This document shows, one piece after another, positions 1 to 41,264 of a stretch of 41,264 nucleotides of DNA. The notes under the pieces were generated by a model. It saw only the letters and a program-made list of their open reading frames with translations. It had not been told where the DNA came from and made no database searches. Origin of the DNA: Actinomycetota bacterium (GTDB lineage Bacteria; Actinomycetota; Thermoleophilia; BMS3ABIN01); the NCBI GenBank assembly GCA_023489275.1, contig JAMDDD010000032.1, forward strand, positions 1 to 41,264. The letters are read 5' to 3'. The stretch's first letter is position 1; every line of letters starts with the position of its first letter. Made by a program: the position numbers and the translations under genes.

Positions 1-28
1 TGGCCGCTCTTCCTTCAGCGGCTGATGA

Positions 29-160
29 ATTTACAGAAGTTTAAGGGCACAACCATTTTGGACAAACATCGATACAGACAATTTCGATCGTGTGGTTGGC
101 ATCGAGATACTAGATCCCGGCGTTCTCGAGGCTGAGTTAAGTAGGTGCGCCTTCGGATAA
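29..160 (+). pseudogene. DUF2283-like C-terminal fragment
   Basis: An open stretch with no start codon, entered after a stop at about 26-28, ends at TAA 158-160. It translates to a peptide containing RVVGIEILDPG, which resembles the C-terminal half of DUF2283 proteins (small bacterial proteins ending in a V-G-I-E-I-L-D strand). The N-terminal half expected for that family is missing, so I read it as a decayed remnant. The rest of 161-353 holds no gene I can support. The match rests on one short motif, so this is a weak call. Confidence 0.3.
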
Positions 161-296
161 TGCCGGTTGATTGGCAAATAGAAAACAAGAGTTCTCTACG
201 TTCACGCACATATCTTCTTTACCGCCTTATCCAGCTGGTTTAGGATAGAAGAGTTCGAATAGTTGCCGATTACGTCCACCAAGTTTCTGCCCTCAC

Positions 297-318
297 AAAT
301 GGCTTATCTAAGCCATTT
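297..318. repeat. perfect 10-bp inverted repeat
   Basis: AAATGGCTTA and TAAGCCATTT flank a two-base centre. The structure lies 36 bases upstream of the ATG at 354. It could be an operator or a hairpin in the leader; the run after it (TTTG then TTTCG) is too broken for a convincing terminator. Confidence 0.5.
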
Positions 319-353
319 GTTTCGTGCTCAAAAGCTAACACCCAAGGGATTCC

Positions 354-821
354 ATGTCCTACAAAGTTGATTTTAAAAACGTGTCTACCGTCGGTCTGGA
401 GTCTTCTCCGGTAGCGGAAGCGCTGGCCGGGTTGCGCGCCAATGAAGCCCGTTACTTCATGAACAAATACAAACGAGAATTTACGGTTGTTCCGGCGGAC
501 GAAAGCCAGGGAAACCTCAATTACGTCAACCGGATTTTAAAGGAAGAACGTGATATTGAGTTTGCGGCCAAACCTCTGGAAACATCACGTTTAAAGGTCG
601 AAAATATTGATTGGACGTTCGTCTTTTATGCGGACGGCCTCGAGGTAAATGTTCTGTATACAGTTGATAACCCGAAGAAGCGTGCCGTCGGTTTCAAGCT
701 TTCTGAGGGGATGGAAGTGCCAAAGGAACTGGAAGAGAAGAAGTTTAAGTTTGCCCGGCGGAAGTCCAAGCTGGCTGGAACGATTCGGGGCTCGTTTTTT
801 GTAATTAAGGGCGAATATTAA
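354..821 (+). CDS. conserved-looking hypothetical protein, 155 aa
   Basis: I do not recognise a family. The start ATG has AAGGG six bases upstream, a good ribosome binding site. The protein is soluble, with no signal peptide or membrane segment, and is rich in Lys and Glu. Residues 1-75 look helical with many charged positions, and the second half alternates hydrophobic residues as in a beta sheet (around DWTFVFYADGLEVNVLYTVD), ending in a very basic stretch (KKFKFARRKSKL). Its DNA is visibly more AT-rich than the genes around it, which hints at recent acquisition. It stands alone, with a methyltransferase 76 bases downstream. Confidence 0.65.
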   Translation: MSYKVDFKNVSTVGLESSPVAEALAGLRANEARYFMNKYKREFTVVPADESQGNLNYVNRILKEERDIEFAAKPLETSRLKVENIDWTFVFYADGLEVNVLYTVDNPKKRAVGFKLSEGMEVPKELEEKKFKFARRKSKLAGTIRGSFFVIKGEY

Positions 822-897
822 CGTTTGCCATACGCGGATGGAGGAACGGACGCCGCTCGTGATTCCTCGCCAGCGGGATTTGTAATAAACTGATGCC

Positions 898-1641
898 ATG
901 ACCAGAAGCGATGAAGTTTGGAAAAGAGAAGACCTGGCCCACGCATTTCTCGATAACGTCCGCGCGGCCATCCCGATGGCGGCGGAGCAGATCGACATCA
1001 TGCTCAGGGTCATCCGCAGCCGGGTTTCAGCAGACGGCAGCTTTATTGATCTCGGGTGCGGCGACGGCATCCTGGGGCACACGGTTCACGCGATGTATCC
1101 ACAATCGACGGGATACTTTCTCGATTTTGCCGCAGCCATGATCGATGCCGCCCGGAAGAAAGGCGGGGCCGATGCAGGCGGGCTTCATTTCATCGTCAGC
1201 GACTATGCCAGCCCTGAATGGACCAGTGCCGTGGCGGATGCGGCTCCGTTTGATCTAATAATTTCCGGCTACTCGATCCATCACCAGCCGGATGAGAGAA
1301 AAAAAAGTTTGTACCGGGAGATTTTCGGCCTGTTAAAGCCGGGGGGCCTTTTCCTCAACCTCGATACCGTCACCCCTGAGCCCGAGTGGACCGAAGCGGT
1401 TTGGGATGATCTGTTTATTGACTCGCTCTTTAAATTTGAGCAGCAGAAAGGATCGGAAAGAAGCAGAGACCGGGTGGCTGAGGAGTGGCTCAGCAGGCCC
1501 GACAAAACCGCGAATATTCTGGCTCCCCTCGGCGATCAGTGTAACTGGTTAAGGGAAGCCGGATTCATTGACGTTGCCTGCTACTTTAAAGTGCTGGCGC
1601 AGACGATCTTTGGCGGAATCAAGCCTGGTAGCGCGATTTAA
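898..1641 (+). CDS. class I SAM-dependent methyltransferase
   Basis: 247 aa. Motif I for S-adenosylmethionine binding is clear at residues 50-60 (IDLGCGDGILG), followed by an acidic residue at the end of strand 2 (FLDFA), FDLIISGYSIHH in the motif II/III area, and LLKPGGLFLNLD as the post-motif strand. This is the methyltransf_25/31 layout; the substrate cannot be read from the sequence. There is no Shine-Dalgarno sequence before the ATG. A TAATAA at 883-888 lies nine bases upstream of it, so the message may be nearly leaderless. The gene ends convergently against the beta-helix gene, with a hairpin between them. Confidence 0.85.
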   Translation: MTRSDEVWKREDLAHAFLDNVRAAIPMAAEQIDIMLRVIRSRVSADGSFIDLGCGDGILGHTVHAMYPQSTGYFLDFAAAMIDAARKKGGADAGGLHFIVSDYASPEWTSAVADAAPFDLIISGYSIHHQPDERKKSLYREIFGLLKPGGLFLNLDTVTPEPEWTEAVWDDLFIDSLFKFEQQKGSERSRDRVAEEWLSRPDKTANILAPLGDQCNWLREAGFIDVACYFKVLAQTIFGGIKPGSAI

Positions 1642-1677
1642 CGGCAGAGACCCCCGGGAATCCAGGCGCCTCTGCCG
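1642..1677. terminator. hairpin between convergent genes
   Basis: CGGCAGAG and CTCTGCCG form a perfect 8-bp stem around a 20-base loop directly after the methyltransferase stop codon and before the convergent beta-helix gene. It has no T-run on either side, so termination activity is inferred from position. Confidence 0.5.
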
Positions 1678-1721
1678 CTGGGCAACGGATTAAGCAAATA
1701 TTTGCTCGTCAAATCCTGGCC

Positions 1722-2735
1722 TTATGGTAGCGTAACCACCGGATTTGTAACATTATGCGTGATCAGATGAGCAATCTGCGTGCCGGTGGCATTGTCTTGC
1801 CAGACGCCATAGAAATCGTTGGAGATTTTGTCTGACAGGATCTTTGTGCCAGAGATTACGCCGACATGCGGCACGGCAAACATCTCGATGCCCGTCGTGT
1901 TTTTGGAAAGCTCACCAGCGCCGTTATCCGAAAGCAGGTTTCCGATGAGCTTTGTGCCGGTGATATTTCCGGGTCCGAAAGCATGCAGCGCGATACCCGG
2001 TATCAAGCCGCCGGTCACCACATTGTGGAGGACGATGGTGTTAGTCACATTAACCGGTCCGGCAGCGCCTCCGGCAACGATAATGCCGCCAACGTACGGG
2101 AGCGAGCTGCCCGGCGTCCCCGACCAGCCGCCGGTAACGGTGTTCTTCAAGACCAGATTGTCATAAACGCCGCCGTCTGGATTTTTAGCCGCGATGACGA
2201 TCCCACAATCATTCGCATTCCTTCGGACGATATTCCCATTTATGACATTATCTGCGCCCGCCACCGGGGTTTTGTCAATAGCTACGGCCGCAAATGGGCT
2301 ATTGGGACCGTCATCATAGACGCCAATACCGCCGTGCATGTTGTCTTCGACGATGTTGTTCCTGACCAGCACGTTCGTGCTTCCCGCCAGCCCGATTGCC
2401 TTGATTTCGTCGAGGCCGGGGTAAGCGTTAACGGCATTGTTTGATATGGTGCTGTTTTCGATGACGATGTTGGCGGCGTCCTGGACCAATATTCCCTCAT
2501 TATTGGCTCCGCTCACCTTGACGCCTTTGATCAAGACATTGTGGACGCCCGGGCCGACGTAAATTCCAAGATCATACCCTGTGGCATCAACGTTGCCGCT
2601 GATTGTTTCGCCTGAAAACGCGACAATCTTTGCCGTGAAGCCGTTCGCTGGCGGCGCCGCCAGCGCTGAGGCTGCGGGAACAGTCAAAGCCAGCGCCGCG
2701 ATCAGGATTCCAAAAAGAAGCTTTAATTTGGTCAT
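1722..2735 (-). CDS. secreted right-handed beta-helix repeat protein
   Basis: The start is the ATG at 2735: a strong AAGGAGG at 2741-2747 lies five bases before it, so the longer open frame to 2789 is not the true start. The 337-aa product begins with a classic signal peptide (MTKLKLLF, a hydrophobic core, cleavage after ALA near residue 26). The remainder is made of short imperfect repeats of the pattern G-I-x-V-x-x-x-A-x-N-I-V-I-x-x-N, typical of parallel beta-helix (PbH1, NosD-like) proteins. Such folds bind or cleave polysaccharides outside the cell, but no catalytic motif is evident, so a structural or glycan-binding role is equally likely. Confidence 0.85.
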   Translation of the reverse strand: MTKLKLLFGILIAALALTVPAASALAAPPANGFTAKIVAFSGETISGNVDATGYDLGIYVGPGVHNVLIKGVKVSGANNEGILVQDAANIVIENSTISNNAVNAYPGLDEIKAIGLAGSTNVLVRNNIVEDNMHGGIGVYDDGPNSPFAAVAIDKTPVAGADNVINGNIVRRNANDCGIVIAAKNPDGGVYDNLVLKNTVTGGWSGTPGSSLPYVGGIIVAGGAAGPVNVTNTIVLHNVVTGGLIPGIALHAFGPGNITGTKLIGNLLSDNGAGELSKNTTGIEMFAVPHVGVISGTKILSDKISNDFYGVWQDNATGTQIAHLITHNVTNPVVTLP

Positions 2736-2911
2736 TTGGTCCTCCTTGGGAGACTGGCTGCAGACCTTCGCGAGGTAGGGGATAGCCAACTAACAGCCGA
2801 TACAACCTGCAATTGCAAAGTTCGGAAGCCTTCGGTAAACCTTAGCTTCTGCAGCACTTTTCACATTTCTTTTAACAGGATACCCGGCAGGCTCGACGCT
2901 AAACTTGCAAA

Positions 2912-2941
2912 CCTATAATTTTGAGAGGGCGATAATTGCAA
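2912..2941 (-). promoter_or_regulatory. candidate promoter of the beta-helix gene
   Basis: On the minus strand TTGCAA (2941-2936) and TATAGG (2917-2912) are separated by 18 bases, a sigma-70-like pair about 180 bases upstream of the ATG at 2735. It lies between the aldo/keto reductase stop and the beta-helix gene. Both hexamers deviate from consensus, so this is tentative. Confidence 0.3.
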
Positions 2942-3008
2942 AGGATGTTGAACCAAGATAACCAGCACATGGGAAATCCGGAAGTGCAAGCTGTCATGAT
3001 TTTGCGAC

Positions 3009-3833
3009 TCAGATATACGGCAGGAATCCCAGTGAAGAATAGTGCTCATTGAGACTGTTAAGCTGCTGGAGGTCGCTCCTGTCGATCTCGAAATCGAAGA
3101 CGTCGATATTCTCTTCCAGGTGCCGTCTTTGATTGGCTTTCGGGATCGGAACGGTGCCTAGTTCGATATTCCAGCGGATGAGGATCTGCGCCGGGCTTTT
3201 TCCATATTTCTGCGCGATTCGCACCAATCTCTCATCGTCCAGACGGGTTGCCCGGGTCAAGGGACTGTAGGCCTGGATGATAATGCCGAGTTTGTCGCAA
3301 AACCGTCTCATCTTCTCGCTGTGCCCAAACGGGCTCCACTCGATCTGGTTGACAGCAGGGGTTTCACCGGTGGCATCGATCAGGCGTTCGATCAACTCCG
3401 GCGGATAGTTGCTGACCCCGATATCTCTGGCAAGGCCCTCGTTTCGCGCCCGGATCAATCCACGCCAGAGGCGCACTCCGGCGCCGGCCAGCGGCGGCCG
3501 GTGGATCAGCATTAAATCGGCAAAATCCAGGCCCAGCTCCTTCAGATCGAACCTTGTCCTTTTGTAGGCGTCATCGGTTTCTTCGACCTTTGTCGAAATA
3601 TAAATTCTGTCGCGTGCGGCCCCGCTCATTCTGAGCGCCGCACCGATTCCCGGCTGGGTGCGGTAATCGCTGGAGGTGTCGATCATCGGGTATCCGAGGC
3701 CGAAGGCGTACGCGACCGTGCCAGCGGTGTCACGGCTTAGGAGCCAGGTGCCCAGACCCATGACCGGCATCTCATTTCCTGTTCGGAGCCGGACGGAGCT
3801 ATTTACCGACATGTCAATTTTTGCGATGCGCAT
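3009..3833 (-). CDS. aldo/keto reductase
   Basis: An NAD(P)H-dependent oxidoreductase of the AKR superfamily acting on carbonyl substrates. With the ATG at 3833 the protein is 274 aa, the normal length; the frame stays open to 4151 but that extension overlaps the divergent cytochrome gene and has no homologous look. The catalytic tetrad is visible: D52 and Y57 (IDTSSDY), K82 (STKVE) and H111 (LIHRP). The cofactor region IPKANQRRHLEEN near the C-terminus matches the AKR signature. The substrate is unknown. It is transcribed divergently from qcrC; the shared region is about 170 bases. No clear Shine-Dalgarno sequence precedes this ATG, so the exact start is uncertain. Confidence 0.88.
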   Translation of the reverse strand: MRIAKIDMSVNSSVRLRTGNEMPVMGLGTWLLSRDTAGTVAYAFGLGYPMIDTSSDYRTQPGIGAALRMSGAARDRIYISTKVEETDDAYKRTRFDLKELGLDFADLMLIHRPPLAGAGVRLWRGLIRARNEGLARDIGVSNYPPELIERLIDATGETPAVNQIEWSPFGHSEKMRRFCDKLGIIIQAYSPLTRATRLDDERLVRIAQKYGKSPAQILIRWNIELGTVPIPKANQRRHLEENIDVFDFEIDRSDLQQLNSLNEHYSSLGFLPYI

Positions 3834-4005
3834 CCTCACGTTCTCATCATTCAGCCTGTGTATTTCAGGTTGCCTGGCTGCGAACTTTCTAAACAAAAGA
3901 ACCGACGGATGAATCACCCAGACTGGATCCCGGGAACCTCTTTCTGTTTGAAAATCTACCGCTGCGGGGTAAAAAGTCACGAAAAACGTAACGGCATAGC
4001 GCTGG

Positions 4006-4809
4006 ATGGTGACGATGGGCGGGGGAAAATTTTTAACTCTGGGTTTGCTTGTCCTCTTGATTTTGAATCCGCTTGCCGTGCCCTCCCGCGGGACTAGCAC
4101 GGCTTTGCAAACTTCGCAAACGGCGCGGACAGATTTTACATCGGCGGCCATGCCCCCGTCGCTTGCGGCTGCGTATGCGCCCGGGGCTCCGGCAACGCCG
4201 CAAGCTTCATCCGGCGCCGTTATATTCCAGCAGATATGCTCCGCCTGTCACGGACCTCAGGGGGACGGCACCCAAAAAGCGCCCAGCCTGCGCGCCGTCA
4301 CCAATACCGGCTTTGTTATCCAGACCGTCACGCATGGACTTGACGGCATGCCTAGTTATGCCAGCGCCCTTTCCAGCGGGCAGATCAGCGCCGTGGCCGG
4401 TTACGTTATGAGCAGCATCGCGACCACTTCCCTGGGCCGCGGGGATGTCAGCCGGGGCGGCGTCCTGTATCGGCTGAACTGCGCCGGCTGCCACGGCGCC
4501 ACGGCGCGGGGAGGGGCGCTCGTGGCCACCGGCGGCAATGCTCCGGCGCTCACCGGTTTGTCATCATCCCTAATTGCTGCCGCCATCCGCGGCGGTCCGG
4601 GGCCGATGCCCGCGTTTCCCCCCGATGTCATCTCGCAGCATGATCTGGTCTCAATCGCTTCCTACGTCAGGATGTTGCAGCAGCCGCAGCATCCCGGCGG
4701 TGTTTCCTTGGGCTATCGCGGCCCGGTCACAGAGGGTATGGCGTCACTGGGCGTTCTCGGTGTGATCGTGCTGCTGGCTTTCTGGATTGAAAGAAGGGGA
4801 CGGGGATGA
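4006..4809 (+). CDS. qcrC: menaquinol-cytochrome c reductase di-heme cytochrome c subunit
   Basis: 267 aa. A hydrophobic N-terminus (residues 8-25) is followed by two c-type heme sites, CSACH at 78-82 and CAGCH at 159-163, and a C-terminal membrane helix (about 243-262) ending in basic residues. This arrangement is that of actinobacterial QcrC, the membrane-bound di-heme cytochrome of the bc complex, which passes electrons directly to the terminal oxidase. A low-complexity Ala/Pro linker (46-70) separates the N-terminal helix from the first heme domain. An alternative ATG lies at 4015. The stop overlaps the next gene by four bases, so the three qcr genes are translationally coupled. Confidence 0.9.
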   Translation: MVTMGGGKFLTLGLLVLLILNPLAVPSRGTSTALQTSQTARTDFTSAAMPPSLAAAYAPGAPATPQASSGAVIFQQICSACHGPQGDGTQKAPSLRAVTNTGFVIQTVTHGLDGMPSYASALSSGQISAVAGYVMSSIATTSLGRGDVSRGGVLYRLNCAGCHGATARGGALVATGGNAPALTGLSSSLIAAAIRGGPGPMPAFPPDVISQHDLVSIASYVRMLQQPQHPGGVSLGYRGPVTEGMASLGVLGVIVLLAFWIERRGRG

Positions 4810-5624
4810 TCAAAGCAGTCAGTTCTCTGGTAGTGTCGATCGCTGCCGCCGCGGCCTTCCTTGTTTTTTACTGGAACGATATGGGAACAGCGGCGCTGGG
4901 GGTCACGCTGGCGCTGGCGGTGGCCGGCGCCGGGGCAGGCCTCGTCTTCTGGGCGCACGACCTGATGCGGGACGAAGAGATCAGTGAAGACCGCGGCTCT
5001 TTGGCTTCTACCGAGGAAGAGATAGAGACGTTTCTGGAGTCGTTTACCACCGGTGAAAAAAAGATCGCCCGGCGTAAAGTGCTGGGATGGATGATTGGCT
5101 CCGCCGCCGGTTTGCTTGGGCTTGGCTCCGTCTCCCTGATTCGCTCGCTGGGACGAAGCCCGCTGCCGGTGCTGTTTCAGACCGTCTGGCGCTCCGGAAC
5201 CAGGTTGGTTACGCCCGACGGAAACCCGGTGCCGGCAACCATTGAGCAGGGCACGATGATGACGGTTTTTCCGGAAGGAAACGTTAATGCGACTGCATCG
5301 CAGACAATCCTGATCCGCGTTGATGAAAGCAAACTGCGGCTGCCGCCGGGGAGGTCAAGCTGGGCGCCTGGAGGTTTCCTTGCCTTTTCCAAGATATGCA
5401 CGCACGCCGGCTGCCCGGTAGCTCAATTCGAGAAAACTGTCAATATTTTACTCTGCCCTTGCCATCAATCGGCATTTGACGTCCTGCGCGGCGCGGCCGT
5501 CGTGGGCGGTCCGGCCGGCCGGCCGCTGCCGCAGCTGCCGCTATACATTGACAGTGACGGCTTTTTGCGCGCCCGCGGCGACTTTTCCCAGCATCCGGGT
5601 CCTGAGTTCTGGAACAGGTCATGA
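4806..5624 (+). CDS. qcrA: menaquinol-cytochrome c reductase Rieske iron-sulfur subunit
   Basis: 272 aa. Three predicted membrane helices (about 3-22, 30-50, 90-112) precede the Rieske domain, the three-helix form peculiar to Actinomycetota; most Rieske proteins have one. Cluster ligands are C198, H200, C217 and H220, with C203 and C219 for the stabilising disulfide (CTHAGC and CPCH). The sequence after the second box (CHQSAFD, then PLPQLPL, DGFLRARGDF and GPEFWNR) follows the mycobacterial QcrA pattern closely. It transfers electrons from menaquinol to cytochrome c. It overlaps both neighbours by four bases. Confidence 0.95.
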   Translation: MIKAVSSLVVSIAAAAAFLVFYWNDMGTAALGVTLALAVAGAGAGLVFWAHDLMRDEEISEDRGSLASTEEEIETFLESFTTGEKKIARRKVLGWMIGSAAGLLGLGSVSLIRSLGRSPLPVLFQTVWRSGTRLVTPDGNPVPATIEQGTMMTVFPEGNVNATASQTILIRVDESKLRLPPGRSSWAPGGFLAFSKICTHAGCPVAQFEKTVNILLCPCHQSAFDVLRGAAVVGGPAGRPLPQLPLYIDSDGFLRARGDFSQHPGPEFWNRS

Positions 5625-6925
5625 TCTCTCGTCTGGCAAGATGGTTTGACAGCCGCCTGGGGGCAGCCTCGTTTGCCCGCAAGTCGATCGACAAGGTGTT
5701 TCCGGACCACTGGTCATTCATGCTGGGCGAGGTTGCTCTGTTCTCATTTATTATTTTGGTTGGCTCGGGAATTTTCCTGGCGCTGTTCTTTAACGCGAGT
5801 GAGACGAAAGTGGTTTATGAAGGTTCCTATCACGCGCTTAAGGGCGTGCAAATGTCGGCCGCCTATCGCTCGACACTCGAGATCAGCTTCGACGTGCGGG
5901 CCGGACTCTTTGTGCGGCAACTGCACCATTGGGCCGCACTGATCTTCATCGGCGCGATCATGGTGCACATGCTGAGAATCTTTTTCACCGGCGCCTTCCG
6001 GCGCCCGCGAGAGATCAACTGGGTCATCGGGGTGACGCTGCTGCTCCTCGCCATCTTTAATGATTTTACCGGCTATTCGGTGCCCGACGACCTGCTTTCA
6101 GGGACGGGCCTCAGGATCGCCTATTCCGTGCTGCTTTCCATCCCGTTCATCGGCGACTGGCTGGCCTTTATCATGTTTGGAGGCAATGTTCCCACCCAGG
6201 TGACCATCTCCCGTCTTTACGGGATGCATGTAGTAATTCCCTTCATCATCCTGGCGATACTAACGGTTCATTTGATGATTCTCTGGCGGCAGAAACACAC
6301 CAATTGCCCGGGACCGGGCCGGTCCAACCAGCGCATTGTCGGCTCTCGCCTCTGGCCGGTGTACAGCACCAAATTCGTGGGGCTTTTCTTCCTGGTCTTT
6401 GGAGCCATTTCCGCTCTCGCCGGCCTCATCGAGATAAATCCCATCTGGCTGTACGGTCCCTTTAACGCCGACTCGGTTTCCAGCGGCTCGCAGCCGGACT
6501 GGTATATCATCTGGCTGGAGGGGGCGCTGCGGCTGTTTCCATCGTCTGATCTGAGGATTGCCGGCCATACCGTTCCCGGCCTGTTCTTCCCCGGCATTTT
6601 GATGCCACTGTTCATGTTTGGCATTATTTATTTCTGGCCATACATCGAAGCGAAGGTAACCGGCGATCATAGCGTTCATCACGTGCTTCAACCGCCTGCC
6701 AGCAATCCGGTGCGGACTGCGATCGGGATTGGCGCGCTCACCTACTTGCTGGTGCTTGTGATCGCCGGCAGCCAGGATGTCGTCGCCGTGGCGGCGTCGG
6801 TTCAGGTGGCACCGCTGAGAAGCGCGCTGCGAATTCTGGTATTTGTGGCGCCGGTCGCGGTGGGATTGATCACCTACTTTTTCTGCCGGCTGGTGCGGAA
6901 GAGTGGTACGGGCGCAGTTAGCTGA
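5621..6925 (+). CDS. qcrB: menaquinol-cytochrome c reductase cytochrome b subunit
   Basis: 434 aa, polytopic. Heme ligands are H102 or H103 with H116, and H203 with H217, in helices B and D. The quinol-site loop reads PDWY (near residue 292) followed by a helix with EGALRLFP, as in actinobacterial cytochrome b. The conserved GYSVPDD motif lies around 151-157. Actinobacterial QcrB is usually about 540 aa because of a long C-terminal extension; this protein stops soon after the last helix and lacks it. It forms the membrane core oxidising menaquinol. No oxidase genes lie nearby, so its electron acceptor is encoded elsewhere. Confidence 0.95.
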   Translation: MISRLARWFDSRLGAASFARKSIDKVFPDHWSFMLGEVALFSFIILVGSGIFLALFFNASETKVVYEGSYHALKGVQMSAAYRSTLEISFDVRAGLFVRQLHHWAALIFIGAIMVHMLRIFFTGAFRRPREINWVIGVTLLLLAIFNDFTGYSVPDDLLSGTGLRIAYSVLLSIPFIGDWLAFIMFGGNVPTQVTISRLYGMHVVIPFIILAILTVHLMILWRQKHTNCPGPGRSNQRIVGSRLWPVYSTKFVGLFFLVFGAISALAGLIEINPIWLYGPFNADSVSSGSQPDWYIIWLEGALRLFPSSDLRIAGHTVPGLFFPGILMPLFMFGIIYFWPYIEAKVTGDHSVHHVLQPPASNPVRTAIGIGALTYLLVLVIAGSQDVVAVAASVQVAPLRSALRILVFVAPVAVGLITYFFCRLVRKSGTGAVS

Positions 6926-7142
6926 TTTGGATTGATGGATGCGGGCAACCAGGCTCTGGAGCCTGCCTTGGACCAGCACGCCGCCATGTTTGGTGAATTG
7001 TTGGTGGCGGCATGGTTATTATTTTCCTTACCCGGCTGTATTGCCTTTTTGACTCCCGGTGTTGCGTCCTGTGTGGAAATCGGTTTGTGGCGATATGTTG
7101 TATGGTTGTGTTTTTGGCAGAAAAAGCTTGACGTGGAGGGCA

Positions 7143-7814
7143 ATGAGCGGCATCAAGGCGGTTATTTTCGATCTGGACGGCGTGCTGATTGATTCGGAGC
7201 AAGCATGGGACGGCGCCCGCCGTGAAGTTGCCGGCGCCCTGGGCGGCCACTGGCGTGCTGATGCGACACGAAAGATGATGGGTATGAGCTCCGGCGAATG
7301 GTCGCGTTACATGCACAATGAGCTGGGCTTGCCAGAGAGCCCGTCAGAGATTTCCCGGCTGGTTGTCGCGCGGCTTCGCGCCCTCTACAACGATAGTCTG
7401 CCGCTGATGCCCGGCGCCGGAGCAGCGGTAAGGCAGATCGCCAGCCGCTGGCCGCTAGGACTGGCTTCTTCCTCGAACCGGGAGCTGATCGATCTGGTTC
7501 TCAAGCTGGCGAGGCTGGAAGACAAGTTTCTGGTGACCATTTCATCGGAGGAGGTTAACAGAGGCAAGCCCAGCCCGGATGTCTACCTGGAAGCCGCCCG
7601 CTGCCTCGATGTTGACCCGGCCTGGGCAGCCGCTGTCGAAGATTCAGCCAATGGCATCCGCGCCGGCAAAGCAGCCGGGATGCCGGTGATCGCCATCCCC
7701 AACCGGGCGCTGCCGCCAGAGCCGGAGGCGCTGGCGCTGGCGGACCGCGTCATCGACTCCCTGAGCCAGCTTTCCGCCGGCCTGATCGAATCCCTCGCGG
7801 CTGATTGCGTCTAA
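7143..7814 (+). CDS. HAD-superfamily hydrolase, beta-phosphoglucomutase-like
   Basis: Start chosen at ATG 7143 because GTGGAGG lies just upstream and the family begins right before the first motif; the frame is open from 7059. The 224-aa product has motif I FDLDGVL with D10 and D12, motif II SSSN, motif III lysine in KPSPDVYLEAA, and motif IV VEDSANGI. A helical cap domain sits between motifs I and II, so it belongs to subfamily IA. Members are phosphatases or phosphoglucomutases on small sugar phosphates or related metabolites; the substrate is unresolved. It follows the qcr operon after 217 bases and may be transcribed independently. Confidence 0.88.
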   Translation: MSGIKAVIFDLDGVLIDSEQAWDGARREVAGALGGHWRADATRKMMGMSSGEWSRYMHNELGLPESPSEISRLVVARLRALYNDSLPLMPGAGAAVRQIASRWPLGLASSSNRELIDLVLKLARLEDKFLVTISSEEVNRGKPSPDVYLEAARCLDVDPAWAAAVEDSANGIRAGKAAGMPVIAIPNRALPPEPEALALADRVIDSLSQLSAGLIESLAADCV

Positions 7815-7900
7815 AAGTTTGACTTTAAAAAACTCATTTTCTATTTGTGGCCATAAAGCTATTGCTGCCGCCGAAGGATCACCGAGTAATTTACAAGTAC

Positions 7901-7931
7901 TTGACAAATGTAATCGGCATTATCATATAAA
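7901..7931 (+). promoter_or_regulatory. candidate sigma-70 promoter
   Basis: A perfect -35 TTGACA at 7901-7906 is followed by CATATAAA (7924-7931), offering a -10 at 17 to 19 bases spacing. The expected start of transcription falls at about 7937-7939. It would drive the small open frame at 7938 and possibly the long leader of the transglycosylase gene. Confidence 0.5.
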
Positions 7932-7945
7932 TAATGTGTGATAAT
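7919..7945. promoter_or_regulatory. operator-like palindrome over the promoter
   Basis: ATTATCA (7919-7925) and TGATAAT (7939-7945) are perfect inverted half-sites 13 bases apart. They straddle the -10 region and predicted transcription start of the promoter at 7901, the position expected for a repressor site. The bound protein is unknown. Confidence 0.4.
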
Positions 7946-8171
7946 TAAAGAAAATGTCAAAATTGTTCCTGCCGTGTTCCTTGCCGGCCTGTTGCTCACG
8001 CCTTCGGTCTCAGCCGGGGTTAATCATCGGGATCATCTTCGTTTACTCTCAAGTACTCAGTTCCCGCTGGAAAGCCCCAGGCGTATTGTCGAGGATTTCC
8101 CTTTTTCATTATGGAACTCCGTGATTCAACTAAGCGATGGCGGGCCCGAAATTCTTGCCAAGGGTGCTTGA
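7938..8171 (+). CDS. possible small secreted protein, 77 aa, GTG start
   Basis: A speculative gene. Its GTG coincides with the predicted transcription start of the promoter at 7901, so it would be translated from a leaderless mRNA; there is no Shine-Dalgarno sequence. The N-terminus has two Lys, then a hydrophobic core (IVPAVFLAGLLL) and a small-residue end (SVSAG), like a signal peptide with cleavage near residue 26. The mature part of about 50 residues matches no family I know. The DNA is AT-rich for this window and the frame could be open by chance. It could instead be part of the untranslated leader of the gene at 8674. Confidence 0.25.
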   Translation: MIIKENVKIVPAVFLAGLLLTPSVSAGVNHRDHLRLLSSTQFPLESPRRIVEDFPFSLWNSVIQLSDGGPEILAKGA

Positions 8172-8298
8172 ATCCGGAGAATCTCCGCTTACTGATTTGC
8201 GCCACACGAATTATTTCATTATAATACTTCGGTTTGCACCTCACGGCGAATCGCCGACAAGTAAATAAGCCCCATCTGGCATCCGCGCTTTCTGTGAT

Positions 8299-8652
8299 TC
8301 AGGATCTGGAGCCCCCGGATCTGATTATTGGCGGGGAACCCTTTCTTAAGTCTTTTCTTTCATCCCTTGTTTTTTTAACTGCCTTAGCGGCTGCTTTGCG
8401 TGTATCGGCGCGTCCGGATGAGGCTGGATGATGTACCGGAGGCGCTTGTTTAAAGCAAATGCAGTCTTCTCACGGCTTAAGTCTTGGGGAGAAGCAGCCG
8501 ATTGCTGCAAACCGTGCGGACAATACCCATTTGGAGCATGTATGGCTTCGATGTGTCAAAACAATTCAAGGAGGTGCTGTTAAATTGCGGGACGTCCGGC
8601 GGCAGTTGCCGATTACAGGCCGCCGGCCGGTAATGAAAGCTAACCGAAGGCC
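8299..8652 (+). promoter_or_regulatory. structured 5' leader of the transglycosylase gene, possible c-di-AMP riboswitch
   Basis: The 859 bases between the HAD gene and the transglycosylase contain no convincing gene but several hairpins: 8299-8324 (10 bp with a bulge); a nested structure where CACGG (8471) pairs with CCGTG (8512) around GCAGC/GCTGC; and a perfect 8-bp GC stem, CCGGCGGC (8596) with GCCGCCGG (8619). Just before the ribosome binding site stands AAGCTAACCGAAGGCC (8637-8652). GCTAACC followed by a purine-rich spacer and GGC resembles the 3' end of the ydaO (c-di-AMP) riboswitch, which in Actinomycetota often controls cell-wall hydrolases. The other conserved ydaO blocks do not line up cleanly, so the RNA family is unresolved. 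Confidence 0.3.
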
Positions 8653-8673
8653 CCAGCAGGCCGGAAAGGAAGT

Positions 8674-9171
8674 ATGCGTAATGTCTCACTGGTTGTCGCG
8701 ACAGGATTGCTGGTCTTAGGCATATATGCCTTGGCGGCACAGGCGGCACAGGGTTTGGAAATGGCGGGGGCGAGGATGTCGCAACCGGGAATCGCCCGGA
8801 CGGTGCCGATTAATCAGATAGAAACAAAACAGATGGAGGCAAGGCAGCAGGCCGCCGAGCAGGCAAAGCAGCGGCAGATTCAGCAGAGCCAGGAAGCAGT
8901 GGCGCAGTTTGGGCAGTGGGGGCCTGACCTGGTAGAAGCGGCGGCGGCCTACGGGCAGAACCCCGCTACCCTTTACCGGGTGATGATTTGCGAAAGCGGG
9001 GGAGACCCGAACGCGGATAATGGTATCTGCAAAGGGTTGTTCCAGTTTAATCCCGGCACCTGGGCCGGCACGCCTTACGGCGGTGACAACATCTTTGACG
9101 GCCATGCTCAAGCGATGGCGGCCGCCTGGATGTTCGCCCAGGGGCGCAAGGATGAATGGGTCTGCCAGTAG
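8674..9171 (+). CDS. secreted lysozyme-like transglycosylase
   Basis: 165 aa with AAAGGA just before the ATG. A signal peptide occupies about residues 1-25, then a Gln/Ala-rich, probably coiled-coil stretch (45-78), then a lysozyme-like domain (about 82-165). The domain shows the lytic transglycosylase pattern: MICESGG with catalytic E107, NGICKGLFQFNPGTW (116-130), and a C-terminal AQAMAAAWMF helix. Three cysteines (106, 119, 164) could form a disulfide once exported. It resembles the actinobacterial SLT/resuscitation-promoting-factor type enzymes that cleave peptidoglycan during growth or spore/dormancy exit. It has no recognisable cell-wall anchor such as LysM. A long structured leader precedes it and a strong hairpin follows. 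Confidence 0.82.
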   Translation: MRNVSLVVATGLLVLGIYALAAQAAQGLEMAGARMSQPGIARTVPINQIETKQMEARQQAAEQAKQRQIQQSQEAVAQFGQWGPDLVEAAAAYGQNPATLYRVMICESGGDPNADNGICKGLFQFNPGTWAGTPYGGDNIFDGHAQAMAAAWMFAQGRKDEWVCQ

Positions 9172-9198
9172 CGGGCCTGCTGATTTAATAAAGGATGG

Positions 9199-9228
9199 AA
9201 GGGGCGCGCCCTTTAGGGCGCGCCCCTT
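9199..9228 (+). terminator. strong GC hairpin after the transglycosylase
   Basis: A perfect 13-bp stem, 9199-9211 with 9216-9228, around a TTTA loop, 27 bases after the stop codon. The tail after it (GCCC) lacks a T-run, so it is either a T-less terminator or an mRNA-stabilising hairpin. Confidence 0.6.
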
Positions 9229-9305
9229 GCCCTGGCGCCAGCTTTAAACCCACAGGCTTAAGGGCAGACACGCCTGACTGTCAAGTGTTCCCCGCTCGCC
9301 CCTGC

Positions 9306-9314
9306 TGATATAAT
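9306..9314 (+). promoter_or_regulatory. extended -10 promoter of leuS
   Basis: TGATATAAT is a perfect extended -10 element. The last base lies only 11 bases before the leuS ATG (9326), so transcription should start around 9321, leaving a leader of about five bases with no room for a Shine-Dalgarno sequence. No good -35 hexamer is present, as expected for extended -10 promoters. Confidence 0.6.
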
Positions 9315-9325
9315 GTTCGCTGGCC

Positions 9326-11845
9326 ATGGACAAATATGACCCCGCCAAGATAGAAGCCAAGTGGCAGCAGATATGGAAGGAGCAGGATTCCTTCCGAGTC
9401 CCAAATCCGGCCGAGCCGGGCAAAACCGACCCATCCAGGAAAAGCTACGTGCTGGAGATGCTTCCTTACCCCTCGGGGACTCTCCACATGGGGCACGTGA
9501 AGAATTACTCCATGGGGGACGTCATCGCCCGCTTCCGGGCACGGAACGGCTTTACTGTATTTCATCCGATGGGGTACGATGCCTTCGGGCTGCCGGCGGA
9601 AAACGCCGCCATCAAGACCGGCGCTCATCCCGCCGAGTTGACCAGAATTAACACCGGCAATATCAACCAGCAGTTGCACCGGCTTGGTGTTTCCATCGAC
9701 TGGAGCCGGGAGATTTCCACCTGCGATGCGGAATACTACAAGTGGACGCAATATTTCTTTCTGAAGTTTTTTGAGCGCGGCATAGCATACCGGAAAGAGG
9801 CGCCTGTCAACTGGTGTCCTTCCTGCGCGACCGTGCTCGCCAACGAGCAGGTGATCCAGGGAGAGTGCGAGCGGTGCGGCGCCACTGTTGAGCCGCGCAG
9901 CCTGACGCAATGGTTTTTCCGGATCACCGGTTATGCCGAGCGGCTCTTGGCAGATATCAACTTGCTTGATTCGTGGCCGGAGCGCGTTATTACCATGCAG
10001 CGCAACTGGATCGGCAGAAGCGAAGGCGCTGAGGTTGTCTTCCGTGTCGCCGGCCTCGATATTGATATCCCCGTGTTTACCACACGGCCTGACACCCTTT
10101 TCGGCGCCACTTTCTTTCTGCTGGCTCCCGAGCATGAGCTGGTCGAGACGCTGGTGGACGGCACGGAGTATGAGAATCCGGTCCGTGATTATGTCACGGC
10201 GGCGCGGCTGAAGCCGGCCGCTGACCGCGCCGCGGCCGGGCGTGGCAAGACAGGGGAATTCACCGGACGTTTCGCCATAAATCCCGTCAACGGAGAGTCG
10301 ATCCCGATCTACGTGAGCGATTATGTGCTGATGGAGTACGGGACCGGCGCAATCATGGCGGTGCCGGCCCACGACCAGCGCGATTTTGAGTTTGCCAGGA
10401 AGTTTGGCATCGAGGTTCGCGTGGTTGTATCCGGGGATGGAGCCGGCGCCGGTGACGGCCCGGCGATGGCGGCGGCGTTTACCGAGGACGGAGTGATGGT
10501 CAATTCCGGCCGTTTTGACGGTATGCCAAATCGCGACGCCGGCCGCGCCATCACGGAGTGGCTTGGTGTTGAACACCTGGGCCGCGCCGCCGTCAGCTAC
10601 CGTCTCCGCGACTGGCTGATTAGCCGCCAGCGTTACTGGGGCGCGCCCATTCCCGTTATCTATTGCGACCGGTGCGGCGCCGTTCCCGTTCCTGAGGCTG
10701 ATTTGCCGGTGCTATTGCCGGAAGTTGGTGACTATGCTCCCAAAGGCAAGTCGCCGATTGCCGCCAATGAAGAATTTGTCAACACGACCTGTCCGTCCTG
10801 CGGTGGACCGGGACGGCGGGAGACTGATACCATGGACACCTTTGTCGATTCGTCATGGTATTTTCTCCGCTATACCGATCCGCATAATGACCTGGCGCCG
10901 TTTGACAAGGCCGTTGCCGGTTACTGGATGCCCGTAGACCAGTACATCGGCGGTGTGGAGCATGCCATTCTTCACTTGATGTATGCGCGCTTTTTCACCA
11001 AGGTCCTGTTTGACATGAAGCTAGTGAATTTCCGCGAGCCATTCCGCAATCTTTTTACCCAGGGGATGATTTATTACAAGGGCGCCAAGATGAGCAAATC
11101 CAAGGGAAATGTCGTAAATCCGGATGAGCATGTGGAGCGTTACGGTGCCGACACGCTCCGGCTTTATGTTCTTTTCATGGGGCCGCCGGAGCTGGACGTC
11201 GAATGGCAGGATCAGGGGATCGAGGGCGCCTTCCGGTTTCTGGGAAGAGTCTGGCGGCTGGTGGGTGAGATTATCGAAAAAACGGAGGCGGGGGAAAGCG
11301 GCGCAGCTGCGATGGCTCCGGTAGCGGGACCGGTTGTTTCCGGCGAAGCGGTCGGCCTGATGCGGAAGACTCACCAGACCATCACCAGGGTGACCGCGGA
11401 TATCGGGGAGCGCTTTCATTTTAACACCGCGATCAGCGCCGTCATGGAGCTTGTTAATCAGGCATACCTGATCAAGGACGGGCTCTTTTCTTCAGAGGAT
11501 GGCAGGCTGGCGCTGCGGTTTACCGCAGAGACAATCGTTCAGCTGCTGGATCCGTTCTGCCCGCATATCAGCGCTGAGCTATGGGAGCGGCTGGGCCACG
11601 AAGAACTCTGGCAGCACCCATGGCCTCAAGCCGACGCGGTTTATCTGGAAGAGGAAACTTACGAGCTGGTCGTCCAGGTCAACGGAAAGGTGCGTGACCG
11701 TTTGCAAATGGCGGCAGCCGCTTCGAAGGACGAGCTGGTCGCGGCGGCGCGAGCAAGCGGCAAGGCCGGACGTTATACGGAAGGCAAACAGGTGATTAAG
11801 GAGATCGTCGTTCCCGGACGGCTGGTCAACATCGTTGTTAAATAA
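9326..11845 (+). CDS. leuS: leucyl-tRNA synthetase
   Basis: 839 aa, class Ia aminoacyl-tRNA synthetase charging tRNA-Leu in the cytoplasm. The ATP-binding HMGH lies at 54-57 within YPSGTLHMGHVKNY, and KMSKS at 588-592. The editing domain (about 225-420) contains TTRPDTLFGATF and the aspartate-bearing VPAHDQRDFEFA. Two Cys-x2-Cys pairs sit near 160-180 and two more around 450-490, suggesting zinc sites. The anticodon-binding and C-terminal domains are complete (ending VVQVNGKVRDR and VVPGRLVNIVV). The start has no ribosome binding site but has a promoter immediately upstream. A leuS-comEA-comEC-holA order is common in Gram-positive genomes. Confidence 0.98.
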   Translation: MDKYDPAKIEAKWQQIWKEQDSFRVPNPAEPGKTDPSRKSYVLEMLPYPSGTLHMGHVKNYSMGDVIARFRARNGFTVFHPMGYDAFGLPAENAAIKTGAHPAELTRINTGNINQQLHRLGVSIDWSREISTCDAEYYKWTQYFFLKFFERGIAYRKEAPVNWCPSCATVLANEQVIQGECERCGATVEPRSLTQWFFRITGYAERLLADINLLDSWPERVITMQRNWIGRSEGAEVVFRVAGLDIDIPVFTTRPDTLFGATFFLLAPEHELVETLVDGTEYENPVRDYVTAARLKPAADRAAAGRGKTGEFTGRFAINPVNGESIPIYVSDYVLMEYGTGAIMAVPAHDQRDFEFARKFGIEVRVVVSGDGAGAGDGPAMAAAFTEDGVMVNSGRFDGMPNRDAGRAITEWLGVEHLGRAAVSYRLRDWLISRQRYWGAPIPVIYCDRCGAVPVPEADLPVLLPEVGDYAPKGKSPIAANEEFVNTTCPSCGGPGRRETDTMDTFVDSSWYFLRYTDPHNDLAPFDKAVAGYWMPVDQYIGGVEHAILHLMYARFFTKVLFDMKLVNFREPFRNLFTQGMIYYKGAKMSKSKGNVVNPDEHVERYGADTLRLYVLFMGPPELDVEWQDQGIEGAFRFLGRVWRLVGEIIEKTEAGESGAAAMAPVAGPVVSGEAVGLMRKTHQTITRVTADIGERFHFNTAISAVMELVNQAYLIKDGLFSSEDGRLALRFTAETIVQLLDPFCPHISAELWERLGHEELWQHPWPQADAVYLEEETYELVVQVNGKVRDRLQMAAAASKDELVAAARASGKAGRYTEGKQVIKEIVVPGRLVNIVVK

Positions 11846-11867
11846 TTGATGGTTAGTTAAATCAGCT

Positions 11868-11936
11868 GTCATCCTCAGCCGAAGGAAATGATCTTGTGAA
11901 AAACCCGATTCTTTGCCGCTTTGGGCTCGGAATGAC
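11868..11936. repeat. imperfect inverted repeat of the GTCATyC-GAATGAC type
   Basis: The left end reads GTCATCCTCAGCCGAAGG and the right end, read on the other strand, GTCATTCCGAGCCCAAAG. The ends are related inverted sequences about 30 bases each around a short A-rich centre (TGTGAAAAA). This is the style of intergenic repeat (GTCATTC...GAGC...AAGAATC) seen scattered through many bacterial genomes. Only one copy is in this window, downstream of leuS. Confidence 0.6.
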
Positions 11937-12089
11937 AAATCTTGACAGATATCGGCCGTAATTTTATCTTTCCGGGCGCGCAGAATGATGGTTGGCGTCC
12001 GGGCGCTCATGCAGGAGGCCGCCGGCCGGCGGATGTGGAACAAAACATATTGAAATTTCTGGTTTATTGTTATATATATTGAGCAGCTG

Positions 12090-12111
12090 GGCGGCGAGAG
12101 CCGTCTTTTTT
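12090..12111 (+). terminator. intrinsic terminator between leuS and comEA
   Basis: GGCGGC, a GAGA tetraloop and GCCGTC form a six-pair stem (one G-U) followed by six T residues at 12106-12111. It lies 245 bases after leuS and 76 bases before comEA, just after an AT-rich TTATATATATT (12070-12080) that could be a comEA -10 region, so it may end leuS transcription or attenuate comEA. A palindrome CCGCCGGCCGGCGG lies at 12019-12032. Nothing else in 11846-12186 looks coding. Confidence 0.6.
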
Positions 12112-12186
12112 CATGCCCGCGTCAGTGCGGCAGCAAGCTGGCGCTGACATGAAGAGACGGCGTGTTGACAAAATTGGAGCATATAC

Positions 12187-12774
12187 GTGCCCGGCATCTC
12201 CCAGCGTCAAATCATTGCCTGGTCTTTGGCCGGCCTTCTTGTGCTCATCATCGGAGCCGGTTATCTGCGGGGACACTTTGCGGGAGGCGGCCCCGGAACC
12301 GCGACGGCCATCACCATCGTTGCTCCCCGCCAGGGGGAGCAACATCCAGAAAAAATCGTGATTCACGTCGTTGGGGCTGTGGCGCATCCCGGCCTGTACG
12401 AATCCAGCAGCGGCGCCCGGGTAGCGGACGCCATCGGGCTTGCCGGCGGGGCCACTCAATCGGCAGACCTCTCACGCATCAATCTGGCGGCAAAAATTGC
12501 TGATGGGCAGCAAGTGATCGTTCCCGAAAAGGGAGCGCCTGCCGCTGCCGGCGCGGCGAATTCTTCCCCTGCGCAAGCACAGGCGCCAGTCAATCTCAAT
12601 TCTGCTACGGTCGATCAGCTGACGACGCTGGATGGCGTCGGTCCAAAAACGGCTCAAAAAATCATCGAATACCGTGAAGCTCATGGAGGTTTTAAAAATG
12701 TGGAAGATTTGCTTCAGGTGCCCGGTATTGGACCTGTCAAGCTGGACCGGATCAAGGATGCGGTGACAGTTTAG
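12187..12774 (+). CDS. comEA: competence protein ComEA, DNA receptor
   Basis: 195 aa from a GTG start with TTGGAG upstream. A single membrane anchor (8-26) is followed by a SLBB domain (about 56-113, IVIHVVGAVAHPG) and, after an Ala-rich linker (115-133), a tandem helix-hairpin-helix DNA-binding domain with LDGVGPKTAQKI (148-159) and VPGIGPVKLDRI (178-189). ComEA binds incoming double-stranded DNA outside the membrane and hands it to ComEC, encoded next. The 598-base gap before comEC is unusual for this gene pair. Confidence 0.95.
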   Translation: MPGISQRQIIAWSLAGLLVLIIGAGYLRGHFAGGGPGTATAITIVAPRQGEQHPEKIVIHVVGAVAHPGLYESSSGARVADAIGLAGGATQSADLSRINLAAKIADGQQVIVPEKGAPAAAGAANSSPAQAQAPVNLNSATVDQLTTLDGVGPKTAQKIIEYREAHGGFKNVEDLLQVPGIGPVKLDRIKDAVTV

Positions 12775-13041
12775 AGCACCTTGCCAACTACAGCATGGGA
12801 TTTGGCGAGTCTCTGCCGTTTCGCAGGTACTTGTGAACCTGAGGAACGGCGAGTTGGCGAATGGCTGCTGCTCCGGGTGCGATTCGTCGCTGTCATGGTT
12901 CGCCACGGTTGTTAATCCGGTTTGCGAGGGCCTGTGATTCAGGCGGATATCGCGAAAAACTGCGTCCCCGGGGGGCCAACGATTTAAGTTTGATTCAGGG
13001 GTTAACGGATGCTAGAGCGAAGGTTTTGCTCTTGCAACCTT

Positions 13042-13066
13042 GCGGCGCTGCCGGAGGCAGCGCCGC
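13042..13066 (+). terminator. GC-rich hairpin downstream of comEA
   Basis: GCGGCGCTGCC and GGCAGCGCCGC make a perfect 11-bp stem with a three-base loop, 268 bases after comEA. No T-run follows (CGGTTGG), so it could be a terminator, an RNA-stability element or part of a leader for the genes that follow. Positions 12775-13041 show nothing else I can support. Confidence 0.4.
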
Positions 13067-13125
13067 CGGTTGGTAGAAGTGCCGCCAGTGCGCCGCCAGG
13101 TTTTCCCCCCCAGCAAGGAGCCAGC

Positions 13126-13356
13126 ATGTACCCCTTACAGGAAAAACAAAACAGCGTACTTCGATTCCGGACGGGTGAAAACCTGAACCGTTCGACACTA
13201 GCATATTTTTATCATAGGCGAGGGTCAAATTTCCACTTTTATCGAGATTCTGCCGTTTTTGTCCCGGAAAATGCCCGCGAACATGCCCGCGAACAGGGGA
13301 GCGTTTCAGAGAAGCAGCGAAAAGATTTTTTTACCGTAAGCGCGGAAAATCACTAG
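13126..13356 (+). CDS. possible small protein upstream of comEC, 76 aa
   Basis: A tentative gene. ATG 13126 has a perfect AAGGAG at 13115-13120 with five bases spacing, better than the site of comEC itself, and the frame ends at TAG 13354-13356, 16 bases before the comEC start. The protein is soluble, basic in its first half and charged in its second, with a small direct repeat (AREHAREQ) caused by a repeated ATGCCCGCGAAC-type word at about 13270-13293. It matches no family I recognise. It may be a leader peptide, or the ribosome binding site may be a coincidence. Confidence 0.3.
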   Translation: MYPLQEKQNSVLRFRTGENLNRSTLAYFYHRRGSNFHFYRDSAVFVPENAREHAREQGSVSEKQRKDFFTVSAENH

Positions 13357-13372
13357 TGGAAACGGCGCGACC

Positions 13373-15733
13373 GTGAAGAAAATTTTCAATTTCGTGGCTA
13401 CGGCGCCGGTTGCCTATCTGGGCGGTATATTGCTTTGTCTAATCGTGCATTCATGGTATGTGGCCGCTGCCGCGGGATGCGCGGCGGCTCTTATGCTCGT
13501 CATGGCGCTGATCACGAGAAGGGGCGGCGTATTGCTGCTGGCCGGATTTGTCGGGTTGGGATTGCTGATCGGCTCATCCCGCCTGGAAATGCTTTCAGCC
13601 AGTCCGCTGAAGGACCAGTTTCTGGGAAAGCGAGTGGCAATTGAGGCAGCCGTGACGGCTGCCTCAAAAGTTAAGGGAGAGTCAGAAAAATTCACCGCCC
13701 ATGTTGACACTGTGAATTATGATAAAGCCAGTATCACCGATGATGAAGACATTCTGGTTGAAATCGCCTGCCGCTCAAGCTGTCAGGGGGACGGCAGCTT
13801 TCAGCCCGGCGAACATGTCACGATTACAGGTTTAGTCAAAGAGGCACGGGCTTCTTCCGGGGCCGATTTTGATTATGGTCTTTACCTGAGGCGGCAGGGA
13901 ATCAACGCCGTTATCGAGGCCGGCCCGGCAGGTATCAAGCGAGTACACGGGAAGCAGGGGGAATGGTCGCGGATAACCGGCGCCGTCCGGAACTACGCTC
14001 TTTCCAGCCTGGGGACCGGAGGCTGGGGCAGCGCCGGATCTGTTCTGAAAGGCATGGTGCTCGGTGACACGGACTCCGTTCCAGACCAGATCATATCTGA
14101 TTTTCAGGGCGCCGGTATCCTGCACATGCTCGCCGTTTCCGGTGAAAACGTGGTACTGCTCGGATTCGTCGTGTCGATAATTTGCCGGGCGCTTTATGTC
14201 CCCAGGTTGATCTCGTCCATTGTGTCAATCATCGTCATTTGTTTCTACGTGCCTGTAACGGGCTCTGGACCATCGATTGTCCGGGCTGGCGTGGTCGGCG
14301 TTCTCGGGCTGATGGCGCTGCTTTTTTCCCGGCAGTCGAACCGCTACCATTTCCTGGCGCTGGCCGCTGCCGTGATACTCACCCTGAATCCATACAGCCT
14401 GTTTGATCCCGGATTTCAGCTGTCATTTGCCGCCGTGCTTGCCATCTTTATGATCGCGCCGCTAGTTCACGTCCCTTTAAGACGCCTGCCGGAACTGCTG
14501 CGGGAGGTAATATCCGTGTCGGTTGCCGCCGGCCTGGCGACTGCCCCGATCACGCTGGTCCATTTTCAGCAGGTATCGCTGGTAACGGTGCCGGCAAACA
14601 TCGCCGCCGAGCCCATGGCCGGTCCGGTAATGGCGCTCGGAGTGTTGTCAATTCTGGCCAATCTGGTTTCCCCGGATCTTTGCTGGCTGCTAAACGCCAT
14701 GATGGCGGCCTGCACCGGCTATATTATCAGCGCCGCTCATTTTTTCGCGTCTCTGCCTGGCGCGGTATACACTGGCCGGGCGCCCTCGATTGCGGCTGTG
14801 TTCGGGTATTATGCGGCGCTTGCCGGCGCTGTTCTTGCCGCCGGGCAAGGCGGCGCTTCCCGGGTGCGGGCGTGGGCGGTAAGTATTACCGGTGGCCGGC
14901 GGCGCCATCTGGCCCTGGCTGTTGTCGCGCTGATTTTGCTGGCCGCAGCGGGATTTGCCTGTTTTGGCAGGAGCGGCGCGGCGCATGCACCTGCCGGCTT
15001 CACAATTTCTTTTCTGGATGTCGGCCAGGGGGATGCGGAGCTGTTTCAGGCCCCCGGAGGCGCAACTGTCCTTATCGACGGCGGCCCTGGCTCGGGAGTG
15101 CTGGACCGCTTATCGGAGAGCGGCGTCTCCCGTCTGGACGCTGTCATCCTGACCCACGCGCACGCGGATCACCTCACGGGGCTGATAGAGGTTCTGAAAC
15201 ACTATCCGGTCGCCGCAGTTTTCGATGGCGGGCCCCAGACAAACAGCCCGCTTTACCGGGATTTTCTCACGCAGATCGATGAAAAACATATTCCTTACCG
15301 GGTGCTTCGCCGGGGACAGACCCTAAATTTTGGCGAGCTGGCGATGCAGGTCTATAATCCCGGCGAGAGGCAAAATCCCGATGATCCCAACGCAAACTCG
15401 GTGGTGCTGGTCGCGAGCTACCGCGGTGTTGATATACTTTGTCCAGGAGATGCTGAGAGCGATGTGCTCGGTACGCTCGGGCTCCCGCCGGTGGATATCT
15501 ACAAGGTTGGCCACCATGGCAGCAAGGACGGGTCGCTGGCAGGGCTGCTGGCGCGGTTGCAGCCGCAAGTGGCGGTCATATCAGTTGGCGCGCAAAACGA
15601 CTATGGACACCCGGCCGCCAGCACTGTCTCCAAGTTAAAGCAGGCGGGGACGCGCATTTTCCGGACCGATCACCAGGGAACGATCCGGGTAACCATTTCT
15701 GATAAAGGAATTGAGGTTAAGTCAGAAAAGTGA
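13373..15733 (+). CDS. comEC: competence protein ComEC/Rec2, DNA uptake channel
   Basis: 786 aa, GTG start. Order of domains: N-terminal membrane helices and an OB-fold DUF4131 region (to about 200), the polytopic Competence domain (about 225-490, with HMLAVSGENVVLLGF near its start), and a C-terminal metallo-beta-lactamase-like domain (about 540-780) with TxHxHxDH at 594-601 (THAHADH) and a second metal histidine pair in GHHGSKDG. ComEC moves single-stranded DNA across the membrane; the C-terminal domain is thought to degrade the other strand. Full length and intact, so natural transformation is plausible if pilus genes exist elsewhere. It overlaps holA by four bases. Confidence 0.95.
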   Translation: MKKIFNFVATAPVAYLGGILLCLIVHSWYVAAAAGCAAALMLVMALITRRGGVLLLAGFVGLGLLIGSSRLEMLSASPLKDQFLGKRVAIEAAVTAASKVKGESEKFTAHVDTVNYDKASITDDEDILVEIACRSSCQGDGSFQPGEHVTITGLVKEARASSGADFDYGLYLRRQGINAVIEAGPAGIKRVHGKQGEWSRITGAVRNYALSSLGTGGWGSAGSVLKGMVLGDTDSVPDQIISDFQGAGILHMLAVSGENVVLLGFVVSIICRALYVPRLISSIVSIIVICFYVPVTGSGPSIVRAGVVGVLGLMALLFSRQSNRYHFLALAAAVILTLNPYSLFDPGFQLSFAAVLAIFMIAPLVHVPLRRLPELLREVISVSVAAGLATAPITLVHFQQVSLVTVPANIAAEPMAGPVMALGVLSILANLVSPDLCWLLNAMMAACTGYIISAAHFFASLPGAVYTGRAPSIAAVFGYYAALAGAVLAAGQGGASRVRAWAVSITGGRRRHLALAVVALILLAAAGFACFGRSGAAHAPAGFTISFLDVGQGDAELFQAPGGATVLIDGGPGSGVLDRLSESGVSRLDAVILTHAHADHLTGLIEVLKHYPVAAVFDGGPQTNSPLYRDFLTQIDEKHIPYRVLRRGQTLNFGELAMQVYNPGERQNPDDPNANSVVLVASYRGVDILCPGDAESDVLGTLGLPPVDIYKVGHHGSKDGSLAGLLARLQPQVAVISVGAQNDYGHPAASTVSKLKQAGTRIFRTDHQGTIRVTISDKGIEVKSEK

Positions 15734-16719
15734 CTGTTAGAAGCAAAAAAGCAGAAAAGCTAAAGCCGGTCTATTTGATTACGGGGAGCGATGGGCCCAA
15801 GGTGGAAAAAGCCATTCGCCGGCTGCGGGAACGAGTGGCTTCTGACTCTGGCACGGACCTGAACATCGATGTCTTCGATGCCTCCGTGAGCCCGGCGCTG
15901 GAGGTACTTCAGGCGGCGGGGACACTTCCCTTTGGCGAGGGCGTGCGCCTGGTGCTGGTCAAGAATGCCGGCTCCTTCAGCAAGCCCGACAAGGACGCAA
16001 TTTGTACATATCTTTCGGATCCGCCCGCGCATGCGGTGCTGGCGCTGACGGGAGGAGGTATCCGCAAGAATGAGGCTCTATATAAAGCGGTGCAGGCGTC
16101 GGGCCAGGTACTCTCGTTTGAGTCGCCGTCACCGGCCAATCTGCCGCGCTGGGCGCAGGAACAGGCCGCCGGTCTGAGCTTGAAGCTGGGATTAAGGGAG
16201 GCGCGCCGGCTTGTCTTTCTGACCGGTGCGGACCAGCGGGCCATCATTGCCGAGCTGGAGAAGTTGTCTGCCTACCTTGGCGGCGCCGCCGCCGTTGGCA
16301 TGGAAGAGATCGAGGACCTTTGCTGGGTTTCCAGCGAGGTGCGGATCTGGGATCTGACCGATGCCCTGGGAGCCAAGGACAGGGCCGCTGTCTTCCGGCA
16401 TCTGGAAGCGATGCTGGCGACCCAAACAGCTCCGGCTGCCGCCTTTTTTTCCATCGCCCGGCATCTGCGGATGCTGGCGGAGGTAGTTGCCGCGTGCGAC
16501 CGGGGCGAGAATGCCGCCGGCGCCGCCCAGGCACTGGGATTAAAGCCTTATCCGGCCAAAAAGCTGGCGGAGCAAAGCAAGGGGTTCACGGCCGCCGAGC
16601 TGCGGCGGGCGGTCTGCATTATTGCCGAGCTGGATGCTGATATCAAAGGGCGGGTTGACATCTCGCCTGACCTTGCTCTAGAGATGGCGCTGTCTCGGGT
16701 GCTTGATGCGGTCAGCTAA
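15730..16719 (+). CDS. holA: DNA polymerase III subunit delta
   Basis: 329 aa, GTG start overlapping the comEC stop. The layout is that of HolA: an N-terminal domain beginning YLITGSD with a P-loop-like region lacking the Walker lysine, ALTGG strand, a region around DQRAIIAELEKLSAYLG, and a helical C-terminal collar domain with LGLKPYPAKKLAEQSKGF. Delta opens the beta clamp within the clamp-loader complex. The comEC-holA pair is usual in Gram-positive genomes and is most often followed by rpsT, which here lies 7 kb away on the other strand. Confidence 0.93.
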   Translation: MTVRSKKAEKLKPVYLITGSDGPKVEKAIRRLRERVASDSGTDLNIDVFDASVSPALEVLQAAGTLPFGEGVRLVLVKNAGSFSKPDKDAICTYLSDPPAHAVLALTGGGIRKNEALYKAVQASGQVLSFESPSPANLPRWAQEQAAGLSLKLGLREARRLVFLTGADQRAIIAELEKLSAYLGGAAAVGMEEIEDLCWVSSEVRIWDLTDALGAKDRAAVFRHLEAMLATQTAPAAAFFSIARHLRMLAEVVAACDRGENAAGAAQALGLKPYPAKKLAEQSKGFTAAELRRAVCIIAELDADIKGRVDISPDLALEMALSRVLDAVS

Positions 16720-16842
16720 CAACCGTTTAAGGTTCAAAGTTCAAAGTGCGAATCGGGAAAAACCCGGCGCCCGGTATGACGGAATTTGGCCGCCGCGAGG
16801 CCGCAGTGGCGCAGGGAAGACGGCAGCGCCAGTTCTCAATGC

Positions 16843-17697
16843 CTACTTTTCCTGATCGTCTACTTGACCTTCCTCGCCGGCGGCGTCGATCTGCGGTGGC
16901 GCCTGGCCGGCCGGCCTTGTTGCTTCCATATCAAAAAAGAACAGGGAATAGGCAACGATAAAGTAAGCCGCGACAATACTGGCGATCACGGTAAAGGCGG
17001 TATCGGAGATATAAACTCCCTGTTTGAAATTAAACGCGCCGATCAGGCCGCTTACGGCCGCTGCCATTAATCCGAGCACGAGGGAAAAACCAAGAACCCG
17101 CCACCAGCGCCCCTTGACCAATTCGGCGCTGGCCGCAACAGCACCCCAGCCCCATTTGCCATAAATGATCACCATCTGAATGGCAAAAGTCCAAAAAACA
17201 TAGAAGTATATTCCCGGTACAATAAACAAGGCAAATAGAATGCTGAGGAGAATCTCGATCATCAACAGGGTGATAAGCGCGGCCGGCCACCTGGGCAGCG
17301 CCTTTTTGAGCGCTTCCATATAATTGACTTTGCGGTCTTCGCGGGCGGCCTTAACGACCAGAACGATTGCCATAAATGAAAGGGCGCCCCCGAGTGAGCC
17401 AAAAAAGTGAATCGCCACCGCCACGCCGCCCAGTTCAACGGTTGCCCTCACATAGCCAGGTATGTCAACCTCACTCGATTTATTGTGCCGGATCAGGTTT
17501 GATTGCTGATTGACGAAACTTTGCTGCCCGCTGAGGAAGTTGATCCGGTCGATACCCTGCACCGCCAGTGACAGCGGGATCTGCACGATCAGGGTAATGA
17601 CCAGGATCGTGAGGAAGTTTTCCTTAAATATTTTCCAGGCATCGGTGATTAGGTCAAGTAATGCGATACCGCCCCTGGTTGTAGCTGCTTCCGCCAT
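16843..17697 (-). CDS. polytopic membrane protein of unknown function
   Basis: 284 aa with about six membrane segments (near 30-50, 112-135, 155-185, 187-200, 212-235, 245-270) and a charged, acidic C-terminal tail ending in repeated Asp/Glu. A cytosolic stretch DLITDAWKIFKENF at the N-terminus and YMEALKKALPRW in the middle resemble repeated half-units of the glycerophosphodiester phosphodiesterase membrane domain or DUF975-like families: amphipathic helix, then F-L-x-I-L-V. I cannot assign a transport or enzymatic role. GGAGG lies 11 bases before the ATG. It is transcribed against holA; the 123-base gap holds a GTTCAAAGTTCAAAG word. Confidence 0.7.
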   Translation of the reverse strand: MAEAATTRGGIALLDLITDAWKIFKENFLTILVITLIVQIPLSLAVQGIDRINFLSGQQSFVNQQSNLIRHNKSSEVDIPGYVRATVELGGVAVAIHFFGSLGGALSFMAIVLVVKAAREDRKVNYMEALKKALPRWPAALITLLMIEILLSILFALFIVPGIYFYVFWTFAIQMVIIYGKWGWGAVAASAELVKGRWWRVLGFSLVLGLMAAAVSGLIGAFNFKQGVYISDTAFTVIASIVAAYFIVAYSLFFFDMEATRPAGQAPPQIDAAGEEGQVDDQEK

Positions 17698-17879
17698 ATG
17701 CTAACTGGCCTCCATTGCTCGATGATAATCTACAGGAGTTTATCATCAAACCGTTTCCAATTTCTCAAAAACTGTCCTGGCCGCCAGATGCCGATAATCA
17801 GGCTATTGCCAGCCCGGCCGCCACCAAGCCTGAATCTTTAGCCGCCCTTTTGCCATCTAAAAACTTTGATTACCCTCAG

Positions 17880-17903
17880 AGAACTACCCTTTTGGGTGGT
17901 TCT
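17880..17903. terminator. hairpin upstream of the rhodanese gene
   Basis: AGAACTACCC pairs with GGGTGGTTCT (one G-U) around a TTTT loop, ending nine bases before the GGAGGAG ribosome binding site of the rhodanese gene. Its position inside the leader suggests a regulatory hairpin rather than a terminator; no T-run follows. Confidence 0.4.
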
Positions 17904-17922
17904 TCAGACCGGAGGAGCGTAA

Positions 17923-18330
17923 ATGCCCGAATGGACCTTAATTTTGCCGCTGGGGTTGGCGGCGGGGATTCTGTTTACCAAATGGAATGCCAGGCACCGG
18001 CTCAAGCGTGCCGGCGTCAGGGAGATCGGTGCCCGGGAGACGATGGCGCTGATTAAAGAGAAAAAAGCGCTCGTAGTTGACGTGAGGGAAGCGAGCGAAT
18101 TTAAGGCCGGCCGGATTCCCAAGGCAAAGCACATCCCCCTGCGGCAGGTGGGAAAGCGCATCAAGGAGCTGGAGAAGCACAAGGGCCGGCCGATCATCGT
18201 AAACTGCCGCAGCGGCCGTCGCTCGGCCTCGGCCAGCATGTTGCTTTCCAAAAATGGCTTCGATAACGTATATAATCTCAAGGGCGGCATCATCGCCTGG
18301 AACAGAGCCAACCTGAAGCTGGAGAAATGA
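17923..18330 (+). CDS. membrane-anchored rhodanese-like sulfurtransferase
   Basis: 135 aa with GGAGGAG upstream. An N-terminal membrane helix (3-19) carries a single rhodanese domain (about 33-132) with ADP-like VVDVREASEFKAGRIPKA and the active-site loop C95-RSGRRS-101, a cysteine in the standard CRSGxRS loop. Single-domain rhodaneses move sulfane sulfur from persulfides or thiosulfate to thiol acceptors. The basic residues after the helix (NARHRLKR) put the domain in the cytoplasm. It overlaps the glutaredoxin gene by four bases (ATGA), so both are made together; a joint role in thiol or persulfide handling is likely but inferred. Confidence 0.9.
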   Translation: MPEWTLILPLGLAAGILFTKWNARHRLKRAGVREIGARETMALIKEKKALVVDVREASEFKAGRIPKAKHIPLRQVGKRIKELEKHKGRPIIVNCRSGRRSASASMLLSKNGFDNVYNLKGGIIAWNRANLKLEK

Positions 18331-18590
18331 CACCAAAAATCACAATGTACGCATCGAGAACCTGCCGGTACTGCCAGGCGGCGGAGCGCCTGCTTATCAG
18401 CAAGGGCGCGAGCGAGATCAACAAGATCAACATCGACCTGACTCCGGACAGCCGCGATGAGCTGGAAGCAAAGACCGGCCGCCGGACGGTGCCGCAGGTA
18501 TTTATCGGCGACGTTCATGTTGGCGGTTTTGACGATCTGTCGGCCCTTGACAAGTCAGGAACACTTGACGAGATGCTTGCGAAGGGATAG
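18327..18590 (+). CDS. glutaredoxin
   Basis: 87 aa, the full length of a classical glutaredoxin. Dithiol active site C13-R-Y-C16, the cis-proline motif TVPQ at 54-57, and the glutathione-site GGFDD at 66-70 are all present. It reduces disulfides or mixed disulfides in the cytoplasm. CRYC rather than CPYC is common among mycoredoxin-like and anaerobe glutaredoxins, so the electron donor may be a thiol other than glutathione. Coupled by ATGA overlap to the rhodanese gene upstream. Confidence 0.93.
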   Translation: MTPKITMYASRTCRYCQAAERLLISKGASEINKINIDLTPDSRDELEAKTGRRTVPQVFIGDVHVGGFDDLSALDKSGTLDEMLAKG

Positions 18591-18617
18591 CGACCCACCG
18601 CGTCAGCCCGCAACCTC

Positions 18618-19448
18618 TTACTTGCCAATCCTGGACATGGCGACCTTGGCGTTGAGGCCGATCTCCATATCCTTGCTTCGGGACAGCTCTTCCAGGTAAG
18701 GGATGGCGTCCTCGATCAGGCCCGGACTGCTCATGCCGATAATCCCGATCGCCATGATGGCGTTCTTCACCACGGTCGGGTCGCTGCTTTTCAGGTAGCC
18801 GATCAGCTGCGGCATATGCTCGCTAACCAGGTCCGGATAGTTGAAACCAAGAGCGCCGAAGGCGAAAACGACGCCGCCGCAACTTGTCTCTTTCGCATGT
18901 TTTAACACCGCCACCAGCTTGGGCGTCTGGTCCTTGATCAGCTCCGGTGAGTTGACGCCGATCTTGCCGAGGGCGTGGGCGCCGGCTTCCCGTTCGTCTT
19001 CGTCACTGGAGTCGAGCATCCGGACCAGCCCCGGAATCCGGTCTTCCACCAGATCCGGATAGTTAAAGCCGATGTTGCCCAGGGCGTAAGCGGCGTCCTG
19101 CCGGACGAGCGGATCCGCATCGGCCAGCATCTCCTTCAGCATCGGCAGGACTTCTTCCGATTTGTCGCGGTAGTTGAAGACGAGATTGCCGAGGGCGCAG
19201 GCTCCCTCCGATTTCAGGACGGTGTTTTCCTCCAGGACTTTCATGATCTTGCCGGTGTAGGCGTAGACGTCCTCGGGATGATCGAAGCCAAAGCGGCCGA
19301 GCACGTTGAGAATCCCGCGGCGCGTGTCATCATCGGAGATCTCAAGATAGCTGATTAGTTCCCGCACGACCGCCTGCCGGTCCTGATAAAGCAGATCTGA
19401 AACCTCGCCAAATTTTTTTTCCTTAAGCAACTTTTCCAGGTTTTCCAT
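18618..19448 (-). CDS. HEAT-repeat protein with exact 37-residue period
   Basis: 276 aa from ATG 19448 (an in-frame TTG sits one codon earlier). After an N-terminal helical part, six HEAT/PBS-lyase-type helical repeats follow. Counting from the TTG codon, the L-G landmark falls at 52, 88, 125, 162, 199 and 236, thus 37 residues apart after the first. Most repeats contain a version of GFNYPDLVEDxxPxL. Such solenoids are protein-protein interaction scaffolds. No catalytic motif, signal or membrane segment is present, and the acidic protein probably acts in the cytoplasm. It faces away from ku, separated by 248 bases that contain no gene. Confidence 0.85.
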   Translation of the reverse strand: MENLEKLLKEKKFGEVSDLLYQDRQAVVRELISYLEISDDDTRRGILNVLGRFGFDHPEDVYAYTGKIMKVLEENTVLKSEGACALGNLVFNYRDKSEEVLPMLKEMLADADPLVRQDAAYALGNIGFNYPDLVEDRIPGLVRMLDSSDEDEREAGAHALGKIGVNSPELIKDQTPKLVAVLKHAKETSCGGVVFAFGALGFNYPDLVSEHMPQLIGYLKSSDPTVVKNAIMAIGIIGMSSPGLIEDAIPYLEELSRSKDMEIGLNAKVAMSRIGK

Positions 19449-19696
19449 CAACTTGATCTCTGTTAGTTAATTGCCTTTGATCCCCGGTGAGAAGACAACG
19501 CACCCGGGCAGCGAAGGGCCCGAGCTTTGCTTCAAGCATATTTTATACCAAGAGCCTCTTTCCCGGGGCTTTTTACGGCTGTTAGAAGCCTGTCCTTGCG
19601 GGAATATAAAGATTTCCAGCAAGAATGAGAATCGCGCCGCCCGCGCCATTCGGTATAAAGGCGGTAACGGAAAACAAAAAGGAAGAGGAGGCCGTT

Positions 19697-20512
19697 TTGC
19701 CCCGCGCCATCTGGTCCGGTCCGATCAGCTTCGGGCTGGTAAATATTCCCATCAGCCTGTATCCGGCGACGAGGGGAAAGAGCGTCTCGTTCCGGCAGCT
19801 TCATGCCGCTGACAATACGCCGATCAATTACGCGAAGGTCTGCCCCAATGACGGCAAGACCCTCTCGGGTGACGAAATCGTCAATGGCTATGAGTTCGAA
19901 AAAGGCCGGTTTGTGGTGATGGAGGATAAGGATTTCGAAGCGGTCACCATCAGGAAGGGCCGGGCCATCGAGATTATCAACTTCTTCGATATCGATGAAG
20001 TTGATCCAATCTATTATCAAAAGTCTTATTACCTGGCGCCGGTGGAGACCAGCCAGAAGGCATTCCGCCTGCTGGTGGCGGCGATGGAGCGGCAAAACAA
20101 GGCGGCGCTGGCAAAATTCTCGCTCGGGGAAAAGCAGCATCTGTCTGTGCTGAGACCCAAAGACGGCGCCCTGCTGCTGGAAACCCTTTATTATCAAGAT
20201 GAAGTCAGAAGCACAAAAGACCTGGATCTCCCGGGTGAAGATGTCGTGCTGGACAGCGGCGAGCTGGAGCTGGCGGAGGGGCTGATGGAGAGGATGACGG
20301 CGGCGTTTGACCTGGCCCGCTTCCGGGATGAGTACCGGGATGAGCTGCTGAAAATCATCAATCAGAAGATCGAAGGCAGGGAGATTGCTGTGCCCGAGCT
20401 GGCGCCGCTCGCGCCGGTGGTTGACATTATGGACGCGTTGAAAAAAAGCATCGCCCGCCAGGAAGAGGAAAAGAAGGGGGCGGCGCCCAAACGCCGGCGG
20501 CGGGCATCGTGA
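19697..20512 (+). CDS. ku: non-homologous end joining protein Ku
   Basis: 271 aa. I place the start at TTG 19697: AGGAGG at 19686-19691 is spaced five bases from it and bacterial Ku proteins begin exactly with M-P-R-A-I-W-S-G-x-I-S-F-G-L-V-N-I-P, which this reading gives. The frame is open upstream to 19625 but that part is not Ku-like. The Ku core follows (KVCPNDGKTLSGDEIVNGYE, YLAPVE) with the short basic bacterial C-terminus (PKRRRRAS). Ku homodimers ring broken DNA ends and recruit LigD, encoded immediately downstream with a four-base overlap. Confidence 0.95.
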   Translation: MPRAIWSGPISFGLVNIPISLYPATRGKSVSFRQLHAADNTPINYAKVCPNDGKTLSGDEIVNGYEFEKGRFVVMEDKDFEAVTIRKGRAIEIINFFDIDEVDPIYYQKSYYLAPVETSQKAFRLLVAAMERQNKAALAKFSLGEKQHLSVLRPKDGALLLETLYYQDEVRSTKDLDLPGEDVVLDSGELELAEGLMERMTAAFDLARFRDEYRDELLKIINQKIEGREIAVPELAPLAPVVDIMDALKKSIARQEEEKKGAAPKRRRRAS

Positions 20513-21984
20513 GCCTGAGCGAATACGAGCGCCGGCGCCGTTTTGCGGTGACGCCCGAGCCCCGGCCGAAAAAAATTCTCGGGGCGGCGGGCACCCCGCG
20601 TTTTGTTATCCAGAAACACGATGCTACCCACATCCATTACGATCTGCGTCTGGAGATGGGTGGCGTGCTCAAGTCGTGGGCCTGTCCCAAGTGTGTCGCC
20701 ACGCCGCATTATCGCAAGAAACTGGCCGTGCAAGTGGAGGACCATCCACTGGAATATCTCGATTTCGAAGGGGAGATTCCCGAGGGAGAGTACGGCGCCG
20801 GCAAGGTTGAGATTTGGGACCGGGGCACTTACGAGACTTTTGCCGATCCTCTGGGGGCGCTGGACAAGGGAGTGCTGACGATCGTCCTCATGGGCGAGCG
20901 GGTCCGCGGCGAATTCAGTCTGATTCACATGAAAGGAAAGGGGAACAGCTGGTTGATCATTCTCAACAAGACGGAGCTGCTTAACCCCGACCTGGCGGAT
21001 GAAGGAAGGGCGGCGCCGATGCCGGCCCGGATCACGCCCATGCAGTCTTTCCTGGCGGCGGAACCGTTCGATTCTCCCGAGTTCATCTTCGAAGTTAAGT
21101 TCGATGGCGTCCGCGCCGTGTCTTTTCTGGGAGCAGACGGTTCGCTCGCCATCAGGTCCCGCAACGGCAAGGAACAGGCGTTTCGTTACCCGGAGCTGGC
21201 CAACTTCGGCAAGATGTTTCTGGCTCAGGAGATCGTCATTGACGGTGAGATCGTCGCGGTCGACGTGCGGGGAGTATCACGGTTTCAGCTGTTGCAGGGA
21301 CGAATGAATCTCACGGATGAGCGAGAGATCAAGCGGGCTGCCAAAGAAACGCCGATTCTCTACTATGTGTTCGACCTCCTCTATTTAAACGGTCGCGACC
21401 TGACCGGGCTGCCGCTTCAGCGGCGGAAGGAAGTTCTGGAGCGCGTATTTATCCCCCACAAGTACTTGCGCCACACCGACCGGATCGAATCCGGGGGCAA
21501 GGCTTTTTTTAACGCCGCCCGTGAGCTGGGGCTCGAGGGGATCATCGCCAAGCGCAAGCAGAGCCCGTACCGGCAGAAACGCTCGCGCGACTGGCTCAAG
21601 CTAAAAGCGGTTCAGGAGCAGGAATTCGTCATCGCCGGGTTCACCGAGCCGCGGGGCGACAGGGCCCGTTTCGGCGCCCTGCTGCTGGGGCTCTACCAGG
21701 GGAAAGACCTTGTCTATGCCGGTCACGTCGGCACCGGATTCTCCGAGGAGTGGCTCCGGCGGCTCTTTGCGCTGATGTTGCCGTTGGAAGTGGCGGCTCC
21801 GGCTTTCCGGGACGCGCCGCAGCCGAACGAGCCGGCCCACTGGTTGAAGCCGGAGCTGGTGGCGCAGGTAAAATTCGCCGAGTGGACCCGCGATGGCGTG
21901 CTGCGCCAGCCGGTTTTTCTGGGCTTAAGAAATGATGTGAGGCCTGAGGATTGTGTCCGGGAAGAGACACGGCTGGCAGGCTGA
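20509..21984 (+). CDS. ligD: LigD phosphoesterase and ATP-dependent DNA ligase domains
   Basis: 491 aa, GTG start overlapping ku. Residues about 25-150 are the 3'-phosphoesterase domain with metal ligands H37, H43 and D45 (QKHDATHIHYD) and H79 (VEDHPLEY). The ligase domain follows from about 175; the adenylated lysine is K197 in FEVKFDGVR, then LVxGE-like IDGEIVAVD, YYVFDLLYLNG, EGIIAKR and WLKLK, finishing with the OB fold and the conserved EFAEWTRDG-like end (KFAEWTRDGVLRQP). LigD usually also carries a polymerase domain; here that part is encoded by the next frame. It seals ends held by Ku. Confidence 0.95.
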   Translation: MSLSEYERRRRFAVTPEPRPKKILGAAGTPRFVIQKHDATHIHYDLRLEMGGVLKSWACPKCVATPHYRKKLAVQVEDHPLEYLDFEGEIPEGEYGAGKVEIWDRGTYETFADPLGALDKGVLTIVLMGERVRGEFSLIHMKGKGNSWLIILNKTELLNPDLADEGRAAPMPARITPMQSFLAAEPFDSPEFIFEVKFDGVRAVSFLGADGSLAIRSRNGKEQAFRYPELANFGKMFLAQEIVIDGEIVAVDVRGVSRFQLLQGRMNLTDEREIKRAAKETPILYYVFDLLYLNGRDLTGLPLQRRKEVLERVFIPHKYLRHTDRIESGGKAFFNAARELGLEGIIAKRKQSPYRQKRSRDWLKLKAVQEQEFVIAGFTEPRGDRARFGALLLGLYQGKDLVYAGHVGTGFSEEWLRRLFALMLPLEVAAPAFRDAPQPNEPAHWLKPELVAQVKFAEWTRDGVLRQPVFLGLRNDVRPEDCVREETRLAG

Positions 21985-23014
21985 GGCTATGCGCCACCAC
22001 GGGGAGAAACCGCGGGCTGATGATGCGCGAGGAGCCGGTCCCGGCGAGCGTCCCCACCGCGGGCCGGGGTTGTTGCCGCCGCTGCCCGTTCCCGGCCGCG
22101 GCACTCAATTAATCTCGCTGGACGGCAGGGTCCTGACCCTGACAAATCTCGACAAGCCAATATGGCCCCGGGAAGGCTATACCAAGTTTGATCTGATCAA
22201 CTATTACTTTCGCGTTTCCGGCTTCATCCTGCCGCATCTGGCCGGCCGGCCGCTCAGCCTGAAACGCTACCCCAACGGCGCCGGCGCCCCCTTTTTCTTC
22301 CAGAAGCGGGCGGCTCCGGAGACCCCGGCCTGGATCAGGACCAGGAGGATTAAACATGCGGACACCGGCGAGAGCATAGACTATATTATCTGTGACGACG
22401 TATCAACGCTGCTTTATCTGGCCAACCTGGCCTGCATCTCGCAGAATCCCTGGCTGTCGGCGCTGCCAGAGCTGGACCGGCCCGACATCCTGGCGCTCGA
22501 TCTGGATCCGTCCGACCCTGATGATTTTGAGGGATGCATCCAGGTGGCGCTGCTGGTGAAGCGGCAGCTGGACCGGTTTGGCATCACCGGCTATCCGAAA
22601 ACTTCGGGGGCTACCGGCCTGCATGTTTACCTACCCATCAGGCCGGCGTACACATATGGCCAGTGCCGCCAGTTCGCAAAGATTATTGCTCTCCTTTGCC
22701 GCGAGGAGCGTCCCGACCTGATCACGCTGGAATCCTCGGTATCCAGGCGGGGCGGCAAGCTGTACCTCGATTACATGCAAAACGTAAAAGGGAAGACGTT
22801 GGCCTCGGTGTACTCGGTCCGGGCCCGCACGGGAGCGCCGGTATCGACGCCGCTAAAATGGGATGAGGTTCAACCGGGACTGAGGCCGGCGGACTTCACG
22901 ATGGAAAATACGCCGGCGCGGCTGACGGCGGCCGGCGACCTGTTTGCCGGCGCCCTGGCAGGGGGGCATGACCTGATGCGCGCGGTCACGAGGGCAGAGA
23001 GGATGCTGAGCTAA
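21953..23014 (+). CDS. LigD polymerase (primase-polymerase) domain protein
   Basis: 353 aa if begun at GTG 21953; an ATG at 21989, four bases after the ligase stop, is an equally good start. The first 50 residues are a Gly/Pro/Arg-rich linker; the LigD polymerase domain runs from about residue 55 (LTNLDKPIWPREG). Catalytic aspartates are in LALDLDPSD, the nucleotide site in KTSGATGLHVYLP, and the third acidic residue in KLYLDYMQN. It fills gaps with nucleotides or ribonucleotides during end joining. The frame is +1 relative to the ligase frame, and domain order matches fused PE-LIG-POL LigD. Either a true split gene or a frameshift in the linker. Confidence 0.92.
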   Translation: MSGKRHGWQAEAMRHHGEKPRADDARGAGPGERPHRGPGLLPPLPVPGRGTQLISLDGRVLTLTNLDKPIWPREGYTKFDLINYYFRVSGFILPHLAGRPLSLKRYPNGAGAPFFFQKRAAPETPAWIRTRRIKHADTGESIDYIICDDVSTLLYLANLACISQNPWLSALPELDRPDILALDLDPSDPDDFEGCIQVALLVKRQLDRFGITGYPKTSGATGLHVYLPIRPAYTYGQCRQFAKIIALLCREERPDLITLESSVSRRGGKLYLDYMQNVKGKTLASVYSVRARTGAPVSTPLKWDEVQPGLRPADFTMENTPARLTAAGDLFAGALAGGHDLMRAVTRAERMLS

Positions 23015-23907
23015 ACGGGGTCCCTGCGGGCCTCCCGCTGCCGGAGCCAGTGGTTTTCGTTTAGCTCGCCTTTACCTGGCTCACAAGCCCACCAGGGGAC
23101 GTAGCGCCAGGCTCCTTTAAGCTCACGGTCCAGCCGCCGGAAATCAGGCTCGTGACGGGCTACCAGTTTCCAAAACCGGGGGGAGTGATTCAGTTCCACC
23201 GTATGGCAAAGCTCGTGAATGAAAACATATTCAACCAGCAGCGCCGGCACGAACAGGAGCTTCTGGTTGACGCTGATAGTTTTTCTGGCGGAGCAACTGG
23301 CCCAGCGCGTGCGCTGGCTTCTGATCGCTATTCTGGCGAACGGCAATCCCCGCTCGGCGCTTACCTGGATCAGCCAGGGGGGGAGGGCGGCGCGGGCCTT
23401 GCGTGCTGTCCAGCGCCGCAGAGCCGCGGCGGCTTCCTCCCGGGACGGGCAGCCGCTGACCTTTACACCGTCCGGCGTCTCGCGCGCCAGCGCCCGGCTG
23501 GCGCGGCCGTTTGCGTAAACGACGCTCCGCTCTTCACCGATTGCCCGCAGAAGGATGGATCGCGGCAGGGCCGGCGGCTCGTTTTCGAGCTCCTGGCGGC
23601 GGGCTTCGATCTCTGCTGCGGCTTTGCTAATCCAGGCGTTTTCCCGGTTGACGAGGGCGGGAATGCGCGCGGTGTCGTAACCGCGCGGAACGATCACCAG
23701 CAGGCCATTATCGAGGGTATATTTGAGCCGGACGCGCCTGGCGCGCGCGCTTTCCCTGATCAAGTATGGATGCGTCCGGAGAAGCGGATCGGGCCGGCCC
23801 CCAACGAGGTTATTACTCGCCTTCGCCGTCTTCTTTCTCCGGCGTTTCCGCGGCAGTCCCTGCTGGCTCGGCATCGGTCTGCTTGCCGGTTTCTTCGGAA
23901 GTCTCAC
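23011..23907 (-). CDS. YgjP-type (DUF45) zinc metallopeptidase
   Basis: Up to 298 aa. The zinc motif HELCHTVELNH lies at 231-241 (ligands H231, H235, H241, with catalytic E232), after the conserved RSQRTRWASCS and a family-typical YVFIHEL. This is the gluzincin family of YgjP/WLM and SprT-like proteins. The stop overlaps the polymerase stop by a shared CTAA. The N-terminal 36 residues are basic and lie in the 3' end of rpsT, so the true start is uncertain: GTG 23907, ATG 23874 and TTG 23763 have no clear Shine-Dalgarno, and translation coupled to rpsT is possible. Relatives act on DNA-protein crosslinks, which would suit this repair locus, but that is inference. Confidence 0.85.
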   Translation of the reverse strand: MRLPKKPASRPMPSQQGLPRKRRRKKTAKASNNLVGGRPDPLLRTHPYLIRESARARRVRLKYTLDNGLLVIVPRGYDTARIPALVNRENAWISKAAAEIEARRQELENEPPALPRSILLRAIGEERSVVYANGRASRALARETPDGVKVSGCPSREEAAAALRRWTARKARAALPPWLIQVSAERGLPFARIAIRSQRTRWASCSARKTISVNQKLLFVPALLVEYVFIHELCHTVELNHSPRFWKLVARHEPDFRRLDRELKGAWRYVPWWACEPGKGELNENHWLRQREARRDPV

Positions 23908-24430
23908 CGGACGACTCAGCCTCAGAAGGTTCAGCCTCTACCTGATCCTGAGTTTCAGCCTCCGCTTTTTTAGCGGCGGCCTCGTCTCCGGCAGGCGGCG
24001 CCTCGCCGGCTTTCTTACCGGCTTTTGCCGCGGCTTCAGCGCGGATGGCCTGTTTCTTTTTTGTTTCTTCCTTCTTCGACTGCTTGGCGGCCGTGCGCTC
24101 CGACCGCGAATCGGCCTTGCTCTGGCCTGATTTAGGCTCGGTCGTTGCCGGCCCCGCAGGCTTTGAAACGCCTTCCGCCAGCTGGATGATCGCAGTTACA
24201 CGTGACTTTTTCCGGGCGGCGTTATTGGCATGGAGCACGCCGTGGCCCGCAGCGCGGTCGATGAGCGCAATCAGCTCCAGCGCCAGCTGCTGGGCCTTGT
24301 CCTTGTCTTCCGCCGCCGCCAGTGACAGCGACTTGAACATGGTCTTGATCCGGGACTTGTACTGGAGATTTTCCAGCCGCTCGCGGGCGGCGATCTTTAC
24401 TCGTTTGCGCTGCTGTTTGATATTTGCCAA
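23813..24430 (-). CDS. rpsT: 30S ribosomal protein S20 with long C-terminal extension
   Basis: 205 aa from a TTG start at 24430 (GGAG six bases upstream), giving the expected M-A-N-I-K-Q-Q-R-K-R beginning. Residues 1-86 are the complete S20 helical fold, which binds 16S rRNA, with RVKIAARERLENLQYKSRIKT, the central acidic helix and VLHANNAARKKSR. S20 normally ends there. Residues 88-205 are low complexity: Lys/Ala-rich and basic up to about 145, then Glu/Ala/Ser/Thr-rich and acidic to the end, surely disordered. Its 3' end overlaps the metallopeptidase gene on the same strand. UUG starts are also used by rpsT in E. coli, where they are part of autoregulation. Confidence 0.92.
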   Translation of the reverse strand: MANIKQQRKRVKIAARERLENLQYKSRIKTMFKSLSLAAAEDKDKAQQLALELIALIDRAAGHGVLHANNAARKKSRVTAIIQLAEGVSKPAGPATTEPKSGQSKADSRSERTAAKQSKKEETKKKQAIRAEAAAKAGKKAGEAPPAGDEAAAKKAEAETQDQVEAEPSEAESSGETSEETGKQTDAEPAGTAAETPEKEDGEGE

Positions 24431-24553
24431 TAAAGACTCCGGATGCTCGCTGCTCCGCTCCACGGTAAAAGCCGACCCGATTTGCCAGAGCACTAAATAA
24501 TGTGAAATAAATACGCAGTGGCGAATAATAACACAAAATAAGAATGCTTGCAG

Positions 24554-27379
24554 ATGAACAGTAATCAGCCGGAATATGACTTTTCCAAATTCTGGGAGTA
24601 TCTCTCCCGCCGCTTTCATCTTGGCTCGGAGCAGCCACCGGGAAAAGTCCGTCCGATCCGGCCCGGAAACAGGAAACGCCGCCGCTGGTGGCCCTGGGTG
24701 ACGATTGCGGTTATCGTCTTTCTGCTGCTGGTCTTTCTCGGCCGCGGCGTCTATCTCTACACCGAATGGCTGTGGTTCGGAGAAGTCGGCTACAAGGGAG
24801 TTTTCTGGAAAACCCTGCTGACCAAGGTTGGCCTTGGCCTGGGCGGGGGCGCCATCTTCTTTGCCGTCATCTACGGCAACGTCCTGCTGGCGCGAAAGAT
24901 GTCTCCCCGGTTCAAGCTAGACCGCAAAACCGAGATCATCGAGCGCATGCCAATCCCGGACCGGCTCCTGCGGGTGCTGATACCGGTGGGACTGCTGCTG
25001 CCGACACTGATTGCGATTGCCGCCGCTGGCAGCGCCTGGCTCGACTTGCTGAAATTTCTGAACGGGGCGCCGTTTCATATTAAGGACCCCGTTTTTGGCC
25101 ACGACGTCGGCTTTTATGTCTTTAAGCTGCCCTTGCTTCGGGAACTGCAGTCATTTGCCTGGTGGACCCTGATTCTGGCCTTTCTGGCAACGGCGGCGAT
25201 GCACTTTTTCGACTACGCCATCAACTGGGAAAAGGACAGGCTCAACTTTGCTCCGCACGTCAAGGGGCACCTGTCGGTGCTGCTGGGCCTGATCATGTTC
25301 ACGCTGGGTTTCGGCTACCTGCTTAAGGGCTATACGCTGATGTTCTCTTCGCGCGGCGTCGTCTTCGGCGCCAGCTACACGGATGTGCACGCGCAACTGC
25401 CGGTTTTCAAGTTTTTGTTTGCGGTGGCAATTGTATCGGGGATATTATTTCTGATCAATATCCATTTTCGCGGCTGGAAGCTCCCGATCGCGGCCATTTC
25501 CCTGATCATCGTCACGACGATTTTCGCCGGCATTCTCTATCCTTTTATCGTCCAGCAGTACGAGGTGGCGCCGAACGAACTGGTCAAGGAATCCCCATAT
25601 ATCAAAGACAATATCGATTTCACGCGGCAAGCGTTCGGCTTAAACACTATTCAGGACAAGCCCTTTGCCGCTGACAACACGCTGACGGCGGCCGATATCC
25701 AGGCAAATACCCCCACGATCAACAACATCCGGCTGTGGGAGCCGGACACCCTGGGGCAGACCTACAACCAGATCCAGGCCATCCGCCTCTATTACAATTT
25801 CCCGGATGTGGACGTGGACCGCTATACCATCAACGGCAAGGAAACGCAGGTAATGCTGTCAGCCCGGGAGCTGGACGTGAGCAGCCTTCCCGCAGAGGCA
25901 AAAACCTGGCAGAACCAGCACCTGGTGTATACCCACGGTTACGGGCTGGCGATGAGCCAGGTGGCCCAGGTAAGCGCGGAAGGGCTGCCGCAACTGCTGA
26001 TCAAAAACCTGCCGCCGGAGAGCTCCACCCCGGAGCTGAACGTGACCAACCCGGCGATTTACTACGGCGAGCAGGCCAACAATTATGTCATCGTCGACAG
26101 CAGCACCAAGGAGTTTGATTATCCCAAGGGTGATCAAAATGTCTATACAAGCTACAGCGGCGGCGGTGGCATCAACATCGGCAATCTCTGGCATCGCTTG
26201 GCTTTCAGCTGGCGGTTTGCCAGTTTGAAGATGCTGGCCACCAACACTATCAATAGCCAGAGCCGCATCATGATCCATCGTCAGATCGGCGACCGCATCC
26301 GCAATATCGCACCCTTCCTCACCTACGACCATGATCCATATCTGGTGCTGGTGGGCGGCCGGCTTTACTGGATCCAGGACGCCTATACGACCAGCGACAG
26401 CTATCCATACTCGCAGCCGGCGCCCGGCGGATACAATTACATCCGCAATTCGGTAAAGGTGGTTGTTGATGCCTATAACGGCAGCGTCACGTTTTACGTC
26501 GTCGATAATTCAGATCCGGTAATCCGGACATACGAGAACATCTATCCGGGCCTGTTCACGCCGGGTGACAAGATGCCGGCCGAGCTGAGAGCCCATCTTC
26601 GTTATCCTGAGGATATCTTCAAAGCCCAGGCACAGATGTATGCCACTTATCATATGACCGATCCAAAAGTTTTTTACAACAAGGAAGACCAGTGGAGCAT
26701 CCCTCAGCTAAATGGAACTGACATGTCGCCTTATTATGCGATCATGAGTCTGCCGGGCGAGACGCAGGAGCAGTTCATGCTGCTGCAGCCGTTCGTGCCC
26801 AACACCAAGGACAACATGATCTCCTGGATGGCGGCAAAGTCGGATCCGGGCGTTTACGGGCAGCGGCTCGTGTTTAACTTCCCCAAGGACAAGCTGGTGT
26901 ACGGACCCCAACAGATCATGGCCCGGTTTAACCAGGACCCGACGATCTCGCAGCAGGTGACTCTCTGGAACCAGAGCGGGAGTCAGGTAATTTACGGCAA
27001 TCTGCTCGTGATCCCGATCAAGGAATCGATCATGTACGTGGAGCCGCTCTACCTGCGCGCTTCCAACGGGCAGATACCGGAGCTGAAACGGGTGCTGGTG
27101 GCGTATGGAGACCAGGTTGTCATGGAAGATGACCTGGCAGCGGCGCTGGCGCGTATTTTCGGCCAGCCCGTCACGGGTGTGGCCGCCCGGCCTCCGGGGG
27201 CCGCCGCTCCGGCCGCGCCGGCGGCTTCACAGAGTCTGAAGGCTCTGGCGGGCACGGCGCTTGACGAGTACAGCAAGGCGATTCAGGCCGAGCAGCAGGG
27301 TGACTGGGCCACTTATGGCAGCGAGCTGAAAGCGCTGCAAAACACCCTGAACCAGATGCAGTCGGCCGGTGGAGGGTAA
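24554..27379 (+). CDS. UPF0182 family large membrane protein
   Basis: 941 aa from ATG 24554 (TTG two codons earlier). After a basic N-terminus ([13 protein letters not shown]) there are about seven membrane helices to residue 325, then a large extracytoplasmic domain (about 330-880) rich in Tyr, Asn and Pro, and an Ala/Pro linker with a short helical Gln-rich tail that the family shows in Actinomycetota. The family (COG1615) is widespread in actinobacteria and cyanobacteria, with no proven function. Landmarks include [11 protein letters not shown] and the first external segment [18 protein letters not shown]. It stands alone, divergent from rpsT; the 123-base gap is AT-rich with no obvious Shine-Dalgarno. 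Confidence 0.93.
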
Positions 27380-27539
27380 CCGTTTTCCTCCAGCGATGAG
27401 GATCTGATTGCCTGTCTAGAGATGATCCCGCCGGCCATGATTCACAATTTAAGCCGGCTGGGTTAAACTTGAGGCGTCAATTGGTTCATGTGACCGGCGG
27501 AAAAACCCGTCATTCCCATCGTGGCCGACAAAGGTCCTG

Positions 27540-28553
27540 GTGCAGCCCATGAAAATTCCCCTTTCAATCAAACGAGTTATTGCCAGAAATCTTTTCGCGC
27601 TCAAGGCGGCACGGGTGCTGATGAACCCCAGGGCCGACCAGAGGTCGCTGGTCCTGGACATTCTCCGAAAGCCCTTTTACGGGGCGGACACGCGGCGCGA
27701 GCTGGAGCTGGTCGATACCGTTTTCCGCTGCCGGCATCGGCGCCACCGGCATCCCCGCGACACGGCGCATGAGCTGGAGCTCGTCAAGTGCGTTTTGGAA
27801 AGCCGTAACGGCGATGGTTCCAGCCTGCAGGAGATCGCCCGGGAGCGAGAGCTGATCCGGTTTGTGCTGGAGAATTTTGACAAGCAGCCGCTGCTGGCGG
27901 AGCTGGTTGAAAAACCTTTTTACGAAGTTGATACTGCAACTGATTCATATCATCTCAATTTCACGCATTTTATTGAGGAAGTGGACAGGATGAAGTCCCC
28001 CAGCATCCTGGAACTGGGAGCCAGAAAGGTTAACCAGAGGCAGCGCTTTGCCGCTCCCGGAGATTACGTCGTTTTTGACATTTTGGAAGCAGGGGATGTC
28101 GATGTCGTCGGAGACATTCACCGGCTGGGCGATTATTTCGCGGCGGAACGCTTTGATGCTGTTTTTATGATTTCCGTGCTCGAGCATCTGGCGATTCCCT
28201 GGAAGGCGGTTCTGGAAATTAACAAAGTAATGAAGCCCGGCGGGCTTTTGTTTATCTCCACACACCCGGTCTGGCCGCCTCATGCGCTGCCCTGGGACTT
28301 CTGGAGGTATTCCGAGGCTGCATTCAAGGTGCTCCTGAACGAGCACACCGGATTTGAGTTGGTCCGGTGCAGTGAGGGGCTGCCGTGTATGGTGCTGCCC
28401 TTCGGCCAAGAAATCGCCTTGATGAACATGCACCGGGAGCCGGCAAACCTCGGAGTCAGCCTGGTGGCCAGAAAGACCGGTAATTTTGACGAGGATCTGA
28501 CCTGGGATATTGACCTGGAGCAGATAATTGACTCGACATATCCCAAAAGCTGA
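27540..28553 (+). CDS. SAM-dependent methyltransferase with N-terminal repeat region
   Basis: 337 aa; GTG 27540 has AAAGG five bases upstream (an ATG lies at 27549). Residues 1-145 are helical and charged, with a repeated motif: KPFYGADTRRELELV near 45 and KPFYEVDTATDSYHL near 130, and further ELELV/RELIR-like copies between. The methyltransferase domain starts around 152 (ILELGARKVN). Its motif I lacks the usual G-x-G-x-G, a variant seen in methyltransferases of polysaccharide clusters, but MISVLEHLAIPW and INKVMKPGGLLFIS are typical of methyltransf_11/23. WRYSEAAFKVLLNE resembles glycan-associated members. Substrate unknown; no operon partners. Confidence 0.78.
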   Translation: MQPMKIPLSIKRVIARNLFALKAARVLMNPRADQRSLVLDILRKPFYGADTRRELELVDTVFRCRHRRHRHPRDTAHELELVKCVLESRNGDGSSLQEIARERELIRFVLENFDKQPLLAELVEKPFYEVDTATDSYHLNFTHFIEEVDRMKSPSILELGARKVNQRQRFAAPGDYVVFDILEAGDVDVVGDIHRLGDYFAAERFDAVFMISVLEHLAIPWKAVLEINKVMKPGGLLFISTHPVWPPHALPWDFWRYSEAAFKVLLNEHTGFELVRCSEGLPCMVLPFGQEIALMNMHREPANLGVSLVARKTGNFDEDLTWDIDLEQIIDSTYPKS

Positions 28554-28841
28554 GCCCAGGTTACAAAAATACAGGATAAGCCTCAAGGCCGGCTGACGCG
28601 GCCGGGTGAAATGCAAATAGCAAGCAGCCCCGGGTGATCTTGGTCTTTTGGCCTGGGACCTACACCGCTCCTCATTAACCCGAATTATCCACTGACGGAC
28701 TCCTGTGCCGTCTTTCCAGCCGGAGGAGTTTTCCCTTGGCCCGAGTTGCGACCTCCCGGGGCTCTACCATAAATTATCGTCAAATCCCGCGATGACATGA
28801 TGACTGATGAAGAACAAATACCTGCCGGGACAGGCTCAGGG

Positions 28842-29759
28842 CTATGCCAGATTAAGGCATATTTCTGCCGCGGCCATCGCGATCATGGCGATCAGAACCA
28901 GGCGGCGGAAGCTGTTGTTGTCGAGCCGCGAAGCCAGCTGCCGGCCGATGAAGAATCCCGGCGCCACCGCCGCGATCAGCAGCAGCGCCCGGACGGCCAT
29001 CTCGCCGGTTATCATTCCTGCCACTAAAAAAGACCCGAGGGCAAACAGGTTGCCGATAGCGAAAAACAAGGCCAGCGTTCCCCGAAGTGTGCCTTTGGCC
29101 AGGCGCCGCCCGGTAAGATAAAGCACCACCGGTGGCCCGCCCATGCTGGTTGATCCCATCAGCAGGCCGCTGGAGGCGCCGGCGACGTGCCTTAAGAGTC
29201 GATCCCGGTGGGTGATCCTGCCGCGGCCCGCGGCAAATCCCAGGGACTGCGTTCCTGGCGCAAAAAGTCCTCGGCGCACCTCACTGGTGCGACTGCGGGC
29301 ATTTTCCTCCGGCGTCCTTGCCCCTGGCGCTTTCACACAGTCTTGCCCCGAATTACCTGCCGGCACAGATTCTGACCCCGGCCGGGAGCTGGTTTTCGCC
29401 CGGCGATGAGGGATCATCATCATGACCGACAGAAACAAGAATACGGCCGGCAGCGCGGTTTTAAACGCGGGGCCGTTCAGGTTTTTAAGCAGAAGCACGC
29501 CAGCGGCGGCGCCAACCGCGGAGGCCGGGATGAGGGTTTTGATTTCCTGCCAGTCGATATGTCGCTGCTCATCCCGGATCATCAGCAGATTTAGCCAAAG
29601 CCCGAGAATCAGGCATGTAATCACGGCATCGGCTGCCGGCATCATCAGGAGCAGCAGGGGGACGGCTACGACGGCGAACCCAAAAGCGGCGGCCCCTTGC
29701 ACTGCAGCCGCCAGTAAGATAATGGCAAAGCCAAGAATCAGGCTGAAAGGAGCGGGCAT
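28842..29759 (-). CDS. TauE/SafE-type sulfite exporter family membrane protein
   Basis: 305 aa with about eight membrane helices in two halves. The first half begins with the TSUP pattern QGAAAFGFAVVAVPLL; the second repeats it as SSGLLMGSTSMGGPPVVLYL. The family exports or imports small sulfur-containing or carboxylate anions. Between the halves, residues about 119-190 form a hydrophilic, probably disordered loop of about 70 residues, much longer than the usual short linker, while both halves are intact. The start is ATG 29759 without a striking ribosome binding site. The 288 bases before its end (28554-28841) carry no gene. Confidence 0.85.
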   Translation of the reverse strand: MPAPFSLILGFAIILLAAAVQGAAAFGFAVVAVPLLLLMMPAADAVITCLILGLWLNLLMIRDEQRHIDWQEIKTLIPASAVGAAAGVLLLKNLNGPAFKTALPAVFLFLSVMMMIPHRRAKTSSRPGSESVPAGNSGQDCVKAPGARTPEENARSRTSEVRRGLFAPGTQSLGFAAGRGRITHRDRLLRHVAGASSGLLMGSTSMGGPPVVLYLTGRRLAKGTLRGTLALFFAIGNLFALGSFLVAGMITGEMAVRALLLIAAVAPGFFIGRQLASRLDNNSFRRLVLIAMIAMAAAEICLNLA

Positions 29760-29954
29760 CCGAATGTGACTCAGAAATGCATTCTTTTGTAAATCCCTTT
29801 TTCAGTTTTCCCGGTTGGCGGGCAGGGTTTCCGGGACCGGAAACCGGAAACCGGAAATCAACCATGTTGCCGGGCGGGCCAGCTTGCCCTATTCTACCGG
29901 CATGGAAACGGGCGGATGAAAAGCCGCTAGTTAAATGCTTGTTATGGCATTCGA

Positions 29955-30048
29955 GAGTCCCAAGTGAGGGTTGCTGACGGTCCGATAAAATCGCCATTCC
30001 AGCAATCTGCCGGAAAGAGTTTCAGCCCATCTCTTTTTCTTGGGACTC
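29955..30048. repeat. 10-bp inverted repeat spanning 94 bases upstream of murJ
   Basis: GAGTCCCAAG (29955-29964) and CTTGGGACTC (30039-30048) are exact inverted copies. Immediately after lies TATAAT (30051-30056), a possible -10 without a good -35. The interval 29760-30208 shows no supported gene; this pair and the TATAAT are all I see in it. It may close an RNA stem or mark a promoter region for murJ. Confidence 0.4.
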
Positions 30049-30208
30049 AATATAATTATATCGCCGATCAATGGAATGATAAACATAGGTTAATCTTGCT
30101 GCCCTTGACTGATGGAAAAAACATTACGTTTCCGCTTCCGGAGGAAGCCCCGGCCTTGCGGAGAACAAGTCGTGGATTAAATTCAGGCGTCAAGGGAGAA
30201 GGTCCCAC

Positions 30209-31801
30209 TTGTCTCTAAATCCGGTAACGGGAGCTGAGGCCGCGCCGGCGGGCCGGCGGCTGGCCGCGGCCGCCATGATTGTCATTGCCGCCACCGCCGC
30301 TTCGCGCGGCTTTGGTTACGTCCGCGAGATTGCCGCCGCTGCCTACTTTGGAGTTGGGCGGGAAAAAAGCGCCTTCGATGTTGCCTTTCTGGTTCCAAAT
30401 ACGATCCAGATCCTGGTGTCGCAAGCGGCGCTCAGCGCGGCCCTGATCCCGGTCTTTGCCGGGCTGCTCGAGACAGGCAAGCGCGAGGAGGCCTGGCTGG
30501 TGGCGCGCACCGTCCTGACGCTGATGATTCTGGTCCTGGGCGCGCTTGTCGTTCTGGTGATGGCCTTTGCTCCGGAGATCATGATTATATTCGCCCCTGG
30601 CTATCGCCACGATCCGGTCATGATGAACAGTATTGTGCACATGTCCAGGCTCCTGTTTCCGACCGTCGTCATCCTGGCTATCACCGGCGTGGTTATTTCC
30701 GTTCTTAACTCCTTTGATCATTTCACCTTGCCGGCGGTGGCGCCGATTGCCTGGAATCTGGTAATCGTGCTGGCAATAGTGCTCGCGGCCGGCCGTTACG
30801 GCATCGACGCGATGGCCTGGGGCGTGCTGCTGGGCACGATGGTGCAGCTGGTCATTCAGCTGCCGGGGCTAAAGGGACGGAACGGGCGGCTGGGCTGGAG
30901 CCTGGCCTGGCGCAATCCACACGTGCGTAAAGTTGGAGCTTTAATGCTGCCTGTAAGCCTGAGCATCGGCTTGATAAATTTCAACCAGGTTGTTGACGTG
31001 CAATTTGCCTCCTTTCTGGGCAATGGAGGGGTGGCGGCAATGAATTACGCGTTCAGGCTTTACCAGTTGCCGGAATCCCTTTTTGCAATCGCCGTGGGAA
31101 CGGTGCTGTTTCCGACGCTATCCCGGATGGCGGCCCGAAACCGGCGGGACGACTTCCGCTCGATGCTGGCGCTGGGTTTGCGGATGATCTTTTTTGTGCT
31201 GATACCGGCCAGCGCCTTTCTGCTCATCATGGCCGAGCCACTCGTGCGGCTGGCATACCAGCACGGCGCCTTTGGCGGTAACGACACTTCAGTGGTGGCG
31301 TCGGCGCTGTTCTTCTTTGCGCTTGGAAGCGCCTTTAGCGGTGGCAGCACCCTGCTTACCCGCGGGTTTTTCTCGCTCAGCCGTCCGTGGATTCCCACAA
31401 TTCTGGCAGTTGCCAACCTGGGAATTAACGCATTACTGGACTGGCTTTTTATCAAACCGTTTGGCCTGGGCGGCATTCCCCTTTCCACGTCGGTAGTGTC
31501 CGCCCTGACGTTTTTTGTGCTCTTGTTTCTGATGCGGCGGGAGTTGACGCGCATCAGCGGCTCAGAGCTGCTCGGCTCGGCCGCGAGAGTGACCGTGCTT
31601 TCGATGTTGGCGATCAGCATTGGCTACCTGATCTGGTTTGGAGTTGACCATCAGATCGGGCGGGCCGTGGTGGCGCAGATCCTGTCTATCGCCGTGTCGC
31701 TTGCGGCAACCTCCGCCCTGTTTATGGGTCTGGCCTGGATGATGAAGATGCCAGAACTGAAGCTGTTGGCCACTCTGAGAAAAAGGGAGAAAAGAGCGTG
31801 A
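30209..31801 (+). CDS. murJ: lipid II flippase MurJ (MviN)
   Basis: 530 aa, read from TTG 30209 with GGGAGAAGG upstream. Fourteen membrane helices are expected; the N-terminus has the hallmark ASRGFGYVREIAAAAYFG and VPNTIQILVSQAALSAALIPVF, and the middle has QLPESLFAIAVGTVLFPTLS, both strongly conserved in MurJ. It moves lipid-linked peptidoglycan precursors to the outer membrane face. Unlike some actinobacterial MviN proteins it has no kinase-like or extracellular C-terminal fusion, ending after the last helix with KKMPELK-type residues. The leader from the TATAAT at 30051 would be about 150 bases. Confidence 0.95.
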   Translation: MSLNPVTGAEAAPAGRRLAAAAMIVIAATAASRGFGYVREIAAAAYFGVGREKSAFDVAFLVPNTIQILVSQAALSAALIPVFAGLLETGKREEAWLVARTVLTLMILVLGALVVLVMAFAPEIMIIFAPGYRHDPVMMNSIVHMSRLLFPTVVILAITGVVISVLNSFDHFTLPAVAPIAWNLVIVLAIVLAAGRYGIDAMAWGVLLGTMVQLVIQLPGLKGRNGRLGWSLAWRNPHVRKVGALMLPVSLSIGLINFNQVVDVQFASFLGNGGVAAMNYAFRLYQLPESLFAIAVGTVLFPTLSRMAARNRRDDFRSMLALGLRMIFFVLIPASAFLLIMAEPLVRLAYQHGAFGGNDTSVVASALFFFALGSAFSGGSTLLTRGFFSLSRPWIPTILAVANLGINALLDWLFIKPFGLGGIPLSTSVVSALTFFVLLFLMRRELTRISGSELLGSAARVTVLSMLAISIGYLIWFGVDHQIGRAVVAQILSIAVSLAATSALFMGLAWMMKMPELKLLATLRKREKRA

Positions 31802-31866
31802 CCGCGAGGACTGGTAAAAGCGAAGGAAGCATGGCACAAATTAATTACATAACAACCCAGGCCCCC

Positions 31867-31981
31867 TGGGGTACCCCAAATTTAATGTTATCAGATTTGA
31901 CAACGATGCGACATACAACTTTGGTTTGATTTTTCGCCGAAAAAGCATCTTTATAAGAGGGGACAGCTTGCCGTTCGGCAA
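31867..31981 (+). promoter_or_regulatory. lepA upstream region: palindrome, promoter-like pair, hairpin
   Basis: Within the 266 bases before lepA there is a 12-bp palindrome TGGGGTACCCCA (31867-31878), a promoter-like pair TTGATT (31926-31931) and TTTATA (31950-31955) with 18 bases spacing, and a small hairpin TTGCCG-TT-CGGCAA (31968-31981). The order suggests that transcription of lepA begins near 31962 with the hairpin at the 5' end of the mRNA. All are single-copy signals, so confidence is low. Confidence 0.3.
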
Positions 31982-32067
31982 ATCCATATCTGCTAATCTA
32001 TTCCTGATTTAAGCGGCTTGATGACGCGGCGCAGCCGCCTTTCAACACAGGGAGAAGCACTTTTTTC

Positions 32068-33873
32068 ATGTCCGACCAGTCTCTGATCAGAAACTTTTCT
32101 ATTATCGCTCATATCGATCACGGCAAGTCGACGCTGGCCGATCGCATCCTCGAAATCACCAATACAGTCAGCGGCCGGGATATCACCGATCAGATGCTGG
32201 ACATGATGGACCTGGAGCGGGAGCGCGGCATCACCATCAAGGCGCAGGCCGCACGCGTGCTCTATGCCGCCGCCGAGGGGCGCACCTACATGCTGCACCT
32301 GATCGACACCCCGGGCCATGTGGATTTTTCCTACGAGGTTTCCCGCAGCCTGGCCGCCTGCGAAGGCGCGCTGCTGGTGGTGGATGCCGCCCAGGGCATT
32401 CAGGCGCAGACACTGGCGAACACGTACCTGGCGATAGACAACAATCTGGAAATTATCCCCGTGCTCAACAAGATCGACCTGCCGGCGGCTGACCCGGAGC
32501 GTGTCGCCGGCGACATCTCCGAGCTGTTTGGCGTGGATCCGGATGATGTTCTGCGCGTGTCGGCCAAGACGGGGGAAGGCGTAGGTGAGGTGCTGGAAGC
32601 GATTGTAAACCGGATTCCATCGCCGGCCGGCGACACCGATGCGCCGCCGCGGGCGCTCATTTTCGACTCTGTTTATGATCAGTACCGCGGCGTCATTGCC
32701 TTTGTGCGCGTAGTCGACGGAGTCTTTCACAAGGGGGATGAGATCGTCGCCATGGAGCTGGGCACGCGGGCCGATGTCGAGGAGGTCGGCTTCTTTTCGC
32801 CTAACATGATGCCGGCGCCGTCGCTGGCCGCCGGCGAGGTTGGCTATATCATTACCGGCATCAAGACCGTCCGGGATCTGCGCGTAGGCGACACGCTCTC
32901 GAGCGCCGGACGCCGCGCGCAGGCGCCGCTGCCCGGCTACCGCGAGGCCAAGCCGATGGTTTTTTGCGGTCTCTTTCCCATCGATGGCGACGACTACCCG
33001 GCGCTGCGTGACGCGCTGGAAAAGCTAAAACTCAACGACGCCGCGCTCAGCTATGAGCCTGAGACCTCGCAGGCGCTTGGCTTTGGTTTCCGCTGCGGCT
33101 TTCTCGGCCTGCTTCACATGGACATTGTCCGCGAGCGCCTGGAGCGCGAATATGACCTGGACCTGCTGGCAACAACACCAAACGTCGAATATAATATCCA
33201 GCTCTCCGACGGCAGCGAGATCGTTGTCCGCAGTCCCGCGGAGATGCCGGATCCGGTCCGGATCGCGCTCGTGCGTGAGCCATTCGTGAAGGTTGCGATT
33301 CTGGTTCCGGGGGACTTTGTTGGACCGGTGATGGAACTTTGCCAGGAGCGCCGTGGCGATTTCGAGGACATGCAGTATCTGTCGTCCAACCGGGTGCAGA
33401 TTCATTACCGGCTGCCGCTGGCGGAAATTGTGCTGGATTTCTTCGATCAGCTTAAATCGCGCACCAAGGGCTATGCCTCGCTGGATTATGAAATGGATGG
33501 TTACCGGGAAAGCAACCTGGTCAAACTCGACATCATCATTGCCGGCGAGGTGGTGGATGCATTGTCACTTATAGTTCATCGGGACAAAGCTTTCGCCCAG
33601 GGGAAAGCGCTGGCCGAGCGGCTGAAGGCCGAGATCCCGCGGCAGTTGTTTGAGGTGGCGATCCAGGCCGCCATCGGCAAGAAGATCATCGCCCGGGAGA
33701 CGATCCCGGCCAAGCGCAAGGATGTGCTGGCCAAGTGTTATGGCGGCGATATCTCCCGCAAGCGCAAGCTGCTGGCGAAGCAGAAAGCGGGGAAGAAAAG
33801 GATGAAGCAGGTAGGAAACGTGGAAATTCCCCAGCGCGCTTTCCTGGCGGTGCTGGATATAGAAAAGAAATAG
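32068..33873 (+). CDS. lepA: elongation factor 4 (LepA)
   Basis: 601 aa, full length. GTPase motifs: P-loop AHIDHGKST at about 13-21, switch I RERGITI, G3 [13 protein letters not shown]4 NKIDLP. Domains II, III and V follow and the LepA-specific C-terminal domain begins after about 490 ([25 protein letters not shown]), including the lysine-rich C-terminal helix contacting tRNA. It acts on stalled or early-elongating ribosomes. GGGAGA lies upstream of the ATG. In actinobacteria lepA is usually next to rpsT and holA; here murJ, a transporter and others intervene. Confidence 0.98.
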
Positions 33874-33960
33874 GCCAAAGTTTTCTGAAATGATGATTCG
33901 GGATGCACTTCAGCAAGAAGTTGATCAATATTTCAGAATTTGGTTGCCAAATTTTCCCAC

Positions 33961-33992
33961 TTTGGACTTGGAGCTTTGAGCTTGGAACTTGG
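33961..33992. repeat. AACTTGG/GAGCTTTG-type tandem words
   Basis: The stretch consists of degenerate, phased repeats (TTGGACTTGGAGCTTTGAG, then CTTGGAACTTGG). Similar strings lie at 16731-16748 (GGTTCAAAGTTCAAAGTG) and 36391-36438 (CTACAAGCTACAAACTAGAA and AACTGAAACTT). All three sit in gaps just after a plus-strand gene and share A/T-rich words of about seven bases. Confidence 0.4.
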
Positions 33993-34005
33993 TTCAGGCA
34001 AAGAA

Positions 34006-34036
34006 AAAGCCCCTGTCTAGCCGGCACAGGGGCTTT
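34006..34036. terminator. terminator after lepA
   Basis: AAAGCCCCTGT (34006-34016) and ACAGGGGCTTT (34026-34036) form a perfect 11-bp stem with a nine-base loop. On the minus strand it is followed by TTCTTTGCC after the stem T-run, the classical intrinsic form; on the plus strand the stem itself ends in TTT. It lies 133 bases after lepA and probably works for lepA in the plus direction. Confidence 0.65.
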
Positions 34037-34072
34037 CCACTAGGGGGGTGGGGGGTTGAAAGGTTTGGGCAC

Positions 34073-34113
34073 CTTTCTTCCAAGAAGAAAGATACCATAC
34101 CCCCTTAGGTATC
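34073..34113. other. two adjacent small hairpins
   Basis: CTTTCTTC-CAA-GAAGAAAG (34073-34091) is directly followed by GATACC (34091) pairing with GGTATC (34108). They lie between the lepA terminator and the promoter of the GGDEF gene, after a G-run (34043-34055). Function unknown. The 33874-34293 gap holds these, the terminator, the repeat words and the promoter, and no gene. Confidence 0.35.
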
Positions 34114-34163
34114 GTCAATAGCCTCCGGTGATTAAATATACTAATGGCAACATTTTGGAAAAC

Positions 34164-34172
34164 TGATATAAT
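34164..34172 (+). promoter_or_regulatory. extended -10 promoter of the GGDEF gene
   Basis: TGATATAAT, identical to the leuS extended -10 element. Transcription would start near 34179, giving a leader of about 115 bases to ATG 34294. An AAAAAGCCGCTTTTT hairpin (34196-34210) is inside the leader. Confidence 0.45.
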
Positions 34173-34293
34173 CAATTTTATTGCTTAATGCAGGCAAAAA
34201 GCCGCTTTTTCGTTGTCAGGCGGGTTTGAAAAAATCCGGCGGGACGCGGGCCGGCGGGCGCGAAAATTGATTATTTCCCGGCGGAGACGAAAA

Positions 34294-36387
34294 ATGAACA
34301 TTGGTTTTGGCAGATCTCGCCTGATTGGTTACGCGATTATGGGCGCCCTTATCGGCGCAGCTATCTTCATAATCCACGACTTGCTGGAGATTTTCTATCC
34401 CGAGTCACACAACTGGATTCTTGTCGTATTGATCCCGCTGATTGCCGCCGGGATGGCGTTGATCGCCAGGAGCGAAAACGCAGTCTACGAATGGGGCAGC
34501 CGCCTTGAAGCGGCGCGCAAGCGGATAAATGAGTTGATGCTATCCGCAGTCGCCGAACGGCACTGGATACAGAGTACTCACGATCCTGTTCTGGTTACAT
34601 GCTGGCGGATGCTCGAATGTGACAAGGAAGATTGCCCGGTTTATGGCAGGGAGCACGCCCGCTGCTGGCTGATCGCGGGCACTTATTGCCGCGGTGAGGT
34701 CCAGGGGCAATTTGCCCGCAAGATCCACGATTGCCAGCTCTGCCCGGTTTACCGGAATGCGACGGAGGATCCGGTCAGGGAGATTTCCGAAAACTTTATG
34801 GCAATGAATTATTTGCTCAGTGAGCGCGAGGAGCAACTGGAGAGTGCGTTCAATGAAGCCCGGGGCCGCAGCCAGAAGCTGGCGGGACTGGTGGCGCTTT
34901 CCGAGGCAGCGCTTTCCTCGGTCCATCTTTCCGAAGTCATGCAAAACCTGCTGGAATCGGCGGCCCAGGTTGTAGGCGCCGATATGGGATTCGTCTCCCT
35001 GGCCGACTCGGCCGGCGACGCCCTTGGCACGGCCGCCACATACGGGCTGGCTCCCGGAAGCGCGGCTGAGCTGACGGTCAAGGTGGGTGAAGGCATCGTC
35101 GGTCGGGCCTTCGCGGGCACTTACATTGCCATCTCCGAAGACCTTACGGTTGACAGCAGGTTCGTGGCGCCATTTCTAAAGAATGCCAACGTCCGCACTC
35201 TGATCAGCCTGCCGCTGGTCGGCAAGCAGCAGCCGCTGGGGATGCTAACTCTCGGCACTTTCTCGCCGCATCATTACTCGGACGAAGAGAGAGATTCCTT
35301 GTGCGTAGCAGCAGACCGGATCGCGGCGGCAATAGAAAATGTAAAGCTGAATACCGAACTCAGCCGCGACCGGGGTCAGATCGAGCTGATGGAGGTCGTC
35401 ACCAGGGATCTGGTATCGCAGGATCATGTCGGCGGCATCTATGATTCGTTCATCCAACACGCGGTGGCGATACTGGATTTTGATGGCGCCAGCCTGGTCC
35501 GCTGGCACCCGGAAGCCGGCGAGATTGAGATTCTGGCGGTTAGCACCAAGGCTCCCAAAACCTGGCTGGCCAAGGGGCTGCGCCTGCCTCTGGGCGCAGC
35601 GGCGGTGGGAGATGTGATTGAAAGCGGGGTTTCGCTGATGCGCGATGAAATTACCGGCGATGAATACCAGATTGACAAGTTGCTATTGGAGGAAGGCGTT
35701 AAGTCATACGTGATCCTGCCGCTGAGGGTGAAAGGGGCCGTACTCGGCGCGGTGATGCTGAACAGCTTCCGCGCGCACGCGTTCAGCACCGATGACCTCG
35801 AGCTGCTTGAGCCGCTGGCACGCCAACTGGGCCTGGTGCTCGATAACGCCCGGCTGCTGGAAGAGGCGAAGCGGCTGTCGCTTGTTGATAGCACGACAGG
35901 TTTATATAACCATCGTTACTTCTATGATGTGGTGTCGCGGGAGATGTCCAAGAGCGCCCGGCACGGACGGCCGGTCGCGGTGATGCTGATCGGCATCGAC
36001 GGCTTCCAGGAGTTTACCCGCTCGCGCGGGGGCGTCCAGGGAGACCGGCTACTGCAGGATATCGCCGGCAGCCTGGAGGCAAATGTGAGGGGCGCGGATG
36101 TGGTCGCCCGTTATGGCGGTGACGAGTTTGCCGTGCTGCTGCCGTATCTTGGCGCGGAAAGCGCCGGCAGCATCGACCTGGCCTCAGCCGCCGGCCGGAT
36201 TCGCCGGGCGATCGCCGGCGCTTTAAAGCGGGATGAAGGTCAACCGCCGGTTGGCTTGAGCATCGGCGCCGCCGGGTATCCTGATCATGCCAGCGACACC
36301 GCGGGCCTGCTGGAACGGGCCGATTGGGCGCTCAGGGCAGCAAGGGCGGGCCATGAGGATTTTGTGCTGGCGGAAAAACCTTACTGA
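34294..36387 (+). CDS. membrane two-CW/GAF/GAF/GGDEF signalling protein
   Basis: 697 aa from ATG 34294 with GGAG seven bases upstream (frame open from TTG 34213). Two membrane helices (10-28, 41-57), a cytoplasmic coiled part, then a Cys-rich two-CW domain with C103, C109, C114, C124, C132, C147 and C150, each CW pair being C-W. Two GAF domains (about 205-350, 380-520) precede a GGDEF domain (about 535-690). GGDEF is intact at 608-612 and the inhibitory c-di-GMP site R599-G-A-D602 is present, but the first metal aspartate is replaced by G567 (IGID instead of IDID-type) and the substrate-binding asparagine by T575. Probably inactive as a cyclase, perhaps a c-di-GMP or redox sensor. Confidence 0.88.
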   Translation: MNIGFGRSRLIGYAIMGALIGAAIFIIHDLLEIFYPESHNWILVVLIPLIAAGMALIARSENAVYEWGSRLEAARKRINELMLSAVAERHWIQSTHDPVLVTCWRMLECDKEDCPVYGREHARCWLIAGTYCRGEVQGQFARKIHDCQLCPVYRNATEDPVREISENFMAMNYLLSEREEQLESAFNEARGRSQKLAGLVALSEAALSSVHLSEVMQNLLESAAQVVGADMGFVSLADSAGDALGTAATYGLAPGSAAELTVKVGEGIVGRAFAGTYIAISEDLTVDSRFVAPFLKNANVRTLISLPLVGKQQPLGMLTLGTFSPHHYSDEERDSLCVAADRIAAAIENVKLNTELSRDRGQIELMEVVTRDLVSQDHVGGIYDSFIQHAVAILDFDGASLVRWHPEAGEIEILAVSTKAPKTWLAKGLRLPLGAAAVGDVIESGVSLMRDEITGDEYQIDKLLLEEGVKSYVILPLRVKGAVLGAVMLNSFRAHAFSTDDLELLEPLARQLGLVLDNARLLEEAKRLSLVDSTTGLYNHRYFYDVVSREMSKSARHGRPVAVMLIGIDGFQEFTRSRGGVQGDRLLQDIAGSLEANVRGADVVARYGGDEFAVLLPYLGAESAGSIDLASAAGRIRRAIAGALKRDEGQPPVGLSIGAAGYPDHASDTAGLLERADWALRAARAGHEDFVLAEKPY

Positions 36388-36452
36388 AAAAACTAAAAAC
36401 CAAATACTACAAGCTACAAACTAGAAACTGAAACTTTCTTATTGGGGGGGAT

Positions 36453-37175
36453 GTGCCAGAAATCCGGGTCGGCACCTCGGGATGGAATTACCGCCACTGG
36501 CGGGAGCTGTTTTATCCAAAGGGGCTTAAGCAATCCGACTGGCTGGGCTTCTACGCCGGCAGTTTCAATACTGTTGAGGTGAACGCCACCTTTTACCGCC
36601 TGCCCAAACCGGAATACGTCCGGCGCTGGCGTGACTCGGTTCCACCTGATTTCCTGTTTTCGGTCAAGGGGAGCCGGTACCTGACCCACGTCAAGAGGCT
36701 GGGGGAGACAGGGGAGCCGGTGGACCGGTTTTTTGACCTGATTTCAATCTTGCAGGCTGAGGCGGGTCCGGTTCTCTGGCAGTTACCACCCAACTTCAAG
36801 CGCAATGACGACCGCCTGGCGGCTTTCGCCGGCGCCCTGCCGGGCGGCTGGCGCCACACCTTTGAATTTCGTCATCCATCCTGGTTTGTCCCGGACGTTT
36901 ACGACATTCTCGAACGGGCGCAGGCGGCCCTGTGCATTCCGGTCCACCCCGAGCTGCCGTCGGCGCCCGTCCTCACTGCCGGCTGGACCTATATCCGTTT
37001 CCATTTCGGGGGCTCGGACGGACGTTATTCCCATGCGGAGCTAGAGGAATGGGCCCGCCGGATCAGCGATTTTGCCGCCGGCGGCGCCGTCGTATACGCG
37101 TATTTTAATAATGATTGGAAGGGGTATGCTATTGACAATGCGCGTCAACTGATCGAGTTGCTGAAATTAAAATAA
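36453..37175 (+). CDS. DUF72 family protein
   Basis: 240 aa, GTG start after a G-rich stretch (GGGGGG). The YecE/DUF72 pattern is clear: IRVGTSGWNYRHWRELFYP at the start, FNTVEVNATFYRLP, FSVKGSRYLTHVKRL, VLWQLPPNF, FEFRHPSW and YAYFNNDWKGYA. These proteins form a TIM barrel related to xylose-isomerase-like folds; the function is not established. The usual length is 230-290. No operon partner on either side; it follows the GGDEF gene by 65 bases that carry a repeat-like AT-rich string. Confidence 0.93.
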   Translation: MPEIRVGTSGWNYRHWRELFYPKGLKQSDWLGFYAGSFNTVEVNATFYRLPKPEYVRRWRDSVPPDFLFSVKGSRYLTHVKRLGETGEPVDRFFDLISILQAEAGPVLWQLPPNFKRNDDRLAAFAGALPGGWRHTFEFRHPSWFVPDVYDILERAQAALCIPVHPELPSAPVLTAGWTYIRFHFGGSDGRYSHAELEEWARRISDFAAGGAVVYAYFNNDWKGYAIDNARQLIELLKLK

Positions 37176-37290
37176 TACCGGTCAACTCGGATTAACACGC
37201 CGGATGGGGTAAAATCGGGAATGCTTTTGCTGTATTTGTCGAAGGGACCGTCCAGCAGGTGTCTGCTGGCACAGGTTCAGAACCGGTGAT

Positions 37291-37902
37291 ATGAAAATAT
37301 TTGTCGGAATAACGGGGGCCTCCGGCTCCATCTATGGCGGGCGCCTGCTGCGCGCCCTGGTTGCTGCCGGGCACGAAACTACTGTCTGTTTTTCCGCCGG
37401 CGCCGTCGAGGTCATCCGGCAGGAAGAATATGGCGCCGGCCTGGAGCTTCTTGGCGCCGGCAGCGAAAAGGTTCTGGAGGCGTTTTTCTCACGGCATGAC
37501 ATTTCACCCCAGGCCGTCGAGGTAGCGCTTCCGGATAATATCGGACACGTTTATTCCAGCGGCACGGCGCTTCTGGACGGCGCCGCGGTCTGCCCCTGTT
37601 CCATGTCAACGGCCGCATCGATCGCGGCGGGGATCACCGGCGACCTGATCCACCGGGTTGCGGGTGTGGCCCTGAAAGAGGCGCGGCCGCTGGTTGTGGT
37701 CCCGCGGGAGGCCCCCTTAAGCGAGATACACCTTCAGAACCTGCTCCGGATCAGACAGGCCGGCGGCCATGTCTTGCCGGCGGCGCCGGCTTTTTATCAT
37801 AATCCGCAGTCGATTGAAGACCTGGTTGATTTTATTGCCGGGAAGGTCCTGGACTTGCTGGGAGCGGATCATCAGCTGTTCAAGCGGTGGGAGGGCATTT
37901 GA
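37291..37902 (+). CDS. ubiX: flavin prenyltransferase UbiX
   Basis: 203 aa, ATG start. The flavin-binding N-terminus GITGASGSIYGGRLLRAL, the CPCSMSTAASIAAGI region with the catalytic Ser/Cys positions and the C-terminal LVVVPREAPLSEIHLQNL are typical. UbiX adds a dimethylallyl group to FMN to make prenylated FMN, the cofactor of UbiD-type decarboxylases. The partner decarboxylase is not in the window. It starts a four-gene run with ubiE/menG, a polyprenyl diphosphate synthase and an unknown gene, overlapping ubiE by 16 bases, so it probably serves menaquinone synthesis for the bc complex. Confidence 0.95.
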   Translation: MKIFVGITGASGSIYGGRLLRALVAAGHETTVCFSAGAVEVIRQEEYGAGLELLGAGSEKVLEAFFSRHDISPQAVEVALPDNIGHVYSSGTALLDGAAVCPCSMSTAASIAAGITGDLIHRVAGVALKEARPLVVVPREAPLSEIHLQNLLRIRQAGGHVLPAAPAFYHNPQSIEDLVDFIAGKVLDLLGADHQLFKRWEGI

Positions 37903-38627
37903 AAGCCTCTTCCGGATTCCCGTCCTCATCCTTTCCCGAGCCCGCCCGCGTGCGGGCGATGTTTGGCGATATCGCCGGACGCTACGATCTGATGAACACC
38001 GTCATGACGGCGGGCATGCATCACCGCTGGCGGCGGCTGGGCGTCGAAGCGGCGGCGCTTACAACCGGCGGCTCTGCTCTGGACGTGTGCTCGGGCACCG
38101 GCGATTTCGCCTTTGCCTTGGCCCGCGCCGCCGGTCCTCTCGGTACCGTGACCGCGGTGGATTTTAGCCGCCGCATGCTTGCCGAGGCCCGGCGAAAGGG
38201 CGGGCGAGCCGGCCTCAACGTTGATTTTCGCTGGGGAGACGCCACCAGCCTCGAGTTCGATGACGGTAGTTTTGACTCCTGCACGGTTGGTTTTGGCGTG
38301 CGCAATATTCCCGACCTGCATGCGGTGTTTTCCGAGATGAGGCGGGTAGTGCGACCGGGGGGGCGCGTAGTCTGCCTGGAGATTACCAGACCCACAAGAA
38401 CGCCGTTTCGCCAGTTTTACGGGGTCTGGTTTGACCGGGTGGTGCCCGCGGTTGGCCGGATGGTTTCCCGTAACGACGCCGCTTACGGGTATCTGCCGGC
38501 GTCAGTGAGGCGGTTTCCGCCGGCCGATGCGCTGGCCGCGGTTATGAAGGACGCCGGCATCGCCGACGTAACTTACAAACTTCTGGCCGGCAGCATTATT
38601 GCCCTGCATTGGGGCTCGGTGAGATAA
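37887..38627 (+). CDS. menG: demethylmenaquinone methyltransferase
   Basis: 246 aa if begun at GTG 37887 (TTG 37899 with GGGAGGG before it is an alternative). SAM motif I DVCSGTGDFAFALA, the UbiE/MenG signatures YDLMNTVMTAGMHHRWRR and the PGGRVVCLEITRP segment, plus FGVRNIPDL. It adds the last methyl group to demethylmenaquinone; UbiE and MenG share this family, and the menaquinone context plus Actinomycetota background favours MenG. It overlaps ubiX and is followed 11 bases later by the prenyl synthase. Confidence 0.93.
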   Translation: MGGHLKASSGFPSSSFPEPARVRAMFGDIAGRYDLMNTVMTAGMHHRWRRLGVEAAALTTGGSALDVCSGTGDFAFALARAAGPLGTVTAVDFSRRMLAEARRKGGRAGLNVDFRWGDATSLEFDDGSFDSCTVGFGVRNIPDLHAVFSEMRRVVRPGGRVVCLEITRPTRTPFRQFYGVWFDRVVPAVGRMVSRNDAAYGYLPASVRRFPPADALAAVMKDAGIADVTYKLLAGSIIALHWGSVR

Positions 38628-38638
38628 CGGAGCAAGCG

Positions 38639-39637
38639 ATGGCGCGACTTGAACAATCGGCGGTTACCAGTCCCATGGAACAGTTCAAGGAACTGTATTG
38701 GGACCGCTTTCTGGACCCGGTGCACCGCTGCGAGTCAAGACTGAAACAAATTGCCGGACGTCCCGCGGCTCCGCTGGGGGAGCCGTGCACGCTGACGCTG
38801 GCGGCGGGGGGGAAACGGCTGCGTCCGCTGCTTGTGTTTATGTCGTCCCGGACGGGCAGCAAGGCCGGGGAGAGGCAGGTGCTGGCCGCGGCCGCTGTCG
38901 AACTGGTCCATATGGCTACCCTGGTGCACGACGACGTGCTTGACGGCGCCAGTTTAAGGCGCGGGCAGCCGACCCTGTTGGCACGGTACGGCAAACACGT
39001 CAGCGGCGCCGCGGGCGACTATCTCTTTTCTGCCGCTTTCAAGCTGCTGGCGCAGACCGGCTTCGCCGGCGCCGTTTCCGTTTTGAGTCAGGCCAGTCTT
39101 GATCTGAGCCGTGGTGAGCTGGCGCCGATGTGTGAAGAATTTGACTACGAACTCGCGGCGGCGTCGTACTTTGAGCGCTGCCGGTTGAAGACCTCAGGGC
39201 TGTTTGTCGCCGCCTGCCGCCTGGGGGGAATGCTGTCCGGATGTTCTCCAGAGGTTATCGAAGCCGTCGGGCAATTTGGAGAGTACCTGGGTCTGTCTTT
39301 CCAGCTTGCCGATGATATCCTTGATTTCGAAGGAAGTCCGGAGGAAACAGGGAAGGAAAAAGGGACGGATCTTCGGGACGGGACGGTAACGTTGCCGCTG
39401 ATTCTGGCGCTGCAGCTTGATCCGGGTATCAGGGCGATGCTGAAACGGGACCCTTCGCCGGCCGAGCTGGATAAGATTCGCCGGAGGGTGCAGGCAAGCG
39501 GGGGCATCGAGGAGACGCGGCGTCAGGCGCTGGTGTTTGCCAGGCAGGCGGTTGCCTCTCTCGATCCGGCGGCCGCGGAACTGGATACCGAGCCTCTGGC
39601 GTTGATGGCGGAGGCGTCAGTCTACAGGCGGTCTTAA
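38639..39637 (+). CDS. polyprenyl diphosphate synthase
   Basis: 332 aa from ATG 38639 with CGGAG six bases upstream (frame open from TTG 38609). Both aspartate-rich motifs of trans-prenyltransferases are present: DDVLD at 98-102 followed by RRG, and DDILD at 225-229. GGKRLRP lies at 58-64. It builds a long-chain allylic diphosphate from IPP, most likely the heptaprenyl-nonaprenyl menaquinone side chain; chain length cannot be read reliably here. It overlaps nothing and follows menG by 11 bases. Confidence 0.95.
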   Translation: MARLEQSAVTSPMEQFKELYWDRFLDPVHRCESRLKQIAGRPAAPLGEPCTLTLAAGGKRLRPLLVFMSSRTGSKAGERQVLAAAAVELVHMATLVHDDVLDGASLRRGQPTLLARYGKHVSGAAGDYLFSAAFKLLAQTGFAGAVSVLSQASLDLSRGELAPMCEEFDYELAAASYFERCRLKTSGLFVAACRLGGMLSGCSPEVIEAVGQFGEYLGLSFQLADDILDFEGSPEETGKEKGTDLRDGTVTLPLILALQLDPGIRAMLKRDPSPAELDKIRRRVQASGGIEETRRQALVFARQAVASLDPAAAELDTEPLALMAEASVYRRS

Positions 39638-39639
39638 GG

Positions 39640-40116
39640 ATGGGCTGGGATGACATGCAATCAATGGGGGAGGCAGAGGGGAGAGCTGAGGCCGAGCTGG
39701 AGCAGCTGCTTAACGCCGTGATCCCGTTTGCTCAGCAGATGCTGTCCAAGCACGGAGAATTTGATCCGTTTGCCGCCGCCGTCAGCCGGGAAGGAAGGCT
39801 CAAGTTTATCGGCATCCCTCCCCATGAGCAGAACAAGATCACGGAAGAACTGATCGACCGCTTGCGGGAAACCCTGATCATTGGGGCCAGCAAGGGAGAT
39901 TATCGCGCCACCGGCATCTGCTCTGACGTAAGTGTGGCGGTGACTGATGACGGCGAAAAAAGTGATGCTGTCCGCATCGCCCTGGAGCATCTCGACGGCC
40001 AGTCCATGAACGTCTTTCTGCCTTACAAGAAGGATCCCACCGGGGAAATCGGATACGGCGAGATTTTCGCGTCGGTTACCGAACCGGTAGTGTTTCTGCG
40101 CCGGTTCAACGATTAA
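39640..40116 (+). CDS. hypothetical protein in the quinone operon, 158 aa
   Basis: Not recognised. Soluble, acidic alpha/beta-looking protein with no signal or membrane segment. Conserved-looking parts: an N-terminal helix, then a helix LTEELIDRLRETL-like stretch (around 75) and strands DVSVAVTD and MNVFLPYKKD, and YGEIFASVTEPVVFLRRF at the end. The pattern of a GICSDVSVAV strand followed by an EHLDGQSMNVFLPYK strand recurs in small uncharacterised bacterial proteins. It begins two bases after the prenyl synthase stop, with AAGG inside that stop, so co-expression is likely. A hairpin follows. Confidence 0.75.
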   Translation: MGWDDMQSMGEAEGRAEAELEQLLNAVIPFAQQMLSKHGEFDPFAAAVSREGRLKFIGIPPHEQNKITEELIDRLRETLIIGASKGDYRATGICSDVSVAVTDDGEKSDAVRIALEHLDGQSMNVFLPYKKDPTGEIGYGEIFASVTEPVVFLRRFND

Positions 40117-40163
40117 GAATCTATCTCAAGGCCGCGCTACGAACAACCTTTTGGGATAGATTC
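40117..40163. terminator. bidirectional-type hairpin ending the quinone operon
   Basis: GAATCTATC (40117-40125) and GATAGATTC (40155-40163) form a perfect 9-bp stem, extended inward by CAAGG and CCTT, directly after the stop at 40116 and before the convergent membrane protein gene. No T-run follows on either side. A second hairpin (GAACCGG/CCGGTTC, 40081-40107) lies in the end of the coding region. Confidence 0.55.
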
Positions 40164-40223
40164 CAAACGAGAGATCAGGAGCCGTCTGCACAAACAAATG
40201 ACGTTGCGCTGCTGTTGCTGGAG

Positions 40224-41264
40224 CTAACGAGTTGATCGTTTAAAGACGGGGCTGATGATGCGGGAATTATTCTTTCCTTCTTCCTGATCGCGAAATTTCA
40301 GCGATGCGGGTTTCGTGTTGTAGATCACATAATTCTTGATATCCACCCGGATTCTCCTGCCGGGAACGGAGGCGTCAAGCCAATAATCGAGGTTTTTGGT
40401 TTCCAGATCATGTTCAATGGCGCCGCTGCCATAATAATCCGTAACTGTCTCAGGATAGTTGACAACTTCCAGGCTGCTGGCTCCCGGATTGCTTTGAATG
40501 GCACTTTGAATCTTTGCGTAAAGTGATCTGGCTAAACTGTTATCAACAAGAAAGTTTCGCGAATTTTCTGATTGAATCGACAATATGCATATCAGGACAC
40601 CAACGCACGCCACAGCGAGCCCGTAAGTCCACCTCTCTTGAAGATTCAAAATCAGGGTGTTGCCCGGGACAATTTTTTTCAGCCCTTCGGCCAGAACAAA
40701 TGAGAGAATAATGCTGGCGGGAATCGCTGGGAAATACATGTTGTAGGCGGAGAACGATCTGGTTGCAACTATCACTGCCCAGATAATGACGATCCAAATC
40801 AAAAGAAAGGCCATAGTTTTTCCCCGATCGGAATGATTGAAGAATTCAAATGCTTTACGCCTTAAGAGAAAAGCGCAAGTGATCAGGCCGATAACGGCGA
40901 TGATTAAAAGCTTGTCGCTTGGCAAGGTATAATGCCGGATGTTTATACTCGGATACAGAGTAATGGTATCGTGCAGGAATGATATGGTATTGAGCCAAGC
41001 ATCATGGATTCCAGAATGATGATGGTAGTAGCCGCCGATTCCGTTCAGCACTTTCGTGCGTATGGCAAGCGCAATCGCGGCGACGAGCGGATATTGCCAG
41101 GTTTTTCTGATGGCAAAAACAGCCCTGCCCCTCAAGGCGCCTGCCTGGTTCAGAAAGAGCCAGGCAGGCATAAGCAGCCATAAAGCATAAGCGGTCTCTA
41201 TTGAAAAAAGGGCAAAAACATAAAAAACAAGCGAAAGATAAAGCAATAAATTGCTCCGGAGCTG
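40224..41264 (-). CDS. polytopic membrane protein, N-terminus beyond the window
   Basis: The frame is open to the last base of the window, so this is the C-terminal 346 residues of a larger protein; the TTG at 41246 is not a convincing start. Visible are about seven membrane segments (starting LYLSLVFYVFALFSIETAYA) with an external loop IGGYYHHHSGIHDAWLN, then a soluble tail of about 100 residues (NPGASSLEVVNY to the end) ending in a basic stretch. This resembles GT-C-fold glycosyltransferases or YfhO/PMT-like proteins, where a C-terminal periplasmic domain follows the helices, but no catalytic acidic loop is visible since that lies in the missing part. Substrate unknown. Confidence 0.8.
   Translation of the reverse strand, partial: QLRSNLLLYLSLVFYVFALFSIETAYALWLLMPAWLFLNQAGALRGRAVFAIRKTWQYPLVAAIALAIRTKVLNGIGGYYHHHSGIHDAWLNTISFLHDTITLYPSINIRHYTLPSDKLLIIAVIGLITCAFLLRRKAFEFFNHSDRGKTMAFLLIWIVIIWAVIVATRSFSAYNMYFPAIPASIILSFVLAEGLKKIVPGNTLILNLQERWTYGLAVACVGVLICILSIQSENSRNFLVDNSLARSLYAKIQSAIQSNPGASSLEVVNYPETVTDYYGSGAIEHDLETKNLDYWLDASVPGRRIRVDIKNYVIYNTKPASLKFRDQEEGKNNSRIISPVFKRSTR

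Follow-up and report, generated by a model that had tools for sequence, protein, structure and literature searches.

The window, as we call the whole 41,264-nucleotide stretch of DNA analysed here, carries on its minus strand the gene rpsT, running from 24430 to 23813. It encodes the organism's only ribosomal protein bS20, which bears a lineage-specific C-terminal extension. Based on its translation and profile matches, the gene opens with a TTG codon, ends with TAA and specifies 205 amino acids; a GGAG resembling a ribosome-binding site (24437..24440, minus strand) lies 7-10 bases 5' of the TTG, and plus-strand reading across 23813-24430 is interrupted by stops. The S20 core, predicted as three helices, occupies residues 1-81 (24188..24430, minus strand), with Pfam PF01649 covering residues 2-81 (E 2e-21, 76.8 bits against a cut-off of 29.5, profile positions 1-81 of 83) and NCBIfam TIGR00029 covering residues 1-81 (77.4 bits against a cut-off of 33). 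A single S20 match was found in the window's genome (G000; 1.58 Mb, 45 contigs, 92% complete). Like ordinary bS20, the protein thus has an 81-residue core matching the S20 profile and derives from a single gene. The long tail that a sequence-only reading had described is borne out: the core match ends at residue 81 and 124 residues follow, or about 119 if counted from residue 86, where that reading had placed the end of the fold. An S20-profile search of the PDB returned no structure of a tailed S20; the chains it found span 76-108 residues, apart from chain bS20c with 166.

All 17 complete S20 genes of the window's order start with TTG (L031-L047; 24428-24430 in the window), and nearly all relatives have a GGAG-like site 5' of it. 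The reading frame is open upstream to 24619, but a start there is ruled out by the sequence MAN(I/T)KQQ, which is kept after the TTG in relatives. In the literature a UUG start is called typical for rpsT in just a few families of gamma-proteobacteria (PMC10931766). TTG also opens rpsT in seven of nine members of another family, f5.

The surroundings of rpsT are conserved to different depths. A divergent UPF0182 gene lies beside it across the order, and a gene for a YgjP-like metallopeptidase does so in the genus and in G011 only; both were considered as partners of the tail, and we argue no functional link from either distribution. As listed from a GTG, the YgjP-like open reading frame (23011-23907) extends over the last part of the S20 tail, and its true start probably lies near 23803, past the S20 stop, because its Pfam match begins only at residue 57. 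Further on, 19625-23014 holds a Ku gene, after which LigD is encoded by two overlapping genes, the first for 3'-phosphoesterase and ligase and the second for Prim-Pol; several members of the genus have this Ku/split LigD arrangement next to rpsT.

Conservation and reading frame of the tail

The window's order, a lineage of the Thermoleophilia, is represented in the collection searched by 19 genomes of one family (f1), and the relatives of the window's genome are mostly MAGs. S20 was found in 18 of the 19, and every one of these carries the tail, in 17 complete open reading frames and one split across two contigs. No S20 of normal length was thus seen among the close relatives, and the alignment that had been suggested as a check supports a function for the tail. 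Errors of sequence or frame, which might have removed an early stop, were also considered. The same tail is present in G004, an independent MAG with an S20 that shares 90% identity with that of the window. Across five pairs of relatives, third codon positions hold 100 of 133 substitutions in the core, 92 of 158 in the linker and helix described below and 120 of 247 in the acidic zone; the excess is significant for linker plus helix (P 1e-10) and for the acidic zone (P 5e-7), the five pairs being not fully independent. This concentration at third positions indicates that the tail is selected as a reading frame, and together with its presence in 18/18 genomes it rules out a frameshift or assembly artefact. 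On these sequence comparisons, the S20 tail is a genuine, recurrent ribosomal add-on found order-wide.

Elsewhere, S20 is mostly short. It ends 4-20 residues past the core in 57 S20-bearing genomes from other families of the class. Its tails measure only 2-15 residues at 77 loci outside the order, from a genome set chosen by similarity, and likewise 2-15 residues at 68 loci outside Actinomycetota, a small and biased sample picked by similarity to the query. The expectation that S20 is conserved in length therefore holds for most sampled genomes and fails in several actinobacterial lineages, where long tails occur.

Architecture and charge of the tail

Three zones were defined from an alignment of 16 order members combined with segment statistics. 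The linker (residues 82-103; 24122..24187, minus strand; consensus VELAEGxGKPKGPATxEAK) is 21 or 22 residues long in all 16. It is followed by a basic helical segment (residues 104-140; 24011..24121, minus strand), delimited by the alignment, an AlphaFold2 model and the helical moment, which measures 37-48 residues across the aligned members and in which S104, K105, R109, R112 and K120 are invariant. The acidic low-complexity end (residues 141-205; 23816..24010, minus strand), delimited by pLDDT, length variation and charge, ranges from 22 to 136 amino acids among relatives. Mean pairwise identity is.77 in the core,.53 in the linker,.49 in the helix and.43 in the acidic zone. Between the window and G004, dN/dS is 0.13 for the core, 0.28 for the helix and 0.44 for the acidic zone; it exceeds 1 for linker and helix in one pair (L045/L046), where substitutions are few. 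No Pfam family matches the window's tail at E<1.

AlphaFold2 places the core helices at 2-41, 43-63 and 68-81 with pLDDT above 90, and a tail helix at 105-139 with moderate confidence (pLDDT 69-87 by ten-residue block), a prediction that draws on 16 sequences and on an Ala/Lys/Glu-rich composition readily called helical. Residues 141-197 have pLDDT below 50 and are predicted to be disordered, without structure. The basic residues of the helix sit on one face, the moment at 100 degrees giving p 0.0024 for residues 104-124 and 0.0002 for 104-132, after a few ranges and measures had been tried.

Eight residue types (A, E, K, P, Q, S, R or G) account for 84% of the window's tail, and 38% of its residues are charged. 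The charge splits best 59 residues into the tail, with +8 before and -17 after; the segregation statistic is 25, against 12.0±3.1 when the tail's own residues are shuffled (z 4.2). As none of 2000 shuffles was as segregated, the basic-then-acidic layout noticed in the sequence-only reading is correct and not due to chance, the tail changing from basic to acidic at about residue 140. Among 17 members, the charge of the basic block is near constant (+10±2) and that of the acidic block is -17±9; 14 of them have fewer than 100 in 2000 shuffles as segregated as the real tail. In the congeners G001-G003 the tail finishes with a Lys-rich stretch; its net charge is +11, +2 and +5, and two-block segregation is not significant. 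Acidic charge does not correlate with tail length (Spearman -0.08). Taken together, the kept charge of the basic block, the variable acidic block and the three net-positive congeners point to the linker and basic helix, and not the acidic end, as the conserved element.

These data bear on a role in self-masking, whereby the acidic end, acting as a built-in chaperone and as the main functional element, would, while S20 is free, fold over its basic core and helix, block premature RNA binding and aggregation, and be displaced by rRNA during assembly. The strong basic-to-acidic order in 14/17 members speaks for such a role. However, no other part of the protein varies as much in length and sequence as the acidic zone, and the three congeners carry a Lys-rich stretch at the C-terminus, with neither significant segregation nor a negative net charge. 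We regard self-masking as unlikely.

Exact tandem repeats of 33-36 bases lie in the acidic zones of G011, G015 and G016, and this zone was partly built through tandem duplication in some relatives. The whole tail might be a mostly neutral expansion, GC-rich low-complexity sequence grown by tandem duplication and tolerated at an exposed C-terminus, as its highly variable length would also allow. Yet a search of the window's own tail for tandem repeats found none, the linker and helix are of fixed or near-fixed length with invariant residues and a dN/dS mostly below 1, and the tail has been lost in none of 18 genomes. Moreover, S3 and S16 of the same genomes are tail-less, which argues against a general drift to tails. 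Of the explanations weighed here, we hold neutral expansion to be the least probable.

Tails on other ribosomal proteins and in other lineages

Ala/Glu/Lys-rich low-complexity regions of ribosomal proteins are mostly C-terminal, according to a 2019 survey in which S2, S16 and L25 are the most frequent carriers (PMC6821194). The window's S20 fits this type of extension: an Ala/Glu/Lys-rich stretch follows a complete core, is conserved and ends in a predicted disordered part, residues 105-139 being predicted helical. It shares with the surveyed extensions the C-terminal position, the composition, attachment to the exposed terminus of an abundant ribosomal protein and order-wide conservation, but S20 is absent from the frequent carriers named there, and the window's protein has a conserved, one-faced basic helix ahead of the acidic part. 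In the Mycoplasma pneumoniae ribosome studied in cells, 11 proteins are extended and the extensions of S6, L22 and L29 were built; such extensions are widespread, with largely elusive functions and fitness effects upon disruption (PMC9534751). They too are lineage-specific and mostly disordered terminal additions, some of them helical and modelled, although they belong to another phylum and the main text of that study makes no mention of S20. Extensions of this kind on ribosomal proteins are thus already known; what the present sequences add is S20 as a new, patterned host, with an unusually clear conserved helix and repeated appearance.

Within f1, S16 and S3 show no extension, nor do the other proteins that were compared from the S10-spc-alpha region. 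Conversely, S2 (uS2) carries a long Ala/Lys/Glu-rich C-terminal tail in the order (L258, L259, L261, L262). A general growth of tails on this genome's ribosomal proteins is therefore set aside, as only S2 among those compared shares a tail with S20, and tails sit on chosen proteins. Three other families of the class (f4, f7 and f8) have an S3 that is 83-104 residues longer than that of the window's order (L206 and L207, S10 operon; L208). Since S3 is extended in those families but not in the window's order, different families bear a tail on different 30S proteins.

The presence of a tail on uS2 in the same genomes would agree with a role outside the ribosome's own assembly, in which an H1-like tail binds nucleoid DNA, the membrane, the degradosome or another ribosome and S20 serves as the anchor. 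The Lys/Ala-rich zone does resemble H1-like tails, and in the 2019 survey the low-complexity tails of ribosomal proteins lie C-terminally, on the ribosome surface (PMC6821194). Against such a tether stand a tail devoid of any recognised domain and the lack, among the genes beside rpsT, of a partner that tracks the trait, UPF0182 adjoining rpsT order-wide and the other neighbours varying; we consider it improbable. H1-like tails on mosquito S6 and L23a, known from titles cited in PMC11764897, are likewise Lys/Ala-rich, C-terminal and apparently gained independently, but are eukaryotic and sit on other proteins.

Tailed S20 proteins were sought by a class-wide, query-based search followed by direct reading, so that the finds are at least those given here, as tails unlike the query may be missed. 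In f8, eight genomes of genus g66 have S20 tails of 75-105 residues, and in genus g19 of the same family the tail consists of 20 basic residues. Tails of 105-119 residues occur in f12. A search of the phylum, again with reading, revealed tails of 79-97 residues in 12 genomes of f31, several of them single-contig, which presumably resemble Eggerthellaceae. The basic-to-acidic order is common to f8, f12 and f31; in f31 a basic block of about 65 residues, with a charge of +8 to +11, precedes the acidic end, and AlphaFold2 predicts a long helix at 107-157. Purely basic, H1-like S20 tails (KTTKTSKSTK and KKAPAKKAAAKK repeats) were also observed in two more families (L255, L256, L257). With respect to self-masking, the shared charge order in three other lineages counts in its favour, and the purely basic tails of L255, L256 and L257 count against it.

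A common origin of the f1 and f31 tails finds no profile support, the profile-profile comparison giving no similarity (hhalign probability 8.5%, 16 columns). As the S20 cores of the two families are also widely separated in the S20 tree, separate gains are likely, though losses in intermediate lineages may have contributed. The tailed lineages f1, f8 (g66) and f12 do not form one clade in a free tree of the S20 core, but a single clade is disfavoured only at a borderline p-AU of 0.057 over 82 columns. Judging from these sequences, the basic-then-acidic tails of the three other lineages of the phylum are probably separate gains. Actinobacteria could even have evolved the same S20 element repeatedly, namely a linker, a one-faced basic helix that engages a defined site on rRNA or a partner and an acidic end acting as effector, with a shared effect on how the 30S subunit assembles or functions, but we find this broader proposal doubtful.

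A possible rRNA contact at the foot of the 30S subunit

With the linker and basic helix as the conserved element, the interpretation moves from self-masking toward an added contact with RNA (or protein) that carries a soluble end. A conserved helix that is basic on one side is consistent with RNA binding. As a primary binder, bS20 joins the 5' domain of 16S rRNA and helix 44 (PMC10931766), and it is this location that leads us to propose a docking site there. The S20 core would bind 16S rRNA first, and the linker would let the basic helix lie along adjacent rRNA at the 30S foot, in the 5' domain and helix 44, where its contacts would add to assembly or stability. The disordered acidic end would remain in the solvent as a flexible, soluble brush, mainly keeping a very basic and abundant protein soluble and limiting non-specific RNA binding before assembly; selection would then act on its general character only, and not on its length or sequence. 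We put this docking explanation as a whole forward tentatively, at slightly less than an even chance. Of the roles suggested in the sequence-only reading, a function agrees with order-wide conservation and RNA binding with the basic helix, while self-masking is weakened by an acidic length of 22-136 residues and by the net-positive congeners.

Low-complexity tails occur commonly on ribosomal proteins, and for few of them is a function known. S20 offers a favourable test case: there is one gene, the border between core and tail is clear, the conserved helix can be separated from the variable acidic part, tail-less close relatives provide a baseline, and f31, with its single-contig genomes, may include cultured members. 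Should the helix have an rRNA site, it would reveal how the 30S subunit of a lineage acquires an additional protein-RNA contact.

A tail that compensates for an altered 16S 5' domain was considered and dismissed, as the two genomes of the order with usable 16S, a gene that is incomplete in these MAGs, show no order-specific insertion or loss in that domain that would explain a new contact. The 16S genes of G010:C6 and G013:C9 break at contig ends, both at one conserved site close to position 900, and this is probably a break of metagenome assembly.
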